64,000 nucleotides of DNA from Streptomyces sp. NBC_01754 (GTDB lineage Bacteria > Actinomycetota > Actinomycetes > Streptomycetales > Streptomycetaceae). Within the stretch, counting starts at the first letter, position 1. The number at the start of each line of letters is the position of its first letter. Shown here one piece after another: positions 1 to 64,000 of this stretch. Below the pieces are notes generated by a model, which was given only the letters and a program-made list of their open reading frames with translations, searched no databases and was not told where the DNA came from. A program made the position numbers and the translations under genes. The stretch covers positions 6,510,001 through 6,574,000 of the forward strand of contig NZ_CP109132.1 in the NCBI RefSeq assembly GCF_035918015.1. The letters are read 5' to 3'.

Positions 1-190
1 CCTCGATCTCCGCGCGGCACTCCTCGACGCCGCTGGACGAGCCGTCGCCGCGGAGCAGACCGTGGCTGAGCCGTTGGAGCACGTCGTGCACAGTCGGGGT
101 GGCTGGATCCGTCATCAGGTCGTAGACCACCAGCGCGCCGCCGGAGGGCAGCGCCTCCTGAATGCGCGAGTCTCGCGGCACCCCGCCCCG
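1..190 (-). pseudogene. C-terminal fragment of an S-adenosylmethionine-dependent methyltransferase-like gene, running off the left edge
   Basis: The minus strand reads in frame as ..RIQEALPSGGALVVYD.. and then ..VHDVLQRLSHGLLRG... This matches the strand-4/strand-5 region of small-molecule O-methyltransferases, where a glycine turn is followed by hydrophobic residues and an acidic residue. The frame is still open at base 1, so the C terminus lies outside the window. Upstream (towards 220) the frame reaches a stop and similarity fades, next to the 3' side of a group II intron. I infer that the gene was cut by intron insertion or a later rearrangement. The family call rests on a short stretch only. 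Confidence 0.4.
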
Positions 191-332
191 GACACCTCCG
201 GACGGTCACCGCTTCCCTGACATGCTCGTGTCCCCTCGCGCTTTCGCGTCCAGGTAAGTCAGGCGACCCAAGAACCTCCCTCCGAGTTCCTCCCGACTGC
301 GTCGGGGATACAACGAAGCGCCTCACGGCGCA

Positions 333-368
333 CACCGGACGTGCCCGTCTCCGAGTATCCGGCTCTCC
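333..368 (-). ncRNA. Group II intron domain V-like hairpin (intron B)
   Basis: On the minus strand GAGCCGGAT..CACGTCCGGTGT forms the typical domain V layout: a catalytic AGC triad, a short upper hairpin capped by GAGA and a two-base bulge. The base of the lower stem has mismatches compared with intron A's domain V, which suggests decay. It overlaps neither the restored RT frame (stop at 387) nor any other gene. Confidence 0.6.
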
Positions 369-386
369 ACGTGTCCTTGCCTCTGG

Positions 387-1829
387 TCAGCCGACGGCTG
401 CCGGTATTGGCATCCATGGTGTGGGAATGTTCCGGCCCCGGTATCGGTAGCGGACCACCGAGACTTTCTGGGTTTGGAACAGCGAAACCCCTTCCTCGGT
501 CGGTCGTTTCCCGGGAGGAAACGCCGGAACAAGGATGCCCACGGGACGCGAGGATGTCGTTTACGCAGCCAGCGGGTCACTCGATGCCAGGAATACTCAT
601 CGAGATAGCCGAAGGTGGCCGCCGACACAGCGTGTCGGAAGTAGGCGCACCAGCCCCGCAGTACAGCATTCAACTGACTTAGTAGGTCGAACAGATGCCG
701 CTGTTTCGATCTTCCGGTAATCGCCCGGACCTTGTCCACAATGGAGGCCAGCGCCTTCTTCGAGGGGTAGGTATGGACGACGTTCCGGTCGGTGCATCGT
801 TTCCGCCGGCGCTGGATGTGCCAGCCCAGAAACTCGAAGCCCTCGTTGATGTGAACCACCTGTGTCTTGGCCTCCGACAGGCGCAAGCCCATCGGTGCCA
901 GGACTGCTGCGGCCTCGGCCCGCAGCGCTTCGGCGTGCTGGCGCGTTCCCGAAACCATGACCACCCAGTCATCCGCATAGCGGATGAGACGGCGGCACAT
1001 GGGCAGGCCGCGTCTGCGACGCGCGGTGCGCTGGTATTCCGATCCATAGCTCTGCCACGTCTCGGCGAAGTGCTCGTCGACCTCGGACAGAGCGATGTTG
1101 GCCAGCAGCGGGGACAGGATTCCTCCCTGGGGAGTGCCGGTGATCGAAGCACCCTCAGTACCGTCCGTATGCAAGATTCCGGCTTTGAGGAGCGCCTTGA
1201 CCAAGGCCAGGACTCGCTTGTCTCCGATTCGCGCACGCACTCGGTCCATCAGGGCCGGGTGCGCGATCTCATCGAAGCATGCCTGAATGTCCTCTTCCAG
1301 AACCCATTCGTAAGAGCGGGATCCAAAGAAGTGGATCTCGGCAATCGCGTCCTGAGCCCGCCGTTTGGGACGGAACCCGTAGCTGTCACGGGAAGAAATC
1401 CGCCTCAAATATCGGCTCCAGCACCATTTTCAGAGCCGCTTGCACAACTCTGTCGCCCACAGGAGGGATGCCCAGCCGACGGAGCTTGCCACTTCCGCCC
1501 TTGGGAATCATCACCTCCCGCACCGGGAGAGGGGAGAACGTCTGCGCCTTAAGATCTCGACGGAGACGGTCCAGGAAGACATCTTCCCGCCCTGATAGCC
1601 GCACGGCATGAGCAGAAAATCCGTCCACACCTGCGGTTCGGGCACCCCGATTGGTCCGCACCCGCTCCCATGCAACCGGCAGGAACGCGGGGTCACATAC
1701 GAGGTTGAACAATTCATTGAACCGGCGACCGGTGTCATCGGTCGCCCATTGGTGCAGTTTGGTCTGGGTCCCCAGTACCCGCCGCCCGGCCCAAAACAGG
1801 GCGTCCGACGGATCGTCAATATTCATCAA
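387..1829 (-). pseudogene. ltrA: Group II intron-encoded reverse transcriptase/maturase (intron B), two frameshifts
   Basis: The N-terminal part (1829 to about 1388) carries the RT-0/RT-1 region with MIPKGGSGKLRRLGIP. The central frame continues with YGFRPKRRAQDA, the QGGILSPLL motif and the catalytic YADD box (IRYADDWVV). An extra A near 1387 creates a TGA and shifts the frame; removing it restores ..FFPCSYGFRP... A second shift near 505 needs one added base and restores the maturase-X ending ..RPTEEGVSLF.. RYRYRGRNIPTPW, with a stop at 387-389. The span 1829-387 is exactly 481 codons, so one insertion and one deletion cancel, consistent with an original protein of about 480 residues. Probably non-functional. 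Confidence 0.8.
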
Positions 1830-1896
1830 CGGACTCCTGGCCTTCCAGAACCATCACTGCGAACGCGCTGCCGCTCTTCGCCATGCGGACGGCTTT

Positions 1897-1972
1897 GTCG
1901 GGTAGCTCCGGCGCGTTGCCGCGCCGGAGCCCCCTAAGAACCGGACGTGCCAGTCATCCCGGCATCCGGCTC
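1897..1972 (-). ncRNA. Group II intron domains V and VI (intron A)
   Basis: Domain V (1972-1938) reads GAGCCGGAT, then a GCCGG/CTGGC upper stem with loop GATGA, an AC bulge and TCCGGTTC. The lower stem GAGCCGGA/TCCGGTTC is fully paired with one G-U, and the AGC catalytic triad is present. Domain VI is an 11-bp GC stem with a GCAA loop (about 1930-1905), ending with CTACCCGAC. The ribozyme core looks intact even though the maturase gene is broken. Confidence 0.75.
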
Positions 1973-2391
1973 AAGCAAGCCCTGAAGGCTCGCGGGTTTG
2001 CAGAGTTGCTGGACCTGGCGCGATATCAGCAGAACGCTGACGTCGGCAGGTCGTGTGCACGAGACGAAGGACCACGTTCGACATGCCCTGGTCCGGAGAG
2101 AGGACGACGTATTGCTTCGTCATTGCCCTTCGGACCACCGCCATCCACTGTTCCCATTCAGCCGGGCTCTGCGGTTGGTGGTCGGCGTGCAGGAGAAAGC
2201 CCCGACACAGCGGGCAGCGGCCGTCTTGCGACGTCAGCAGCCGCAGTCCGAACGCGTCCAGTGGCAGGGGTTTCTCTTTGCGTCGCCGTTTGGCCCAGTA
2301 TCCGGCCAGGGCCGGATCGTCCGGAGACGAGGTGCCCGGGACCATCTGGTGTCGAACAATCTTTGTCCAGGAGAACTTCCGCAGGTGGGCA

Positions 2392-3738
2392 CAGGGCTTG
2401 CGCAAGTTCCCGGGATCACCCAACTGGCGTGCGGATGCCGCAGGTCGGGGTGGATGACGGAGCGGACACGGGATCCGTGATCATTCAGGTGTCTAAGCCA
2501 AGTGATCAAGAGGGTTCCCGTGTCCGCTGTCTCATCTTCCCCGATCCCTGCCGTGTTGGCCAAGTTGGGTCCGCTCCATCCGGATGACATGTCTGACCTG
2601 CGTTTCTTCCTGGAATCGGTGCCCGATCCCCGCTCCCGGCGGGGCCGCTGGTACTCGCTGACCTCGATCCTGCTGGTCTGCGCGGCTGCCGCGGTCTCGG
2701 GAGCCCGGACCATCGACGAACTCGCCGAGTGGGGCGCCCGCGCCGACGCAGAACTGCTCGCCACACTCGGCGTGCGCCGGCATCTGCTGCACTGGCGGCA
2801 TGCACCGTCCAGGTCGGCGATCGGGAGACTCCTCGAGCGTCTCGACCCCGACGCACTCGATGCGGCCGTGGGAGCCTGGCTGGCTCACCGCCATACCGCC
2901 GCAGTCCCGGGCAGGCGACGGGTGATCGCCGTGGACGGCAAGGCACTGCGCGGCTCCGCCCGCCTGGACCAGCCCCGCCGGCACCTGCTGTCCGCCGTCA
3001 CCCACGGCCGCCCGGTCACCCTCGCCCAGACCGAGGTTGGGTCCAAGACCAACGAGACGCGGCACTTCCAGCCCCTGCTCACGCCGCTTGACCTGGACGG
3101 AGACGTGGTCACCTTCGACGCGCTGCACACCGTGAAGGCCAATGCCGCCTGGCTGGTGGAGGTCAAGAAGGCGCACTACGTGGCCGTGATCAAGCCCAAT
3201 CAGCCCACCGCCTGGGCCCAACTGGACGGCCTGGACTGGCATGCGGTGGCCATCCAGCACACCGCCTCGAACAAGGGACACGGCCGCCGCGAGTCCCGCT
3301 CGGTCAAAACTCTCGCCATCGCCGACAACCTTGGAGGCATCGCCTTCCCTCACGCGAAGCTCGCCCTCCGCGTTCACCGCCGCCGCAAAGAGACCGGCAG
3401 GAAGGAGACCCGCGAGACCGTCTATGCGGTCACCAGCCTCGACGTCCACCAGGCGAAACCGGCCGAACTCGCCTCTCACCTGCGCGGACACTGGACCGTG
3501 GAAGCCCAGCACCACATCCGCGACCGTACCTTCGCCGAAGACGCCTCCACTGTCCACGCAGGCAACGCACCCCGCGTCATGGCCGCCCTGCGCAACCTCG
3601 CGATCGGAGCCCTCAAAGCCCTCGGAGCGACCAACATCGCGAAGACCACCCGGGCCATCCGCGACCAACCCGAACGAGCCCTCCCCATCCTGGGCATCAC
3701 CTACAAGCCCGACCTCAACGGAACTTGATCAAGCCCTG
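2392..3738 (+). mobile_element. Complete ISAs1-family insertion sequence inserted in the intron A RT gene
   Basis: The ends are near-perfect 19-bp inverted repeats: CAGGGCTTGCGCAAGTTCC at 2392-2410 and the complement of CAGGGCTTGATCAAGTTCC at 3720-3738 (17 of 19 identical). The target duplication is AGGTGGGCA at 2383-2391 and 3739-3747 (9 bp). The element is 1347 bp and carries one transposase gene. Length, ends and duplication fit the ISAs1 family. It lies antisense to the interrupted RT gene. Identical duplications and an intact transposase suggest a fairly recent insertion. Confidence 0.92.
2520..3728 (+). CDS. ISAs1 family DDE transposase
   Basis: A 402-residue transposase. The GTG at 2520 is chosen because AGAGGG (2509-2514) lies five bases upstream; a GTG at 2502 is possible. 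An N-terminal DUF4338/H-repeat-associated region (FLESVPDPRSRRGRWY, with ARTIDELAEWG) precedes the DDE core. That core has AVDGKALRGS, TFDALHT and, near the C terminus, RGHWTVEAQHHIRDRTF with a following ED. The three acidic catalytic residues are present and the gene is full length, so it may be active. The stop lies just before the right inverted repeat. Confidence 0.92.
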   Translation: MSAVSSSPIPAVLAKLGPLHPDDMSDLRFFLESVPDPRSRRGRWYSLTSILLVCAAAAVSGARTIDELAEWGARADAELLATLGVRRHLLHWRHAPSRSAIGRLLERLDPDALDAAVGAWLAHRHTAAVPGRRRVIAVDGKALRGSARLDQPRRHLLSAVTHGRPVTLAQTEVGSKTNETRHFQPLLTPLDLDGDVVTFDALHTVKANAAWLVEVKKAHYVAVIKPNQPTAWAQLDGLDWHAVAIQHTASNKGHGRRESRSVKTLAIADNLGGIAFPHAKLALRVHRRRKETGRKETRETVYAVTSLDVHQAKPAELASHLRGHWTVEAQHHIRDRTFAEDASTVHAGNAPRVMAALRNLAIGALKALGATNIAKTTRAIRDQPERALPILGITYKPDLNGT

Positions 3739-5146
3739 AGGTGGGCACCGGTCTCCCGGTTGCCGAATACCCAGCGGTTCTTACTGGATTTATTGAACTG
3801 ACCGAAGTACCGGTTGACGATCCAGTGCCTCGATTTGTTCTGGTGGCCGTGCTTGGCCCACTTGTAGGTGAGCTTCCACATATAGTCATCCAGCGCCGTG
3901 AAAGCTGCGCTGGAGACCACCGTCCGGTAGTAGGCTGACCAGCCGCGCACGATCGGATCGATCTTGTGCAGCACCGCACTGACATTGGAGCCTCGCAAGG
4001 CCCGCATCTCGGTGCGTAGCCGTTCCCGGATTCGTCTCAGAGCCGCCGGGCTCGGTTTGATCAGCAGCTTGCCGTCATAGCGGCGGACGTTGAATCCCAG
4101 AAAGTCGAAACCGGAGTCAGCGTGGACGATTGCGTCTTGTCCTCGTTGAACGCCAGTCCTCTGGGTGCCAGCCACTCGGCGAGCTTTGCTTTGACCTGTT
4201 GGGCTTCGTCATGGCTGTGACATAGCGCGACAAGATCGTCCGCGTATCTGATCAATGCCGGGGAACCCTCAACCGACTCGGCGGCGTTCGTGCCGAGTTT
4301 GCGGTATCGGACTCCGGCGGCTTGTTCCATTCCGTGCAGAGCGACGTTCAGCAGCAGAGGGCTCACGACACCCCCTTGCGGGGTGCCTTCCTCTGTCGGG
4401 GCGAATCGGCCGCCGTCGACCACTCCGGCCTTCAGCCAGTGCCTGACCAGTTCCCTGGCGGGGAACGTGCCGAGCTGGGCGAGAAGATGCTCATGGTCGA
4501 TACGGTCGAACGCCGCCTTCAGATCCGCGTCCAGCACCCACATCCGCTGGGGGTTCTTGCCCTTCAGCGTCAGGTAGATGGCGGAGATCGCGTCATGACA
4601 GCCGCGGCCGGGCCGGAAGCCGTACGACTTCGGCTCGAACCGCGCCTCCCACTCGGGTTCCAGCGCGTTGACCACCCGCGCTTGCAGTGCCCGGTCAGCG
4701 ATGACCGGGATACCGAGTGGGCGCTTCTTTCCGCCTGCTTTTGGAATATGCGCGCGCTTGACCGGAAAGGGCGTCCAGGTTTTCGAGCGGTATTGCGCCC
4801 AGTCGACCAGTCTGGTCTTCGACTGGGGCAACAGCGCCGTTCGCCCGTCCACTCCGGCGGTCTTGCGTCCAGCGTTGATCTCCGTCACGCGCCGCACACT
4901 CAGGAGCGTGTTAGCGCGGGAACGGAGCATCAGTTTCTGCAAGTTGCGAACTCGTTTGAGGTCGCCTTCCCGCGATGCCGTGAAGATTCTCTGTCGCAGA
5001 CGCCGTACTTCGTCCTCGACGGCACGCCAGTCGATATCGTGCCAGCCGCGGATGTTGCCCTCCGGTCCGTTCGCCAACGCGTCCGCGTCGGCTTTCACCT
5101 GCGTGTTCGTCATGGCGTCCAACTTGTCCTTCGGTTCTGGTGTCAT

Positions 5147-5568
5147 TCTCTTCGTCTCTTCACAGGCTCACCTGGGTGCCCGACTTTGCCCCTGTGGCCT
5201 CGCCACGCCTACGCCGCAGGCATTCAACGTGGCCTCCCGACCGACGACTTCAACCAGCCCAGGAGTCACCCCACTCCCCACCTCGGGGAGCGAAATGTGC
5301 ACCGCAATCCAGCCCACATCCGCCAGGTCCGAGCCGGTGGATCTCTTAAGGGGCTTTACACGCCGGTTCCTCACGTGCACCTTTCCGTCTCGCTTGCCGG
5401 ACCCGCGCCGTCTGGCAGTGCCAGCGCGTCCCGTCGTTGTCGGGGCTGCTTTCCGCCCTTACCGGCATCTCCCGGTTCGAACTGCCCCCAGCTTCGCCAT
5501 GCTGCTGCGACAGCACGGCGGCGGAGTCCTTTCACCTCCGCTCGATCCCACAGCGCCTCGTGGCACAC
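5147..5568 (-). ncRNA. 5' ribozyme region (domains I-III) of group II intron A
   Basis: This 420-base stretch between the IS630 relic and the RT start has no convincing ORF on either strand. Read on the minus strand it begins GTGTGCC, as expected for a group II intron 5' splice site, and contains several short GC-rich inverted repeats. Its length and position suit domains I-III. The secondary structure was not folded here. Confidence 0.6.
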
Positions 5569-6130
5569 GAAGACGCAGATCCAGGCGCTGGACCGGACCC
5601 AGCCGGTGCTGCCGGTCGCCTTCGCGGCGAGCGAGAAACGCACCGCCGACTACGTCCGGCACGGCACCACGAACCTGTTCGCCGCCCTGAACGTGACCAC
5701 CGGCGAAGTACTCGGCGAGTGCAAGCCGACCCGGAACGGCAAGGACTTCCTGGCCTTCTTGAAGAAGGCGGTGAAGCCGCACGTCGGGAAGGACATCCAC
5801 GTCGTCCTGGACGACCTCTCCACGCACACCATTCCGGAGGTCAAGGAGTGGCTGGCAAAGAACCCGCACGTCCACTTCCATCTCACCCCCGTCGGCTCGT
5901 CGTGGCTGAACCAGATCGAGATCTGGTTCGGAATCCTGACCCGGCAGTCCATCCGCCGCGGCACGTTCTCCAGCGTCAACGTCCTGATCAAGCAGATCCG
6001 CGACTACATCAACTCCTGGAACGCGACAGCGAAACCGTTCACCTGGACCGCGACCACCGGCGAGGTCCTCGCGAAGGTCCGACTCGTCGCGACCAATGTG
6101 AAGAAACTCGTCAATAACAACTCGAACTGA
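5569..6130 (+). pseudogene. IS630 family transposase, C-terminal half only
   Basis: From K-T-Q-I-Q-A-L-D-R-T-Q-P at 5570 the frame encodes about 187 residues of an IS630/Tc1-like transposase, including VLDDLSTHT and the WLNQIEIWFG segment with the last acidic residue. It stops at 6128-6130. The N-terminal half is absent: at 5568 the sequence passes directly into group II intron A, and intron B beyond it does not lead to the missing half. The neighbouring intact IS630 at 6155-7283 is related but distinct (VDEKSQIQALDRTQP), so this is an older, different copy. Confidence 0.85.
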
Positions 6131-6151
6131 CGTGAACAGGATCACGAGGCA

Positions 6152-7243
6152 CTAGTGTCCTGAGTCGTTAATTCGTGTGCAGTATGCGGCGAGGGTGTCG
6201 AGGATGTCGTCGGCGGTCTTCGTCCAGATGAACGGCTTGGGGTTCTTGTTCCACTCGTTGATCCAGCGGCGGATGTCGCGTTCGAGTTCGACGACGCTGC
6301 GGTGGGCCGAGCGGCGGAGTTTGCGGCAGGTCAGTTCGGCGAACCAGCGCTCGACGAGGTTGAGCCATGAGGCGGAGGTGGGGGTGAAGTGCAGGTGGAA
6401 GCGGGGGTGCCGCAGCAGCCACTTCTTGACCGGCTCGGTTTTGTGGGTGGCGTAGTTGTCCAGGATCAGGTGGAGTTCGAGGTTCTTGGGGACGGCGGCG
6501 TCGATGACCTTCAGGAAGCGGAGGAACTCCTGGTGGCGATGGCGGCGGTAGTGCTGGGCGATGACCGAGCCGGAGGCGATGTCCAGGGCCGCGAACAGGC
6601 TGGTCGTGCCGTGCCGGACGTAGTCGTGGGTCATCTTCGCCGGCGTGGCCGGGGCCATCGGCAGCACTGGCTGGGTCCGGTCCAGGGCCTGTATCTGCGA
6701 CTTCTCGTCCACCGCCAGGACCAGCGCGTTCTCGGGCGGGGAGAGGTAGATGCCCACCACGTCGCGGACTTTGGTCACGAACTGCGGGTCGGTCGACAGC
6801 TTCCAGGTCTCCACGATGTGCGGCTTGAGGCCGAAGGCCCGCCAGATCCGCGAGACGGCCGACTGCGACATTCCTGCGGCCTCGGCCATCGAACGCGTCG
6901 ACCAGTGCGAATCGCCCGTCGGCGGCGCCTGATCCAGGGTCCTGGTGACCAGCGCCTCGACCTGCTCGTCCGTGATCTTTCGCGGCGCCCCCGAACGGGG
7001 CCGGTCCACCAGGCCCTCCAGCCGGTCCGCGGCGAACCGGGCCCGCCACTTGCGTGCGGTCTCCCGCGAGACACCGAGATCCTGCGCGACCTGCGCGTTC
7101 GGCCGGCCCTCCGCGCACGCCAGCACGATCCTCGACCGCAGCACCAACGCCTGAGACGCCGTCTGCTTGCGCAACCAGCCCCGCAGCACCCGGCGTTCGT
7201 GATCGGACAACTCCAGCGACAGCGGCTTCGGACCAGGCATCAA
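6152..7243 (-). CDS. IS630 family transposase
   Basis: A 363-residue protein. The N-terminal helix-turn-helix region (residues about 15-130) includes VAQDLGVSRETARKWRARF and a winged-helix SAVSRIWRAFGLKP. The DDE domain starts with LAVDEKSQIQALDRTQP, continues with HLILDNYATHKT and ends with SWLNLVERWFAEL. The reading frame runs to the last base of the element. The stop codon TAG is completed by the target TA (6153-6154) and the next flanking base. A second ATG three bases downstream (7240) is an equally possible start. Confidence 0.93.
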   Translation of the reverse strand: MMPGPKPLSLELSDHERRVLRGWLRKQTASQALVLRSRIVLACAEGRPNAQVAQDLGVSRETARKWRARFAADRLEGLVDRPRSGAPRKITDEQVEALVTRTLDQAPPTGDSHWSTRSMAEAAGMSQSAVSRIWRAFGLKPHIVETWKLSTDPQFVTKVRDVVGIYLSPPENALVLAVDEKSQIQALDRTQPVLPMAPATPAKMTHDYVRHGTTSLFAALDIASGSVIAQHYRRHRHQEFLRFLKVIDAAVPKNLELHLILDNYATHKTEPVKKWLLRHPRFHLHFTPTSASWLNLVERWFAELTCRKLRRSAHRSVVELERDIRRWINEWNKNPKPFIWTKTADDILDTLAAYCTRINDSGH

Positions 7244-7283
7244 CCCACTCTATAACCGCCCGCAGACTTACGACTCAGGACAC
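6155..7283 (-). mobile_element. Complete IS630 family insertion sequence
   Basis: A 1129-bp element with perfect 14-bp terminal inverted repeats, GTGTCCTGAGTCGT at 6155-6168 and its complement at 7270-7283. TA dinucleotides at 6153-6154 and 7284-7285 flank it, as expected for TA-targeting IS630 elements. A single full-length transposase gene fills it on the minus strand. The ends and ORF are intact, so it may be mobile. Confidence 0.93.
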
Positions 7284-7286
7284 TAG

Positions 7287-7684
7287 GTAGCGGGGTGGCT
7301 CGATCCGCCGACCGACCGGGTCCTCACGACGGCGGGAATCAGCCATTCCCCGCGCCCGGAAATGAGGGGTCCCCCACCCGCGGATCTCGACGACGGTGCC
7401 ATTGAAGGCGCCTCACGCTCACGTCTTCACGGCAATGGATTTTTTCGAGACATGGAGGAAGTCATTCAGATTGTTCACTCCCCATGGGGTCGGTCACACA
7501 ACTAAGTTGATCGGGCACGCCGCAGCCTCCGAAGAGCCTCGGCGCGCGGCGACGTGCGAGCGGGGGCGAGCGTCACGGGGTGAGTCGGCCAGGCCGGAAA
7601 AGGCCGGCCACGCACTCCACACCTCTGTGCCTCCTCCCGTCGGCCGCCTGCGACGTCCCTCCCAGCGTGACCGAAGGAGCCCCC
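7287..7684. other. Intergenic region between the IS630 element and the DUF1906 gene
   Basis: No convincing gene. The patch 7430-7510 is relatively AT-rich (including TGGATTTTTTC and a TAAGTT hexamer) and probably holds the promoter of the gene at 7685. Apparent long frames here lack codon bias and similarity. The ribosome binding site AAGGAG is at 7674-7679. Confidence 0.5.
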
Positions 7685-9907
7685 GTGGCCGACGAGATGG
7701 TGCGCACGGCGCAGCAGTTCATCAATGGCGTATATGGAGGAAAGCTAGGCATCGACCGACTGCCGGAGACCGGGGAGACCGGATGGTCGACCATGTTCGC
7801 CCTGACTCGCGCCCTCCAGTACGAACTGGGCATCACCAGCCTGTCCGACGCGTTCGGCCCCACCACGCTGAGCACCCTCACCTCCCAGTACCCGGTACTC
7901 AACGGGGACACGGTCCCGTCGCAGAACTTCACCAAGATCATTCAGTCGGCTCTTTACTGCAAGGGCTACGACGGCGGCGACATCGACGGCACGTACAACT
8001 CGCGAGTGGCCTCGTCGATGGCCCGTCTGAAGCAGAACATGGGAGTGGACTTCGTCTACCCCGGCGGCAACCTGGTGCCGAAGGTCTTCAAGGGACTCCT
8101 CAACATGGACGCCTACGTGACCGCCAATGGCGGCACGGAAACCGTGCGGGCGGTGCAGCGGTGGCTCAACGGCTCGTACGTGTCCCGCCGGGACTTCTAC
8201 ATCATCCCGGCCGACGGCAACCACTCGCGCGATGTCGCCAAGTCGATGCTCTTCGCGGTGCAGTACGAGCTCGGAATGGCCGACGGCACGGCCAATGGCG
8301 TCTTCGGCCCCGGCACCCAGAGCGGGCTCAAGAGCCACACCGTGTCCACGGGCGACTCCGGCCCCTGGGTACAGCTCTTCTCCGCCGGCATGGTGCTCAA
8401 CCAGCGTCCGGGAGTGACCTTCTCCGGGACCTTCACCAGCTCCCTGGCCTCGGCCGTCTCCACCTTCCAGTCCTTCGTGAAGCTGCCCGTGACGGGCACC
8501 GGCAACTTCTCCACATGGGCTTCGCTCCTGGTGTCCTACGGGGACCAGTCCCGCAACGGTGAGGCCTGCGACGGGGTCACCAAGATCACTGCGGCTCGTG
8601 CTGCCACCCTGAAGGCCCAAGGCATCACCTACATAGGCCGCTATCTCACGAACCCGATCCCGGACGACCCCGACCTCCCGGAGAAGGAGATCCAGCCCGG
8701 AGAACTGCAGACGATCGCCGAGAACGGGCTGCGCTGTTTCCCGATCTACCAGACCTTCGGGCGGGCCGCGGCGAACTTCAGCTATCCGCAGGGCCGCGCG
8801 GCGGGACAGGCGGCGATCAACGCGGCGCTGGACCACGGTTTCAAGTCGGGCAGCCGGATCTTCTTCGCCGTCGACTTCGACGCCCTGGACGAGGACGTCA
8901 CCAGGAACGTCCTGCCGCACTTCAAGGGCATCCAGGACGCCATAGCCGACGACGGCAGTCGCTTCGGCGTCGGCGTGTACGGGCCGCGCAACGTCTGCAC
9001 CCGCGTCGGGGAGGCGGGCCACGCCACCGCGTCGTTCGTCTCCGACATGTCCTCGGGCTTTTCCGGCAACTTCGGCTACCCTCTGCCGACGAACTGGGCC
9101 TACGACCAGATCGTCACCCGCACCGTGGGCAGCGGGGCCGGATCGATCAATATCGACATCAACATCGCCTCGAGCCGGGACACCGGCCAGGGCTCGTTCG
9201 ACGCCCCCCGGGGCCAGCTCCCCGACACCTCGCTGGACTCCGACCTCATCACGGCCATGCGGACCGACGTCGGCAAGTACATGGAGTCGATCGGCTTCCC
9301 CAACGACGGGGGACTGCGGTCCCACACCCACGAGGAGTGCTTCCGCAGGGTGGTCCTCGAGTACGACAGCGTCACCACCCTCCTCGCCTACCGCTACAAC
9401 ATGCGCAAGGCACTGATCCAGACGACCGCGTACTGGGAGATGCGGCACATCGACCCGGTCGACCTGTCCGTCGACATGGAGGTCGCCCTCGAGTTCCTGA
9501 CGACCGGGAGCTTCCGGGACAGTTCCACGGGCATCGGGCAGATCTTCGGCAGGACGGCAGTGCTGGCCTGGAACAACGCCGTCCGGAAAGGCTACGCGGA
9601 GGGCACCATCCGCGATGTCACCAACGACGAGGCCAAGTACAACATCTGGGCCGACTGCCGGCACGACGACCAGTTCTCCATGTCGACAGTGCCGTTGATC
9701 CATCTGTGGAACGCAGACGGGGCACCGGGCGCGGACCCCGAGGAGACGCCGCTGCGCTCCATGCGCCTGAACTACACCGAGTCGGAGGTCTTCCAGATCC
9801 TCCGGCGGTACCAGGGCACCAACGCCGAGGCCGTGGAACACGCCAGGCAGCGGATGGCTCTCTACCAGATCATGGAGAAGTACAACTCCATCTCCCGGCA
9901 CAACTGA
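7685..9907 (+). CDS. DUF1906 (glycoside hydrolase-like) protein with peptidoglycan-binding-type repeats and an unknown C-terminal domain
   Basis: The protein has 740 residues from the GTG at 7685, chosen because AAGGAG lies five bases upstream; the open frame extends to 7580 without support. Residues 1-300 contain repeated PG_binding_1-like units (LQYELGITSLSDAFGP, AVQYELGMADGTANGVFGP). Residues about 300-510 match DUF1906: it begins CDGVTKITAARAATLKAQGITYIGRYLT, with FFAVDFDA and later WAYDQIVT. DUF1906 is a TIM-barrel fold related to glycoside hydrolase family 25. The last 200 residues (EECFRRVVLEYDS to the end) are not recognised. No signal peptide is visible, odd for a cell-wall enzyme; non-classical export or a phage/contractile-system role is possible. 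It is followed at 13 bases by a small membrane-protein gene. Confidence 0.8.
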   Translation: MADEMVRTAQQFINGVYGGKLGIDRLPETGETGWSTMFALTRALQYELGITSLSDAFGPTTLSTLTSQYPVLNGDTVPSQNFTKIIQSALYCKGYDGGDIDGTYNSRVASSMARLKQNMGVDFVYPGGNLVPKVFKGLLNMDAYVTANGGTETVRAVQRWLNGSYVSRRDFYIIPADGNHSRDVAKSMLFAVQYELGMADGTANGVFGPGTQSGLKSHTVSTGDSGPWVQLFSAGMVLNQRPGVTFSGTFTSSLASAVSTFQSFVKLPVTGTGNFSTWASLLVSYGDQSRNGEACDGVTKITAARAATLKAQGITYIGRYLTNPIPDDPDLPEKEIQPGELQTIAENGLRCFPIYQTFGRAAANFSYPQGRAAGQAAINAALDHGFKSGSRIFFAVDFDALDEDVTRNVLPHFKGIQDAIADDGSRFGVGVYGPRNVCTRVGEAGHATASFVSDMSSGFSGNFGYPLPTNWAYDQIVTRTVGSGAGSINIDINIASSRDTGQGSFDAPRGQLPDTSLDSDLITAMRTDVGKYMESIGFPNDGGLRSHTHEECFRRVVLEYDSVTTLLAYRYNMRKALIQTTAYWEMRHIDPVDLSVDMEVALEFLTTGSFRDSSTGIGQIFGRTAVLAWNNAVRKGYAEGTIRDVTNDEAKYNIWADCRHDDQFSMSTVPLIHLWNADGAPGADPEETPLRSMRLNYTESEVFQILRRYQGTNAEAVEHARQRMALYQIMEKYNSISRHN

Positions 9908-9920
9908 CAGGGCCCTTCGC

Positions 9921-10388
9921 ATGCTGGTGACAGACACCTCGGACGACCTCCACATCGGTCTCGTGTTCCTGCTGACGCCGCTGGGCATCGGTCTGACGTT
10001 CTGGATGACCGTCCGCGGTCTGCGGCTGCTGCTCGGGAGGCGCGGCGGGCACGACGCCCGCACCATCGTCAGGGGCGCCGCAGCCGTCGCGTGGGCCTGT
10101 GCGTTCGGCTTCTACACCTGGGGGCTGCTGCATTTCGTGACCCTGGACGAGAGCCGCCAGACCCAGGCCTGTGAAGAGCGGCTGGGAGCCGAGCGGGCAC
10201 GGTCCGTCGACGGGTACGAATACGCCTTCCTCCCTGTGGAGTTCAGGTGCCGCCTCACCGGGGGGCAGACGTACGACGCCGTCGTGCCCGGATACGTGAA
10301 TCCCGCGGCGGGGCTGTTCGGCGTGACCGCCGCCGCACTGACCTACACCGCTCGCCCGAAGAACTGGCTCAAGGAGACGAAGAAGTGA
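9921..10388 (+). CDS. Small membrane protein of unknown function
   Basis: A 155-residue protein. Two or three hydrophobic segments are seen: residues about 10-35, 45-68 and a weaker one at about 128-145. The loop between them holds two cysteines (C at about 84 and 109), possibly a disulfide outside the cell. It lies between the DUF1906 gene (13-base gap) and a secreted M15-like protein whose start overlaps its stop, so the three genes probably form one operon. No family recognised; a partner role in cell-wall handling is inference from position only. Confidence 0.65.
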   Translation: MLVTDTSDDLHIGLVFLLTPLGIGLTFWMTVRGLRLLLGRRGGHDARTIVRGAAAVAWACAFGFYTWGLLHFVTLDESRQTQACEERLGAERARSVDGYEYAFLPVEFRCRLTGGQTYDAVVPGYVNPAAGLFGVTAAALTYTARPKNWLKETKK

Positions 10389-11128
10389 CCGTGAACGTAT
10401 CCCGCCGGACCGCGCTGACGCGTGCGGCACTCGTGGCGGCCGCCGCCGCCGTCGGATCGCAGGTGCTGTCCGCTCCCGCCCGCGCCGCGGATCGCGCCCC
10501 CGACCCGGAAACGCTGCGCAAGGAGATCGCGGCGGCACAGGAACGCAACAAGCGGGTCCTGAGCGGTGTCCCGTCCAAGAACGGCTGGGAGATGGAGAAA
10601 CTCGCCGACGACCGCGGCAGCGTCTACACCAGACCCGTTCCGGGGACCCCTCTCGAAGGCGTGCGGATGCGCATGGGGGACATCGAGACGGTTCTCGTCC
10701 ATGTGATCACACGGTTCCACTACGAGATCGACGCCCTGCGCGCCGGGGAGGTGACCGGCTGGCGGGCACCGGGTTCCGTGCGGAAGGGACTCCCCGAGTC
10801 CAATCTGGCTTCCGGCACGGCGGTGCAGATCCGGCCCCGGTCCTACCCCTCGGGGGCCCGTGGGGGATTCTTCCCCCTGCAGGAGCTGGTCGTCCGCGAC
10901 ATCCTCGCCGAGTGCGAGGGCGTGGTGCGCTGGGGCGGTGACGACCGCAAGCCGGACGAGTCGCTCTTCTCCATCGACGTGCCGCCGGGTGACGAGCGCC
11001 TGAAGAAGACCGCAGCGAAGATCCGCGGCTGGAACCACACTCCAGGGCTCGGCGCCGGGGCTCAGGTGGACCCGGCACAGTCGCAGCGGCGCCGGGCCGC
11101 CGAGCGTCTCGCGGCCCGGCAGGCCTGA
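10385..11128 (+). CDS. Secreted M15/VanY-like protein with apparently lost zinc ligands
   Basis: A 247-residue protein starting at the GTG at 10385, which overlaps the previous stop (GTGA) with AAGGAG eight bases upstream. A twin-arginine-type leader (SRRTALTRAALVAAAAAVG, cleavage near ARA-AD) implies export. The C-terminal half (SNLASGTAVQIRP, then FFPLQELVVRDILAECEGVVRWGG, then SLFSIDVPPGD) follows the layout of peptidase M15_C/VanY domains. There the expected pattern is S-x-H-x-x-G-x-A-x-D and D-x-x-H-F. Here the first His is Leu, the Asp is Gln and the last His is Leu. All three metal ligands seem replaced, so it may be a non-catalytic cell-wall binder. The family assignment comes from motif spacing. 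Confidence 0.6.
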   Translation: MTVNVSRRTALTRAALVAAAAAVGSQVLSAPARAADRAPDPETLRKEIAAAQERNKRVLSGVPSKNGWEMEKLADDRGSVYTRPVPGTPLEGVRMRMGDIETVLVHVITRFHYEIDALRAGEVTGWRAPGSVRKGLPESNLASGTAVQIRPRSYPSGARGGFFPLQELVVRDILAECEGVVRWGGDDRKPDESLFSIDVPPGDERLKKTAAKIRGWNHTPGLGAGAQVDPAQSQRRRAAERLAARQA

Positions 11129-11141
11129 GCCTGCGTCTACC

Positions 11142-11188
11142 GGATCGTGGAAGGCCATGCCCGGCACGGGCATGGCCTTCCACGATCC
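11142..11188. terminator. Strong bidirectional terminator hairpin
   Basis: A perfect 21-bp inverted repeat (11142-11162 and 11168-11188) with loop GGCAC. It sits between the end of the M15-like gene (11128) and the convergent end of the NgcG-like permease gene (11222). There is no U-run, which is normal for actinomycetes. Confidence 0.9.
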
Positions 11189-11221
11189 GTGCAGGCGGCG
11201 ACGGTCGCCACGACGTCGCCG

Positions 11222-12139
11222 TCAGCGGAGGGTGAACCGGGGGAGGGCGGGCGGAGCCGGCCCTACTTGAGCGCCCCCCGCCGTCAGCCCCGCGACGACC
11301 TGCCGCTGGAAGACGATGTAGGCGCCGAGGACCGGCAGCATCGCCATGACCAGACCGGCCAAGAGACCCGACCAGTCCCCCTTGTACCCCTGGCTGGTGG
11401 CCAGTTCGACCAGGCCCTGGGCGAGCACCTTGCCGTCCGGGTCGGTGTTGAGCACCGTCGGCAGCATGTACTGGTTCCACTGCCCGAGGAAGTTGAAGAT
11501 GCCGACGCTGATCAGGCCGGGCTTCGCCATCGGGAGCATCACCTGGAAGAACGTCCGGGTGTGCGAGGCGCCGTCGAGCATGGCCGCTTCCGCGATCGAG
11601 GTCGGCAGGGTCCGGAAGAACGAGGTGAGGAAGAAGACGGTGAACGGCAGTGGGTACGCGATGTACACGAGGATCAGGCCGTGCGCCGAGTGCAGCAGGC
11701 CCATGTTGTTCATCACGAAGAACAGCGGGACCAGCGCCAGGATGATCGGGAAGCTCATCCCGCCGATGAAGAGGAAGTAGATGAAGCGGTTCCCCGGAAA
11801 GTCGAACCGCGCCAGCACGTACGCCGCCATCGCCCCGAGCAGCAGTGTGCCGATGAGTGAACCACTCACCACCAGGATGGTGGTGAGGAAGTAGTTACCC
11901 ATGTGGGCCTGGCTCCAGGCCCGTGACCAGTTCTCGAAGTGCAGCCGGTCGGGCAGCGACCAGGGCGTCGAGAGGATCGAGTCGTCCGTCTTGAAGGACG
12001 ACATCACCGCCCAGAGCAGCGGCATGACGACGAGCACCGCCCAGATGGCCAGCACACCGTGCGAGAAGACGTTGAGGACATCGCCGTCGCCGCTCTCGGC
12101 CGGCCCGTCCACCGGGGCCTTCGTCTTCGTCACCGGCAA
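11222..12139 (-). CDS. Carbohydrate ABC transporter permease (MalG/NgcG-like)
   Basis: A 305-residue inner-membrane permease of the binding-protein-dependent type. Six transmembrane segments are visible, the first at residues about 25-48. The EAA loop (EAAMLDGASHTRTFFQVMLP) that contacts the ATPase is intact near residues 205-225. The sequence resembles NgcG of the Streptomyces N-acetylglucosamine/chitobiose importer. The start is TTG at 12139 or GTG at 12133. Its upstream partner (12277-12570) is truncated and no solute-binding protein or ATPase is nearby, so this copy is probably non-functional. Confidence 0.85.
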   Translation of the reverse strand: MPVTKTKAPVDGPAESGDGDVLNVFSHGVLAIWAVLVVMPLLWAVMSSFKTDDSILSTPWSLPDRLHFENWSRAWSQAHMGNYFLTTILVVSGSLIGTLLLGAMAAYVLARFDFPGNRFIYFLFIGGMSFPIILALVPLFFVMNNMGLLHSAHGLILVYIAYPLPFTVFFLTSFFRTLPTSIAEAAMLDGASHTRTFFQVMLPMAKPGLISVGIFNFLGQWNQYMLPTVLNTDPDGKVLAQGLVELATSQGYKGDWSGLLAGLVMAMLPVLGAYIVFQRQVVAGLTAGGAQVGPAPPALPRFTLR

Positions 12140-12276
12140 GCGCGGCCGGGACGGCGGGCGGGGTCTCAGTGACCTTCAGGCGTGCTCACCTCGTACACCT
12201 GTCGGGCCGGTCACCGGGACCGAACTCTTCTGGGTGGGGCCGGTCCTGCGGTCACCGGGCCGCGGGCGGGGCGGCA

Positions 12277-12669
12277 TCAGAACTCCAGCCGCTCGCGCAG
12301 GCCCAGCTTCGTCACGATGCCCGCGAAGAGCATGGTGACGATGAGCAGCCCGACACCGATCGTGGTGGCGTATCCGGCCTGGGCGTCCCGGAAGGCCGTC
12401 TGGTAGACGTACAGCGGCAGGACGGTGGTGGAGTGGTCGGGACCGCCCGGGCCCACCGTCATGAACTGGACGGCGGTGAACGCCTCCACACCGAGGGCGG
12501 GGATGCCCATGTAGACCCAGCCGGACTGCACGGTGCCCCAGAGCAGCGGCACCCGTTCCTCGCCGCCGTCCGCCCCCTGAACGACCTCACCCACCGGCTC
12601 GGCTGGTCCACCTGGCGACGCGCCACCAGGCACGATCACAGACCAATTATTACCGACGACAAGCCGCAT
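12277..12669 (-). pseudogene. Truncated carbohydrate ABC permease (NgcF-like), C-terminal end only
   Basis: From about 12565 to the stop at 12277 the minus strand encodes PLLWGTVQSGWVYMGIPAL.. VGPGGPDHSTTVLPLYVYQTAF.. RERLEF. This is the last 95 or so residues of an NgcF-type permease, beginning just after its EAA loop. The N-terminal two thirds are missing. The open frame upstream to 12669 (MRLVVGNNWSVIVPGG..) is not permease sequence but insertion-sequence debris. The gene was broken by the insertion/rearrangement on its 5' side. Confidence 0.85.
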
Positions 12670-13799
12670 CTCAGCCCGGATTCACCGGCTTGCTTCGCGG
12701 GTGATCATTCCCGGTGATCGGGTTGGTGGGTCCGGCTGCGGGCATGAGGTGGCCGCCGGTCTGCCCAGCATTTCCACGTGTCCACAGGTCTCGGGCCCTC
12801 TCGGCCGGGTCGGATGGCGGCTCAGACAGCCGGTGGCGGTGCGTGCAGGGCGTGGAACAGGGCCTGGAAGGCATCCTGCCAGGGCCGGCGTTCGGGCAGG
12901 TGGAGAGTGAGGCGCCGGGCGGAGCGGGCCAGTCGGGCAGGCACGTTGATCAGGTGGTCGCGGACCGTGGCGCAGATGACCTTGGCGTGGAAGGCGGACG
13001 CCAGGGTGCCGGCGGCTCGGGTCAGATTGTGCGCGAGAGCGGCCAGCGCGAGCCAGGCTGCGTTCGCCCGGAAGTGCCCGGAGGGAGCGTGGGCGAACGG
13101 GCCGACCAGCGCCCGGCGGGCGGCTTCGTCATTCCAGGCGATCTCGGGTTTGCCGGGATCGGTGTAGTCGTGGGCGGTGCACCATCGGTCGGCGACCTCG
13201 CCGGCGCCGGGGACCTCACGGATCACCCGACGGATCGCGGCCACGATCTGAGTGACGGTGTCCTGGGTGGCCACCGCATCGTCCAGGACGGTGGAGTCCA
13301 GCGCCCGGCGCTGCTTTCCCCTGAGGACACCGGTGGCGGTCACGGCCTCTTTGACCTTGGTGAAAATCCGCATCGGGTCGGCCGAGCGTGCGAGTCGGCG
13401 CCGGAAATAGGTCAGCAGGGAGGGATCGAAGGCGGTGTCGTACAGGCCCAGCCCGCAGGCGGCCTTCCACCGCAGGTCACACCGCAGTTCCTGAACTGTT
13501 CCGAAGTCCGACAGCCCGGTCAGGCTCTGCAGTACCACCGTCGCGGCCAGCACCTGCGGCGGCAACGACGGCCGTCCGTTGGCCGACGGATACATGTCCG
13601 CGAAGAACTCCGGCGGGAACAGCACCTCACGATGCTCGGCCAGGAACGCGAACACGCTTCCTGCCGGGATCAACTCCCGGCAGGTCTCCCACACATCCGG
13701 CCCGACCGACTCCCCGGCCGATTCCCCCTGCATGCCCATAAGACTGGCCCCGGACCTGCCGGTCCGGGGCCAGAACGCAAAAGACTTTCCAGCAGTCTT
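12670..13799 (-). mobile_element. Chimeric insertion sequence remnant (IS1182 left part joined to IS1380 right part)
   Basis: The 5' side of the minus-strand ORF and the flank up to 13799, including a perfect GGCCCCGGACC hairpin at 13746-13771, look like an IS1182-type end. The 3' side and the stretch down to about 12670 (..CCGGTGAATCCGGGCTGAG on the minus strand) look like an IS1380-type end. No matching inverted repeats or target duplications were found. The short plus-strand frame around 12568-12690 (HRLGWSTWRRATRH) may be the tail of yet another transposase. Boundaries are approximate. Confidence 0.55.
12822..13739 (-). pseudogene. Hybrid transposase: IS1182-like N terminus fused in frame to an IS1380-like C terminus
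   Basis: A 305-codon open frame. Residues 1-213 are IS1182-like: FADMYPSANGRPSLPPQVLAA, RRALDSTVLDDAVATQDTV, HDYTDPGKPEIAWND. From about residue 214 the sequence switches to the conserved tail of IS1380 transposases (APSGHFRANAAWLALAALAHNLTRA, VPARLARSARRLTLHLP). The junction lies near 13095. Neither half contains a whole DDE domain, so activity is unlikely. An in-frame junction between unrelated IS families suggests recombination at a short shared sequence followed by drift. Confidence 0.7.
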
Positions 13800-13803
13800 C
13801 TAG

Positions 13804-15247
13804 TAGGGCTTTGTTAGGTCCTGTGGTGGGGGTCGGGTCTTGGTGCGGGTTGGCCGCATATCGAGCAGGCGCCGGTCCAGGTGGCCAGGAGGGCTGGAGT
13901 TCGCGGAGGACCGCGTAGAGGGTCAGGCCGGCGCAGGGGCTTTTGGGTCGAGCCTGAGCATTGTGCAGAAGGCTTGGGCGAGGGAGGCGAGGGTGACGTG
14001 GCGGTGCCGGCCGAGGTAGTTGCGGCCCTCGAAGTGGTCCAGGCCGAGGCCGTCCTTGAGCTCGCGGTAGTCGTGCTCGACTCGCCAGCGGATCTTGGCG
14101 ATTCGGACGAGCTCGCGCAGTGGGGTGTCGGCGGGCAGTGTCGAGAGCCAGTAGTCGGTTGGTTCGGCGGAGTCGGGTGGCCACTCGACGAGCAGCCAGC
14201 AGTCGGGAAGGGAGCCGTCTGCGTTTCGGCGGATGTGTCGGTTGGCCGGGCGGACCCGCAGGGCCAGGAACTGCGAGCGCATCTCGGCGTTCGGGTTGCG
14301 CTTGGTGGTCTTGCTGCCCTGGCGCCAGGTGACGGTGCGGGTGGCCGTCTGTCCGGCTGTCCGGGCAAGTTCGCGCAGGGTGGTGTGGGGGTGGGGGTAG
14401 GCGGACACGGGAGGGCGGCCCTGCCCGGAGTACGGCGGGCGCTGGGGCGTCGCGTCGCCCGGGTGGGCGGTCGTGGTGGCCTTGACCGCGACCGCGTAGG
14501 TCAGACCGCGCTCGGTCAGGCCCTCGCGAAAGCCCGTGGCGTCGCCGTATCCGGCGTCGGCGACGACCGGCAGGTCCGGCAGCTCCCAGTCCCCGCGGAC
14601 CTCATCCAGCATGTCCAGGGCCAGGCGCCACTTCTCCCGGTGCCGTGCCGCATCGGGGACGCCCGCCCTGGCCCGGCGGCGCCGGATCGCCCCGGCCGGC
14701 AGCGGGTCCTCGCCGTGCTTGGTGTCGTCCCAGCTCTCGGGCAGGAACAGGCGCCAGTCGACGGCCGAGGACGCACGGTCGGAGACCAGGTTCACACTGA
14801 CCCCGACCTGGCAGTTGCCCCGCTTGCCCAGCGCCCCGCAGTACATCCGCGTCACCCCCGGCGAGTCGTAGCCGTCCTTGGGGAAACCGACATCATCGAT
14901 CGCGTACGCCTCGGGCGAAATGTGTGCCGCGGCCCAACGCGCCACCTTTTCCCGGGCCTTGGAGTAGTCCCAGGTGGAGGAGGAGACGAACTGCTGGAGC
15001 TGCTGGTGGTCCACGCCCAGACGCTCGGCCATCGGCTGCATCGACTTGCGCTTGCCGTCCAGCATCAGCCCACGCAGATACAGCTCACCCTTGGCCCGCT
15101 GGTCCCGACGGGCCAAGGGTCCCAGCATCTGGGCCGCGAACGCCTCCAGGCGCGGACGGACCTCTTCCATCTCCTCAGGTGTCACACCTGACAGAAGATC
15201 ACAACACTACCGGTGTCCGGCCATCCGGGGTACCTAACAAAGCCCTG
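13804..15247 (-). mobile_element. Complete IS701 family insertion sequence
   Basis: A 1444-bp element whose ends share AGGGCTTTGTTAGGT (13805-13819 and the complement at 15232-15246), with the outermost base differing. CTAG at 13800-13803 and 15248-15251 is a 4-bp target duplication, typical of IS701 elements, which prefer YTAR targets. It carries one full-length transposase. It inserted exactly at the right end of the IS1182-like remnant. Confidence 0.9.
13923..15185 (-). CDS. IS701 family transposase
   Basis: A 420-residue protein. It opens with an N-terminal helical region (MTPEEMEEVRPRLEAFAAQM). The conserved IS701 block YLRGLMLDGKRKSMQPMAE follows, then the DDE core with AIDDVGFPKDG (first Asp), PVVADAGYGDAT (second Asp) and WRVEHDYRELKDGLGLDHF (Glu). 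Full length and intact. The motif order and the flanking CTAG duplication agree with IS701. Possibly active. Confidence 0.93.
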   Translation of the reverse strand: MTPEEMEEVRPRLEAFAAQMLGPLARRDQRAKGELYLRGLMLDGKRKSMQPMAERLGVDHQQLQQFVSSSTWDYSKAREKVARWAAAHISPEAYAIDDVGFPKDGYDSPGVTRMYCGALGKRGNCQVGVSVNLVSDRASSAVDWRLFLPESWDDTKHGEDPLPAGAIRRRRARAGVPDAARHREKWRLALDMLDEVRGDWELPDLPVVADAGYGDATGFREGLTERGLTYAVAVKATTTAHPGDATPQRPPYSGQGRPPVSAYPHPHTTLRELARTAGQTATRTVTWRQGSKTTKRNPNAEMRSQFLALRVRPANRHIRRNADGSLPDCWLLVEWPPDSAEPTDYWLSTLPADTPLRELVRIAKIRWRVEHDYRELKDGLGLDHFEGRNYLGRHRHVTLASLAQAFCTMLRLDPKAPAPA

Positions 15248-15251
15248 CTAG

Positions 15252-15621
15252 GGTCAGATCTTCGACCCGGGGGAAGACGGATCCTGTCGTTCATACCGTG
15301 GTTTTCAAGCTGGCTGGCGGGCGAGATGTCGGACGCTTGGCGTGGGTCTCCCCGCGCCTCACTCGTGTCGCCACAGTTGCTGGTGCAACCCGATTGCCTG
15401 GAGGTCGTGGCCAAGGAGCAACGTCTTGCTCGTGGGAGCTGGGGGAGGGCACGTGCCTGGCTGGGGCGCTGTCGACACGTTCGCGAGTGAACGCCGGTGC
15501 GCGCATTACGCTGGACTCTCGATGGTTCCGTCAGTGCCGGACCTGCCGTCGTGAAAGAGCCAGACCTGCTTGCTCCACCCCACTGATGTGACATCTCGTG
15601 ACAGATGAGAGGGTCGGACGG
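15252..15621. other. Intergenic region downstream of IS701, upstream of pcaL
   Basis: No gene is supported. GC skew and codon pattern are unlike the flanking genes and short frames on both strands lack similarity. It may be residual sequence of a disrupted neighbour: in Streptomyces, pcaL usually ends a pca operon, and no such genes are upstream here. Confidence 0.5.
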
Positions 15622-16920
15622 GTGAGCGAGACACCGCCGAACACCCTGCAACACCGCTTTGACGGGCCAGAAGACGCTCCGGTCCTGGTGATCGGGCCCT
15701 CCCTGGGTACCACATGGCACATGTGGGACCGGCAGATACCCGAGCTCTCCCAGCACTGGAGAGTCTTCCGGTACGACCTGCCCGGCCACGGCGGAGCACC
15801 CGCCGACCCCGCGGCCTCCGTCGCCGACCTGGCCGACCGCCTGCTGGCCACCCTCGACGGCCTGGGGGTCGAGCGCTTCGGGTACGCGGGCTGCTCCATC
15901 GGCGGCGCCGTCGGTGCCGACCTGGCGCTGCGCCACCCGCACCGGGTGGCGTCGCTCGCGCTGGTCGCCGCCTCACCCCGCTTCGGTACGGCGGACGAGT
16001 TCCGCAGACGAGGCGTCGTCGTCCGCAGCAACGGTCTGGAGCCCATCGCGCGGACGGCCCCGGAGCGCTGGTTCACCCCGGGATTCGCCGCCGCCCAGCC
16101 CGCGATCGTCGAGTGGGCCGTGCAGATGGCCCGCACCACCGACCCCGGCTGCTACATCGCCTTCTGCGAGGCGCTGGCCGCCTTCGACATCCGTGCCCAG
16201 CTGCCCCGGATCGGGGTCCCGACGCTCGTCCTGGTCGGCGCCGAGGACCAGGTCACCGGCCCGGCCGAAGCCCGGACGCTGGTCGCGGGCATCCCGGACG
16301 CCCGGCTGGCGCTCGTCCCGGGCGCTTCCCACCTCGCGCCCGTCGAGCAGCCGGGCGCCGTGACGGACCTGCTCCTCGTGCACTTCTCCACGTCCTGGCA
16401 GGACACCCTGGCGTCGACCCCCGTGCCGCCCGCCCCCGCCCCCGCCCCCGCCTCCGCCGGTGCCGTCGCGTCCACGCCGGTGATTCCGGTGGCCGAGACC
16501 GCGCCCGACGCCGGGCCGGACAGCGCACCCACCGGGCTGAGCGACCGGTACGACCACGGGATGAAGGTACGGCGCGAAGTCCTGGGCGACGCACATGTGG
16601 ACGCCGCCACGGCCGCGTCCGACGACTTCACCGACGACTTCCAGGACCTCGTCACCCGCTACGCCTGGGGCGAGATCTGGAGCCGCGAGGGCCTCGACCG
16701 CCGGACCCGCAGCTGCGTCGCCCTCACCGCGGTGGTCGCCTCCGGGCATCTGGAGAGCCTCGGCCGGCACGTCAGGGCCGCGTTGCGCAACGGACTGACG
16801 CCGGCCGAGATCAAGGAGGTCCTGCTCCAGACCGCCGTCTACTGCGGCGTTCCGGCGGCGAGCGCCGCGTTCGCCGTCGCGCGGTCGGTGATCCAGGAGG
16901 AAACCGCCCCGCCCGCGTAG
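15622..16920 (+). CDS. pcaL: Fused 3-oxoadipate enol-lactonase / 4-carboxymuconolactone decarboxylase (PcaL)
   Basis: A cytosolic enzyme catalysing two consecutive steps of the protocatechuate branch of the beta-ketoadipate pathway: decarboxylation of gamma-carboxymuconolactone and hydrolysis of 3-oxoadipate enol-lactone. The protein has 432 residues from the GTG at 15622, which has GAGAGG nine bases upstream; a GTG at 15598 has none. Residues 1-255 are an alpha/beta hydrolase with the nucleophile elbow GCSIGG and a late His (GASHLAP). A Pro/Ala linker (PPAPAPAPASAG) follows. Residues 315-430 are the decarboxylase (MKVRREVLGDAHVD.. AWGEIWSR.. GHLESLGRHVRAAL). The rest of the pca operon is not in the window. 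Confidence 0.93.
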   Translation: MSETPPNTLQHRFDGPEDAPVLVIGPSLGTTWHMWDRQIPELSQHWRVFRYDLPGHGGAPADPAASVADLADRLLATLDGLGVERFGYAGCSIGGAVGADLALRHPHRVASLALVAASPRFGTADEFRRRGVVVRSNGLEPIARTAPERWFTPGFAAAQPAIVEWAVQMARTTDPGCYIAFCEALAAFDIRAQLPRIGVPTLVLVGAEDQVTGPAEARTLVAGIPDARLALVPGASHLAPVEQPGAVTDLLLVHFSTSWQDTLASTPVPPAPAPAPASAGAVASTPVIPVAETAPDAGPDSAPTGLSDRYDHGMKVRREVLGDAHVDAATAASDDFTDDFQDLVTRYAWGEIWSREGLDRRTRSCVALTAVVASGHLESLGRHVRAALRNGLTPAEIKEVLLQTAVYCGVPAASAAFAVARSVIQEETAPPA

Positions 16921-16932
16921 CAGGATGGGAGC

Positions 16933-17580
16933 ATGAACGCATCGCCTCTGAATCTCACCAAGAAGACCCACTCGTGCATCCGCGTGGAGCGGGACGGGCA
17001 GGCGCTCGTCATCGACCCCGGCGGCTTCTCGGAGGGCGACGCCGCGGTCGGTGCGGACGCGATCCTGGTCACCCACGAACACGCGGACCACTTCGACGAG
17101 GCCCGGCTGCGCGCAGGCATGGAGGCCAACCCCGCGGCGGAGATCTGGACCCTGCGCAGCGTGGCGGAGCAGCTGTCCGGGGCGTTCCCGGGCCGGGTGC
17201 ACACGGTCGGCCACGGTGACACGTTCTCCGTGGCCGGGTTCGAGGTGCACGTGCACGGGGAACTGCACGCGGTGATCCACCCGGACATCCCACGGGTCAC
17301 CAACATCGGCTTCCTGGTGGACGGTTCGCTCTTCCACCCGGGCGACGCCCTGACCGTGCCGGACCACCCGGTGGACACGCTGATGCTGCCCGTGATGGCG
17401 CCCTGGAACAAGATCTCGGAGGTCATCGACTACGTACGCGAGGTGAGGCCGCGCCGCGCGATCGACATCCACGACGCGCTGCTCACCGACCTGGCCCGCC
17501 CGATCTACGACAACCAGATCGGCGCCCTCGGCGGGTCCGACCACGGCCGGCTGACCCCGGGGGACACGACCCGCCTCTGA
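16933..17580 (+). CDS. MBL-fold metal-dependent hydrolase (UlaG-like)
   Basis: A 215-residue metallo-beta-lactamase-fold protein. The metal-binding signature THEHADH lies at residues about 47-53, further ligands include the His in HGELHAV and the Asp in HPGDALTVPDHP, and a C-terminal His sits in IDIHDALL. The layout suits the UlaG/L-ascorbate-6-P lactonase-like subgroup; the substrate is unknown. It begins 12 bases after pcaL and may be co-transcribed, or use its own CAGGAT -10 element at 16921-16926 six bases before the ATG. Confidence 0.85.
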   Translation: MNASPLNLTKKTHSCIRVERDGQALVIDPGGFSEGDAAVGADAILVTHEHADHFDEARLRAGMEANPAAEIWTLRSVAEQLSGAFPGRVHTVGHGDTFSVAGFEVHVHGELHAVIHPDIPRVTNIGFLVDGSLFHPGDALTVPDHPVDTLMLPVMAPWNKISEVIDYVREVRPRRAIDIHDALLTDLARPIYDNQIGALGGSDHGRLTPGDTTRL

Positions 17581-17594
17581 GTCCGTCCGTCTCT

Positions 17595-17619
17595 CCGCTC
17601 CCGCTGTCGGTGGGAGCGG
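17595..17619. terminator. Intergenic hairpin between the MBL gene and xthA
   Basis: Arms CCGCTCCC (17595-17602) and GGGAGCGG (17612-17619) with a 9-base loop. It lies 15 bases after the stop of the MBL gene and directly before the xthA promoter, so it probably terminates the upstream transcript. Confidence 0.6.
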
Positions 17620-17620
17620 T

Positions 17621-17632
17621 TAGGTTGGACGT
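17621..17632 (+). promoter_or_regulatory. -10 element of a probable leaderless promoter for xthA
   Basis: TAGGTT at 17621-17626 is followed by only six bases before the ATG at 17633, and no Shine-Dalgarno sequence is present. Transcription would start at or next to the A of the start codon, giving a leaderless mRNA, which is common in Streptomyces. Confidence 0.6.
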
Positions 17633-18412
17633 ATGCGCATCGCCACCTGGAACGTCAATTCGATCACGGCCCGGCTTCCGAGGCTGCTGGCCTGGCTGGA
17701 GAGCAGCGGCACCGATGTGCTGTGCCTCCAGGAGACCAAGTGCACGCTCGAGCAGTTCCCCGCAGAGGCACTGCGCGAGGCGGGGTACGAGTCCGCGGTC
17801 AACGCCACGGGCCGGTGGAACGGTGTGGCACTGCTCTCCCGGGTCGGCCTCGCCGACATCGTGTCGGGCCTGCCCGACGGCCCGGAGTACGAGGGTGTGC
17901 AGGAGCCGAGGGCCGTGTCGGCGACCTGCGGGCCGGTCCGCGTCTGGTCGGTCTACGTGCCCAACGGCCGCGAGGTCGCCCATGACCACTACGCCTACAA
18001 GCTGCGCTGGCTGGAGGCACTGCGGAAGGCCGTCGCGGCGGACGCGGCGGGTGCGGTGCCGTTCGCGGTCCTCGGCGACTTCAACATCGCGCCGACGGAC
18101 GAGGACGTCTGGGACCCGACGCTCTTCGAGGGCGCCACGCACGTGACGCCCGCCGAGCGTGAGGCGCTCGCCGCGCTGCGTGAGGAAGGGCTCTCGGACG
18201 TGGTGCCGCGCCCGCTCAAGTACGACCGTCCGTACACCTACTGGGACTACCGCCAGCTGGGCTTCCCGAAGAACAAGGGCATGCGGATCGACCTCGTGTA
18301 CGGCAACGCCCCCTTCGCGGCGGCCGTCGAGGACGGTTACGTCGACCGCGAGGAGCGCAAGGGCAAGGGCGCCTCCGACCACGCCCCGGTCGTCGTGGAC
18401 CTCGAGGTGTGA
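17633..18412 (+). CDS. xthA: Exodeoxyribonuclease III (AP endonuclease family)
   Basis: A 259-residue Mg-dependent 3'-5' exonuclease and AP endonuclease of base-excision repair. It starts MRIATWNVNSITARLPRLL with the catalytic Asn, followed by CLQETKC with the metal-binding Glu at about residue 36. Further on are VYVPNGREV, LGDFNIAPTDEDVWDP (Asp and Asn), YTYWDYR and the C-terminal SDHAPVVVDL with the catalytic Asp-His. All signature residues of the XthA family are present and the length is normal. Transcription is probably leaderless and independent. Confidence 0.95.
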   Translation: MRIATWNVNSITARLPRLLAWLESSGTDVLCLQETKCTLEQFPAEALREAGYESAVNATGRWNGVALLSRVGLADIVSGLPDGPEYEGVQEPRAVSATCGPVRVWSVYVPNGREVAHDHYAYKLRWLEALRKAVAADAAGAVPFAVLGDFNIAPTDEDVWDPTLFEGATHVTPAEREALAALREEGLSDVVPRPLKYDRPYTYWDYRQLGFPKNKGMRIDLVYGNAPFAAAVEDGYVDREERKGKGASDHAPVVVDLEV

Positions 18413-18499
18413 CCGCCCGGATCTCAAGGTGTGACCGCCCGTAAGGGTTGCGGGGCCCGGCGCCGCCGCGTGTGGGCCGAAGTGCCCGCGCGGCGGTGC

Positions 18500-18772
18500 C
18501 TACGTCGGCAGCAGGTGCGGGGCGTGCTCGGTGACGGCCCGCACCACCTCGCGCTTGGACGGGTTCACCATGGCGTGCCCCGCGACGGAGACCGTGGGTA
18601 CGGTCTCGTTGCCGTCCGCGACCGAGCGTACGAAGGCGGCGGCCTCGGGGTCCCGCCAGATGTTCACCTCGGTGTAGGCCAGGCCCGAGAAGCGCAGCCG
18701 GAGCCGGAGTTTCATGCAGTACGGGCAGCCGGGCCGCCAGTAGACGACCATGCCCTGGTGGTCCTCGGTCAT
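18500..18772 (-). CDS. mrx1: Mycoredoxin/glutaredoxin-like protein
   Basis: A 90-residue thioredoxin-fold protein with the redox motif CPYC at residues 15-18 (WRPGCPYCMKLR), a cis-proline segment (NETVPTVSVAG) and a glycine-bearing C-terminal helix. Actinomycetes use mycothiol rather than glutathione, so mycoredoxin (reduction of mycothiol mixed disulfides) is the likely role. The start at 18772 has GAGGGG upstream; an internal ATG at residue 8 is a weaker alternative. It is convergent with xthA. Confidence 0.85.
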   Translation of the reverse strand: MTEDHQGMVVYWRPGCPYCMKLRLRLRFSGLAYTEVNIWRDPEAAAFVRSVADGNETVPTVSVAGHAMVNPSKREVVRAVTEHAPHLLPT

Positions 18773-19013
18773 CGAAGGCCCCTCTGTTCATGTCTGGTCC
18801 TGTTTCCCGACCACTGACAGACAACAGGTCCGGAACGCCGTTGGCAAGGCTTCCCCGTCCGCCTTCGGACGGCGGGTCACGGGGACGGACGCCGCGCACA
18901 CCGGCGCCCCCACCGGGGAGGCATCATGGTTGTCCGGCGGCCGGAGCACGGGCGGGGCGTCCGGGCGGACCACGTGGGGTGGGCGGCAGGGCGGATACCG
19001 GAGGAACCGAGAC

Positions 19014-19409
19014 ATGACCGGCTGGATGCGCCACGCACCGCTCAGGGCCGTGGTGCCGGCCCTGGCCGTCGCCGCGGCCCTCCTGGGCGTCGGTGCCGTC
19101 TCCCACCTCACCGACCTCGTCCGGTACGGCCTGCGCCCCTACGACTGGGCACCGGGCTGGCTCAACCTCTACTGGGCCTCGCTCGCCCTCTTCGACACCC
19201 TCGCGGCGGGACTGCTCATCGCCGGCAGACGTCGTGGGGTGGACCTCGCCTGCGCCGTCATGGCCACCGACCTCGCCGCCAACTGGTATGCGGCGTACGG
19301 CATCCAGCACAGCACTCTCGCCGCCCAGCCCGGACTGCAACGCCTCCTCGCCTTCGCCCTGCTCGTGTTCTGCACCGCCCCGCTGGTCCGCCGGCACCTC
19401 CTGCCCTGA
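19014..19409 (+). CDS. Small four-helix membrane protein
   Basis: The protein has 131 residues from the ATG at 19014, preceded by GGAGG ten bases upstream. Four hydrophobic segments are seen: about 10-30, 48-70, 75-95 and 110-127. No catalytic motif. The frame is open further upstream to 18750, but that part is antisense to the mycoredoxin promoter and not protein-like. Function unknown; such proteins are common and poorly characterised in Streptomyces. Confidence 0.7.
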   Translation: MTGWMRHAPLRAVVPALAVAAALLGVGAVSHLTDLVRYGLRPYDWAPGWLNLYWASLALFDTLAAGLLIAGRRRGVDLACAVMATDLAANWYAAYGIQHSTLAAQPGLQRLLAFALLVFCTAPLVRRHLLP

Positions 19410-19449
19410 CGCGTGCCCGTGTGCGCCGGTCAACGGAAGGGGGTTGGGT

Positions 19450-20229
19450 TCAGTGCACCGAGAATCCGCCGTCCACGAACACCGACTGCCCGGTGACGTA
19501 CGCCGAGGCCTTGCTCGCCAGGAAGACCGCGGCGCCGGCGAAGTCCTCGGGGAGGCCGTTGCGGCCGGCCATCGTGCGGGCGGCCAGGGCCGCCACCCTC
19601 TCCGGGTCGCCGGAGAGCCGTGCGTTGAGCGGGGTCATCACGAACCCCGGCACCAGCGTGTTGCACGTGACCCCGTACGGCGACCAGGCCTCGGCCTGCG
19701 AACGGGCCAGGGACTCCAGCCCGCCCTTGGAGACCCCGTACGCCCCGCTCTGCACGAACGCCCGGTGCGCCTGCTGCGAGGTGATGTGGATGATCCGGCC
19801 GAAGCCGCGCTCGGCCATGCCGGGGCCGAAGCGCCGGCCCAGCAGATAGGGGGCCTTGAGATTGACCGTCATCGTGGTGTCCCAGACGTCCTCGTCCAAC
19901 TCGCCCATCGGCGGACGCAGGTTGATCCCTGCGGAGTTGACGAGGATGTCGGGCTCCCCGAAGACGGCCGCGGCCTCCTCGCCGGCTGTCCGCACCCCAT
20001 CGGACGTCGCGAGGTCTGCGCTCACCCAGGCCGCCCGGCAGCCGTCCGCCGTGAGTTCGTCGGCGGTCCGCACCAGCTCGGCCCGGCGCCGGGCCACCAC
20101 CACGACGCTCGCGCCCGCGCGGGCGAGCGCTCCCGTGATCGCGCGCCCGATGCCGGAGCTGCCGCCGGTCACCACGGCGACACGGCCGTCCAGCGAGAAG
20201 AGTTCGGAGAGGTAGGTCTGGGACGTCAT
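19450..20229 (-). CDS. SDR family oxidoreductase
   Basis: A 259-residue classical short-chain dehydrogenase/reductase, NAD(P)-dependent. The Rossmann motif TGGSSGIGR lies at residues 21-29, NSAGINL takes the place of NNAG, Ser is present in IIHITSQQ, and the catalytic YGVSK is near residue 163. The C terminus YVTGQSVFVDGGFSVH is typical of the family. The segment VVVVARRR after strand 2 suggests an NADP preference. The substrate cannot be predicted. It stands alone, convergent with the small membrane protein. Confidence 0.9.
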   Translation of the reverse strand: MTSQTYLSELFSLDGRVAVVTGGSSGIGRAITGALARAGASVVVVARRRAELVRTADELTADGCRAAWVSADLATSDGVRTAGEEAAAVFGEPDILVNSAGINLRPPMGELDEDVWDTTMTVNLKAPYLLGRRFGPGMAERGFGRIIHITSQQAHRAFVQSGAYGVSKGGLESLARSQAEAWSPYGVTCNTLVPGFVMTPLNARLSGDPERVAALAARTMAGRNGLPEDFAGAAVFLASKASAYVTGQSVFVDGGFSVH

Positions 20230-20550
20230 CCCGGCAGCCTAGACGGCTCCCGCTCATGGACCGCCCACAGTCCCCGCCGATGGCCCGCCTACAGACCCCG
20301 CCCACGGCCCGCCCGCAGTCGCCCGCCCGCGGCCCCTCCCGCGGCCCGCCACGCGTCCCGCCACGAGGGCGGCGTCCGCCGCGAACGGCCGCCGTCGGTC
20401 TCGGCCGGAACGTCCATCACCCGTGGCGGGTGGGCAATTCACCCCAGGAAGTGAGCTCCAGACCCGAAACGGCGACCGCCACCCGGTATCGGCGCACAAC
20501 GGTCGCGCGCCCTGCGGTGCGGAACATGGCGGAGATGGGATCCTGGTGGT
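20230..20550. other. Intergenic region with low-complexity GCCCGCC repeats
   Basis: No gene. Bases 20255-20360 consist of imperfect repeats of a GGCCCGCC/CCCGCCCAC type, which create spurious Arg/Pro/Ala-rich frames. The remaining part (20430-20550) presumably holds the promoter for the gene at 20551. Confidence 0.55.
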
Positions 20551-21012
20551 ATGTACATCCCTTTCCTGGACAACTGGCGTAAGCGCCAAGGCGGTACGCG
20601 TGGAGCCGCCCTCGCGGCCGCCGTCGAGAGCGATCCGGAGGGTGTGGCCGAGCTGTTCGCGGAGTGCCAATTACTCCGGGCCCGCGCGGCGCAGAGCGGG
20701 CTGCGGCTCGACGACACCCCCGCTTCGTTGTCCGCGCTCGACCAGATCCCGCCGCGGTGGCGCGACGACCCGGACGAACTGCCCTGGCTGGGCAACGACG
20801 CCGGGCTCTATCTCGGCACCGTTCTGTTGCGTACCGTCCCGGGCGCGGCATGGGGCGTCACGGCGAGCGGACAGCCGGTCGTGCGGCTGGCCTCGGGCCG
20901 GGAGATCGACGTCGTCACCGCGGGTCTGGACTGGGCGGTGACGGGCAGCCCCGAGCTGTCCGAGATGTACGCCGAGTCGGCCGAGAGCGGCCCCGAGGCG
21001 ATATCACGATAA
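20551..21012 (+). CDS. DUF6278-like hypothetical protein
   Basis: A 153-residue soluble acidic protein: MYIPFLDNWRKRQGG.. LRLDDTPASLSALDQIPPRWRDD.. WLGNDAGLYLGTVLLR.. PVVRLASGREIDVV. It matches my recollection of a Streptomyces-restricted conserved family (DUF6278) with no known function. No signal peptide, membrane segment or metal motif. It lies 101 bases before the glutamate importer operon, but a gap with promoter-like sequence separates them. Confidence 0.7.
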   Translation: MYIPFLDNWRKRQGGTRGAALAAAVESDPEGVAELFAECQLLRARAAQSGLRLDDTPASLSALDQIPPRWRDDPDELPWLGNDAGLYLGTVLLRTVPGAAWGVTASGQPVVRLASGREIDVVTAGLDWAVTGSPELSEMYAESAESGPEAISR

Positions 21013-21113
21013 ACAGCCTTATGCGCCACTGGTGCGTGTCGGCCCGCAAGTCCAGCTGGAACATGGATAGTTTGCGCTGACCTCGACACAGCGAAAAGTG
21101 GGTAGGGCAACGC

Positions 21114-21857
21114 ATGGCCGTCGATCCGTTGATCGAGCTGCGGGACGTCAACAAGTACTTCGGGAAGTTGCACGTCCTGCGGGACATCAATCTCACCGTC
21201 GGCCGCGGGGAGGTGGTGGTGGTCATCGGCCCCTCCGGATCCGGTAAGTCCACACTCTGTCGGGCCATCAACAGACTTGAGGCCGTCGAGTCCGGCCGCA
21301 TCCTCATCGAGGGGGAACCGATCCCCGAGGAGGGGAAGGGGCTGGCACAGCTCAGGGCCGAAGTCGGCATGGTCTTCCAGTCGTTCAACCTGTTCGCCCA
21401 CAAAACGGTGCTGGCCAACGTCTCGCTCGCCCAACTCAAGGTCCGGGGACGCAAGAAGGACGAGGCGGACCGGCGTTCCCGTGAACTGCTGGAGAGGGTG
21501 GGGCTGGCCGAGCAGGCCGACAAGTTCCCCGCCCAGCTCTCCGGCGGGCAGCAGCAGCGGGTCGCCATCGCCCGGGCCCTCGCGATGGATCCCAAGGCCC
21601 TTCTCTTCGACGAGCCGACCTCGGCGCTCGACCCCGAGATGATCAACGAGGTGCTCGAGGTGATGCGCCAGCTCGCCCGGGAGGGTATGACCATGGTCGT
21701 CGTCACCCACGAGATGGGATTCGCCCGGTCCGCCGCCAACCGCGTGGTGTTCATGGCCGACGGGCGGATCGTCGAGGACCGGGCCCCCGAGGACTTCTTC
21801 ACGGCCCCGGAGAGCGACCGCGCCAAGGACTTCCTGTCCAAGATCCTCAAGCACTGA
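21114..21857 (+). CDS. gluA: Glutamate/polar amino-acid ABC transporter ATP-binding protein
   Basis: A 247-residue ABC ATPase of the polar amino-acid (PAAT) family. Walker A is GPSGSGKST (about residues 38-46), the Q-loop is [10 protein letters not shown], the signature is LSGGQQQR, Walker B is ALLFDEP and the switch His is in VVTHEMGFA. First gene of a four-gene operon with binding protein and two permeases. The ATG at 21114 has GGGTAGGG about eight bases upstream. Energises import of glutamate or related amino acids, by comparison with the actinobacterial GluABCD systems. Confidence 0.93.
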
Positions 21858-21868
21858 CGGGAGGCACC

Positions 21869-22783
21869 GTGTTGCGTACGAAGACCATCGCGGCCGTACT
21901 CGCCGGCCTCCTGCTCGCCGGGCTCGCCGCCGGCTGCGGCAGGGAGGGCAGCCCGCCGGTCAAGGGCCCCCGGGCCGACAGACTGCCCACCTACAAGGTC
22001 GACACCGGCTTCGAGCTGCCCCGGTCACCGACCTGGCGCAAGGCCCACCGGCGGGGGTACCTCGTGGTCGGCGCCAAGGAGGACCAGCCCTACCTCGGCG
22101 AGAAGGACCCGGCCAGCGGCGTCTACTCCGGTTTCGACATCGAGATCGCCCGCATGATGGCTGCCTCCCTCGGATTCGATCCGAAGAAGATCCGCTTCCG
22201 GACCATCGCCTCCGCCAACCGCGAGACGGCACTCCAGAACGGGCAGATCGACTACTACGTCGGCACCTACACCGTCAACGCCATGCGCAAGAAGATCGTG
22301 GGCTTCGCCGGGCCCTACTACATGGCCGGGCAGGGGCTCCTCGTGCGCACCGACGAGAACGACATCCACGGTCCGCGGGACCTGGCCGGCAAGACCGTCT
22401 GCTCGGCCGCCGGTTCCACGCCGTACCAGCGCATCAAGGCCGACTACCCCAGGGCGAAGCTCGTCGCCTACGACACGTACTCGATCTGCGTCGACAACCT
22501 GCTGACCTTCCAGGTCGACGCCGTCACCACCGATGACGCCATCCTGCTGGGCTTCGCCGCCAAGGCGCCGGACGAGATGAAGGTCGCCGGCAAGCCGTTC
22601 TCCCAGGAGCCCTACGGCATCGGCGTCCCACGCGACGACGACGCGCTGCGCTTCGCACTGGACGACGCCTTGGAGAAGAACGAGAAGAACGGGAACTGGA
22701 AGAAGGCGTTCGAGGCGACCCTGGGCCTGTCCGGGGTCCCCGCGCCGAAACCCCCGCCCATCGACCGCTACCCGGCGAACTGA
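21869..22783 (+). CDS. gluB: Glutamate-type ABC transporter substrate-binding lipoprotein
   Basis: The protein has 304 residues from the GTG at 21869 (GGGAGG upstream). The N-terminal lipoprotein signal ends in LAGLAAGC, so it is tethered outside the membrane. The rest is an SBP_bac_3 domain: GYLVVGAKEDQPYLG, then GFDIEIARMMAASLGF, then DYYVGTYTVNAMRKK and VCSAAGSTPYQRI. The GSTP segment resembles the ligand-binding part of glutamate-binding proteins. It lies 11 bases after gluA and 16 bases before gluC. Confidence 0.92.
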   Translation: MLRTKTIAAVLAGLLLAGLAAGCGREGSPPVKGPRADRLPTYKVDTGFELPRSPTWRKAHRRGYLVVGAKEDQPYLGEKDPASGVYSGFDIEIARMMAASLGFDPKKIRFRTIASANRETALQNGQIDYYVGTYTVNAMRKKIVGFAGPYYMAGQGLLVRTDENDIHGPRDLAGKTVCSAAGSTPYQRIKADYPRAKLVAYDTYSICVDNLLTFQVDAVTTDDAILLGFAAKAPDEMKVAGKPFSQEPYGIGVPRDDDALRFALDDALEKNEKNGNWKKAFEATLGLSGVPAPKPPPIDRYPAN

Positions 22784-22799
22784 GGGTCCTGCCACCACC

Positions 22800-23444
22800 A
22801 TGGACGTACTGACAGACAACTTCTCGCTCTACGGCAAGGGCTTCCTCGGAACCGTCCAACTCACCGTGTACGCCTCCCTCCTGGCACTCGCGCTCGGCTT
22901 CGTCATGGCCTCCTTCCGGGTGGCACCCGTCAGCTCCCTCCGGGCGATCGGCACGGTCTGGGTCGCGGTGCTCCGCAACACCCCGCTGACCCTGCTGTTC
23001 TTCGCCGTGCTGCTGGGACTGCCGCGCTTCGGCCTGGTGCTGCCCTTCCAGCTCTTCGCGGTCCTCGCGCTCGGCTGCTACACCTCGGCGTTCATCTGCG
23101 AGGCGCTGCGTTCCGGTATCAACACCGTGCCGACCGGGCAGGGGGAGGCAGCCCGCAGCCTGGGGATGTCCTTCACCCAGACACTGGGCGCCGTCGTGCT
23201 CCCGCAGGCCTTCCGGTCGGTGATCCCGCCGGTCGGCTCCACGCTCATCGCCCTGGCCAAGAACTCCGCCATCGCCGGGGCCTTCAGCGTCACCGAACTG
23301 CTCGGCACCTACAAGACCCTCAACGAACTGGGCTACAGCATCATCTGGTCGTTCGTCTGGATCGCCGTCGGCTACCTGATCATCACCCTCGCCATCAGTG
23401 CGCTCTTCAACGTCATGGAGAAGCGCTGGGGAGTCGCCCGATGA
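22800..23444 (+). CDS. gluC: Glutamate-type ABC transporter permease, first subunit
   Basis: A 214-residue HisM/GlnP-type permease. Five transmembrane segments are visible, the first at about 15-38, with LRNTPLTLLFF and the coupling EAA-like loop GQGEAARSLGMSFTQTLGAVVLP. It overlaps gluD by four bases (ATGA), so the two permeases are translationally coupled and probably form a heterodimer. Confidence 0.92.
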   Translation: MDVLTDNFSLYGKGFLGTVQLTVYASLLALALGFVMASFRVAPVSSLRAIGTVWVAVLRNTPLTLLFFAVLLGLPRFGLVLPFQLFAVLALGCYTSAFICEALRSGINTVPTGQGEAARSLGMSFTQTLGAVVLPQAFRSVIPPVGSTLIALAKNSAIAGAFSVTELLGTYKTLNELGYSIIWSFVWIAVGYLIITLAISALFNVMEKRWGVAR

Positions 23445-24307
23445 CCCGTTCCACCGCGCACGCCACCGCGCTCTACGACATCCCGGGGCCCGCCACCCGC
23501 AGGCGGCACCTCCTCTACGGGGTCGCCTCGGCGCTGGTGATCGCCGCACTGATCGCCTGGGTCATCCATCTCCTCTTCGACACGGACCAGTTCACCAGCC
23601 AGAAGTGGACGCCCTTCACCTACAAGGGGATCCAGGAACTGCTGCTGCGCGGCCTGGGCAACACCCTCAAGGCCTTCGCCTACGCGGCGGTGCTCTCCCT
23701 GGCACTCGGCGCCGTACTCGCCGTCGGGCGGCTCTCCGTCCACCGGCCGGTGCGCTGGCTCTCCACTCTGCTGGTCGAGTTCTTCCGGGCCATGCCGGTC
23801 CTGGTGATGATCTTCTTCGTCTTCGTGGCTCTGAGGGTGCAGCCGCTCCCGGCGCTGGTGACGGGACTGACCCTCTACAACGGTTCCGTGCTCGCCGAGG
23901 TCTTCCGCACCGGCGTCAACTCGGTGGAGCGGGGCCAGCGCGAGGCCGCGTACGCGCTGGGCATGCGCAAGACCCAGGTCACCACCCATGTCCTGGCGCC
24001 GCAGGCGGTGCGCGCCATGCTGCCGACCATCATCAGCCAGTTGGTGGTGGCCCTCAAGGACACGTCTCTGGGCTACCTGATCACGTACGAGGAGTTCCTC
24101 CACGCGGGCAAGCTGATCGCCTCGAACCTCGACTACGACCTGCCGTTCATTCCGGTGGTCATGGTGATCTCGCCCATCTACATCGGGATGTGCATGCTGC
24201 TCTCCTGGTTCGCCACCTGGGTGGCCAGACGGCAGCGGCACGACCCGAAGACGGAGGCGACGGGCGTCTCCACGGGCGGGCAGGGGGCGGTACTGCCGGG
24301 CGCGTAG
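23441..24307 (+). CDS. gluD: Glutamate-type ABC transporter permease, second subunit
   Basis: A 288-residue permease of the same family, with a longer N terminus (one extra hydrophobic segment at about 27-48) and a hydrophilic C-terminal tail (ARRQRHDPKTEATG..). It has FFRAMPVLVMIFF and the coupling loop GQREAAYALGMRKTQVTTHVLAPQ. Last gene of the operon; a hairpin follows about 100 bases later. Confidence 0.92.
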   Translation: MTRSTAHATALYDIPGPATRRRHLLYGVASALVIAALIAWVIHLLFDTDQFTSQKWTPFTYKGIQELLLRGLGNTLKAFAYAAVLSLALGAVLAVGRLSVHRPVRWLSTLLVEFFRAMPVLVMIFFVFVALRVQPLPALVTGLTLYNGSVLAEVFRTGVNSVERGQREAAYALGMRKTQVTTHVLAPQAVRAMLPTIISQLVVALKDTSLGYLITYEEFLHAGKLIASNLDYDLPFIPVVMVISPIYIGMCMLLSWFATWVARRQRHDPKTEATGVSTGGQGAVLPGA

Positions 24308-24410
24308 CAGCCACCGTCCCGCAGCAGCCGGTGATCACCCCTCGTTCCGTACGGGACGGGAGGAAGGTCAGCTGCGTGCCGGCCGGAGCGCGCTCGGCGC
24401 AGAGGGGCCG

Positions 24411-24447
24411 GGCACCCCGCGCCGTCGTACCGGCGGCGGGGGGTGCC
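24411..24447. terminator. Hairpin after the glu operon
   Basis: GGCACCCC (24411-24418) pairs with GGGGTGCC (24440-24447), with further GC pairing inside. An earlier 8-bp repeat, CCGTCCCG/CGGGACGG (24314-24321 and 24352-24359), may add to termination of gluABCD. Confidence 0.55.
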
Positions 24448-24525
24448 GCTCAGCCCTTCCGGGCCCCGGCCGTAGAATTCGCCCTGCGGGAGCGGCGAAC
24501 GCCCGCTCCCGGCGGGGGAGTCGTC

Positions 24526-25059
24526 TTGCGTTACGCCGACCGGCCCAGCATGCACCGGGAGATCCACGTCGCGGCGGAGCCGTCCAGGGTCTGGGAGTGC
24601 GTGGCCGATGTCGAGGCCATGGCCGGGTGGAGTCCCGAACTGGTCCGCGTGGAATGGCGCGACGGCGTCACCGGCCTCGCCGAGGGGGCCGGCTATCTCG
24701 GCCACAACGAGCATCCCGTCATCGGCAGTTGGCGCACGCTGGCCCATGTCACCGACTGTGTGCCCGACCGGAGTCTCACCTGGTGTGTCCTGGACGTCGA
24801 CGGCCGCTACGGCCCGGCGAGCGAGGATCCGGCACAGCCGATGGCGACCTGGTCCTTCGACATCACTCCGGCCCCCGGCGGAGCCGTCCTGCGCCAGACG
24901 GTCACCCTCGGCCCCGGCCCGTCCGGGCTGACCGCGTACATCGCCCGCGCGCCCGAGCGGGAGGAGGAGGTCATCGCCCACCGCTTCGAGGAACTGGCCA
25001 AGGGCATGGACCTCACACTCCAGGGCGTCAGGGAAGCGGCGGAGGGGCCGCGGGCCTGA
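24526..25059 (+). CDS. SRPBCC family (polyketide cyclase/START-like) protein
   Basis: The protein has 177 residues from the TTG at 24526; GGGGGAG lies five bases upstream and family members begin with a similar ..RYADRPS.. segment. The helix-grip fold is recognisable from EIHVAAEPSRVWECVADVEAMAGW, then SWRTLAHVTDCVPDRSLTWCV, then ATWSFDITPAPGGAVLRQTVTLGPGPSG. Such proteins bind hydrophobic ligands, but no ligand can be named. It is monocistronic and convergent with the LacI gene. Confidence 0.8.
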   Translation: MRYADRPSMHREIHVAAEPSRVWECVADVEAMAGWSPELVRVEWRDGVTGLAEGAGYLGHNEHPVIGSWRTLAHVTDCVPDRSLTWCVLDVDGRYGPASEDPAQPMATWSFDITPAPGGAVLRQTVTLGPGPSGLTAYIARAPEREEEVIAHRFEELAKGMDLTLQGVREAAEGPRA

Positions 25060-25071
25060 GGTCCCGCACGT

Positions 25072-26139
25072 TCAGCCGGGCGCCTGGTCGCCGAGGGTCG
25101 AGGCGCGGGCCTCCAGGGTGGGGCGCAGTCGCCGGGAGCGGCCGGACCTGCCGTCGAGCATGTTGACCAGCGTCGTCGCCGCCACCTCGCCCATCCGGTA
25201 CATCGGGGAGCGCACGGAGGTCAGCGGGACCGGCAAGGCCGCCGCCAGCGGTACGTCGTTGTAGCCCACGACCCCGACGTCCCGGCCGACCGCCAGACCG
25301 GCGTCCCGGACCGCCGCCATCACGCCGATCGCCGCGAAGTCGTTGACCGCGAAGACGGCGGTGGGCCGCGGGCGGAGGCCCAGCAGGTGCCCGGCGGCGG
25401 CCTGGCCACCGGGCACGTCGAAGCGGGACGGCACGACATGGCTCGCGGGCACCGGCAGGCCCGCCTCGGCGAACGGGTCGAGGAAGCCCCGCGTGCGCTC
25501 CACCCCGGTGCTGGCGTAGGACTCGCCCGCCACCACGGCGACCCGCCGGTGGCCGAGGCCCAGCAGATGCTCCGCGGCCAGCCGCCCGCCGAGGATGTCG
25601 TCGGTGGTCACCGAGACACGGCCGGGCAGCCGGCGTGACACCAGCACCAGGGGGATGTGCCGACGGGCCAGCTCGGCCACGAGACCGGAGTCCGAGCGGG
25701 CGTCGCCCAGCACCAGGCCGTCGACGCGCCGGGCGACCAGCGCGTCCGCCCGGCGCCGCTGCATCTCCGGGTCGTCGCCGGTGTTCGCGACCACGGTGTG
25801 GTACCCGGCAGCCGAGGCGGCGGCGTCGATCCCCTCGTAGACCGTGGCCAGCACGATGTCGGTCAGCCGGGGCACGAGTACGCCCAGCATCCGTGAGCGG
25901 CCGGTGCGCAGCGCCGCCCCGGCGGGGTCCCGCTGGTAGCCGAGTTCTTCGGCGAGCGCCCGGATCTGCGTCACGGTCTCGGTACCCACCCCGCCCCGCA
26001 CGGCGTCGTCGGTGCTGAGCGCCCGGGACACGGTGGAGACGTGGACCCCGGCCTGCCGGGCTATCTGGGCGAGGGTGACAGGTGCCCGGCCGGCGCGTGT
26101 GCCGGCTGACGCCCGTGTTGTCTGCCGATCCACTCCCAC
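25072..26139 (-). CDS. LacI family transcriptional regulator (divergent from L-asparaginase)
   Basis: The protein has 355 residues from the GTG at 26139; the open frame to 26256 has no RBS. The N-terminal helix-turn-helix is VTLAQIARQAGVHVSTVSRALS, and the hinge leads into a periplasmic-binding-type effector domain (LGVLVPRLTDIVLATVYEGID, DGLVLGDARSD, VGVVGYNDVPLAAALPVPLTSV). The shared intergenic region carries two matching palindromes (26304-26317 and 26327-26340) that are its probable operators, so it most likely represses the asparaginase gene and perhaps the following cluster. The effector is probably a sugar or nucleoside-like molecule. Confidence 0.9.
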   Translation of the reverse strand: MGVDRQTTRASAGTRAGRAPVTLAQIARQAGVHVSTVSRALSTDDAVRGGVGTETVTQIRALAEELGYQRDPAGAALRTGRSRMLGVLVPRLTDIVLATVYEGIDAAASAAGYHTVVANTGDDPEMQRRRADALVARRVDGLVLGDARSDSGLVAELARRHIPLVLVSRRLPGRVSVTTDDILGGRLAAEHLLGLGHRRVAVVAGESYASTGVERTRGFLDPFAEAGLPVPASHVVPSRFDVPGGQAAAGHLLGLRPRPTAVFAVNDFAAIGVMAAVRDAGLAVGRDVGVVGYNDVPLAAALPVPLTSVRSPMYRMGEVAATTLVNMLDGRSGRSRRLRPTLEARASTLGDQAPG

Positions 26140-26293
26140 AGCCCCTCTTCTCGGACGATCCCGAATTCTCTGGAATCTGTCAGGTCCTGTCGGACTGTGT
26201 CGGATTGCGACGGGGTCCGGCCGTGCCGTCATCCGGCATCCCTGAGCTTCGCACATCGACGAACGCCGTGACCAGGCGAGTGCACGTCACCCA

Positions 26294-26340
26294 TTGACCC
26301 GAGGGCAATCGTTTGCGTAGCCTCCACGCAATCGATTGCG
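26294..26340 (+). promoter_or_regulatory. Asparaginase promoter with two LacI-type operators
   Basis: -35 TTGACC (26294-26299) and -10 TAGCCT (26318-26323) are separated by 18 bases. A perfect 14-bp palindrome CGCAATCGATTGCG covers 26327-26340, over the expected transcription start. A one-mismatch copy (GCAATCGTTTGC, 26305-26316) fills the spacer. The centre-CG layout is typical of LacI-family operators. Confidence 0.75.
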
Positions 26341-26359
26341 AAGAAGCGGAGAGAGGTCC

Positions 26360-27361
26360 ATGCGTCGTATCCAGGTCGTGGCAACCGGCGGGACCATCGC
26401 GAGCCGGTCCGGGGCGGAGGGCCGCCGGGCGACCGTGCTCGCGAAGGAGCTGGTCGCGTCCGTGGGCCCGCTCCCGGAGGGCGTACGGGTCGAGGCGCGG
26501 GACGTGGTCACCCGGGGCAGTTACGCCTTCGACACCGCCGATCTGCTGGCACTCGCCCGCGAGGTGCGCGCCGCCCTGCGCGACGGTGCCGACGCGGTGG
26601 TGATGACCCATGGCACCGACACCATGGAGGAGACCGCCTTCCTGTTCGATCTCCTCTTCGACGCTTCGCGGCCGATCGTGCTCACCGGGGCCCAGCGCCC
26701 CTTCGACGACCGTGCCGCCGACGGTCCGGCCAACCTCGGCGACGCCCTGGCCGTGGCCGCCGACGACACGGCCCGTGACCTCGGCACGCTGCTGGTCTTC
26801 GACGGCTTCGCCTTCCCCGCCCGCGGGGTGCGCAAGAGCGACACCATGTCGGCGCGCGCCTTCAGCGCCCCGGGACGTGGACCGGTGCTGCGCGTGGCGG
26901 ACGGGCGTGTGGTGCCACTGGCCCGGCCGGTGCCCGGGCCACGGCTCCCGGTCGACCTCGACCTGCCCCGGCTGCCCCGGGTGGACGTCGTGCCGGTCTA
27001 CCCCGGTGCGGACGGACTGTTCGTCCGGGCCAGCGTGGCGGCCGGCGCCGCCGGGGTCGTGGTGGCGGCGGCCGGAGCCGGCAACGCCGGACCGGAGCTG
27101 GTCGAGGCGGTCGCCGAGGCGGTTGCCGCGGGCCACCCGGTGCTCATCAGCACCCGGGTGCATTCCGGACCGGTCGCGCCCCTCTACGCCGGCGGTGGCG
27201 CCGAGCTGAGACGGGTCGGCGCCCTCTTCGTCGACGACCTCAACCCCTGGCAGGCCCGGCTCCTGCTGGCCGCGGCCGGCGCGGTACCCGGCCGGTCACC
27301 GCAGGAACTGGTCCGGGCCTGGATGGCCGGACGGAGCCCGCGCACCGCCCCCGGCACCTGA
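26360..27361 (+). CDS. ansA: L-asparaginase, type II-like
   Basis: The protein has 333 residues from the ATG at 26360 (GAGAGG upstream; an in-frame ATG at 26336 overlaps the operator). It hydrolyses L-asparagine, or a related amide, to the acid and ammonia. The first active-site block is VVATGGTIAS with the nucleophilic Thr, the second is VVMTHGTDTMEETAF with Thr, Asp and downstream Lys (GVRKSDTMSA). There is no signal peptide, so the enzyme is cytosolic. Controlled by the adjacent LacI regulator. Its position before a hydrolase/MFS/SDR group suggests an amide released during catabolism may be its true substrate. Confidence 0.9.
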   Translation: MRRIQVVATGGTIASRSGAEGRRATVLAKELVASVGPLPEGVRVEARDVVTRGSYAFDTADLLALAREVRAALRDGADAVVMTHGTDTMEETAFLFDLLFDASRPIVLTGAQRPFDDRAADGPANLGDALAVAADDTARDLGTLLVFDGFAFPARGVRKSDTMSARAFSAPGRGPVLRVADGRVVPLARPVPGPRLPVDLDLPRLPRVDVVPVYPGADGLFVRASVAAGAAGVVVAAAGAGNAGPELVEAVAEAVAAGHPVLISTRVHSGPVAPLYAGGGAELRRVGALFVDDLNPWQARLLLAAAGAVPGRSPQELVRAWMAGRSPRTAPGT

Positions 27362-27481
27362 CCACGGACCGTCCCCCGGGAGGGCAGACACCCTCAGCCC
27401 TTATCCCTCCCGTCCCCCCGATCCCCGATCCCCCGATCCGCTTCCGACCCGTCCCGGAGACCTCTCCGGATCCCCCTCAGA

Positions 27482-27500
27482 CCCACCCCCACCCCCTCCC
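27482..27500 (-). other. G-quadruplex-type motif in the leader of the deacetylase-family gene
   Basis: The plus strand reads CCCACCCCCACCCCCTCCC, so the minus strand has four G-runs of at least three separated by single bases. It lies in a C-rich stretch (27400-27512) about 33 bases before the start at 27533. It might affect transcription or replication, or be compositional only. Confidence 0.5.
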
Positions 27501-27532
27501 ACACCCCACGCCATCAGGCAAGGAGACGCTCG

Positions 27533-28426
27533 ATGACCAAGGAAATTCTCGTCGGCTTCGGAGTGGACGTCGACGCAGTCGGCGGCTGGCTCGGCTCGTA
27601 CGGAGGCGAGGACTCGCCCGACGACATCTCCCGCGGCCTCTTCGCGGGCGAGGTGGGCGTGCCGCGCCTGGTGGAGCTGTTCCGCCGCCGCGGCCTGACC
27701 CAGACGTTCTTCTGGCCCGGCCACTCCGTCGAGACGTTCCCCGAGGAGTTCGACGCCTGTGTCGCCGCAGGCCACGAGATCGGTGTGCACGGCTACAGCC
27801 ACGAGAACCCGATCGCCATGAGCCGCGAGCAGGAGGCCGCGGTCCTCGACCGTTCCATCGAGCTGATCGAGACCCGCACCGGCCGCCGCCCGACCGGCTA
27901 CGTGGCGCCCTGGTGGGAGTTCAGCCCGGTCACCAACGAACTGCTGCTGGAACGCGGCATCAAGTACGACCACTCCCTGATGCACCGGGACTTCGAGCCG
28001 TACTACGTCCGCGTCGGCGACTCCTGGACGAAGATCGACTACAGCGCCCCGGCCGACACGTGGATGAAGCCGCTGGTACGGGGTGAGGAGACGGACCTCA
28101 TCGAGATCCCGGCCAACTGGTACCTCGACGACCTCCCTCCGATGATGTTCATCAAGGCCAGCCCGAACAGCCACGGTTTCGTCAACCCCCGCGACATCGA
28201 GCAGATGTGGCGCGACCAGTTCGACTGGGTCTACCGGGAGATGGACCACGCCGCCTTCACCATGACCATCCATCCGGACGTCTCCGGCCGGCCCCAGGTG
28301 CTGCTGATGCTGGAGAGGCTGATCGACCACATCAACTCCCACGAGGGCGTCCGCTGGGTGACCTTCGACCAGATCGCGGACGACTTCGCCGCCCGCAACC
28401 CGCGCCCGAAGGGTGACAGCAGATGA
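27533..28426 (+). CDS. Polysaccharide deacetylase/cyclic imidase-type hydrolase (NodB fold)
   Basis: A 297-residue cytosolic protein (no signal peptide) with the NodB homology domain. Motif 1 is [11 protein letters not shown] with the metal-binding Asp, motif 2 is HGYSHENP with the two His, and motif 3 is [11 protein letters not shown] late [16 protein letters not shown] supplies another His. This subgroup (with HpPgdA, PuuE allantoinase and bacterial cyclic imidases) acts on small cyclic amides or imides rather than polysaccharides when cytosolic. The MFS gene overlaps its stop by four bases, so substrate import and hydrolysis are coupled. I infer an imide- or ring-opening role. Confidence 0.85.
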
Positions 28427-29814
28427 CCACCGTGCAGCAGCAGGACATAGTCCACGAGAACGAATGGCCGCGCGACGGAGCACCCTCGGACGAGGTCCTC
28501 TTCAAGGGCCCCCCGACGCTCAGCCGACGCACCATCACGACCACCACCGTGGTCTGTTTCCTGGCCTGGGTCTTCTCCGTGTACGACTTCGTGCTCTTCG
28601 GCACCCTGCTGCCGAAGATCTCGGAGACGTTCGGCTGGACCACCGGGCAGGCCACGGCGATCGCCACCGGCGTGACCGTCGGCACCTTCGTCGTCGCGCT
28701 GCTGGTCGGTCCGATGCTGGACCGCTGGGGCCGCAAGCCGAGCCTGATCGTCACCACGGCCGGCGCCGCGCTCTCCTCGGGCCTCACGGCGGTGGTCGGC
28801 GGAGCGGCGTCGCTGATCGGGGTCCGGGCCATCTCCGGCCTCGGCTACTCCGAGGAGGTCGTCAACGGCGTCTACCTCAACGAGATGTACGGCAAGAGCC
28901 GACGGCGCGGGTTCATGTTCAGCCTGGTGCAGAGCGGCTGGCCGGTCGGCGCCCTGCTGGCCGCGGCCTTCGCCGCCGTGCTGCTGCCGGTCATGAGCTG
29001 GCGCTGGATCTTCCTCCTCGCCACCTTCCCGGTCGTCGTCATCCTCGTCGCCGGCTCCAAGCTCCGTGAGTCGCCCTCCTTCGTCGCCCTCAAGCGGACG
29101 CGGGAACTGCGCAAGGACGGGCGCGAGGCCGACGCGGTCCAGCTCGCGGAGCTGTACGGTCTCGACATCAGCCGGGACAACGAGTCCGGGCTGCGCCAGC
29201 TCTTCGCCCCGGACCTGCGCCGGCACACCCTGTGCCTGTCCGGAGCGTGGCTGTTCAACTGGATGGGCATCCAGGTCTTCTCGGTGCTGGGCACCACCGT
29301 CCTCACCGACGGCAAGGGCGTCTCGTTCTCCAGTGCGCTGGTCGTGCTGATCCTTGCGAACCTGGCCGGCTTCCTCGGATACCTCTCCCACGGGTACCTC
29401 GGTGACCGGTTCGGCCGCCGGGCGACGATCATCGCCGGCTGGACCATCGGCGGCCTCGTCATGACGGCGATGCTCTTCGGGCCGGACAACGCCGCGTACG
29501 TCATCCCGATGTACGCCCTGGGGCTCTTCTTCCTCCTCGGCCCCTACTCCGCCATGGTGTTCTACATGGGCGAGTCGTTCCCGGCCCGGGTCCGTGGCAT
29601 CGGCTCCAACACCGCCCACGTGATGGGCCCGGCGGGCGCGGTCGCCGGCTCGGCACTGCTCAGCGGGGTCATCGGACTCGGAGCGAGCGCCACCACGGCC
29701 GCATTCGTCGCGGGCGCGCTGGGGATCTTCCTCTCCGGCCTGCTGATGTTCGGTGCCCACAAGGTCAGCCAGGACCAGGACGAGGAGACGGTTCTCCCGG
29801 CCGAGGCGCACTGA
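28423..29814 (+). CDS. MFS transporter
   Basis: A 463-residue major facilitator protein with about 12 transmembrane segments. The conserved loop 2-3 motif is [13 protein letters not shown], and the symmetrical [13 protein letters not shown] lies in the second half. It resembles metabolite/organic-acid:proton symporters. The ATGA overlap with the upstream hydrolase gene indicates translational coupling. The likely cargo is the cyclic amide/imide or acid processed by that hydrolase. Confidence 0.9.
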
Positions 29815-29890
29815 GCCGCCCGCTTCCCCTTCTTCCCGGTGCGTGGTGGTCCGCACCGCCACGCACCGGGAACTCCGTGAAAGGCAGGAC

Positions 29891-30694
29891 ATGTCCCTCA
29901 ACGAGAACACCGCACCCCTCCGGGACGACGGGCTGGCCGGCAAGGTCGCCGTCATCACCGGTGGTGCGAGCGGCATCGGCCGCGCCCTGGCCGTGGCGTA
30001 CGCACGCGCCGGGGCGGACAGCGTCGTCGGCTACTACCCCGGGGACCCGCACAGCGCCGACGAGACCGTCCGGCTGGTGGAGGCCGTGGGCGGCCGCTGT
30101 ACCGCGGTCGCCGTCGACGTCCGGGACAGCGCGCAGGTCGACGCACTGGCCCAGGCCGCCGTCGCCGGCTACGGACGGCTGGACATCGCGGTCGCCGGGG
30201 CCGGCGTGCTGCGCCGGGCCGCCCTGGCGGAGCTGGACGACGATGCCTGGAACGACATGCTGTCCGTCGACCTGACCGGCGTGCTGCGGACCTTCCGCTC
30301 CGCCGCCGCCGTGATGGCCGGACCCGGCGCCATGGTGGCCATCTCCTCCATCGCCGGCGGCGTGTACGGCTGGGACGACCACGCCCACTACGCCGCCGCC
30401 AAGAGCGGTGTGCTCGGGCTGTGCCGGTCGCTGGCGACCGAGCTGGCCCCGCGCGGCATCCGCGTCAACTCGGTCATCCCCGGGCTGATCGAGACGCCGC
30501 AGTCCCTCGACGAGACCAACTCCCTCGGCCCGGCCGGGCTGGAGCGGGCCGGCCGGGGCATTCCGGCCGGACGGGTGGGCCACGCGGACGAGGTCGCCCG
30601 CGCCATCCGCTTCCTCACCGGCGACGACGCCGCGTACATCACCGGCCAGCAGCTCGTCGTGGACGGCGGCCTGACGGTGCGGTGGCCCGAGTGA
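29891..30694 (+). CDS. SDR family oxidoreductase (first of a pair)
   Basis: The protein has 267 residues from the ATG at 29891 (AAGGCAGG upstream). The cofactor motif is TGGASGIGR, the catalytic set includes Ser in VAISSIAGG and YAAAK, and the C-terminal YITGQQLVVDGG is typical. Strand 2 ends in SVVGYYPGD rather than the usual acidic residue, so cofactor preference is unclear. It follows the MFS gene by 76 bases and is probably part of the same transcript, ending at the hairpin at 30738-30764. Confidence 0.9.
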   Translation: MSLNENTAPLRDDGLAGKVAVITGGASGIGRALAVAYARAGADSVVGYYPGDPHSADETVRLVEAVGGRCTAVAVDVRDSAQVDALAQAAVAGYGRLDIAVAGAGVLRRAALAELDDDAWNDMLSVDLTGVLRTFRSAAAVMAGPGAMVAISSIAGGVYGWDDHAHYAAAKSGVLGLCRSLATELAPRGIRVNSVIPGLIETPQSLDETNSLGPAGLERAGRGIPAGRVGHADEVARAIRFLTGDDAAYITGQQLVVDGGLTVRWPE

Positions 30695-30737
30695 CGGCAC
30701 CGCGTGACCCCGGGCACCGCCCCGGGTGACGCGAAGA

Positions 30738-30764
30738 CGCCGACCCGTGGTGAACGGGTCGGCG
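30738..30764. terminator. Hairpin between the two SDR genes
   Basis: An 11-bp perfect repeat, CGCCGACCCGT (30738-30748) and ACGGGTCGGCG (30754-30764), with loop GGTGA. It lies 44 bases after the first SDR gene and 100 before the second, so it separates or attenuates the two. Confidence 0.7.
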
Positions 30765-30863
30765 CCGAACGGGGGATCGGCACCGGCCGGGAACCGGCGG
30801 TGAACGGTGACCGGCAGGGAACACGGCGGCCAAGGATCGGCCGCGACGGGAAAGGTGAACGGT

Positions 30864-31613
30864 ATGGGAGTCCTCCAGCAGAAGGTCGCGCTGGTGACCG
30901 GAGCGGCGAGCGGGATCGGATCGGCGATCGCGGACGCCTACGCGGCCGAGGGGGCGCGGCTCTTCCTGGCCGACCGCGACGCCGCCCGGCTGGCCGAACT
31001 GGCCCGGCGCTACGTGGCGCAGGGCGTCGAGGTGGCCACCGCGACGGTCGACGTGGCCGACGCGGAACAGACCCGCGCGATGGTGGAGCACTGCGTGAGC
31101 GCCCTCGGCGCACCCGACGTCCTCGTCAACTCGGCGGGCATCCTCACCGAGGTCCCGCTGGTCGAGATGGACGTCGAGACGTGGGACGAGATGATCGCGG
31201 TCGACCTGCGCAGCGTCTTCCTGTGCTGCCGGTGGGTGGTGCCGCACATGGTCGCCCGCGGCAGCGGACGGGTCATCAACATCGCCAGTCAGTTGGGTGT
31301 CAAGGGCGGTGAGGGGCTGGTGCACTACTCGGCCGCCAAGGCCGGCGTCATCGGCCTGACCAAGGCGCTGGCCAGGGAAGTCGCCCCGAGCGGCGTCCTG
31401 GTCAACGCGATCGCCCCGGGGCCGGTGTTCACGCCGCTGGTGGACGGCATCAGTGAGGACTGGAAGCAGGCGAAGCAGGCCGAACTCCCCCTCGGCCGGT
31501 TCGGTGCCCCGGCCGAGGTCGCTCCCACGGCGGTCCTCCTGGCGAGCGATCCGGGCGGCAACCTCTACGTGGGCCAGACGCTGGGCCCCAACAGCGGTGA
31601 CGTCATGCCGTGA
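30864..31613 (+). CDS. SDR family oxidoreductase (second of a pair)
   Basis: The protein has 249 residues from the ATG at 30864 (GGAAAGG upstream). Motifs are TGAASGIGS, NSAGI, Ser in INIASQLG and YSAAK; the end YVGQTLGPNSGDVMP lacks the usual DGG and replaces it with PNSGD. Strand 2 ends LFLADRD, with an Asp that suggests NAD(H). It resembles 3-oxoacyl-ACP reductase-like catabolic SDRs. Neighbour genes imply oxidation of a hydroxy intermediate. Confidence 0.88.
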   Translation: MGVLQQKVALVTGAASGIGSAIADAYAAEGARLFLADRDAARLAELARRYVAQGVEVATATVDVADAEQTRAMVEHCVSALGAPDVLVNSAGILTEVPLVEMDVETWDEMIAVDLRSVFLCCRWVVPHMVARGSGRVINIASQLGVKGGEGLVHYSAAKAGVIGLTKALAREVAPSGVLVNAIAPGPVFTPLVDGISEDWKQAKQAELPLGRFGAPAEVAPTAVLLASDPGGNLYVGQTLGPNSGDVMP

Positions 31614-31743
31614 GTCACCGCCCTCGTCCGGAGAGGGTGAGGTCTCCTGCCCTCTCCGGCCCCACGGTCCGTGCGTCCACGGGGAGTTGTGTCCGCCGTA
31701 CCTGTACATCCCTTGTCCGCCATCCGGTGTCCCCGAGAGGACG

Positions 31744-32316
31744 GTGAGCCGCGTCGTGTGTGGAGCATGTGGCGGGGGGCGTTCCGTACCGCGCTGGGAG
31801 GACGTCCTCGCGCCGCCGACCCGCGGGGTGCTCGCGGCCCGCGCGTCGGCGGCCGGGCGCCTGCTGGACTCCGGGTCGGGGCTACGGGTCCGGGCGTGGC
31901 TGTCCGCCGGGTATCTCGTCGCCGACCGCGTCGGCCGCACCGTGCACGCGGCCGACCTGGACTCCCTCTGGCGGGCGGTCGCGGAACGCGGGGCGCGGCC
32001 GGCCGGCTGGCGGCCCCTGGGCGGCGCGCGGACCACGGAGTTCGTCGAACCGTACGGCGACCGGGACCTCACGGCGGCCGCGGTCTGGTGCGCCGCGGTC
32101 GCCCGGACCGAGCCGGCCGCCGAACTCGAGCTCACCCTGCCCGACCCCGCCAGGAGCCGCGTCGTGCGGGTGACCATCGAGTCCGGCACGGTACGGGCGA
32201 CGGCCCTGGACACCCCGGAGCCCGTGACGCGGGTACGGATCGACGGCGCCGGCGCGGCCGAGGCCGCCCACCACCTGAGGGCCCGGATCCCGCACACTCC
32301 GGGCACCCGCCCCTGA
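31744..32316 (+). CDS. Hypothetical protein
   Basis: A 190-residue frame from a GTG at 31744, preceded by GAGAGGACG. No family recognised. It has a CGACGG cysteine pair near the N terminus, then a regular alternation of charged and hydrophobic residues (YLVADRVGRTVHAADLDSLWRAVAERG, VVRVTIESGTVRATALD) that looks like real protein rather than a shadow frame. Overlapping arginine-rich frames on the same strand are rejected. It lies between the SDR gene and the second LacI gene; role unknown. Confidence 0.5.
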   Translation: MSRVVCGACGGGRSVPRWEDVLAPPTRGVLAARASAAGRLLDSGSGLRVRAWLSAGYLVADRVGRTVHAADLDSLWRAVAERGARPAGWRPLGGARTTEFVEPYGDRDLTAAAVWCAAVARTEPAAELELTLPDPARSRVVRVTIESGTVRATALDTPEPVTRVRIDGAGAAEAAHHLRARIPHTPGTRP

Positions 32317-32517
32317 CACGACCACGGGGGCAGCGGCCACAGCCACGGCCGGACAGCGGCAGGGGCACGGCGGCGGCCACGGCTCCGTCCGTCCCCGCCG
32401 GACCGGAGGGGGCCGCGGATCGGCCCGCCCACCTGGGGGCCGACCGGCCGGTCTGCGGGGGTCCGCCGGCCGCCGGCGCCTTGCCGCTGTTCGTCATGTG
32501 TTCGTTATGTAAACCCG

Positions 32518-32576
32518 TTGACTCCCCGATCGCGCTCCTTCTAAGTTGTGCAAACCGGTTTGGCAAACCGGTTTGC
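32518..32576 (+). promoter_or_regulatory. Promoter with tandem LacI-type operators before the second LacI gene
   Basis: -35 TTGACT (32518-32523) and -10 TAAGTT (32542-32547) are spaced by 18 bases. Immediately downstream are two copies of CAAACCGGTTTG, at 32551-32562 and 32564-32575; the second extends to a perfect 14-bp palindrome (32563-32576). The pair covers the transcription start, a classical repressor position, and implies autoregulation by the LacI protein encoded at 32646. Confidence 0.8.
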
Positions 32577-32645
32577 GTCCCTCGGTCACCTTCCGGGGGA
32601 GGCAGAGATCGCTCCTGCTGATCGTTCTTCGCGATGGGGGTCCTG

Positions 32646-33674
32646 GTGTCAGTCTCGATCGGTGACGTGGCGCGCCTGGCAGGCGTCAGCCGCACCACGG
32701 TGTCGCACGTGATCAGCGGCAAGCGGCCCGTGAGTGACGCGGTGGAGGGCCGGGTGCGCTCGGCCATGGCGGAACTCGGCTACGCGCCGAGCCGGATGGC
32801 GCAGAATCTCGCCAGTGGCACCACTCGCACGATGGGGCTGCTCGTCCCCGACATCGGCAACGGCTTCTTCGCGGACATCGCCAAGGGAGTGGAACGGACG
32901 GCGATAGCGGGCGGCTACAACATGCTGCTCTGCAACACCGGCTGGAACCTCGAACGCGAACTCTTCTACCTGGAGACGCTGAAGTCCCGCGCCGTGGACG
33001 GAGTGGTGTACGCGGCGGGTGTCCCGGCGGCCACCTCACAGCTGACCGGGCTGCTCGGGGGCCTCCCGGTGGTAGCGGTGGACGAGGAACTCGACGACAT
33101 GGCCCAGGTCACCGTGGTCTCCGACAACCGCGTCGGCGGGCGTCTGGCCGCCGAGCATCTGGCGGCACTGGGCCACACCCGTGCGCTGGTGGCAGGCGCC
33201 ACCGAGGGGCTGGCCTCCAGCAGGCTGCGGGTCGAGGGTTTCAGCGAGGCCTGGTTCGAACGGACCGGCCGGGCACCCCTGGTGGCCGAGGGAACCTTCG
33301 AGGTGGCCAGCGGTTACCGGCTGGCCCAGGAGCACCTGGGCGCGCTGCGCGACGGTGAGGTCACCGCGGTCTTCTGCCTCAACGACATGGTGGCCTTCGG
33401 GCTGATGCAGGCGCTGTCGGAGAACGGGATCGACGTGCCGGGCTCGTGCTCGGTGGTCGGCTTCGACGACGTGTTCGCCGCGCGGCACGTCGGTCCGGGA
33501 CTGACCACGGTCCGCCAGGACGCCGTCGGTCTGGGCGAGGTCGCCGCGGGACTGCTGCTGGAGATCCTGGAGAACGGCGAGGCCCTCCCGCGGGGAGTGC
33601 GGGTGCTACCGGTCGATCTGGTGGAACGGCGCTCCACGGGAGGCGCGCGAAGCAGAGGAGCCCGCCATGGCTGA
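32646..33674 (+). CDS. LacI family transcriptional regulator (nucleoside-catabolism operon)
   Basis: The protein has 342 residues from the GTG at 32646, which has GGGGG five bases upstream; the in-frame ATG at 32634 lacks an RBS. The helix-turn-helix is VSIGDVARLAGVSRTTVSHVISG, followed by a hinge (MAQNLASGTTRTMGLLVPD) and a ligand-binding domain with GFFADIAKGVERTAIAGGY, VDGVVYAAG and SVVGFDDVFAARHVGPGLTTV. It probably represses its own promoter (tandem operators at 32551-32576) and, if transcription reads through, the importer and catabolic genes to 48451. The inducer is likely the imported compound or its first product. Confidence 0.9.
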   Translation: MSVSIGDVARLAGVSRTTVSHVISGKRPVSDAVEGRVRSAMAELGYAPSRMAQNLASGTTRTMGLLVPDIGNGFFADIAKGVERTAIAGGYNMLLCNTGWNLERELFYLETLKSRAVDGVVYAAGVPAATSQLTGLLGGLPVVAVDEELDDMAQVTVVSDNRVGGRLAAEHLAALGHTRALVAGATEGLASSRLRVEGFSEAWFERTGRAPLVAEGTFEVASGYRLAQEHLGALRDGEVTAVFCLNDMVAFGLMQALSENGIDVPGSCSVVGFDDVFAARHVGPGLTTVRQDAVGLGEVAAGLLLEILENGEALPRGVRVLPVDLVERRSTGGARSRGARHG

Positions 33675-34214
33675 GCCCCGCGCCGTTCCGGACGGCATAT
33701 CCGGGCCGGCCGTCCCGTCCGGCGGATCCGGTCCGCCCGGTACGCGCGGCACGCCGGTCACCCCACCCCCGTACCCCGGCTCGCACGGCCGGGAACCGCC
33801 CACCCCGGCTCGCCCCACCGCGTTCCGCCGCACCACGTTCCACGCCACACCGGGGCACACGCCCCCGGCTCGTACGGCCCGGAACCGCTCCACCCGGCTC
33901 GCCCCACCCCGGCTCGCACCGCCCCCGGACCGCACGGCCCGGCTCGTCCCACCTCCGGCTCACACGGCCGGCCGGCTTCACCCCGGCTCACACGGCCGGC
34001 CCGTCCCACCTCCGGCTCGCACGGCCCAGGCCCCCACCGGCCCCGGCTCGCAGCCCCCGGCTCACACCACACACCGGATCGGCCCGCGCCGTACCTCCGG
34101 CAGCACGCGGAACCGGCTTCCGCCTGTCTCGTTCCACCCGGGCGCTTTCCCCCCCACCCCGGCCCTCTCCTCCTCTCGTTCCGGTGTTCTCCGGACTGTC
34201 GAAAGGTGCCACTG
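33675..34214. repeat. Intergenic region with degenerate CCGGCTCRCACGGCC repeats
   Basis: Between about 33770 and 34075 there are about ten imperfect copies of a CCCGGCTCGCACGGCC-like unit (variants CGTACGG, CACACGG, CCCACC), unevenly spaced. The frame 33667-34215 reads as Pro/Arg/Thr-rich low-complexity sequence with no codon bias, so I treat it as non-coding. The segment after 34130 is pyrimidine-rich and carries AAAGG (34202-34206), the ribosome binding site for the gene at 34215. Confidence 0.65.
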
Positions 34215-35249
34215 ATGACTCGCATTTCCGCCCGTCCCGGCTCCCTGGCCGCCCTGCTGGCCGTCTCGGTACTCGCCCTGACCGCCTGTGGCGGCGAGTC
34301 CGGTGGCAAGGCGAAGAGCGGCTCGGACTTCGACGCCGCCTACGTGATGTCCGACAACCTCGGCGACAAGGGCTTCAACGACTCCGCCGCGGCGGGCTTC
34401 AAGAAGGCCGAGGCCGAAGGGGTCGGCACCAAGCTGCTCCAGGCCTCGCCGAGCGACCCGCAGACCTGGCGGCAGAACCTCGAAGAGGTGTCGGGCAGCG
34501 GGAAGTACGACTTGATCTTCACCGGCCCCGGCATGCACGACAACCTGGCCGCCGTGGCCCCCCAGCACCCCGACCAGAAGTACGTCTTCTTCGACGACGA
34601 ACTGGACGCGCCGAACGTCCTCTCGGTGCGCTACGCCCAGAACGAGGGTTCCTACCTGGCCGGTATCCTTGCCGCGACCGCCTCCAAGGACACCAAGTCC
34701 TTCCCGCTCTCCAAGAACACCGACAAGGTCGGCGTGGTGGCCGGGCAGGACATCCCCGGCATCCAGGACTTCATCGTCGGCTTCAAGCAGGGCGTGGCCC
34801 AGGTCGACCCCGCCATGAAGGTGCAGGTCTCCTTCGTCGGGAACTTCAACGACGCCCAGAAGGCGTACGACCTGACCAAGACGATGTACCAGGGCGGCAC
34901 CGACGTCGTGTACAACGTCTCCGGGCCGGCCGGCCTCGGCATCCTGAAGGCCGCCGCGGACACCGGCCACTACGCGATCGGCGTCGACTCCGACCAGAAC
35001 TCCCTGTACCCGAAGAACGTCCTGGCCTCGATGCTCAAGCAGATCGGCACGTCGGTGCACGCCTCGATCAACCAGGCCAAGGACGGCGAGATCGAGTACG
35101 GCAAGACCGTGCTCTACGGCCTCGACAACGACGGTGTCGACCTCGTCTACAACGACGACCTGGTGCCGGACAGCGCCAAGAAGGCCGTCGGCGACGCCCG
35201 TGAAGACGTGGTCGACGGCAAGGTGAAGGTCACCTCCGTCCTGAAGTGA
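34215..35249 (+). CDS. BMP-family nucleoside-binding lipoprotein
   Basis: The protein has 344 residues from the ATG at 34215 (AAAGG eight bases upstream). The lipoprotein signal ends LALTACGG, so the protein is lipid-anchored outside. The mature part is a BMP/PnrA-like domain: DAAYVMSDNLGDKGFNDSAAAGF, then YDLIFTGPGMHDNLAAVA, then VGVVAGQDIPGIQDFIVGF and AIGVDSDQNSLYP. These proteins bind purine or other nucleosides for the ABC importer encoded next. An intercistronic hairpin (35285-35318) may keep this gene expressed above the others. Confidence 0.92.
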   Translation: MTRISARPGSLAALLAVSVLALTACGGESGGKAKSGSDFDAAYVMSDNLGDKGFNDSAAAGFKKAEAEGVGTKLLQASPSDPQTWRQNLEEVSGSGKYDLIFTGPGMHDNLAAVAPQHPDQKYVFFDDELDAPNVLSVRYAQNEGSYLAGILAATASKDTKSFPLSKNTDKVGVVAGQDIPGIQDFIVGFKQGVAQVDPAMKVQVSFVGNFNDAQKAYDLTKTMYQGGTDVVYNVSGPAGLGILKAAADTGHYAIGVDSDQNSLYPKNVLASMLKQIGTSVHASINQAKDGEIEYGKTVLYGLDNDGVDLVYNDDLVPDSAKKAVGDAREDVVDGKVKVTSVLK

Positions 35250-35284
35250 TCTCCCGCGACCCCTGGACGAAAGACGCCTCCAGG

Positions 35285-35318
35285 CGGCCTGGGCGGGGCA
35301 GCCCCCCCTCCCAGGCCG
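35285..35318. terminator. Intercistronic hairpin (attenuator) after the binding-protein gene
   Basis: CGGCCTGGG (35285-35293) pairs with CCCAGGCCG (35310-35318) around a 16-base loop. It lies between the BMP gene and its ATPase gene, a usual place for partial terminators that raise binding-protein stoichiometry. Confidence 0.6.
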
Positions 35319-35337
35319 ACCCGGCGGAAGGAACCAC

Positions 35338-36963
35338 ATGGACAGCACGACCACCGGAGCCCCCGTGCTCCGACTGCGGGGAATCCGCAAGACGTTCGGC
35401 CCCAAGGTCGCCATCGACTCGATGGACCTGGAAGTCACGGCCGGTGAGGTGCACGCGCTGTGCGGTGAGAACGGCGCGGGCAAGTCCACCCTGATGAACA
35501 TCCTCGTCGGCATCCACCAGCCCGACTCCGGCGAGATCACCGTGCGTGGCCGGCCGGAGCGGATCGACGGGCCCGGCGGAGCCTCCCGGCTCGGCATCGG
35601 CATGGTGCACCAGCACTTCACGCTGGTGCCCTCGATGACCGTCGCCGAGAACATCTACCTCGGCCGCCAGCCCCGCCGCTGGGGACTGCTGGCCGACCGC
35701 CGCGCCATGCGCCGAGCCGCCGGCGAGCTGCTGGAACGTTACGGCTTTCCGCTCGACCCCGACCAGAAGGTGAGCGAGCTGACGGTCGGCCAGCGCCAGC
35801 GGGTCGAGATCGTCAAGGCCCTGGCCTTCGACGCGGAGATCCTGATCCTCGACGAGCCGACCGCGGTACTCACCCCGGCCGAGGTCGACGAACTGATGGA
35901 CGTCATCGCCGGGCTGCGCGAACGCGGCCGCACGGTGCTGTTCATCACCCACAAACTGCGCGAGGTCAAGGCGGTCGCCGACCGGGTCACCGTCATCCGG
36001 CACGGTCTCAGCGTCGGCACCCGCGACACCGAAGGACTGGCCGAATCGGAGATCGCCGGACTGATGGTCGGGCGCTCCGTCTTCATGGCCGATCGCAGGC
36101 AGACCACCGCGGGCGCCTTCGACAGCGCACCCGCGCTGCTCGAACTCGACGCCGTCAGCTGCGAGAACGCCGAAGGGCGACGCACCCTGGACGAGGTCGC
36201 CCTCACCATCCGGCCCGGTGAGATCCTGGGCATCGCGGGAGTCGAGGGCAACGGTCAGACGGAACTGGCCGAGGCGGTCACCGGGCTGCGCCGGGTCACC
36301 GGCGGCCGGGTCCTCCTCGACGGCCGGGACCTCACCTCGGCGACTCCCCGTGAGCGCCGCGAGGCCGGTACCGCCTTCATCCCCGAGGACCGGCTCGACC
36401 GCGGACTGAGCCCCGAGATGTCGGTGGCCGAGAACCTCGGGGCCTCCAACTACCGCCGGGCCGGGCTCGTCCGGCGCGGCATGGTCTCGCAGAGCGCCCT
36501 GCGTGAGTTCGCGAGCGGCCGGATCACGGAGTTCGACATCCGGGGCGCCCAGGCGGACACCCCGGTGGGCACCCTGTCCGGCGGCAACATGCAGAAGGTC
36601 GTGGTGGCCCGGGAACTCGCCCGGGAACCCGGTCTGCTGGTGGTCGCCCAGCCCACCCGGGGCGTCGACATCGGGGCCAGCGAGTTCGTGCACCGTCAGA
36701 TCCTCGCCGCCGCCGGCCGCGGTACCGCCGTCCTGCTCATCTCCTCCGAGCTGAGCGAGGTGCTGGCCCTCTCGGACCGCATCGGCGTCATGCTCCAGGG
36801 CCGGCTGGTCGAGGTGATGGACACGGCGGAGGCCACCGAGACCCGCCTCGGACTCGCCATGAGCGGCGCGGCCGGCGACGGCGCCGGCGGGTCCGGTATG
36901 GACGGTCCCGGCGGCACCACGTCCCACGCGGGTACGGGAACCGAGCGGAAGGCGGCGTCATGA
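35338..36963 (+). CDS. Nucleoside ABC transporter ATP-binding protein (two ABC domains)
   Basis: A 541-residue protein with tandem ABC domains, as in YufO/RbsA. Domain 1 (residues 10-250) has Walker A GENGAGKST, signature-like TVGQRQRVEI, Walker B LILDEPTAVLTP and His in FITHKLREV. Domain 2 (260-510) has a degenerate Walker A (GVEGNGQTE) and the signature LSGGNMQKVVVARELA. The degenerate second site is normal for this family. The C-terminal 30 residues are Gly-rich. The stop overlaps the following permease start by four bases. Confidence 0.93.
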   Translation: MDSTTTGAPVLRLRGIRKTFGPKVAIDSMDLEVTAGEVHALCGENGAGKSTLMNILVGIHQPDSGEITVRGRPERIDGPGGASRLGIGMVHQHFTLVPSMTVAENIYLGRQPRRWGLLADRRAMRRAAGELLERYGFPLDPDQKVSELTVGQRQRVEIVKALAFDAEILILDEPTAVLTPAEVDELMDVIAGLRERGRTVLFITHKLREVKAVADRVTVIRHGLSVGTRDTEGLAESEIAGLMVGRSVFMADRRQTTAGAFDSAPALLELDAVSCENAEGRRTLDEVALTIRPGEILGIAGVEGNGQTELAEAVTGLRRVTGGRVLLDGRDLTSATPRERREAGTAFIPEDRLDRGLSPEMSVAENLGASNYRRAGLVRRGMVSQSALREFASGRITEFDIRGAQADTPVGTLSGGNMQKVVVARELAREPGLLVVAQPTRGVDIGASEFVHRQILAAAGRGTAVLLISSELSEVLALSDRIGVMLQGRLVEVMDTAEATETRLGLAMSGAAGDGAGGSGMDGPGGTTSHAGTGTERKAAS

Positions 36964-38096
36964 CGACGACTCCCACCACCAGCACGACCGGCCCCGGCAT
37001 CACGCCGGAGGCCCCCGGCCCCGGCGGCCCGGCCGAGCAGTCCGCGTCCGCGCGCAAGATCCGCGAGATCTGGGCCTCGGTGCGCAAGCCGCTGTTCTCC
37101 GTGGCGCTGACCCTGGTCCTCGGCTTCGGAGTCGTCCTGCTCGTCTCCGACCAGCCGCTCCACGCCTACGAGCAACTGTTCGTCGCGAACTTCTCCACCC
37201 CCGCCAACTTCGGCAACCTGCTGATGCGTTCGGCGCCCCTGCTGCTGATCGCCCTCGGTATCGTCTTCTCCTTCCGGGCCGGTGTCTTCAACGTCGGTGG
37301 CGAAGGACAGCTCTACGTCGGCGCGGTCTCCGCCGCCGCGACCGGACTGGCCCTGCCCGGCCTGCCCGGCCCCCTGCTGATCGTGACCTGCATGGCCGCG
37401 GGCATCGTGGCGGGCGCGCTGCTCGCCTGGATCCCCGCGGTACTCAAAGTCACCTGGGGCGTCGACGAGGTCGTCATCACCCTGATGCTGAACTTCATCG
37501 CGATCCTGTTCACCAGCTACCTCGTGGCCAACCCGCTGCGCGACCCCGAGGCGTACGGCGCCACCAGCCGCATGCTGCCCGAACAGTCCTGGCTCCCCGC
37601 GATCCCCGGACTGCCCACCGGAAACATCGGCTTCGTGATCGCCCTCCTGCTGGTACCGGCCGCCTGGCTGCTGCTCTTCCGCACCGTATGGGGCGCCGAC
37701 CTGCGCGCCGCCGGCACCAACCTCCGGTTCGCCGAGACGGTCGGCGTACGGGGCCGCCGGGAGATCATCCTGTCGATGCTGCTCTCCGGTGCCCTGGCCG
37801 GCCTGGCCGGCGCGGTGTACGTGCTCGGCACCGGGCACCGCTTCGAGCAGAACTTCTCCCCGGAGTTCGGCCTGATCGCGCTCACCGTCGCCCTGCTCGC
37901 CCGGCTGCACCCCGTCGGCGTCCTGCTCACCAGTCTGTTCTACGCGGCCATGCTCAACGGCGCCGCCTACATGCAGATCGCCACGAACGTCCCGCGTTCA
38001 CTCGTCAGCCTGCTGACCGGCCTGCTGGTCCTGCTCATGACGGTCGAGGTACGGCGCAGGCGCCGCCGCGGCCGGTCCAAGGAGGTTTCCGCATGA
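36960..38096 (+). CDS. Nucleoside ABC transporter permease, subunit 1
   Basis: A 378-residue BPD_transp_2 family membrane protein (YufP-like). A hydrophilic Thr/Pro/Gly-rich N terminus of about 40 residues precedes about nine hydrophobic segments. Family hallmarks are LGIVFSFRAGVFNVGGEGQLYVGA and, in the coupling region, RAAGTNLRFAETVGVRGRREII. It overlaps its neighbours by four bases on both sides. Confidence 0.92.
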   Translation: MTTTPTTSTTGPGITPEAPGPGGPAEQSASARKIREIWASVRKPLFSVALTLVLGFGVVLLVSDQPLHAYEQLFVANFSTPANFGNLLMRSAPLLLIALGIVFSFRAGVFNVGGEGQLYVGAVSAAATGLALPGLPGPLLIVTCMAAGIVAGALLAWIPAVLKVTWGVDEVVITLMLNFIAILFTSYLVANPLRDPEAYGATSRMLPEQSWLPAIPGLPTGNIGFVIALLLVPAAWLLLFRTVWGADLRAAGTNLRFAETVGVRGRREIILSMLLSGALAGLAGAVYVLGTGHRFEQNFSPEFGLIALTVALLARLHPVGVLLTSLFYAAMLNGAAYMQIATNVPRSLVSLLTGLLVLLMTVEVRRRRRRGRSKEVSA

Positions 38097-39028
38097 GCGG
38101 CTTCACCAGTGCCGTGCTGATCCAGACCGTGCCGGTGCTCCTCGCGGCCCTCGCCGCGATGTTCACCCAGCAGGCCAGGATCCTCAACGTGGCCGTCGAG
38201 GGCATGATGCTGATGGCGGCGTTCGTCGCCATCGCGGTCGGCCAGATCACCGGAAGCGTCGGCATCGCCGTCCTCGCGGCGGTCGGCGCCGGGGTCCTGA
38301 TGTCCCTGCTGTTCGGAATCTTCACCCTGCGGCTCAACGCCAACCCGCTCGTCGCCGGTCTCGGCATCAACCTGCTCGCCGGCGGTGTCACGGTCTTCCT
38401 GCTGGAACGCGTCTACGAGAACCCAGGCGGCCTGCGCCCCGACCGGTTCCCCGAACTGTGGAGCGTCTCCGGCGACTGGCTGCGGGCCATCCCCTTCATC
38501 GGTCCCGCCCTCGACGGCCAGAGCGTGATCGTCCTGCTCGCCTTCGCTCTCGTACCGCTGTCCTGGCTGCTGCTCTACCGCACGCCGATCGGCTACGCGA
38601 TGCGCGCCTCCGGAGAGGACGAGAACGCGGCCCGCGCCGCCGGTATCAGCGTGCCGAGGGCCCGGATGACGGCGGTCCTCCTGAGCGGTCTGCTGGGCGG
38701 GCTCGCCGGGGCGCAGCTGTCCATGGCCGCCCTGCACTTCTTCCTTCCGGACATGACCAGCGGCCGGGGCTTCCTCGGACTGGCGGCCATGCTCTTCGGC
38801 GGCGCGACCCCGGCCGGCTCGCTCGGAGCCTCGACGCTGTTCGGGGTGGCCGGCGCGGCGGGCGACCGTCTCCAGGGCGGGGCCATCCCCAACCAGCTGG
38901 TGCTCGCCGTCCCTTACATCGCGGCGATCCTGGCGCTCACCGCGTCGCGGATGGGGCTCTTCCGCAAGATCCGTACCGCCCGCGAGAACCGTACCGCCAG
39001 GAAGGCGGCCGGCACCGTCGCAGCCTGA
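38093..39028 (+). CDS. Nucleoside ABC transporter permease, subunit 2
   Basis: The protein has 311 residues from the ATG at 38093, with AAGGAGG seven bases upstream. YufQ-like BPD_transp_2 permease with about eight hydrophobic segments. Signature parts are FTQQARILNVAVEGMMLM, AMRASGEDENAARAAGISV and MTSGRGFLGLAAMLFGGATP. With subunit 1 and the ATPase it completes a BMP-type importer. A long hairpin follows before the nucleoside hydrolase gene. Confidence 0.92.
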   Translation: MSGFTSAVLIQTVPVLLAALAAMFTQQARILNVAVEGMMLMAAFVAIAVGQITGSVGIAVLAAVGAGVLMSLLFGIFTLRLNANPLVAGLGINLLAGGVTVFLLERVYENPGGLRPDRFPELWSVSGDWLRAIPFIGPALDGQSVIVLLAFALVPLSWLLLYRTPIGYAMRASGEDENAARAAGISVPRARMTAVLLSGLLGGLAGAQLSMAALHFFLPDMTSGRGFLGLAAMLFGGATPAGSLGASTLFGVAGAAGDRLQGGAIPNQLVLAVPYIAAILALTASRMGLFRKIRTARENRTARKAAGTVAA

Positions 39029-39063
39029 TCCACCCCGCTTCCCTCCCAGCGGCCGTCCCGACC

Positions 39064-39101
39064 CGGCGGCGCGCCGGAACCTGACCTCCGGCGCGCCGCC
39101 G
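39064..39101. terminator. Strong hairpin between importer and catabolic genes
   Basis: A perfect 15-bp repeat, CGGCGGCGCGCCGGA (39064-39078) and TCCGGCGCGCCGCCG (39087-39101), with an 8-base loop. It may terminate or attenuate the importer transcript, or stabilise its 3' end after processing; no separate promoter for the downstream genes was evident. Confidence 0.7.
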
Positions 39102-39122
39102 CCCAGAAAGGCACCACCCGCC

Positions 39123-40070
39123 ATGGCCCTTCCCCTCCTGTACGACTGCGATCCCGGCAACGACACCGCGCTGGCCATCCTCGCCGCCGCGGGCCACCCC
39201 GGAATCGACCTGCTCGCCGTCACCACGCTGGCCGGCCACCTGCCCGCCGCGCAGACCGCGCACAACGCCGCCGTGGCACTGCACGCCGCCGGAGCCGTCG
39301 GCGTCCCCGTCGCCCGGGGCAGCGAACTGCCCCTCGTCCGCGACCAGGTGCTCGCCGGGGTCCTCGACCTCGACGGCGGCCTGGACCGCCTCCGCGACGA
39401 CCTCCCGGCCCTCGGCCCCGACCCACGCCACTCCGTCGACCTGATCATCGACACGGCAAGGGAGAACCCCGGACTGACCGTCGTCACCACCGGCCCCCTC
39501 ACCAACATCGCGTCCGCGCTGCGCCGGGACCCCGCCACCGGGCGGAACATCGGCCGGATCATCAGCCTCGGCGGCGCCTGGGGCCTGGGCGGCAAGACCG
39601 CGGCCGCCGAGTTCAACGTCTGGTGCGACCCCGAGGCCGCCGCCGTCGTGCTCGGCGGCGAGGTACCCGTCACACTGCTGCCGGTCGAGGCCACCGGCGC
39701 CGTCCCCGTGGACGACGCCCTCACCGAGCGGATCGCCGCCGGCCCCGCCGCCTGCGTGCCGCTCGCCTCGGAACTGCTCGCCTCGATGCGCCGGGTCCAC
39801 CGCCCCGGCCCGTTCGGACCCGTCCCCGTACCGCTGCACGACCCCTGCGCCGTGCTCTACGCCGCCGACCCGTCGCTGGGCGAGACGCGCACCGTGCGCG
39901 TCGACGTCGAACTCGACGGCCGGCACACGTACGGCCGTACGGTCATCGACCTCGGCGGGCGCTCCACGCTCCAGGCCCGCACCGGAGTCGTCGTCCGGCT
40001 GGACACAGCCCGGACGCACGCGGCCCTCGCCGACGCACTGGCCCGGCTGCCCGCCCCGGCCGCCGCCTGA
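39123..40070 (+). CDS. Nucleoside hydrolase family protein (variant metal motif)
   Basis: A 315-residue inosine-uridine nucleoside hydrolase fold enzyme that cleaves N-glycosidic bonds of (deoxy)ribonucleosides. The N-terminal calcium site is DCDPGNDTALAIL. The family consensus is DxDxxxDD, so the last Asp is Thr here. Other hallmarks are GPLTNIASAL, the Met-less IISLGGAWG and EFNVWCDPEAAAVV. The C-terminal active-site segment PVPLHDPCAVLYA has the His-Asp pair. Placed directly after the nucleoside importer, so it likely cleaves the imported compound. The Thr change may alter metal binding or substrate. Confidence 0.88.
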   Translation: MALPLLYDCDPGNDTALAILAAAGHPGIDLLAVTTLAGHLPAAQTAHNAAVALHAAGAVGVPVARGSELPLVRDQVLAGVLDLDGGLDRLRDDLPALGPDPRHSVDLIIDTARENPGLTVVTTGPLTNIASALRRDPATGRNIGRIISLGGAWGLGGKTAAAEFNVWCDPEAAAVVLGGEVPVTLLPVEATGAVPVDDALTERIAAGPAACVPLASELLASMRRVHRPGPFGPVPVPLHDPCAVLYAADPSLGETRTVRVDVELDGRHTYGRTVIDLGGRSTLQARTGVVVRLDTARTHAALADALARLPAPAAA

Positions 40071-40134
40071 GCCACCGCACCCCCGACCACCCCGACCCGG
40101 CCGCACCCGGGTCACCCACGAAGGAGCCACCACA

Positions 40135-40893
40135 GTGAGCCGCAAGTCCGTACTGATCGCCGGCGAGTCCTGGACCGTCCACAGCGTCCACCACAAGGGC
40201 TTCGACAGCTTCACCACCACGGAGTACGCCGAGGGCGTCCGCTGGCTGCGCGACGCGCTGGAGGAGGCCGGCTGGGACGTCACCTACCAGCCCGCGCACG
40301 TCGCCGCCACCGACTTCCCCTCCACCACCGAGGAGCTGTCCGCGTACGACTGCGTCATCATCAGTGACGTGGGCGCGAACACGCTGCTGCTGCACCCGGA
40401 GACGTTCACCAGGTCGGTGGCGCGTCCGGACCGGCTCGCGGTGCTCCGCGACTGGGTCCACGACGGCGGTGGACTGATCATGGTCGGCGGATACCTCACC
40501 TTCCAGGGGGTCGACGCCAAGGCCCGCTACGCGGGTACGCCGGTGGAAGAGGCCCTGCCCGTCACGATGCACCCCTACGACGACCGCGCCGAACGCCCGG
40601 CGGGTGTCGTGCCCGAGGTGGAGCTGGCCGACCACCCCTCCATCGCGGGAGTCCCCGCCGAATGGCCGCACCTCCTCGGCTACAACGCCGTCGTCGCCCG
40701 CCCCGAGGCCGACCTGGTGGTCACGGCCGGCGGCGACCCGCTGGTCGCCACCTGGTCCTACGGCAAGGGCCGCTCCGTCGCCTTCACCTCCGACTGCGGC
40801 CCGCACTGGGCCCCGCCGGCCTTCACCGACTGGAAGGGGTACGGCCCGCTGTGGGACGGCATGGTCTCCTGGGCGGCGGGGGCCGGCCGATGA
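40135..40893 (+). CDS. ThuA/glutamine amidotransferase-like protein
   Basis: A 252-residue protein with a GTG start (AAGGAG nine bases upstream). It has a class I amidotransferase-like/ThuA fold: SVLIAGESWTVHSVHHKGFDSF, then AYDCVIISDVGANTLLL, then LRDWVHDGGGLIMVGGYLTFQG and WSYGKGRSVAFTSDCGPHWAP. No nucleophilic Cys in a G-x-C-x-G elbow is visible, so it is probably not a glutaminase. Proteins of this type occur next to sugar and amide catabolic genes. Its role here is unknown; it overlaps the next gene by four bases. Confidence 0.75.
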   Translation: MSRKSVLIAGESWTVHSVHHKGFDSFTTTEYAEGVRWLRDALEEAGWDVTYQPAHVAATDFPSTTEELSAYDCVIISDVGANTLLLHPETFTRSVARPDRLAVLRDWVHDGGGLIMVGGYLTFQGVDAKARYAGTPVEEALPVTMHPYDDRAERPAGVVPEVELADHPSIAGVPAEWPHLLGYNAVVARPEADLVVTAGGDPLVATWSYGKGRSVAFTSDCGPHWAPPAFTDWKGYGPLWDGMVSWAAGAGR

Positions 40894-41687
40894 CGCCCGC
40901 CACCTCCCGGGGACCGGCCCCCGACCCGGCCGCCGTGTGGCTGAACCAGGCGTCCTGGGGCAGGCCCGGCGACCCCCTGGTCGTCTGCCTGCACGGCATC
41001 ACCTCCAACGCCTCCTCCTGGACCGGCGTCGGTCCCCGACTCGCGGAGCTCGGCTTCCACGTCCTGGCACCGGAGCTGCGCGGACACGGCGAGAGCCCCC
41101 GCCCCGTTACCGGCTACGACACCGCCACCCTCCTGGCGGACCTGCGGCGGGTGCTGCCCGCCGCCATGGACGTCCTGGTCGGCCACTCCTTCGGCGGCTA
41201 CCTCGCCCAGGAAGGGGTCCTGCGCGGGATCTTCCGCCCGGGTGCCCTGCTGCTGGAGGACCCCGTCTCGCACCAGCCCGACGCGACGACGCCCACCGCC
41301 ATGCTGGAGTGGGACCGGCTGAACCTGCCCCGGACCGTCGAGGGCACGCTGGAGCTCAACCCCGGCTGGAGCCGCAAGGACGCCGCCGGCAAGATCCTCA
41401 GTCTGGAACAGGTCCACTGGGACGGGGCCCGTGCGGCCTTCGCCGGGAACGCCCCCTGGGACCGGCGCCCCGCGGCGGCCCGGATCGCCGCCCGGCAGCC
41501 CACGGCCTGGCTGCTCCCCGGTACCAGCCGCTTCGTGCCCCCCGAGGACGTGGCGGGGCTCGTCGAGGCCGTGGGGCCGGACTCCGTCGTCACCGTGGAG
41601 AAGGCCGGACACAGCATTCACCGCGACGACCTCGGCGCCTTCACCGCGCTGGTCGAGCGACTGCACCGAAAGGCGGCCGGACGATGA
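40890..41687 (+). CDS. Alpha/beta hydrolase
   Basis: The protein has 265 residues from the ATG at 40890 (ATGA overlap with the upstream stop). Alpha/beta-hydrolase fold: oxyanion segment CLHGITSNASSW, nucleophile elbow VGHSFGGYLAQ (Ser), and catalytic His in VEKAGHSIHRDD. The acid is probably the Asp/Glu near RFVPPEDVAG. It could open a lactone or ester, or hydrolyse a C-C or amide bond. Coupled on both sides with amidotransferase-like and formamidase genes, so it acts in the same pathway. Confidence 0.88.
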   Translation: MTPATSRGPAPDPAAVWLNQASWGRPGDPLVVCLHGITSNASSWTGVGPRLAELGFHVLAPELRGHGESPRPVTGYDTATLLADLRRVLPAAMDVLVGHSFGGYLAQEGVLRGIFRPGALLLEDPVSHQPDATTPTAMLEWDRLNLPRTVEGTLELNPGWSRKDAAGKILSLEQVHWDGARAAFAGNAPWDRRPAAARIAARQPTAWLLPGTSRFVPPEDVAGLVEAVGPDSVVTVEKAGHSIHRDDLGAFTALVERLHRKAAGR

Positions 41688-42691
41688 TCCGAATCGAACC
41701 GGGGCCGGAGGACTACGCCTTCACGGTCGGCGGCCGGCCCGCGTACACGACGGTCCCGCTGTGGGAGGAGTTCCAGGTCTTCACCGAGGACTGCTTCTCC
41801 GGCCGGATCACCGCCGTCACCGACCGGCCCCGTGAGGTCGCGCCCTTTCCCCGGGTCAACCCGCTCACCGGCCCGGTGGAGCTGTCCGGGGTGCGCGGCG
41901 GCGACATCGTCGCCGTGCACCTGGCCGCACTGGAACCGGCCCGCACCTGGGCCGTGTCCACCCTCTCCCCGGGCTTCGGAGCCCTGTCCGGCACCCGTGG
42001 CAACCCCAACCTCCAGCCGGAGACCGGGGAACGCGTCTGGATCTGGCGGACCGACCCGGCGTCCGGCACGGTGGCGACCACGACCGAGGACGGGCGGCGC
42101 ATCGAGGTACCCCTGCGCCCCTTCCACGGCACCGTCGCCGTCGCCCCCGCGCACGGCGAGGTCCGCACCAGCGCCGTGCCCGACGCCTACGGCGGGAACC
42201 TCGACGTCCCCGCCGTGGCCGCCGGTGCCACCCTCTACCTGAAGGCCAACACGGACGGCGCGATGCTCAGCATCGGTGACGGCCACTACGCCCAGGGAGA
42301 CGGCGAGTTCGCCGGTACGGCGGTCGAGGGCGCGATGCGCACCCGGCTGCGGGCCGGGGTGCTCGACGCCGCGCACCCGGACGCCGGGGGTTTCGACTGG
42401 CCCCGGCTGGAGACCGACGACGAGATCATCGCCGTCGGCTGCGGCCGGCCGCTGGAGGAGGCCGTGCGCGTCGCCCTGAACACACTCGTGCACTGGGTCG
42501 CCTCGGCCTGCGGGCTTCCCCGGGCCGACGCCTACCAACTGGTGTCCCAGGGCTGCACGACCCGGCTCGGGAACCTGGTGAACCCGTCGTACACGGTGAC
42601 CGTCGCCCTCCCCAAGACACTGCTGCCCGGCGCACCCCGGCTGATGTCGGGCCTGCACGAGCGGCTTCGCGACCCGGAGGAGGACCGATGA
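41684..42691 (+). CDS. Acetamidase/formamidase family protein
   Basis: A 335-residue member of the FmdA_AmdA family, which hydrolyses formamide, acetamide or other short amides to acid and ammonia. Typical parts are GDIVAVHLAALEP (with a metal-binding type His), YGGNLDVPAVAAGATLYL, GDGHYAQGDGEFAGTAVE and SQGCTTRLGNLVNPSYTV. The stop and start overlaps (ATGA) with both neighbours show it is in the middle of one transcription unit. It probably releases ammonia from an open-chain amide made upstream. Confidence 0.9.
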   Translation: MIRIEPGPEDYAFTVGGRPAYTTVPLWEEFQVFTEDCFSGRITAVTDRPREVAPFPRVNPLTGPVELSGVRGGDIVAVHLAALEPARTWAVSTLSPGFGALSGTRGNPNLQPETGERVWIWRTDPASGTVATTTEDGRRIEVPLRPFHGTVAVAPAHGEVRTSAVPDAYGGNLDVPAVAAGATLYLKANTDGAMLSIGDGHYAQGDGEFAGTAVEGAMRTRLRAGVLDAAHPDAGGFDWPRLETDDEIIAVGCGRPLEEAVRVALNTLVHWVASACGLPRADAYQLVSQGCTTRLGNLVNPSYTVTVALPKTLLPGAPRLMSGLHERLRDPEEDR

Positions 42692-44250
42692 GCGGCGCGG
42701 CGGCCGACGCGGCCATGAGCCCCGGCCCCCCGGACGACGTCTCCACGGACGGGCTGTACGAGGTCACCGAGGCCGCGACCCGTGCCGCCCGTGCCGCCCC
42801 GGTACTGGCGGCCCTGGGACGGGCCGGCCGGAGCCGTCTGCTGGCCGCCATGGCGGACGCCCTGTGGGCGGACCGCGAGCGGCTGGCCGCCACGGCCGAC
42901 GAGGAGACCGCGCTCGGCGTCCCCGTGCTGCTCGCCGAGGTCGCCCGCACCGCCGACCAGCTCCGGCTGTTCGGCCGGGTCCTCGACGAGGGCTCCTACC
43001 TCGGCGTGGCCGTCGACACGCGCACCGCGGACGGCGTCGGCTTCCCGCCGGTGCGCCGCTGGCTCGTGCCGCTGGGCCCGGTCGCCGTCTTCGGGGCCAG
43101 CAACTTCCCCTTCGCCTACGGTGTCGCGGGCGGCGACACCGCCTCGGCGCTGGCCGCCGGGTGCCCGGTCGTCGCCAAGGAACACCCCTCCCACCCACGG
43201 ACCTGCGCCCTGGTGCTGGCCACCCTGCGCCGCGCCGCGACCGGGGCGGGGGCACCCGCCGACGTCGTGACCATGGTGTCCGGGTTCCAGGCCGGCACGG
43301 ATCTCGTACGCTCCCCCCAGCTGACGGCCGTCGGGTTCACCGGCTCCGTCGGCGGCGGGCGCGCCCTGTTCGACCTCTGCGCGGCCCGGCCTTCCCCGAT
43401 CCCGTTCTACGGCGAACTGGGCAGCGTCAACCCCGCCGTCGTCCTGCGCGGGGCGGCCCGCGACCGGCCCGCGGACCTGGCGCGCGTGCTGGCCGACTCC
43501 GTTCTGACCCGTGGCGGCCAGGTGTGTACGAAGGCCGGGCTGCTCTTCCTGCCGGAGGGCGGCGACGGCGACGCCGTCCTGGCGGCGCTCTCGGACCGGG
43601 TCGACGCGGCCGCCCGGCCGGTCCTCCTCAACTCCTCGATCCGCGCCGCCTACGTCGCGGGCACCGCCGCCCGCGCCGCTCTCCCCGGCGTCCGGACGCT
43701 GACCCGCCACCGGCCGGGCGCGGGAAGCCGTCCCGACCCCGTACCGCCGGTGCTGCTCACCACCGACGCCACCACGCTGCGGGACGACCCCGGGAGCATC
43801 CTGACCGAGGAGTGCTTCGGCCCCTGCGCGCTGGTCGTCCGCTACCGGGACACCGAGGACCTGACCGCCGCCCTCACCACCCTCGCCCCGTCCCTGGTGT
43901 GCGCCCTGCACGCCGACGACTCCGACGCGGACACCGCCCGCGCCCTGCTGCCCCTGCTCGCCGCCGGCGCCGGGAGGGTCGTGTGGAACGACGCCACCTG
44001 CGGTCTGCGCATCGGCTGGGCCACCCAGCACGGCGGCGGCTACCCGGCCTCCACCGACTCCGGGACCACCAGCGTCGGCGCCGCCGCCATCGGCCGCTGG
44101 CTGCGCCCCGTCGCCTACCAGGGGATACCGGCCGGATTCCTGCCCGACGAGTTGCGGACGGGCGACGGAGGAGACGGCACGGGCGCACCCACCGTGCCCT
44201 ACCGCCTGGACGGAGTCCCGCTGCCCCGCTCCGAAAGGAAGAACCCATGA
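42688..44250 (+). CDS. Aldehyde dehydrogenase (2-oxoglutarate semialdehyde dehydrogenase-like)
   Basis: A 520-residue NAD(P)-dependent aldehyde dehydrogenase. Motifs are VAVFGASNFPFAYGVAGGD, cofactor-site VAKEHPSHP with Lys, the general base Glu in YGELGSVNP, and the catalytic Cys in RGGQVCTKAGLL. The FGASNFPFA..GGDTASALAAGCPVV pattern and overall length fit the 2,5-dioxovalerate (2-oxoglutarate semialdehyde) dehydrogenase subgroup. This would deliver 2-oxoglutarate or a similar C5 acid, in line with the two 2-hydroxyglutarate-type enzymes that follow. Confidence 0.85.
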   Translation: MSGAAADAAMSPGPPDDVSTDGLYEVTEAATRAARAAPVLAALGRAGRSRLLAAMADALWADRERLAATADEETALGVPVLLAEVARTADQLRLFGRVLDEGSYLGVAVDTRTADGVGFPPVRRWLVPLGPVAVFGASNFPFAYGVAGGDTASALAAGCPVVAKEHPSHPRTCALVLATLRRAATGAGAPADVVTMVSGFQAGTDLVRSPQLTAVGFTGSVGGGRALFDLCAARPSPIPFYGELGSVNPAVVLRGAARDRPADLARVLADSVLTRGGQVCTKAGLLFLPEGGDGDAVLAALSDRVDAAARPVLLNSSIRAAYVAGTAARAALPGVRTLTRHRPGAGSRPDPVPPVLLTTDATTLRDDPGSILTEECFGPCALVVRYRDTEDLTAALTTLAPSLVCALHADDSDADTARALLPLLAAGAGRVVWNDATCGLRIGWATQHGGGYPASTDSGTTSVGAAAIGRWLRPVAYQGIPAGFLPDELRTGDGGDGTGAPTVPYRLDGVPLPRSERKNP

Positions 44251-45476
44251 GGTACGTGATCGTCGGCGCCGGCATCGTCGGACTGGCCGTGGCACGGCGC
44301 CTCCTGCTGGACCGGCCGGGCTGCGAGGTCACCGTCCTGGAGAAGGAGGCCGAGGTGGCCGTCCACCAGACCGGGCACAACAGCGGTGTGGTGCACGCGG
44401 GCCTCTACTACACACCGGGTTCGCTGAAGGCGACCCTGTGCCGACGTGGCGGGTCGCTGCTGCGCGAGTACGCCGCCGAGCACGGCATCCCGTACGAGGA
44501 GGCCGGCAAACTGGTGGTCGCCGCCGACGCGGAGGAGGAACGGCGGCTGCGCCCGCTGTACGAGACCGCCCGCGCCAACCAGGTGCCCGGACTCACCCTG
44601 CTGGGCCCGGACGGCCTGCGTGACATCGAGCCCGAGGTCCGGGGCCGGGCGGCGCTGCACTCCCCGCACACCGCCGTGATCGACTTCCGGCGCGTGGCCC
44701 TCGCCCTGGCACAGGACATCCGTGACCTGGGCGGCGAGGTACGCACCGGCCGGACCGTGCACGGCGTGCGCCAGGACGCCGACGGTGTGCTGGTGACCAC
44801 CGGGCCGGGGGGCACGGAACCGGCCGGTACCGGACCGGGCGGCACCGGACTGCGGGCCGACCGGCTGATCCTCTGCGGCGGGCTGCACAGCGACCGCCTC
44901 GCCCGTCTGGCCGGCGGATCGGCCGACCCCCGCATCGTCCCCTTCCGAGGCGAGTACTACCGGCTCGTCCCGGAGCGCGCCGGGCTCGTACGGGGTCTGG
45001 TCTACCCGGTGCCCGACCCCCGTTACCCGTTCCTCGGCGTCCATCTGACCCGCCGGGTCGACGGCACGGTCGACGTGGGCCCCAACGCCCTGCTCTCCCT
45101 CGCCAGGGAGGGCTACCGGCGCCGGGACCTCGTGCCGAGGGACCTCGCCGAAACCCTGGCGTGGCCCGGCACTCTGCGGATGGCCGGCCGCCACTGGAAG
45201 GCGGGCGCCCGCCAGCTGCCGGGCGCCCTGGCCCGAGGCCGGTTCGCCGCCCAGGCACGCCGCTACGTACCCGCCCTCGAAGCCGCCGACCTACGGCGGG
45301 CACCGGCCGGGGTCCGCGCCCAGGCGGTCGGACGGGACGGCACCCTCATCGACGACTTCCGTATCGAGACCACCGGCCGTGTCACCGCCGTACGCAACGC
45401 GCCGTCGCCCGCGGCCACCTCCTGCCTGGCCATCGCCGAGCACATCACGGCCCGGCTGGCGGGCACCCTTCCCTGA
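44247..45476 (+). CDS. lhgO: L-2-hydroxyglutarate oxidase-like FAD-dependent oxidoreductase
   Basis: A 409-residue DAO-family flavoprotein. The FAD-binding motif is VIVGAGIVGLAVARRLL at the N terminus, and the LhgO signature HNSGVVHAGLYYTPGSLKA is intact. Further LhgO-like parts are AAEHGIPYEEAGKLVVA, VPFRGEYYRL, PDPRYPFLGVHLTRR and VDVGPNALL. LhgO enzymes oxidise L-2-hydroxyglutarate to 2-oxoglutarate, passing electrons to quinone. A Gly/Thr/Pro insertion (GPGGTEPAGTGPGGTG) near residue 190 is unusual. The start codon overlaps the upstream stop. Confidence 0.88.
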   Translation: MRYVIVGAGIVGLAVARRLLLDRPGCEVTVLEKEAEVAVHQTGHNSGVVHAGLYYTPGSLKATLCRRGGSLLREYAAEHGIPYEEAGKLVVAADAEEERRLRPLYETARANQVPGLTLLGPDGLRDIEPEVRGRAALHSPHTAVIDFRRVALALAQDIRDLGGEVRTGRTVHGVRQDADGVLVTTGPGGTEPAGTGPGGTGLRADRLILCGGLHSDRLARLAGGSADPRIVPFRGEYYRLVPERAGLVRGLVYPVPDPRYPFLGVHLTRRVDGTVDVGPNALLSLAREGYRRRDLVPRDLAETLAWPGTLRMAGRHWKAGARQLPGALARGRFAAQARRYVPALEAADLRRAPAGVRAQAVGRDGTLIDDFRIETTGRVTAVRNAPSPAATSCLAIAEHITARLAGTLP

Positions 45477-45541
45477 CCGGGCGCGACGGCCACGCCCCGC
45501 CCCCGCGTCACCACCGCACCGAACCAGTGAGAGGCCCCGAC

Positions 45542-48451
45542 ATGGCCAGGACACCGGGCACCAGCATTCCGCCCCGCACCCGCGAGGACGTCCTCGCCGC
45601 GCTGCGCCGCACCGTGCGGGGTGAGGTGACGGCCGACAGCGGCCGCCTCGCGCAGTACTCCGCCGACGCCTCCAACTACCGCCGCACCCCGCTGGCCGTG
45701 GTCTTCCCCCGGGACCGCGAGGACGTCGTCGCCGCCGTCGCCGCCTGCCGGGAACACGGCGTACCGGTGACCAACCGCGGCGCGGGCACCAGCACATCGG
45801 GCCAGGCGGTCGGCTCCGGAGTCGTCCTGGACTTCTCCCGGCACTGCAACCGGATCCTCGCCCTCGACCCCGAGTCCCGCACCGCCCGGGTGGAACCCGG
45901 CCTCGTCCTGGACGACCTCCAGGCCGCGGCGGCCCCGCACGGTCTGCTCTTCGGCCCGGACCCCTCCACCCACAGCCGGTGCACCGTCGGCGGCATGATC
46001 GGCAACAACGCCTGCGGCTCGCATTCCCTGGCCTGGGGGCGCACGAGCGACAACGTCGTGGAGCTGGAGGTGCTCACCTACGGCGGCACCGTGCTGACCG
46101 TCGGACCGACGACCCGTGCCGAACTCGACGCCGCCGTCGCCGAGGGCGGTGAACGGGGCCGGCTGTTCGGCGCCGTCCGCGACCTCGCCCTGGGCAACCT
46201 CGCCCCGCTCCGTACCGAACTCGGCCGCTTCCCGCGCCAGGTGTCCGGCTACGCGCTGGAACACCTGCTGCCGGAGAACGACTTCAACCTCGCACGCGCC
46301 CTCGTCGGCTCCGAGGGCACCTGCGCCGTCATCCTGTCCGCCACCGTCTCCCTGGTCGAGCGTCCCGCCCACCGGGCCCTCGCCGTCCTCGGCTACCCCG
46401 ACGCCTGTCAGGCCGCGGACGCCGTTCCGGCCCTGCTGGAACACGCACCGATGGCGCTGGAGGGCCTGGACCGCACCCTGGCACGGATGGTGCGCGGCGC
46501 CGACGCCAAGCAGGCGGTGGCGGAGCTGCCGGCCGGCGACGCCTGGCTCTTCGCCGAGATCGGTGCCGACACCCCCGAAGCGGCGCTGGCCCAGGCCGAG
46601 GCCCTGGCCGAGACCGCCGCCCGCACCGGCGGGTTCACCGACTCCCGCACCACGGGGGACCCGGCCCGGCAGCGCTCCCTGTGGCGGGTCAGGGAGGACG
46701 GGGCGGGTCTGGCCACCCGGCTCCCCGACGGGTCCGAAGCATGGCCCGGCTGGGAGGACGCCGCGGTACCTCCCGGCCGGCTGGGCCCCTACCTGCGCGA
46801 GTTCTACGCCCTGATGGACCGCCACGGACTGCGCGGCGCGGTCTACGGGCACTTCGGCGAAGGCTGCCTGCACGTCCGTATCGACTTCGACTTCGCCACC
46901 CGCGAGGGCACCGGGGTCTTCCGGGCCTTCCTCACCGACGCCGCCCGCCTGGTCGCCGCGCACGGCGGCTCGCCCTCGGGCGAGCACGGCGACGGCCAGG
47001 CCCGCTCCGAGTTCCTGCCCCTGGTCCACACGCCCGAGACCATGGCCCTGTTCGAGACCTTCAAGGACACCTGGGACCCCATGGGCGGACTGAACCCCGG
47101 CATCATCGTCCGGCCCCTGCGAGCCGACCACGACCTGCGCCAGGACCCGGACCGGCCGCTGATCCCGCTGGAGACCGTGCTGTCCTACCCCGAGGACGGC
47201 GGGGACTTCGCACGCGCCGTCGGCCGCTGCGTCGGCGTCGGCAAGTGCCGCACCACAGCGCCCGGCAGTGCGGTGATGTGCCCCAGTTACCGCGTCACCC
47301 GTGACGAACGCGACTCCACCCGGGGGCGGGCACGACTCCTGTACGAGATGACACAGGGCGAGGTGATCACCGACGGATGGCGTTCCACCGAGGTGCGCGA
47401 CGCGCTCGACCTGTGTCTCTCCTGCAAGGGATGCAGCACCGACTGCCCCGTCGGGGTCGACATGGCCTCGTACAAGGCGGAGTTCCTGCACCACCACTAC
47501 CGCCGCAGGATCCGCCCGCTGTCCCATTACTCGATGGGGTGGCTGCCGCTGTGGTCCCGTGCCGCCTCGGTGGCCCCCCGCCTGGTCAACGCCGTCACCC
47601 GGTCCCGGCTGGCACCGCTGATCAAGCGCGCGGGCGGCATCGCGCCCGAACGGCCCGTCCCGGCCTTCGCCGAGGGGACGTTCCTGAACTGGTTCCGCGC
47701 TCACCGGGCGACGGTGTCCGGTGGGGAGCGCGGCCCGGTGCTGCTCTGGGTGGACTCGTTCAACAACCACTTCAGCCCGCAGGTGCTGCGGGCCGGTGTC
47801 GAGGTGCTGGAGTCGGCGGGCTTCGAGGTCCACGTACCCCCGGGCACCCAGTGCTGCGGTCTGACCTGGATGACCACCGGCCAGCTGGGCGTGGCCCGCA
47901 AGGTCGCCGGGCGAGCGGTCGAGGCCCTGTCCGCGACCCCGGACATGCCGGTCGTCGGGCTGGAGCCGAGCTGCACCTCCGCGCTGCGCTCCGACGTACC
48001 CCGACTGCTGGACACCCCGCGGGCGCACGCCGCGGCGGCGCGGGTCCGGACCTTCGCCGAGTTCCTCCTCGAAGAGGCCCCGGACTACGTTCCGCCGCGG
48101 GTGGGTGCCCGGTCCCTGAGCCAGACGCACTGCCACCAGCACGCGGACGGCGGCACGGGCGCCGACGAGGAGCTGCTGCGCCGCGCGGGCGTGGACGACA
48201 CGCGGGTGCCGTCCTCCTGCTGCGGGCTGGCCGGCAACTTCGGCTTCGAGCGCGGGCACTACGACGTCTCGGTGGCGGCCGCCGAGGAGGCTCTGCTGCC
48301 GGCGCTGCGCGCCGCCGCCCCGGACACCGTGGTCCTGGCCGACGGATTCAGCTGCCGGACCCAGATCCAGCAGCTCGGCGACCGTACCCCGGTCCACCTG
48401 GCCGAACTGCTGGCCGGTTCCGGCGGTGAGGCGCCGCGCGGAGGCGAGTAG
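45542..48451 (+). CDS. FAD-binding and (Fe-S)-binding dehydrogenase of D-2-hydroxyacids (D-lactate/D-2-hydroxyglutarate type)
   Basis: The protein has 969 residues from the ATG at 45542 (GAGAGG upstream). Residues 1-260 are the FAD_binding_4 domain (TNRGAGTSTSGQAVGSG, MIGNNACGSHSLAWG). Residues 270-540 are the FAD-oxidase C domain, with GHFGEGCLHVRIDFDF and SGEHGDGQARSEF, His residues typical of D-2-hydroxyacid oxidation. Residues 560-650 are a ferredoxin-like domain with CLSCKGCSTDCP, and residues 740-950 hold the CCG repeats (QCCGLTWM, SCCGLAGNFG). The fusion resembles Dld-II/YdiJ-type enzymes. Paired with the L-specific enzyme, it would let the operon use both enantiomers of a 2-hydroxy acid. 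Confidence 0.9.
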   Translation: MARTPGTSIPPRTREDVLAALRRTVRGEVTADSGRLAQYSADASNYRRTPLAVVFPRDREDVVAAVAACREHGVPVTNRGAGTSTSGQAVGSGVVLDFSRHCNRILALDPESRTARVEPGLVLDDLQAAAAPHGLLFGPDPSTHSRCTVGGMIGNNACGSHSLAWGRTSDNVVELEVLTYGGTVLTVGPTTRAELDAAVAEGGERGRLFGAVRDLALGNLAPLRTELGRFPRQVSGYALEHLLPENDFNLARALVGSEGTCAVILSATVSLVERPAHRALAVLGYPDACQAADAVPALLEHAPMALEGLDRTLARMVRGADAKQAVAELPAGDAWLFAEIGADTPEAALAQAEALAETAARTGGFTDSRTTGDPARQRSLWRVREDGAGLATRLPDGSEAWPGWEDAAVPPGRLGPYLREFYALMDRHGLRGAVYGHFGEGCLHVRIDFDFATREGTGVFRAFLTDAARLVAAHGGSPSGEHGDGQARSEFLPLVHTPETMALFETFKDTWDPMGGLNPGIIVRPLRADHDLRQDPDRPLIPLETVLSYPEDGGDFARAVGRCVGVGKCRTTAPGSAVMCPSYRVTRDERDSTRGRARLLYEMTQGEVITDGWRSTEVRDALDLCLSCKGCSTDCPVGVDMASYKAEFLHHHYRRRIRPLSHYSMGWLPLWSRAASVAPRLVNAVTRSRLAPLIKRAGGIAPERPVPAFAEGTFLNWFRAHRATVSGGERGPVLLWVDSFNNHFSPQVLRAGVEVLESAGFEVHVPPGTQCCGLTWMTTGQLGVARKVAGRAVEALSATPDMPVVGLEPSCTSALRSDVPRLLDTPRAHAAAARVRTFAEFLLEEAPDYVPPRVGARSLSQTHCHQHADGGTGADEELLRRAGVDDTRVPSSCCGLAGNFGFERGHYDVSVAAAEEALLPALRAAAPDTVVLADGFSCRTQIQQLGDRTPVHLAELLAGSGGEAPRGGE

Positions 48452-48458
48452 CCGTGTG

Positions 48459-48475
48459 GGGCGGCCGAGCCGCCC
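48459..48475. terminator. Terminator hairpin at the end of the catabolic operon
   Basis: GGGCGGC (48459-48465), a three-base loop and GCCGCCC (48469-48475). It sits eight bases after the stop of the Fe-S dehydrogenase and before the convergent gene ending at 48489. Confidence 0.65.
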
Positions 48476-48488
48476 GTGCCCGGCGGCT

Positions 48489-49226
48489 TCAGCCGGCCGC
48501 CGGGTGGGCGGCGGGCGGAGGCGGGGTCTGTGCGATGCGGCTCACGTCACCGATCACCTCGACCACATCGGGGCCGTAGGCCCGCGAGTTGACCACCTTG
48601 AGCAGCAGGACGAATGAGTTGTCGCGGTGTTTGCGTGCCAACTTCTCGTAGTTGCGGGCCAGATAGCGGGTCGCCGCCTGATTGGTGATGGCCCGCTGGC
48701 CGCAGAACAGGAAGACGGGGCGGCTGTCCTGACTGCCTGTCAGTCGGGCCAGCAGTACGTGTTCGGCGACGCCGGCCTCCAGCCGGTAGCGTTCCGAGCC
48801 CAGATGGAAGGCCGCACGGTCCTCGCCCGGTTCGGGGTCCGTGTTGATCCGTACACCGGGCAGCAGGGTCGCCAGATGGGCGGCCATCCGCCGGTTGGAC
48901 CCGGGGCCGCCGACGCAGAACTCCGCGTGCTCGCCGTAGCCTTGCCGGCCCACGTCGTGGGGGAGGATCTGGACGTGGGCCGAGCAGTCCTTGACGATCG
49001 CGGAGAGTTCGAGCAGCGCGAAGACGTCGTGGCGGTGGACCGCGCCGTCGGTGCCGGGGTCGCGGTTCACGACGAGCAGGCACTCGGAGTTCTCCGGCAG
49101 CCCGAAGAAGGCCTGCTTGCGGCGGAGCCTGCGGCGCCAGAGGTAACTACGGGTGAACCAGCCCAGGGTGGCGCTGATGCCCGCGGCTATGACACCCAGC
49201 ACGATGTTGCGTACGTCGTCCGTCAT
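48489..49226 (-). CDS. Membrane-anchored protein of unknown function
   Basis: A 245-residue protein. One N-terminal transmembrane segment (residues about 7-25) is followed by a basic stop-transfer (RRRLRRKQ), leaving about 215 residues probably in the cytoplasm. The soluble part starts SECLLVVNRDPG and has HRHDVFALLELSAIVKDC, FCVGGPGSNRRMAAHLATLLPG, VFLFCGQRAITNQAATRYLARNY and a Pro-rich tail. The GGPGSN turn and alternating beta/alpha pattern suggest a Rossmann-like fold. I do not recognise the family. Monocistronic. Confidence 0.65.
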   Translation of the reverse strand: MTDDVRNIVLGVIAAGISATLGWFTRSYLWRRRLRRKQAFFGLPENSECLLVVNRDPGTDGAVHRHDVFALLELSAIVKDCSAHVQILPHDVGRQGYGEHAEFCVGGPGSNRRMAAHLATLLPGVRINTDPEPGEDRAAFHLGSERYRLEAGVAEHVLLARLTGSQDSRPVFLFCGQRAITNQAATRYLARNYEKLARKHRDNSFVLLLKVVNSRAYGPDVVEVIGDVSRIAQTPPPPAAHPAAG

Positions 49227-49330
49227 GGCCGCGCATATTAGCGGTCACGGCCGCGTGCGGCCGAGGCGGTCCTGACGATCCGGATGCGGCGGCGTTACCC
49301 TGCGCGGACGATCCTTCACTGGAGGTACGG

Positions 49331-51136
49331 ATGCGTCGTTCCGTAGGCCGGAATGTGTCGTTCTTAAGCGTGATCGCCGTCGTCGGCTCTCTCGGCGCGG
49401 CAGCCCCCGCGGCCTCCGTGCCGGCCGCGCCGCCACCCAAGTCGCCCATCGCGGTGGGATACGGGGGAGCCGTGTCGAGCGTCGACGCGGACGCGTCGGC
49501 CGCCGGTGTCGAGGTGCTCCGCAAGGGCGGCAACGCCGTCGACGCTGCCGTGGCCACCGCGGCGGCGCTCGGCGTCACCGAGCCCTACTCGGCGGGTGTC
49601 GGCGGTGGCGGCTACCTGGTCCACTACGACGCCCGGACCCGCACCGTCCAGACCATCGACGGCCGCGAGACCGCGCCCCGCAGCGCCGACTCCTCGCTCT
49701 TCCTGGAGGACGGCAAGCCGATCCCCTTCGACGCGGCCGTCACCAGCGGGCTCGCCGTGGGCACCCCCGGCACCCCGGCCACCTGGCAGAAGGCGCTCGA
49801 CTCCTGGGGCAGCAAACCGCTGCGGCAGGTGCTGGAACCGGCCGAACGGCTCGCCCGCGACGGCTTCGTGGTGGACGAGACCTTCCGCTCCCAGACCGCC
49901 GCGAACCAGGAACGTTTCGCCGACTTCCCGGCCACCGCCGAGCTGTTCCTGCCCGGCGGACGTCCACCGGCGGTCGGCTCCGTCCTGAAGAACCCCGATC
50001 TCGCGCGTACGTACGAGACCTTGGGCCGCAAGGGCGTCGACGAGCTGTACCGGGGCGCGCTGGCCCGGGACATCGTGAGGACCGTCCGCACACCCCCCGT
50101 GGACCCCCGGTCCACCCGGGTCGTACGGCCGGGCGACCTCACGGCCAAGGACCTGGCGTCCTACCGGGCGCTGCGGCAGGCCCCGACCCGGGTCGGCTAC
50201 CGGGGCCTCGACGTCTACGGCATGGCCCCCTCCTCCTCCGGCGGCACGAGCGTGGGGGAGGCGCTCAACATCCTGGAGTCCACGGACCTTTCGAAGGCGA
50301 GCGAGACGCGGTACCTGCACCGCCTCATCGAGGCCAGCCGCATCGCGTTCGCCGACCGGGGACGCTGGGTCGGTGACCCGAAGTCCGAGGACGTACCGAC
50401 CCGGGAACTGCTCAGCCGGCGCTTCGCCGACTCCCGCGCCTGCCTGATCAAGGACGACGCCGTCCTCGCCAGCCCGCTCGCCCCCGGCGACCCGCGGCAC
50501 CCGGTCCGCTGCGGCACCGGGGGCACGGCCGCGCCCACGACGTACGAGGGCGAGAACACCACCCACCTGACCACCGCCGACAAGTGGGGCAACGTCGTCG
50601 CGTACACGCTGACCATCGAGCAGACGGGCGGCAGCGGCATCACCGTGCCGGGCCGGGGGTTCCTGCTCAACAACGAGCTGACCGACTTCTCCTTCGCCCC
50701 GGCCGACCCGGCGGTCCACGACCCGAACCTGCCCGGCCCGGCCAAGCGTCCCCGCTCGTCCATCTCGCCGACCGTCGTGCTGGACCACGGAAAGCCGGTC
50801 CTGGCCCTGGGGTCACCGGGCGGCGCGACCATCATCACCACCGTGCTCCAGTCGCTGACCGGTCATCTGGACCGGGGGCTGCCGCTGGTCGACGCGATCG
50901 CCGCGCCGCGCGCCAGCCAGCGCAACACGGCGGCGACCGAGATCGAACCGGCGCTCTGGAACAGCCCGCTGCGTGGACGACTGGAAGCGCTCGGCCACGT
51001 CTTCACACAGAACCCGGAGATCGGGGCGGCCACCGGAGTGCAGCGACTGCCGGACGGTCGCTGGCTCGCGGCCGCCGAGACCGAACGGCGGGGTGGCGGC
51101 TCGGCCATGGTGGTACGGCCGAGCGGCCGGCACTGA
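49331..51136 (+). CDS. ggt: Gamma-glutamyltranspeptidase
   Basis: A 601-residue secreted N-terminal nucleophile hydrolase that cleaves gamma-glutamyl bonds (glutathione-like and other gamma-glutamyl compounds). The signal peptide covers about residues 1-37 (VIAVVGSLGAAAPAASVPAA). The large-subunit hallmark is LRKGGNAVDAAVATAAALGV. Autocatalytic cleavage is expected before the Thr of GENTTHLTTADKWGN (about residue 402), and substrate-binding parts include GFLLNNELTDF and GSPGGATIITTVLQ. Normal length. ATG at 49331 with GGAGG upstream. It may recover amino acids from extracellular peptides. Confidence 0.93.
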   Translation: MRRSVGRNVSFLSVIAVVGSLGAAAPAASVPAAPPPKSPIAVGYGGAVSSVDADASAAGVEVLRKGGNAVDAAVATAAALGVTEPYSAGVGGGGYLVHYDARTRTVQTIDGRETAPRSADSSLFLEDGKPIPFDAAVTSGLAVGTPGTPATWQKALDSWGSKPLRQVLEPAERLARDGFVVDETFRSQTAANQERFADFPATAELFLPGGRPPAVGSVLKNPDLARTYETLGRKGVDELYRGALARDIVRTVRTPPVDPRSTRVVRPGDLTAKDLASYRALRQAPTRVGYRGLDVYGMAPSSSGGTSVGEALNILESTDLSKASETRYLHRLIEASRIAFADRGRWVGDPKSEDVPTRELLSRRFADSRACLIKDDAVLASPLAPGDPRHPVRCGTGGTAAPTTYEGENTTHLTTADKWGNVVAYTLTIEQTGGSGITVPGRGFLLNNELTDFSFAPADPAVHDPNLPGPAKRPRSSISPTVVLDHGKPVLALGSPGGATIITTVLQSLTGHLDRGLPLVDAIAAPRASQRNTAATEIEPALWNSPLRGRLEALGHVFTQNPEIGAATGVQRLPDGRWLAAAETERRGGGSAMVVRPSGRH

Positions 51137-51204
51137 TCCACGGGGTGAGGGCGGTGGCCCTGGGGCGTTCCGTGCGGCTCGCCCCACGGGTCCGGCCCCG
51201 CCGG

Positions 51205-51972
51205 TCAGAGCAGGGTGAGCACCCGGGGCCCGTCCTCGGTGATCGCCACCGTGTGCTCGGCGTGGGCCGCCCGGCTGCCGTCGGTCGTGCGCAGCGTCCA
51301 GCCGTCCGGGTCGGTACGGAAGTCGTCGCCACCGCCGCCGATCAGCATCGGCTCGACGGCGAGCACCATCCCGTGCCGCAGCGGCATACCGCGACCGGGG
51401 CGCCCCTCGTTGGGGACGGACGGGTCCTCGTGCATCCTGCGCCCGATCCCGTGGCCGCCGTACCCCTCCATGATGCCGTAGCCGGCACCCCGGCACACCG
51501 TGCCGATCGCATGGGCGATGTCGCCGATCCGGTTGCCGACGACCGCCGCCGCGATGCCCGCGTCCAGTGCCGCGAAGGCGGTGTCGATCAGCCGGGTGTC
51601 GTCGGGGCTGGCCCGGCCGACGGTGAAGCTGACGGCGGAGTCGCCCGCCCAGCCGTTCAGGAGGGCACCCGCGTCGATGCTCACCAGATCGCCGTCGCGC
51701 AGCCGGTGGTCGTCGGGGATGCCGTGCACGATCGCGTCGTTGACGGACGCGCAGATGACCGCGGGGAACGGGGTGGGCGCGAAGTGCGGCCGGTAGTCGA
51801 GGAACGGTGAGGTGGCGCCCGCCGTCCGCAGGACCTCGCGCGCCACGGCGTCGAGTTCCCGCAGCGAGACGCCGACCGCGGCCGCCTCCCGGGCGGCGGT
51901 CAGGATCTGGGCGACGACCCGGCCGGCCTCGCGCATCGCTTCGATGGACGTGTCTGTCTTGAGTTGCACCAT
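51205..51972 (-). CDS. map: Methionine aminopeptidase, type I
   Basis: The protein has 255 residues from the ATG at 51972, directly after a leaderless promoter; upstream frame to 52026 is antisense to the XRE gene. It removes N-terminal Met from nascent proteins. The metal-binding residues are present: Asp in SIDAGALLNG, Asp in WAGDSAVSF, His in GGHGIGRRMHED, Glu in LAVEPML and Glu in HAEHTVAI, plus the substrate-binding His in IVHGIPDD. Streptomyces carry several map genes; this small one is paired with a divergent XRE regulator and is likely an accessory copy. Confidence 0.93.
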   Translation of the reverse strand: MVQLKTDTSIEAMREAGRVVAQILTAAREAAAVGVSLRELDAVAREVLRTAGATSPFLDYRPHFAPTPFPAVICASVNDAIVHGIPDDHRLRDGDLVSIDAGALLNGWAGDSAVSFTVGRASPDDTRLIDTAFAALDAGIAAAVVGNRIGDIAHAIGTVCRGAGYGIMEGYGGHGIGRRMHEDPSVPNEGRPGRGMPLRHGMVLAVEPMLIGGGGDDFRTDPDGWTLRTTDGSRAAHAEHTVAITEDGPRVLTLL

Positions 51973-51979
51973 GCCAATT

Positions 51980-52007
51980 ATCATACCGGTCCGAGCGGTA
52001 TTAGAAT
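51980..52007. promoter_or_regulatory. Overlapping divergent leaderless promoters with a shared operator (map / XRE gene)
   Basis: The minus-strand -10 is TATGAT (complement of 51980-51985), seven bases before the map ATG. The plus-strand -10 is TAGAAT (52002-52007), six bases before the XRE ATG. Between them lies the inverted repeat ATACCG (51983-51988) / CGGTAT (51996-52001), spaced by seven bases and overlapping the minus-strand -10. No ribosome binding site exists on either side, so both mRNAs are probably leaderless and controlled by one dimeric regulator. Confidence 0.7.
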
Positions 52008-52013
52008 GACGGC

Positions 52014-52343
52014 ATGGTACGGACACCCCTGACCCCGGAAGAACGCCGACGCGGCGAACGGCTCGGCGAGTTGCTGCGGCGGGCGCGCGGACCGCGCAGC
52101 ATGGTCGCGGTCGCCGCGAGCGCCGGGATCTCCGCCGAGACCCTCCGCAAGATCGAGACGGGCCGCGCCCCGACCCCCGCCTTCTTCACGGTCGCGGCCC
52201 TGGCACGTGCCCTCGGCCTGTCCATGGACGAGCTGCTGGCCCGCTGCGCGGCGGACCCGGCGGACCCGGCGGACCCGGCGGAGCCGCCTCCGGCGACGGG
52301 GACACCGCCACCCCGGACGGGGACACTGCCGCTCACCGCGTAG
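52014..52343 (+). CDS. XRE family helix-turn-helix regulator
   Basis: A 109-residue protein. The helix-turn-helix (MVAVAASAGISAETLRKIETGRAP) covers residues about 30-55, followed by FTVAALARALGLSMDELLARC. The tail is a low-complexity ADPADPADPAEPPPATGT stretch that probably does not fold. Divergent from map with a shared 41-bp intergenic region, so it most likely represses map and itself through the ATACCG/CGGTAT repeat. Confidence 0.88.
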   Translation: MVRTPLTPEERRRGERLGELLRRARGPRSMVAVAASAGISAETLRKIETGRAPTPAFFTVAALARALGLSMDELLARCAADPADPADPAEPPPATGTPPPRTGTLPLTA

Positions 52344-52350
52344 GGGCGGG

Positions 52351-52363
52351 TAGGGTCGCGCCC
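52351..52363 (+). promoter_or_regulatory. -10 element of a probable leaderless promoter for the PPOX gene
   Basis: TAGGGT (52351-52356) is followed by seven bases and then the GTG start at 52364, without a ribosome binding site. It lies immediately after the stop of the XRE gene. Confidence 0.55.
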
Positions 52364-52744
52364 GTGACCCTCCAGGACTTCGCCCGCAGCGAGTACGTCA
52401 GCCTGACCACCTACCGGAAGGACGGCACCCCCGTCGCCACGCCCGTCTGGGCCGCGGCCGACGGTGACGTGCTGTACGTCTGGACCCGGTCCGACTCGTG
52501 GAAGGTCCGGCGCCTGCGCAACGACAGCCGCGTGCGCGTCACCGTCTGCGACGTGCGCGGCCGGATCGCCGAGGGCGCGCCGAGCGCCGAGGGGACGGCG
52601 CGGCTGCTCGACGAGGCGGGCACGGCGGCCGTACGCGGGGTGCTCGCCCGGAAGTACACCTGGAAGTTCTGGCTGGTGGACGTGCCGGCCACGGTCGTAC
52701 GCCTGGGCAAGCGCCCCCACACGGGCATCGCCGTGACGTTCTGA
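52364..52744 (+). CDS. PPOX class F420-dependent oxidoreductase-like protein
   Basis: A 126-residue split-barrel flavin/F420-binding protein of the pyridoxamine-5'-phosphate oxidase-like superfamily. It begins with YVSLTTYRKDGTPVATPVWAAADGD, the strand pair that forms the barrel, then VLYVWTRSDSWKVRRLRNDSRVRVTVCD (phosphate-binding basic residues) and ends KRPHTGIAVTF. The GTG at 52364 is taken as start because of the leaderless promoter. The natural substrate is unknown. It converges with the exopolysaccharide operon, four bases before its last gene. Confidence 0.85.
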   Translation: MTLQDFARSEYVSLTTYRKDGTPVATPVWAAADGDVLYVWTRSDSWKVRRLRNDSRVRVTVCDVRGRIAEGAPSAEGTARLLDEAGTAAVRGVLARKYTWKFWLVDVPATVVRLGKRPHTGIAVTF

Positions 52745-52748
52745 GGGG

Positions 52749-53732
52749 TCAGCAGGGGTCGCGCCACACGTCGAGGTCGAGGCGTTTGCGCATCGAGGAC
52801 AGGCGCAGCGCACGGGACTCGGCGCAGAAGTCCTCGGTGCGTTCCTCGTACTCGGCGTGGAAGACCGCCTTGCCCGCCGCGACGAAGGGCTTCAGCCTCG
52901 CGCACTCGCCGTACTGCGCGCACTCCTCGTTCACCGCGAAGTCGAAGTCCCCGACCAGCTGGGGGATCTGGGCGAGGTCGTTCTTGAGGCCGACGGACAG
53001 CCCCCGTTCATGGGCGATGTCCGCGATCATCCTGTTGTACGCCAGCTGGTCGGCTCCGGTCAGCGGGAAGCCGGTGCGGTTCGCGTACCCCTCCAGCAGA
53101 TCCGGTTCCACCGCGTCGAAGCCCTTGTCGCGGCACATGTCGACCCGGCGCTCCATGATCGGGCGCAGCACGTCCAGCCGGCGGATGTCGAGCCAGCGTT
53201 CGCCCTCCCAGCCGTTGGACTCGCCCCGTACGGACCGCGGGAAGGAGCCCTGGTCCGGCCGGAAGTCCTCCCAGGCACCGGCGTTCAGGTAGCAGATCAC
53301 CTTGCGCCCGTCGGCGTGCAGGCGGGCCACGTCCGCCGCGGAGTTCTCGAACCCGTCGATGTCGTAGACCGGCACGTCCACCGAGGGATCGACCTTGCCG
53401 TCCAGCTGCCACTGCCAGGCCAGCCCCGGCCGGGGACGCCACCGGTCCGCCGCGGAGGAGCCGGGGGAGCGGGTCGTGGGGGCGGCGCCCGGGGTGGTGG
53501 TGCCGGCGGAGGTGGGTGTCCCGTGGCTCCCGCCGCCGTCGTCCTTCGCGTCCTCGCTCCCGCCGTCGTCCGGGGCCCCGGTGTTCGCGGAGGCGGACGG
53601 CGACGCCGCCGGGCCGCCGGCCGTGTCCCCCCGCCCCGGGGTCTCCCCGGCGGAGCACCCGGCCAGGACCACCGCCACGAGAGCGGCGGCCGTCAGTACG
53701 TACGCCCGGCGCGGGCGCGCCCCGGCGGTCAC
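52749..53732 (-). CDS. GH114 family endo-alpha-1,4-polygalactosaminidase-like lipoprotein
   Basis: The protein has 327 residues from the GTG at 53732, overlapping the previous stop. The lipoprotein signal ends VVLAGCSAG. A Gly/Ser/Thr-rich linker (residues 30-95) precedes the GH114 domain: WQWQLDGKVDPSVDVPVYDIDGF, then KVICYLNAGAWED, WEGERWLDIR and GFDAVEPDLLEGY. The Asp of the first block and the Glu/Asp of the last are the expected catalytic pair. GH114 enzymes (fungal Ega3) cleave alpha-1,4-galactosamine stretches. Last gene of the operon; it may trim or release the polymer. Confidence 0.88.
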   Translation of the reverse strand: MTAGARPRRAYVLTAAALVAVVLAGCSAGETPGRGDTAGGPAASPSASANTGAPDDGGSEDAKDDGGGSHGTPTSAGTTTPGAAPTTRSPGSSAADRWRPRPGLAWQWQLDGKVDPSVDVPVYDIDGFENSAADVARLHADGRKVICYLNAGAWEDFRPDQGSFPRSVRGESNGWEGERWLDIRRLDVLRPIMERRVDMCRDKGFDAVEPDLLEGYANRTGFPLTGADQLAYNRMIADIAHERGLSVGLKNDLAQIPQLVGDFDFAVNEECAQYGECARLKPFVAAGKAVFHAEYEERTEDFCAESRALRLSSMRKRLDLDVWRDPC

Positions 53733-54388
53733 ACCGACCCGCTCAATGCCGGTGTCAACTCGGACCAGGGGTTGGGCAGTTCACCGGTGACCGGCCCCGA
53801 CACGCCCGCGCCCCGTTCCCGGGCGGTGCGGACGGCCAGCGGGATCAGCGCGGGCGGCACCCCGTAGACGAGATGGCAGAACCGCTCGGGCGACTGCCGC
53901 ACGGACCACCGGGGCCGGCTGAAGGCCGACACATAGGTCGACCAGTGTCCCTCGAACGTCACGACGAGATCGGCGGCGCGGAGGTACCCCGGCGAGGGGT
54001 GGACGCCCGGATTGAGTGCCACCAGTGGGACTCCTGATCGTTTGATCCGCCGTACCAGCCGTCGGCAGGCGGGGAGTTCGGCCGGACCCGAGGGCGTGCG
54101 GTCGAGGAAGCAGCCGTCCGTCCCGTACCAGTCGCGGTGCCGGCCCGCCTCTTCCGCGACGTCGGAGGGCGGGCGCTCGCCGTAGTCGGTGTCCACGTAG
54201 CCGAACACGTGGACACCGGCCGACCGCAGCGCGCGGGCGGCGGAGACGAAGGCGGGGTCGGGGGACGTCCCCGGTCCGCTCGCCGGGTTCAGCACCACCC
54301 CGTGGATCCGGTCCGCGGCCGCGATCAGCCGGTGCCAGGCGCCGGGGTCCTCGGCCGGATGGACGTAGAGGGGAACGAGGAAGTTCAT
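53729..54388 (-). CDS. Spherulin-4/GH135-like (Sph3-type) protein
   Basis: A 219-residue TIM-barrel protein of the spherulation-specific family 4. Family landmarks are FLVPLYVHP, VVLNPASGPG, HVFGYVDTDYG, WYGTDGCFLDRTP, VALNPGVHP and VVTFEGHW. The fungal member Sph3 is an N-acetylgalactosaminidase needed for galactosaminogalactan synthesis, with an Asp-Glu pair in the FLD(E) block; here the second residue is Arg. No signal peptide is visible, so it may act inside the cell or be exported otherwise. It overlaps both neighbours by four bases. Confidence 0.85.
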   Translation of the reverse strand: MNFLVPLYVHPAEDPGAWHRLIAAADRIHGVVLNPASGPGTSPDPAFVSAARALRSAGVHVFGYVDTDYGERPPSDVAEEAGRHRDWYGTDGCFLDRTPSGPAELPACRRLVRRIKRSGVPLVALNPGVHPSPGYLRAADLVVTFEGHWSTYVSAFSRPRWSVRQSPERFCHLVYGVPPALIPLAVRTARERGAGVSGPVTGELPNPWSELTPALSGSV

Positions 54389-55320
54389 GGGGTACGGACA
54401 CCTTCCACCGGCGCGGACGGCGTCTCGGCCCCGGACGCCGCCCACAGCGCGGCCGACGAGTCGTCCAGGGACCAGGCCGGCCGCCACCCCAGGGCGGTAC
54501 CGGCCGCCGTGCTGTCGGAGCACTGCCACGAGACCCCCTCCGAACGGGCCGAGCCGCCCTCCCGCACCGCTTCCTCGATCCGCCCCCGGAACCCGGCGGT
54601 CCTGACCAGCGAGTTCACCAGCTCCCGCACCGGAACGGCCCGGCCCCCGCCGATGTTCAGGATACCGGGCGACGGACCCGGCACGGTGACCGCCAGGACG
54701 GCCGCCCGGGCCACGTCCCGTACGTCCACGAAATCGCGGTACGCCGACAGGTCCCCGAGCCGGAGCACCGCCGCCGGGTCCCGGCCCGCCGCGCGCAGCA
54801 GCCCGGCCACCCGCCCCGGCAGTCCGGCGGGCGGCGCGCCGGGGCCCACCGGATTGCCCACGCGCAGCACCACCGCGTCCAGCCCGGACGAGGTCACCGC
54901 CACCGTGCCGGCCAGTTTGGTGGCACCGTACGGGGAGACCGGCCGGGTGGCGTCCGCCTCGGTCACGCGGACCCCCTCGGCGCCCGGTCCGTACTCCGCG
55001 GCGGACCCGAGGTGCACGAGGCGGGCCCCGGGCGCCGCACGCCGCAGCGCGGCGCACAGTACGGCGGGGCCACGGGCGTTGACCTCGGCCAGCTCCACGG
55101 CGTCACCACCGACGGCACCGGCGCAGTTGACCACCGCGTCGGGCGCCGCCGACGCCAGGGCCCCCGCCAGCGCGTCGACGCCGACGTTGGCCAGGTCGAC
55201 AGGGAACTCCGCGCCGGGCGAGCGGCCCGCGCGCAGGAGCACCGCGTCCGGCAGGTGGGCCAGCGCCCCGGCGACATGGCCGCCGAGATAGCCGGTGTGG
55301 CCGAGGACGAGAACACGCAT
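54385..55320 (-). CDS. NAD-dependent epimerase/dehydratase (nucleotide-sugar, first)
   Basis: A 311-residue extended SDR. It has the N-terminal GHTGYLGGHVAGAL dinucleotide motif, VNCAGAVGGD, LVHLGSAAEYG and the catalytic YGATK. The C-terminal nucleotide-sugar part includes ILNIGGGRAVPVRELV. It probably epimerises or reduces an NDP-hexosamine. In fungal galactosaminogalactan clusters the comparable gene is the UDP-glucose/GlcNAc 4-epimerase Uge3. Overlaps the spherulin-4 gene by four bases and follows the nucleotidyltransferase by seven. Confidence 0.88.
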   Translation of the reverse strand: MRVLVLGHTGYLGGHVAGALAHLPDAVLLRAGRSPGAEFPVDLANVGVDALAGALASAAPDAVVNCAGAVGGDAVELAEVNARGPAVLCAALRRAAPGARLVHLGSAAEYGPGAEGVRVTEADATRPVSPYGATKLAGTVAVTSSGLDAVVLRVGNPVGPGAPPAGLPGRVAGLLRAAGRDPAAVLRLGDLSAYRDFVDVRDVARAAVLAVTVPGPSPGILNIGGGRAVPVRELVNSLVRTAGFRGRIEEAVREGGSARSEGVSWQCSDSTAAGTALGWRPAWSLDDSSAALWAASGAETPSAPVEGVRTP

Positions 55321-55327
55321 GGTGAGG

Positions 55328-56041
55328 TCAGGCTCCCTTGAGCAGCAGCGACTTGCGGCTGGTGAACTCCGCGTTCGCCTGGTCGTAGTCGTCCGGGCGC
55401 CCTATGTCCAGCCAGTATCCCTCGAAGTCGTAGGCGTGCGGGAGGTTCTGGGCCTTCAACAGGTCGAGTACGAGTTCGTCGAACCCCAGGGGCAGCCCGG
55501 GGGTGTAGGGGCCCAGGGTCGCCCGCGAGAGACCGTAGACCCCCATGGAGACGCGGTAGTCCATGCTCGGCTTCTCGGTGAAGGCGACGACCCGGCTCTC
55601 GTCGGTGGTCAGCACCCCGAAGTCGATGTGCACCTTGCGGGCGTACGTGGCGATCGTCAGCGGGGCCCCGGACGCCTGGTGGCGGCGCAGGACGTCGGCG
55701 TAGTCGAGGTCGGTGAGGATGTCGCCGTTCATCACGAGGAACGACTCGGGAAGTCTCTCGCGCAGGGCGAGCAGGGGCCCCATCGTGCCGAGCGGGCTCT
55801 CCTCGGTCGCGTAGTCGATGTCCAGCCCCCACTGGGAACCGTCGCCGACATAGGCGCGGATGATCTCCCCCAGATGGCCGATCGCGAGGGTGCAGCTGGT
55901 GAATCCGGCGTTCACGAGTTGCCGCAGCACGATCTCCAGGATCGCGTGCTGGTCACCGATCGGCACCAGGGGCTTGGGCAGCGCGGTGGTGTAGGGCCGC
56001 AGCCGGACGCCTTTGCCACCGGCCAGGATCACTACGTGCAT
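55328..56041 (-). CDS. Sugar-1-phosphate nucleotidyltransferase
   Basis: The protein has 237 residues from the ATG at 56041, with GGAGG five bases upstream. NTP_transferase fold: the signature LAGGKGVRLRPYTTALPKPLVPIG binds the nucleotide, FLVMNGDILTDLDYADVL carries the metal-binding Asp, and the end has YDFEGYWLDIGRPDDYDQAN. It activates a hexose or hexosamine 1-phosphate to an NDP-sugar; nucleotide and sugar cannot be told from sequence. It presumably feeds the adjacent dehydratase and epimerase. Confidence 0.9.
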   Translation of the reverse strand: MHVVILAGGKGVRLRPYTTALPKPLVPIGDQHAILEIVLRQLVNAGFTSCTLAIGHLGEIIRAYVGDGSQWGLDIDYATEESPLGTMGPLLALRERLPESFLVMNGDILTDLDYADVLRRHQASGAPLTIATYARKVHIDFGVLTTDESRVVAFTEKPSMDYRVSMGVYGLSRATLGPYTPGLPLGFDELVLDLLKAQNLPHAYDFEGYWLDIGRPDDYDQANAEFTSRKSLLLKGA

Positions 56042-56085
56042 GGGTTCCTCCATCGTCGACGTGGTGCGTGGTCGTGCCGGACGGG

Positions 56086-57087
56086 TCAGACGTTGTAGAT
56101 GCCGGTCTTGTAGCGGGCCAGGTTGGCCGGGTCCTGGAAGAACGCGGCCGTGCGCGCGAGGCCGTCCTCCAGGTCGTGGGCGGGTGCCCACCCGGTGGTC
56201 TCCCGCAGCCGGGTCGCGTCGGCGACGAGCCGCATCACCTCGGAGGCCGCGGGCCGTACGCGCTCGGCGTTCTCGCGGACCTCCACCTCGGTGCCGGTCA
56301 CCTTGCCGATCAGGGTGACCAGGTCACCCACGGATATCTCGCCGCCGGTCCCGGCGTTGAAGGTCCGGCCCACGACCTGCCCGGCGTCGGCCGTTCCGAC
56401 GGCGAGGAACGCCCGTGCCGTGTCCTGGACGTAGGTGAAGTCACGGGTCGGCCGCAGATCGCCGAGGGTGATCGTGCGCTCCCCGGCGGCGAGCTGGCCG
56501 ACGACGGTGGGGATCACCGCCCGCATGGACTGCCTCGGACCGAAGGTGTTGAACGGGCGGAGCGTCACCACCGGGGTGTCGAAGCTGGCGTGGTAGCTCT
56601 CGGCCAGCCGGTCCGCGCCCGCCTTCGAGGCGGCGTAGGGGGACTGGGTGTGGATGGGGTGGTCCTCGGTGATCGGCACGGTCCGCGCGGTGCCGTACGT
56701 CTCGCTGGTGGACGTGTGCACGAGCCGGGGCGTACCCAGCGCGCGTACCGCCTCCAGCACGTTCAGCGTGCCGGTGACATTGGTGTCCACGTAGCTGTGC
56801 GGGGCCCGGTAGCTGTACGGGATCGCGATGAGGGCCGCCAGGTGGTAGACGCAGTCGGCCCCTTCGGCGAAGCCGCGTACCGAGCCCGGGTCACGCACGT
56901 CGCCGAGGACGATCTCGACCTCGGCGAGCACGTCCTCGGACAGGGTCTCCAGCCAGCCGTACGAGGAGAAGGAGTTGTACTGGGCCATGGCCCGCACCCG
57001 GTGTCCGGCGGCCACGAGGGTTTCGACGAGGTGCGAGCCGATGAATCCCTCGGCCCCGGTGACGGCGGCGAGCGGTGTGGAGGTCAA
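56086..57087 (-). CDS. NAD-dependent 4,6-dehydratase/epimerase (nucleotide-sugar, second)
   Basis: A 333-residue extended SDR. The cofactor motif is VTGAEGFIGSHLVETL, followed by YHLAALIAIPYSYRAPHSY, the active-site HTSTSETYGTA (Thr/Ser region) and YAASK. RPFNTFGPRQSMRAVIPT and GRTFNAGTGGEISV contact the nucleotide sugar. It resembles LegB/GDP- or UDP-hexosamine 4,6-dehydratases. With the nucleotidyltransferase it would make a modified NDP-hexosamine for the polymer. Confidence 0.88.
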   Translation of the reverse strand: MTSTPLAAVTGAEGFIGSHLVETLVAAGHRVRAMAQYNSFSSYGWLETLSEDVLAEVEIVLGDVRDPGSVRGFAEGADCVYHLAALIAIPYSYRAPHSYVDTNVTGTLNVLEAVRALGTPRLVHTSTSETYGTARTVPITEDHPIHTQSPYAASKAGADRLAESYHASFDTPVVTLRPFNTFGPRQSMRAVIPTVVGQLAAGERTITLGDLRPTRDFTYVQDTARAFLAVGTADAGQVVGRTFNAGTGGEISVGDLVTLIGKVTGTEVEVRENAERVRPAASEVMRLVADATRLRETTGWAPAHDLEDGLARTAAFFQDPANLARYKTGIYNV

Positions 57088-57205
57088 GGTGACTGTTCCT
57101 TTCGGTGGTGGTCTGAGAGGGCGACCGGGGTGGGTCGAGGGGGCGGTGCGAACCGCCCTCCCCGTCGGACGGGCCGCGGCCGGGGTGGGTACGCGGGAGC
57201 GGGGG

Positions 57206-58579
57206 TCAGGCGTGGGCCGAGGGCCGCCCCAGGGTGCGCAGGGCCCATGCCCCCAGCACCACCGCCGCCGCCCCGTGGCAGAGGGACAGGGCGAGCAGGT
57301 TCCGCTCCGTGCCGGTCACGGTGAGCGCGCCCACCGCGCCGGCCGCCGCGAGGCACACCACGGCCGGCACCCACGCCGTCCCGAACGCCTGGAGCAGCAG
57401 CGCGGTCCACAGCGTCGCCGCGATCAGCAGCAGCCCCACCGGTTCGGCGCCGGTGAGCAGCGCGGCGGGCACCAGGGGCGAGAGGTAGGCGAGCAGACAG
57501 AGCACGAGGATCCCGGCGGAGCGCAGCCGGAACCCCGCGGGGGTGGCGGTCGCCCGCAGGGCCGCCACGGACATCCCCCGGTACCGGTACAGCAGCCACT
57601 CGGCGAGCCCCATGCTCACCGTCAGCACCACCACCGCGTACGGCTGGTGCCGCCCCTCCGTCAGCACCAGCACCCCGGCGCCCAGACCGAACAGGCCGTA
57701 CGGCAGCGAGAGCACCGGACGAGGCCGGGCGGCCCCGGGCGCCGGCGCCGTGGCGAGCGGGCCCCTGAGCGCCCAGCCCGCCGCGCCGACCGTCCCCAGG
57801 ACCGACAGCAGCGGCATCCCGGCCCGTGCCAGGACTCCCGGCTCCCACCACGGCAGCACCGCCGCCACCACGACGACCGGGACGAGCGCCGCGAGCAGCA
57901 GCCGCTCCCGGCCCAGCACCAGCAGCACACCGGCCCCCGCCAGGTACACCGACTGGCCGGCCACGAACAGGGCCGTGGGACCCGGGCCGGCCACCGCGGT
58001 CCCGGCCGCCGTCGCCAGCACGGCACCCAGCGGAGCCCCCACCAGCAGGGTCCGGCCGCACTCCCGGGGGCCCGAGGCCAGCCGGAGGTAGGCACGGTGG
58101 CCCAGCGCCTGGCCCCAGGCCCAGGAGACGAGCCCGGCCACGATCAGCGCGGCCACGCCCCTGCCGTTCGCCCACAGCGGCCCGGTGAGCAGGTGCGCGA
58201 GCCCCGGAAGGGCGAACAGCGCCCCGCGCAGGGCGCACCGGACGTGGTCGGGCCGCCACGGGTCGGCCGGCCGGGGCTGCTCCGGGAAACTGCGGGGCAC
58301 CCGCTCGTGGAGCGCCGCGGCGAGCGAGAACAGGTCAGGGTGCCCGTAGGTGTTCCGGACGGCCTCCACGGCCAGCCCCTCCGACTCCAGCAGCGCCGCG
58401 ACCTCGTACGGATGCACGGCCGGACCGATACGGTCGGTCAGCTCCGCGGCGAGCGCGTCGACCGCGTCCTCCCGTGAGCTCCGGCCGGGCAGCCGCAGCG
58501 CCATGGTCCGGTCGTCGGCCAGCCGCAGGGCCAGCGTGTCGTCCGAGCCGCCGGGTTCCAGCGCCAGCGGTCCGCTCAT
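57206..58579 (-). CDS. Polytopic membrane protein of the exopolysaccharide operon
   Basis: The protein has 457 residues from the ATG at 58579, overlapping the upstream glycosyltransferase stop by four bases. An N-terminal soluble region of about 120 residues (ALLESEGLAVEAVRNTYGHPDLFSLAAAL) precedes about ten to twelve hydrophobic segments rich in Ala, Leu and Gly. No known family is recognised. Its place after a PelF-like transferase corresponds to PelG, a polytopic membrane protein of pel loci, so polymer synthesis or export across the membrane is a reasonable inference. Confidence 0.7.
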   Translation of the reverse strand: MSGPLALEPGGSDDTLALRLADDRTMALRLPGRSSREDAVDALAAELTDRIGPAVHPYEVAALLESEGLAVEAVRNTYGHPDLFSLAAALHERVPRSFPEQPRPADPWRPDHVRCALRGALFALPGLAHLLTGPLWANGRGVAALIVAGLVSWAWGQALGHRAYLRLASGPRECGRTLLVGAPLGAVLATAAGTAVAGPGPTALFVAGQSVYLAGAGVLLVLGRERLLLAALVPVVVVAAVLPWWEPGVLARAGMPLLSVLGTVGAAGWALRGPLATAPAPGAARPRPVLSLPYGLFGLGAGVLVLTEGRHQPYAVVVLTVSMGLAEWLLYRYRGMSVAALRATATPAGFRLRSAGILVLCLLAYLSPLVPAALLTGAEPVGLLLIAATLWTALLLQAFGTAWVPAVVCLAAAGAVGALTVTGTERNLLALSLCHGAAAVVLGAWALRTLGRPSAHA

Positions 58580-60240
58580 CCCGCCACGCTCCTGACGAAG
58601 GGCCCGGCCGCCGCACCGGCGACCGCCGGGCCCGTACCGGGGACAAAGGGTCCGGTACCGGGAGCGAGGGGGCCCGGGCCGGCGGCGGTGTCCGCGTGCG
58701 TTCCGGACGTTCCGTACGATCCCCGGGCCCGGTCGCCGTGGACGTCCCCCGCGCCGGAGGAGGCCGCCGGTGCGTACCCGGCCGCGTGGACTCCCGTCCG
58801 GTCCTCGGAGATCTCCAGGTAGATCGAGCGGAACGTGTCCACGGTCTGCCGCAGGGTGAACTGCTCGATCACCCTGAGCCGGGCCGCCTCGCCCATCCAG
58901 CGCCTGCGCCCGGGGTCCCCGAGCAGTTCCAGGGCGGCCGCGGCCATCGCGGCCGGGTCGCGCGGCGGCACGACGAGCCCACTGTCCCCGACGGCCTCCC
59001 GGACCCCGCCGACATCCGTGGAGACGGTGGCCCGCCCGCAGGACATCGCCTCGATCAGCGTGAAGGGGAATCCCTCGCTGATGCTGGACAGCATGACCAC
59101 GTTGCCCGCCGCGTAGGCGTCCGTGATGTCGTCCACCCGTCCCTCGAAGGTGACGGCGTCCCCGTGGCCGAGCCCGGCGGCCAGCTCCTCGCACCGCTGC
59201 CGGTAGCCCTCACCGCCGCGCGGTGTGCCGCCGAACAGCCGCAGGCGGGCGGACGGCACCCGCTCGCGCACCAGGGCGAAGGCACGGATCAGCGTCTCCA
59301 GGTCCTTGATCGGGTCGACCCGGCCCGCCCAGCTCAGCGTGGGCACGCCGGGTTCGGGCCCGGCCGGCGGGAAGGCCGCCGGGTCCACCCCGTTGTAGAC
59401 CGTGCGGATCAGCGCGGGGTCGGCCCCGCCCTGTTCCTCCCACAGCCGGTTGTAGCGGTTGCCCGGTGTGATCAGGGCCGCCTTCCGGTAGGTCTCCTCG
59501 GCGAGCAGCCGGAAGAAGCCGAGGACGAGCGCTTTGACGGGCCACCGGTACGCGGCGGTGCGGTATCCGAGGTACCGCTCCCTGAGATAGACCCCGTGCT
59601 CCGTCAGCAGCAGGGGGACACCGTCGCGTTCGAACGCGGTGAGGCCCGGCAGCACGGCGATCCCGCCGCTCACCGCGTGTGCCACGCCGCTCCGGGGCGG
59701 AGCGGTGGCCAGGGGGCGCAGCGCGTGTTCGAGAAGGGTGGTGGCGGTCAGGGCGTCGTGCAGCGTGGGGCGGGCCTCACGCACCATCAGCCCCGGCCGG
59801 TTCCACACCGAGGTGAGCACCGAGATCGCCCGGTCGCTCCGGAGGAAGGGGCTGAGGAGCCCGTCCTGCGCCGCCCCGGCCATGGCGTACAGGGCCGGGG
59901 CGAAGCCGTCCTCGGCGCACGGGTCGAGCAGGGCCGTGACGAAGCGCTCGTACGCGACGACGAGCCGCCGCTCCCGCCGGCCGTTCGGCGGACGTCCTTC
60001 CGGGGCCGGACCCCACATGGGGACGGAGCGGACGCCGGTGACCTGGGCGGGGATGTCCCAGACGACGGGTTCCCTCCCGGTGCCGGTCACCGCGACGACC
60101 TCGAACTCGACGTCGGGCATGCCCCGGACGATCTGGTCGCACCAGACACTCACGCCGCCGTGGCTGTGGGGATACGTTCCTTCGGTGAGCAGGGTGACGC
60201 GGGTCTCGTGAGACCTTCGCGGACCGTGGAGAACGTGCAT
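58576..60240 (-). CDS. PelF-like GT4 family glycosyltransferase
   Basis: The protein has 554 residues from the ATG at 60240. The N-terminal LLTEGTYPHSHGGVSVWCDQIV is the PelF signature region. LLTEHGVYLRERYLG and ITPGNRYNRLWEEQGG continue the first Rossmann domain. The GT4 C-terminal domain has YNGVDPAAFPP, LSWAGRVDPIKDLETLI and the EX7E motif SEGFPFTLIEAMSCGRATV. A low-complexity Gly/Pro/Ala tail of about 60 residues follows residue 490. PelF is a cytosolic transferase that polymerises GalNAc/GlcNAc units from UDP-sugars. Second gene of the operon. Confidence 0.9.
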   Translation of the reverse strand: MHVLHGPRRSHETRVTLLTEGTYPHSHGGVSVWCDQIVRGMPDVEFEVVAVTGTGREPVVWDIPAQVTGVRSVPMWGPAPEGRPPNGRRERRLVVAYERFVTALLDPCAEDGFAPALYAMAGAAQDGLLSPFLRSDRAISVLTSVWNRPGLMVREARPTLHDALTATTLLEHALRPLATAPPRSGVAHAVSGGIAVLPGLTAFERDGVPLLLTEHGVYLRERYLGYRTAAYRWPVKALVLGFFRLLAEETYRKAALITPGNRYNRLWEEQGGADPALIRTVYNGVDPAAFPPAGPEPGVPTLSWAGRVDPIKDLETLIRAFALVRERVPSARLRLFGGTPRGGEGYRQRCEELAAGLGHGDAVTFEGRVDDITDAYAAGNVVMLSSISEGFPFTLIEAMSCGRATVSTDVGGVREAVGDSGLVVPPRDPAAMAAAALELLGDPGRRRWMGEAARLRVIEQFTLRQTVDTFRSIYLEISEDRTGVHAAGYAPAASSGAGDVHGDRARGSYGTSGTHADTAAGPGPLAPGTGPFVPGTGPAVAGAAAGPFVRSVAG

Positions 60241-60317
60241 GGATGGCTCCACCATCGGGTCTGTGGGGGCGTGCCGGTGTCCGGTGCCGGCCGGCACCGG
60301 GGGTGTGCGGGGACGGG

Positions 60318-62447
60318 TCAGCGCGTCTGCGCGTACGCGGCCGGCTCGGTGACGCCGGCGGGCACGGGGAGCGCGGGGACGGTGTCCGTCGGTTCCGCGG
60401 GCCGGTCCGGGGCCGTGGCCGGGGCGTCGGGGGCCGCCGGCAGGGTGAGAAGGAGCGGCTGTGTGCCGGACACGGTCCAGCCGGACACCTGACCCGCGTA
60501 GGCCTCGCCGAACGCGGCGGAGCCCTCGGAGGTACCGGTGGGCATCGTCGCGGGGACCGCCACACCGCCGGGTGCCCGCACGGTCACCGTGGAGCCGACG
60601 CGGTACGCCTCGGCCTCGCCCGCGTCGACCGCCGCACGCCAGGCCAGGCGGTTCCGCATCTCGGCGCCGATGTCCTCCATCCGCAGGTTGACCAGGGGAG
60701 TGTCGTCGGTGAAGAGCGCCGCGTACCCGTCGGTGACACCGCTCAGCACCGGGTAGGCGATGCGGTCCTCGGTCAGGTTCGACTGGTGGATGAAGTGCGG
60801 CCGGGGGTCGTTGCCGAGGACGTGTCCCAGTGCGATCCGCGTCTCCAGCGGCACGATGTGGTCGGTGTAGCCCGTCGCCGGGTCCAGCGGTTCCGGCAGG
60901 CAGGTGGAGGTGGCGGGGTTGTCCTCGCAGATCCCGCTGCCGCCCTGGGCGCGGGCCGTGTAGATCCAGTTGTACTCGTCGACCTGCTCGGCCGCGCGTC
61001 CGGCGTTGTAGAAGACGTTCATCGGGTAGCGCGACACCGTCAGCGCGGGGCCGACCTGACGCTGTCGCGGGTCACGGGAGTTGTCCGAGCCGATCCAGGT
61101 GATGCCGTTGTCGGCGAGGGCACCCGCCAGGTTCGGGTTGTCCTCGGGCTGCTGCGGGCTGACCTTCATCCCGGAGTGTTCACCGGTCACCAGCTCGCCG
61201 TGGCGCAGCGGAAGGCCGGCGGCCTCGCCCCAGGCGCGGTTGGTGGCGATCTCGTCGGAGATCTCGGCGCGCGTGACCCAGTCGACGTCCCCGCCGGGAG
61301 TGGTGGCGCAGGTCCACGGCACGGCGGTGGTGTCCTGTACGCAGCCGAGGAAGGAGTGCGTGTACGTGTGGTTGATCCAGCGGAACGCGTCACGGTCGGC
61401 GAGGAACCGGTCGGCCAGCGCGTCGGTGCCGCCGTTCTCCGCGCGGTGGTCGACGCTCCCGACGGCGTTGTACGCCAGATCGAAGGTCAGTGCGTGCGCG
61501 TCCTGCCACGCGGTAGCGTAGGTGACGTCGTCCGGCTCCATCCGGATCGGGTCGGGCTCCACGCTGCTGTCCGCGCAGTCCACGTCCCCCGGGGTGCAGT
61601 TGAGGTCGGAGTTCCACCGGTCGTCCGCGGCGAACACGTCGTCGACGTGGACGGCGAAGTAGTTGTGGGAGGCCCCCAGGTGGGTGCCGCCGGTCATCCA
61701 CTCCACGATGCCCCGGGCCAGCAGGCGGAACTGCTGCTGGTAGCGGTTGTAGACGAACGTGACGACGAGCTCCCGCCGCCCGTCGTGCCGGTACTCGCCC
61801 ACCAGCGATCCGCGGGTGGACTTCCCGGGGACCGGCGCGTCGACGTACGGGACGAAGTCGGCGCCGTCGGCCGGCGCGGAGAGGTAGGCGTAACTCTCCC
61901 CGACGGTCGGCGAGACGTCCTCGAAGGGCACGTCACCGTCGAGGTAGCCGAAGGGGCCCGCGAGGCCGGCCGCCGTCACCTCCGCCCGCACGCCGTCCAC
62001 ACTGCCCGCGTAGCCGTCGGTGTCCGGGGTCTCCAGCCCCACCGCCGGGCGGGCGTAGGTGTAGGCGTCCACCTGTGGGATCGCGTAGGTCCGCTCGTAG
62101 GCGGCGAGCGCCGCCATCTCGGCGGAACCGGCCGCGAAGGGGTTGTCGTTGGGCAGGACCACGGCCTGGAACCTCGCGCGGTCCCGTCCGTCCACCGTGT
62201 CCGCCAGGAAGCCGGCGTCGATCACCGGACGGCCGGGCGCGGTGAGATCGACCTCGGTGTAGGGCGTGCCGGCCGTTTCGAGCTCGGCGGCTATGGCGTC
62301 GGTCGCCGGGCCGCCGTCACTGACGACCAGGACCCGCAGATCGACACGGGGCGGCGTGCCGGCCGCCAGTGCCTGGCCCGCCGGTAATCCCAGCGACGCC
62401 ACGAGCGCGCCCACCGTGCACAAGGCCGCATACATTCTGCGCTTCAT
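60318..62447 (-). CDS. Secreted Agd3-like (CE18-type) polysaccharide deacetylase
   Basis: A 709-residue exported protein with a cleavable signal peptide (residues 1-29, ..AGQALAA). A long N-terminal part (VVSDGGPATDAIAAELETAG..) precedes the deacetylase domain. That domain has HNYFAVHVDDVFAADDRWN (metal-binding Asp) and RWINHTYTHSFLG (paired His), followed by GITWIGSDNSRDPRQ, SRYPMNVFYN and FIHQSNL. This order matches the fungal Agd3 family, which deacetylates GalNAc in galactosaminogalactan. Operon context with GH114 and spherulin-4 genes supports the same role. First gene of the operon, with GGGGAGGGA upstream of the ATG. Confidence 0.78.
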   Translation of the reverse strand: MKRRMYAALCTVGALVASLGLPAGQALAAGTPPRVDLRVLVVSDGGPATDAIAAELETAGTPYTEVDLTAPGRPVIDAGFLADTVDGRDRARFQAVVLPNDNPFAAGSAEMAALAAYERTYAIPQVDAYTYARPAVGLETPDTDGYAGSVDGVRAEVTAAGLAGPFGYLDGDVPFEDVSPTVGESYAYLSAPADGADFVPYVDAPVPGKSTRGSLVGEYRHDGRRELVVTFVYNRYQQQFRLLARGIVEWMTGGTHLGASHNYFAVHVDDVFAADDRWNSDLNCTPGDVDCADSSVEPDPIRMEPDDVTYATAWQDAHALTFDLAYNAVGSVDHRAENGGTDALADRFLADRDAFRWINHTYTHSFLGCVQDTTAVPWTCATTPGGDVDWVTRAEISDEIATNRAWGEAAGLPLRHGELVTGEHSGMKVSPQQPEDNPNLAGALADNGITWIGSDNSRDPRQRQVGPALTVSRYPMNVFYNAGRAAEQVDEYNWIYTARAQGGSGICEDNPATSTCLPEPLDPATGYTDHIVPLETRIALGHVLGNDPRPHFIHQSNLTEDRIAYPVLSGVTDGYAALFTDDTPLVNLRMEDIGAEMRNRLAWRAAVDAGEAEAYRVGSTVTVRAPGGVAVPATMPTGTSEGSAAFGEAYAGQVSGWTVSGTQPLLLTLPAAPDAPATAPDRPAEPTDTVPALPVPAGVTEPAAYAQTR

Positions 62448-63027
62448 GCTGTTGGTCCCTCCCCAGGGCGGAGCGCACTGCGCCGGTCAGGCGCGCACCA
62501 CTCCGTGCGGACGCCGGCGCCCCCCTCAGGAGCCGGTCACCCGCAGCAGTCTCTCCATATGGTGGTGGGCATATGAAGCTTTTGTGTGACTGGCGCCAAA
62601 CGTGACGGAAAACCGCAGGAGGGTATCGAGGTGGGGGAGTGGGTACGAACCGGTCCCCTGGTTCCTCCCGTTCAGGACCCGCGAGGCGCTGATAGCGGGA
62701 TGACGTGCGGAGACGTATACGGGGACAGGGGCGCGCGAGGGGCGCGGGACGGGGGCGCGGGGGTGACCGCCCGTACTTCGGTGACCAGGCGTTTCCCGCT
62801 CGTGGGCGATCGATTCAGGACAGCCGTCCGCTGAGCGGTCGGACGATCCGGCGGCCGGAGGACCGGGACGGTCCGGCCGGAACGATCAGGGCGGCCGGGG
62901 CGCCGGACGGGATCGGCGGCCGGCCCGGGCGGGAAGCGCGGGCCGGCCGCCGGTGGCGTACCTGATGTGCGGGGGAGGGCCCGGTCAGGGCCTGGCCCTG
63001 TTCACGGGCCGGCCGGACGGGGTGGGA
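62448..63027. other. Intergenic region upstream of the exopolysaccharide operon
   Basis: No gene found; apparent frames are arginine/glycine-rich shadows. The AT-rich patch 62545-62600 has CCATATGG (62555-62562) and CATATG (62570-62575), a candidate regulator site or promoter about 110-130 bases before the deacetylase ATG. The stretch 62840-62950 is highly GC-rich with short inverted repeats and may terminate the operon side or the small gene at 63028. Confidence 0.5.
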
Positions 63028-63558
63028 TCACGGGCAGAGCACGCGGGTGTCCGGGGTGTGGACGGGGCCGCCGGTGGCGTTGGCGCTGTCGCTGAACTCC
63101 GCGTAGTAGTACGAGTAGAAGCCGATGTCGCCGTTGCATCCGGAGTCTTCCGCGATCTCCAGCGTCAGGGTGACCGTCCGGCTCTGGCCGGGGGGCACGG
63201 TCGTGCCGTAGTTGCCGCCGAGATCCGCGGGCCCGGTGCCGGAACAGGGGGTGCTGCCGGTGGCCGTGGTCAGGGCGCATCCGGTGAAGGCGTACTTCAG
63301 GTCGGGGCGCTGGGTGGTCAGATAGGTCGGGTCGATCGTCTGGTGGACGAACCAGATGTCGTAACTCCGGTTGTTGGTGAGGGTCATCGACAGGTTCACC
63401 GTGCCGCCGGGCACCGCCGTGGCGGTGTCGGTGGCGAAGGTCAGCTCGGCCGGCTCGGGCGTCTCGGCCGCGTTCGCCGCCGGGGCCAGGCCGAACAGGG
63501 CGAGGAGGAGGGCGAAGGCGGAGGCGAGTCCCAGGCGTCTCAACTGTGTGCGTGGCAT
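63028..63558 (-). CDS. Small secreted protein of unknown function
   Basis: The protein has 176 residues from the ATG at 63558; the longer open frame upstream is not protein-like. The signal peptide covers residues 1-31 (LGLASAFALLLALFGLAPAANA). The mature part is a beta-rich domain with ATAVPGGTVNLSMTLTNNRSYDIWF and VPPGQSRTVTLTLEI. This is the pattern of CARDB/DUF11-type immunoglobulin-like secreted domains, here with four cysteines. It may bind surfaces or the polymer; the function is unknown. Confidence 0.7.
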   Translation of the reverse strand: MPRTQLRRLGLASAFALLLALFGLAPAANAAETPEPAELTFATDTATAVPGGTVNLSMTLTNNRSYDIWFVHQTIDPTYLTTQRPDLKYAFTGCALTTATGSTPCSGTGPADLGGNYGTTVPPGQSRTVTLTLEIAEDSGCNGDIGFYSYYYAEFSDSANATGGPVHTPDTRVLCP

Positions 63559-63979
63559 GGCCGGGAGGCTATGAGAGCCGCGACGGGATCGTCTGCCGGT
63601 CGGCGGACCGGCGACGCGATGAGGCCGGAAGTGTTCGCGGTGTGAAGGTCGTGTGGCGTCGCCTTCACGAGGTGGCGTCAGGTGCGTTTCCGCACGATGC
63701 GAGGGGTTCCGAGCCGGTTCTCCCCCTCGTTCCGCGCCGCGCCGCGCCGCCGGGCGGATGTCTTCGAGGCAATGGCGCATACCGGACCACCGGACCCCCC
63801 CGGACGCCCCGCGACTCCTCGCGCGGGAGCCGGAGTCCTCGGGCCCTGGTCTCGTGCGGGCCTGGTCCGCCACCGGGCCGGGTGCGGCCCCGCACCGGGC
63901 CCTTCCCGGCCCGCTCGCGGGAGTGGACCGCTCGGGTACGAAACACGATCGGCTCCGGCCGGTTCACGGTGATGGTCTT
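63559..63979. other. Right-end region without a recognisable gene
   Basis: Frames on both strands between 63665 and 63972 are Arg/Pro/Gly-rich shadows without similarity or ribosome binding sites. Nothing can be supported here. Confidence 0.5.
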
Positions 63980-63999
63980 GCCCCGTTGTGGGACGGGGC
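63980..63999. terminator. Short hairpin at the right edge
   Basis: GCCCCGT (63980-63986) and ACGGGGC (63993-63999) with a six-base loop. It might terminate a gene lying beyond the window. Confidence 0.4.
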
Positions 64000-64000
64000 T

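What the first reader, a model, noticed from the sequence alone, without database searches (positions are those of the whole stretch)
52749..62447. Bacterial counterpart of the fungal galactosaminogalactan cluster, mixed with pel-type parts
Seen: one minus-strand operon with mostly overlapping genes encodes an Agd3-like secreted deacetylase, a PelF-like GT4, a polytopic membrane protein, a 4,6-dehydratase-like SDR, a nucleotidyltransferase, an epimerase-like SDR, a spherulin-4/GH135-like protein and a GH114 lipoprotein. Known: the Aspergillus galactosaminogalactan cluster combines Uge3, Agd3, Sph3 (GH135) and Ega3 (GH114), and pel loci make a related cationic GalN/GalNAc polymer with PelF. Inference: this actinomycete makes a partly deacetylated, cationic galactosamine-type exopolysaccharide with a machinery mixing both types, lacking a PelA/PelD/PelE set.
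Basis: partly seen in the sequence, partly recalled or inferred. Interest (0 to 1): 0.85.

Follow-up and report, generated by a model that had tools for sequence, protein, structure and literature searches.

The report
Polysaccharide operon with swapped sugar supply
A conserved Streptomyces operon pairs the enzymes known from fungal and bacterial galactosamine biofilm polymers with a three-gene cassette that probably supplies a different, 6-deoxy amino sugar, so the organism may make a chemically new relative of those polymers.

Summary
Eight minus-strand genes form one operon, as reported. Family searches confirm a PelF-type GT4, a GH114 enzyme and a spherulin-4/GH135-like protein. The 709-aa protein is a distant Agd3 (CE18/CBM87) homologue: below Pfam's cut-off alone, but its family profile finds Agd3 (6nwz) at E 9.9e-19 with four catalytic motifs aligned. 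The class is not new: PMC7229062 described bacterial agd3 operons with a GT, a multispanning membrane protein, GH114 and sometimes spherulin-4. My searches found nothing in print on three middle genes: a LegB-like 4,6-dehydratase, a nucleotidyltransferase and a reductase-like SDR. They occur in 65 of 65 assessable close loci, yet a sister operon type has the same chassis without them; nine genomes were seen to carry both. Outside Streptomyces 15 of 20 cassette-less operons have a GalE nearby; 0 of 88 distinct cassette loci do. One position beside the GH114 nucleophile (Asn to Leu/Ile/Val) and one in PelF (Ser/Thr to Val/Ile) follow the cassette; Agd3 and Sph4 show no such excess. Best reading: a Pel/GAG-like machine retuned to a 6-deoxy-N-acetylhexosamine made on the spot. 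The sugar is inferred. No structure model was obtained.

The parts
60318..62447 (-). Agd3-like secreted deacetylase, CE18/CBM87 type (P0001)
   Evidence: Signal-peptide-like N-terminus; Pfam Agd3_CE E 2.9e-4, below cut-off; family profile hits Agd3 6nwz at 9.9e-19 with CM1-CM4 aligned; D269, D270, H360, H364, R473, H554 in 93 of 93 distinct type I sequences
58576..60297 (-). PelF-type GT4 polymerase (P0002); V51 in GGVSVW follows the cassette
   Evidence: NCBIfam NF038011 168.7 bits, cut-off 100; only match over that cut-off in the genome; position 51
57206..58579 (-). polytopic membrane protein, about 12 hydrophobic segments, no known family; proposed exporter (P0003)
   Evidence: No match for P0003 in Pfam, NCBIfam or PHROGs and none for its 58-row profile in the PDB; hydropathy; present in 65 of 65 loci
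56086..57087 (-). LegB-like nucleotide-sugar 4,6-dehydratase (P0004, TTG start)
   Evidence: TIGR04180 453.1 bits, cut-off 475; TSE..YxxxK in 94 of 94 type I rows; TSETYG in 85 of 85 distinct sequences
55328..56041 (-). sugar-1-phosphate nucleotidyltransferase (P0005)
   Evidence: PF00483 133.6 bits; top NCBIfam match a mannose-1-P guanylyltransferase, 134.5 bits against a cut-off of 440; PDB matches of mixed nucleotide type
54385..55320 (-). SDR, probable 4-ketoreductase (P0006)
   Evidence: PF01370; GSAAEYG..YxxxK without the dehydratase acid/base pair
53729..54388 (-). spherulin-4/GH135-like hydrolase without a signal peptide (P0007)
   Evidence: PF12138 119.8 bits; Sph3 5c5g E 3.9e-13; no hydrophobic leader in 111 of 111 related rows
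52749..53732 (-). GH114 lipoprotein (P0008); L212 beside nucleophile D211
   Evidence: PF03537 286.5 bits; Ega3 E 2.4e-54; D211/E269 correspond to Ega3 D189/E247 (same 58-residue spacing)

Best explanation
The operon makes, exports, partly de-N-acetylates and trims a cationic cell-surface polysaccharide of the Pel/galactosaminogalactan kind, but from a different sugar. Proposed steps: P0005 activates a hexosamine-1-phosphate, P0004 removes the 6-hydroxyl (4-keto-6-deoxy intermediate), P0006 reduces C4 to give an NDP-6-deoxy-N-acetylhexosamine (an N-acetylfucosamine or N-acetylquinovosamine type), PelF polymerises it, P0003 carries it across the membrane in place of PelG, P0007 acts inside the cell on the acetylated chain, the secreted Agd3-like enzyme deacetylates it and the GH114 lipoprotein cuts the deacetylated polymer. 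Shown: gene families, conserved order, catalytic residues, the alternation with GalE, and the residues that follow the cassette. Inferred: every reaction, the sugar identity, the nucleotide, the exporter role and any biofilm role.
For: Family and motif evidence. First seven genes in the same order in 65 of 65 loci. A second operon type has the same chassis without the three cassette genes; nine genomes were directly seen to hold both types: G107, G193, G223, G232, G343, G351, G367 (found), G024 and G034 (found), all typed. Outside Streptomyces 15 of 20 cassette-less operons have a GalE within 1.5 kb; 0 of 97 cassette-bearing loci do, which are 88 distinct places because nine were fetched twice. 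Four of four such neighbours tested pass NCBIfam's GalE cut-off. P0004 has the [ST]SE..YxxxK signature listed for GDP-mannose dehydratase (PMC8987622 Table 1), and C. jejuni LegB is a GDP-GlcNAc dehydratase (PMC7439481). GH114 residue 212, distinct sequences: L/I/V in 58 of 59 cassette rows and N in 30 of 31 cassette-less rows, one gapped row on each side; the gapped cassette gene reads Val. In a further draw by GH114 itself (partly the same genomes, and including the window): L in 8 of 8 beside a cassette SDR, N in 17 of 17 beside chassis genes without it, N in 23 of 24 beside neither. PelF residue 51, distinct sequences: V in 96 of 96 cassette, T in 43 of 44 cassette-less with one gap; V/I in 19 of 19 readable type III rows and S in the 2 canonical PelFs next to PelG. 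On the PelF tree the cassette-less Streptomyces clade lies inside the cassette clade, so label and residue class both changed at least twice. Type III operons combine the same NTase and SDR with a different TSE-motif dehydratase.
Against: No chemistry and no structure model. Swapped-label control: the excess of cassette-following columns is clear only for GH114 (3 against 0), modest for PelF (9 against 5) and absent for Agd3 (3 against 3) and Sph4 (1 against 2). About two label changes on the PelF tree and two forced on the GH114 tree, so the statistics are thin. P0006 is not resolved between reductase and epimerase. P0005's nucleotide is not resolved. The cassette could add a second sugar rather than replace GalNAc; the genome has three GalE genes over cut-off elsewhere. 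Cassette-less Streptomyces operons have no GalE within 1.5 kb either (0 of 23). One orphan GH114 has the Leu without a cassette near it (L318/L340). The one type III GH114-like protein read at this position (L123, 31 bits, very divergent) has Thr, neither Asn nor hydrophobic. That positions 212 and 51 face C6 of the sugar is not shown.
Confidence: 0.6

Rival explanations
1. The polymer is ordinary poly-GalNAc/GalN as in Pel and fungal GAG; P0006 is a 4-epimerase and the cassette serves something else.
For: The characterised GH114, GH135 and CE18 enzymes named in the papers I saw act on GalN/GalNAc polymers (PMC7229062, PMC12054363, passages and sections); the genome has three GalE genes elsewhere; P0006's PDB hits include epimerases.
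Against: The cassette is kept in 65 of 65 loci of one operon type, absent from the other and never found with a GalE within 1.5 kb; P0004 has a dehydratase motif; two positions follow it.
Confidence: 0.2
2. The polymer is a copolymer or carries side chains: GalNAc backbone plus a 6-deoxy sugar from the cassette.
For: GalE is available elsewhere in the genome; fungal GAG itself is a mixed Gal/GalNAc/GalN polymer (PMC12054363, passages).
Against: Only one glycosyltransferase in the operon; the GH114 change lies beside the nucleophile.
Confidence: 0.15
3. The residue pattern is shared ancestry with no link to the sugar; the operon's product is unknown.
For: Few independent label changes; no excess of such columns in Agd3 and Sph4; a type III GH114-like protein with Thr.
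Against: The Streptomyces cassette-less clade has the polar PelF residue again although it lies inside the cassette clade; the positions lie next to the GH114 nucleophile and in PelF's GGVS loop.
Confidence: 0.05

Closest known systems
Aspergillus fumigatus galactosaminogalactan (GAG) cluster: Uge3, Gtb3, Agd3, Sph3, Ega3
   Same: CE18 deacetylase, GH135-like and GH114 hydrolases in one cluster
   Different: No integral-membrane synthase (PelF-type GT4 plus separate membrane protein); no Uge3-type epimerase but a dehydratase/NTase/SDR cassette; GH135-like protein lacks a signal peptide
Bacterial agd3 operons of Bamford et al. 2020 (PMC7229062)
   Same: Cytoplasmic GT, multispanning membrane protein, GH114, spherulin-4 in some Actinobacteria: this operon belongs to that described class
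   Different: The text seen (sections 13 and 14 and term searches) does not mention the cassette, two coexisting types or GalE exchange; its Fig. 8c and supplements could not be seen
Pel loci (Gram-positive pelDEADAFG, PMC7112168; PelADA, PMC13254593)
   Same: PelF-type glycosyltransferase; a three-domain deacetylase is also found in Gram-positive Pel
   Different: No PelG match in the genome; deacetylase closer to Agd3; membrane protein of no recognised family
Legionaminic-acid front end (PtmE/LegB) and GDP-6-deoxyhexose pathways (GMD/RMD)
   Same: Nucleotidyltransferase plus LegB-like dehydratase, here with a reductase-like SDR
   Different: No aminotransferase or later legionaminic genes in the operon; embedded in a polymer operon. 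Likeness to PtmE is recalled, not tested

Membership tests
CE18/CBM87 (Agd3) | Sequence match to the family model | tested here: inconclusive
   Window protein 20.4 bits, cut-off 27.6; family profile hits 6nwz at 9.9e-19; 6 of 12 family members match CBM87_Agd3 and 5 of 12 Agd3_CE at E 0.01
CE18/CBM87 (Agd3) | Catalytic motifs CM1-CM4 (DD, HxxxH, R, H) | tested here: met
   93 of 93 distinct type I sequences; aligned to Agd3's motifs
GH114 | Pfam match, Asp nucleophile and Glu acid/base | tested here: met
   286.5 bits; D211/E269 in 53 of 53 type I rows
GH114 | Asn after the nucleophile as in Ega3 (not a formal family criterion) | tested here: not met
   Leu in 51 of 51 distinct type I sequences; Asn in 11 of 11 type II
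GH135 / spherulin-4 | Pfam match; Asp and Glu catalytic pair | tested here: met
   119.8 bits; both residues in 89 of 89 type I rows
GH135 / spherulin-4 | Membrane-bound like Sph3 (PMC12054363 passage; not a formal criterion) | tested here: not met
   No hydrophobic leader in 111 of 111 rows
PelF | NCBIfam NF038011 equivalog cut-off | tested here: met
   168.7 bits against 100
Pel locus | PelG exporter | tested here: not met
   PF16933: 0 matches in the genome, control rang in Thermotoga maritima; membrane protein shows no likeness to a 2-row PelG profile, a weak test
Pel locus | PelD c-di-GMP receptor | tested here: inconclusive
   0 matches but no control rang
GAG cluster | UDP-glucose/GlcNAc 4-epimerase in the cluster | tested here: not met
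   No GalE within 1.5 kb in 97 of 97 cassette-bearing loci, 88 distinct
LegB dehydratase | TIGR04180 cut-off | tested here: not met
   453.1 against 475
NDP-sugar 4,6-dehydratase, [ST]SE type | [ST]SE..YxxxK | tested here: met
   94 of 94 type I rows; signature from PMC8987622 Table 1

The most novel reading that the evidence does not exclude
Actinobacteria run two interchangeable versions of a Pel/GAG-like machine, one fed by GalE (poly-GalNAc/GalN) and one fed by an on-site 6-deoxy-hexosamine cassette, giving an alpha-linked, partly deacetylated poly-6-deoxyhexosamine (for example N-acetylfucosamine/fucosamine) not yet described. The synthase and hydrolase are retuned by replacing one polar residue each, at or near the active site, with a hydrophobic one.
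Probability: 0.45. Interest if true: 0.75.

Novelty: new variant of a known kind. Interest (0 to 1): 0.55.

Why it matters
Galactosamine polymers shape biofilms of bacteria and fungi, and their hydrolases are studied as biofilm dispersers. A common soil genus apparently carries a second, chemically different version, in some genomes beside the usual one. That would give a natural experiment on how the polymerase and hydrolase recognise the 6-hydroxyl, a possible new cationic polysaccharide, and enzymes of new specificity. Genomes holding both types make it directly testable.

Tried and rejected
Is the whole thing an unreported GAG counterpart? Rejected: PMC7229062 describes the class. Is the membrane protein PelG? 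No likeness found, but the test was weak. Did the spherulin-4 protein lose a catalytic acid (DR where Sph3 has DE)? Rejected: R/Q stands there in type I and Q in type II, while the accepted Asp and Glu are kept. PelD absence could not be tested. Literature: the searches listed no paper that I recognised as describing this cassette in such operons; most subscription papers are not held, and Bamford's Fig. 8c and supplements could not be seen. The cassette/residue analysis was exploratory: position 212 first came up in the scan and was looked at; the controls came afterwards. shares genomes with the earlier sets: by handle, 5 of 8 SDR-side and 10 of 17 chassis-side genes are new. On recounting nine of the 97 cassette loci proved to be the same place fetched twice; the counts of distinct sequences are given where I have them.

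Papers, what I saw: PMC7229062 passages and sections 13 and 14; PMC12054363 passages and section 28; PMC7112168, PMC13254593, PMC8987622 and PMC7439481 passages only; all others search listings only.
Full report
WHAT IS THERE. The window lies in a 7.77-Mb genome whose nearest named relatives are Streptomyces. Eight minus-strand genes from 62447 down to 52749 encode, in order: an Agd3-like secreted protein, a PelF-type GT4, a polytopic membrane protein (MP), a LegB-like dehydratase, a nucleotidyltransferase (NTase), an SDR, a spherulin-4/GH135-like protein (Sph4) and a GH114 lipoprotein. Pfam and NCBIfam support the GT4 as PelF (168.7 bits, cut-off 100), Sph4 (119.8, cut-off 30.2) and GH114 (286.5, cut-off 27). 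Solved structures: Ega3 for GH114 (2.4e-54), Sph3 for Sph4 (3.9e-13).

THE DEACETYLASE. The 709-aa protein alone scores 20.4 bits to Agd3_CE, below the 27.6 cut-off, and finds nothing in the PDB up to E 1. A 12-row alignment of its family finds Agd3 (6nwz) at 9.9e-19, the next hit being at 0.014, and the alignment pairs its DD, HxxxH, R and H motifs with Agd3's CM1-CM4. These residues (D269, D270, H360, H364, R473, H554) are kept in 102 of 102 type I rows, 93 of 93 distinct sequences. Six of 12 family members match CBM87_Agd3 and five match Agd3_CE at E 0.01 or better.

CONSERVATION. A scan of one genome per species gave 529 relatives of the deacetylase; the best 80 were returned, all Streptomyces. 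In the 65 of these with at least 8.5 kb after the deacetylase gene, the first seven genes are in the same order in 65 of 65; a GH114 hit, some partial, is found in 50 of 65. SDR and Sph4 overlap by 4 bases at the median.

WHAT IS ALREADY KNOWN. Bamford et al. 2020 (PMC7229062; sections 13 and 14 read) found Agd3 homologues in 45 bacterial species; all the operons they identified had a cytoplasmic glycosyltransferase and a multispanning membrane protein, GH114 was highly consistent, and spherulin-4 genes occurred in some Actinobacteria. Words beginning dehydratase, nucleotidyl, deoxy, fucos or PelF do not occur in that main text. Gram-positive Pel loci, some in Actinobacteria, are described in PMC7112168 (passages).

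TWO OPERON TYPES. Relatives at 58-62% identity mostly have deacetylase, PelF, MP, usually Sph4 and often GH114, without the dehydratase, NTase and SDR (type II); L110 and L112 are exceptions that have them. Of 40 genomes of the window's genus in an even draw, 21 have a match. Seven of those (G107, G193, G223, G232, G343, G351, G367), and G024 and G034, were directly seen to hold both types. In G343 the type I deacetylase gene is only a remnant. In the PelF tree the Streptomyces type II rows form one clade (100/100) and the type I rows another (88/85); the one 'nocas' row among the latter, L185, is cut by its contig end.

GALE EXCHANGE. In another actinobacterial family (f39), 73 of 300 genomes have a match, and in f35 8 of 186; f43 gave one genome. 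Of the loci fetched there, six carry the cassette (L244, L249, L250, L251, L254, L257; the SDR of L244 and L249 was confirmed) and 20 with a clear deacetylase and PelF do not. The SDR beside four of the cassette-less loci passes NCBIfam's GalE cut-off (327, 300, 311 and 419 bits against 262.3). With a GalE model made from seven sequences, a GalE lies within 1.5 kb in 15 of these 20 (13 on the same strand just upstream of the deacetylase gene, 2 divergent), in 0 of 25 cassette-less loci of the earlier sets (23 Streptomyces plus L121 and L200; L121 has one 2.4 kb away on the other strand), and in 0 of 97 cassette-bearing loci. Nine of the 97 are the same place fetched twice, so 88 are distinct. 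Six contig-truncated loci of L029-L108 and one LegB-only truncated locus are not counted. GalE is the counterpart of Uge3. The cassette thus appears to replace the sugar supply of the same chassis, although cassette-less Streptomyces operons have no GalE of their own nearby.

WHAT THE CASSETTE MAKES (inference). P0004 has TSE..YxxxK in 94 of 94 rows, the signature listed for GDP-mannose 4,6-dehydratase, while GalE has no acid/base pair there (Table 1 of PMC8987622, passages). C. jejuni LegB dehydrates GDP-GlcNAc (PMC7439481, passages). P0006 has an SDR triad without that pair, GSAAEYG, closest in that motif to GDP-6-deoxy-4-hexulose reductase 2pk3 among the five alignments shown, though its PDB hits include epimerases. 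P0005's nearest solved relatives are of mixed nucleotide type. NTase, 4,6-dehydratase and 4-reductase together would give an NDP-6-deoxy sugar. Because the deacetylase keeps its catalytic residues, an N-acetyl sugar is likely. A third operon type (type III: very divergent deacetylase, PelF, MP, NTase, SDR) has a different dehydratase that also reads TSE in the two examples examined, the same three-step logic.

RESIDUES THAT FOLLOW THE CASSETTE. In GH114 the residue after the nucleophile (D211; Ega3 D189, by the same 58-residue spacing to E269/E247; PMC12054363) is, in distinct sequences, Leu/Ile/Val in 58 of 59 cassette rows and Asn in 30 of 31 cassette-less rows, one gapped row on each side; the gapped cassette gene reads Val, and fungal Ega3 has Asn. 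The one type III GH114-like protein read there (L123, 31 bits) has Thr. In a draw by GH114 itself, Leu in 8 of 8 genes with a cassette SDR beside them (one is the window's), Asn in 17 of 17 with chassis genes but no SDR, and Asn in 23 of 24 with neither; the exception, L318, has no cassette within about 9 kb upstream (49 rows, from 30 loci returned by the search plus 20 places I chose, one of which gave no row; for the 30 'beside' means within 1.5 kb). In PelF position 51 (GGVSxW) is, in distinct sequences, Val in 96 of 96 cassette rows and Thr in 43 of 44 cassette-less rows with one gap, Val/Ile in 19 of 19 readable rows of 20 type III PelFs, Leu in L123, and Ser in two canonical PelFs next to PelG. 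On a 50-row PelF tree both the cassette and the residue class need two changes, both forced by well-supported branches: the cassette-less Streptomyces clade (100/100) sits inside a cassette clade (98/96) and has the polar residue again. The GH114 tree is less well supported: three changes, two forced. Control with labels swapped: GH114 3 columns against 0, PelF 9 against 5, Agd3 3 against 3, Sph4 1 against 2 (strictest of three thresholds). So the signal is in the hydrolase and, modestly, the synthase; the deacetylase and Sph4 show none. Polar to hydrophobic at both sites suits loss of a hydroxyl, but contact with C6 is not shown, and that the GGVS loop of PelF lines the active site is recalled from GT4 enzymes in general, not tested.

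OTHER ANATOMY. MP has about 12 hydrophobic segments and an acidic N-terminal region of about 110 residues. P0003 matches no Pfam, NCBIfam or PHROG family; stray single-member Pfam matches at E 0.009 or worse among its relatives look like chance; its profile finds nothing in the PDB and no likeness to a two-row PelG profile (weak test). The genome has no PelG match. Sph4 has no hydrophobic leader in 111 of 111 rows, so it probably acts in the cytoplasm, unlike the deacetylase and GH114.

VERDICT. A real, widespread operon of a published class, with a sugar-supply module that I did not find described. I rate it a new variant of a known kind. The chemistry is a testable prediction.

Noticed in passing
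G000 C1, about 0.10-0.32 Mb and 7.42-7.64 Mb (outside the window): GalE-profile hits come in mirrored pairs at the two chromosome ends, many in giant ORFs (about 2500-9900 aa), which looks like long terminal inverted repeats carrying modular synthases.
   Followed up: no
L124 (G016) and L194 (G343): Type I operons with only a remnant of the deacetylase gene; G016 has a lone deacetylase gene elsewhere (L113) and G343 a type II operon with a full-length one (L193).
   Followed up: partly
L247, L248, L271-L273, L275-L289: A third operon type with a very divergent Agd3-like protein (about 80-100 bits), PelF, MP, NTase, SDR and a different dehydratase.
   Followed up: partly
L320-L339: Further GH114 genes, mostly lower-scoring, stand without chassis genes around them in the places fetched; 19 of 19 readable copies have Asn after the nucleophile.
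   Followed up: partly
L318/L340 (G1146): An orphan GH114 gene with Leu after the nucleophile and no cassette within about 9 kb upstream.
   Followed up: partly
window 63028-63873, minus strand: An ORF for a small secreted-looking protein lies just upstream of the operon; not analysed.
   Followed up: no
P0007 and its relatives: Spherulin-4/GH135-like proteins of these operons lack a hydrophobic leader in 111 of 111 rows.
   Followed up: yes
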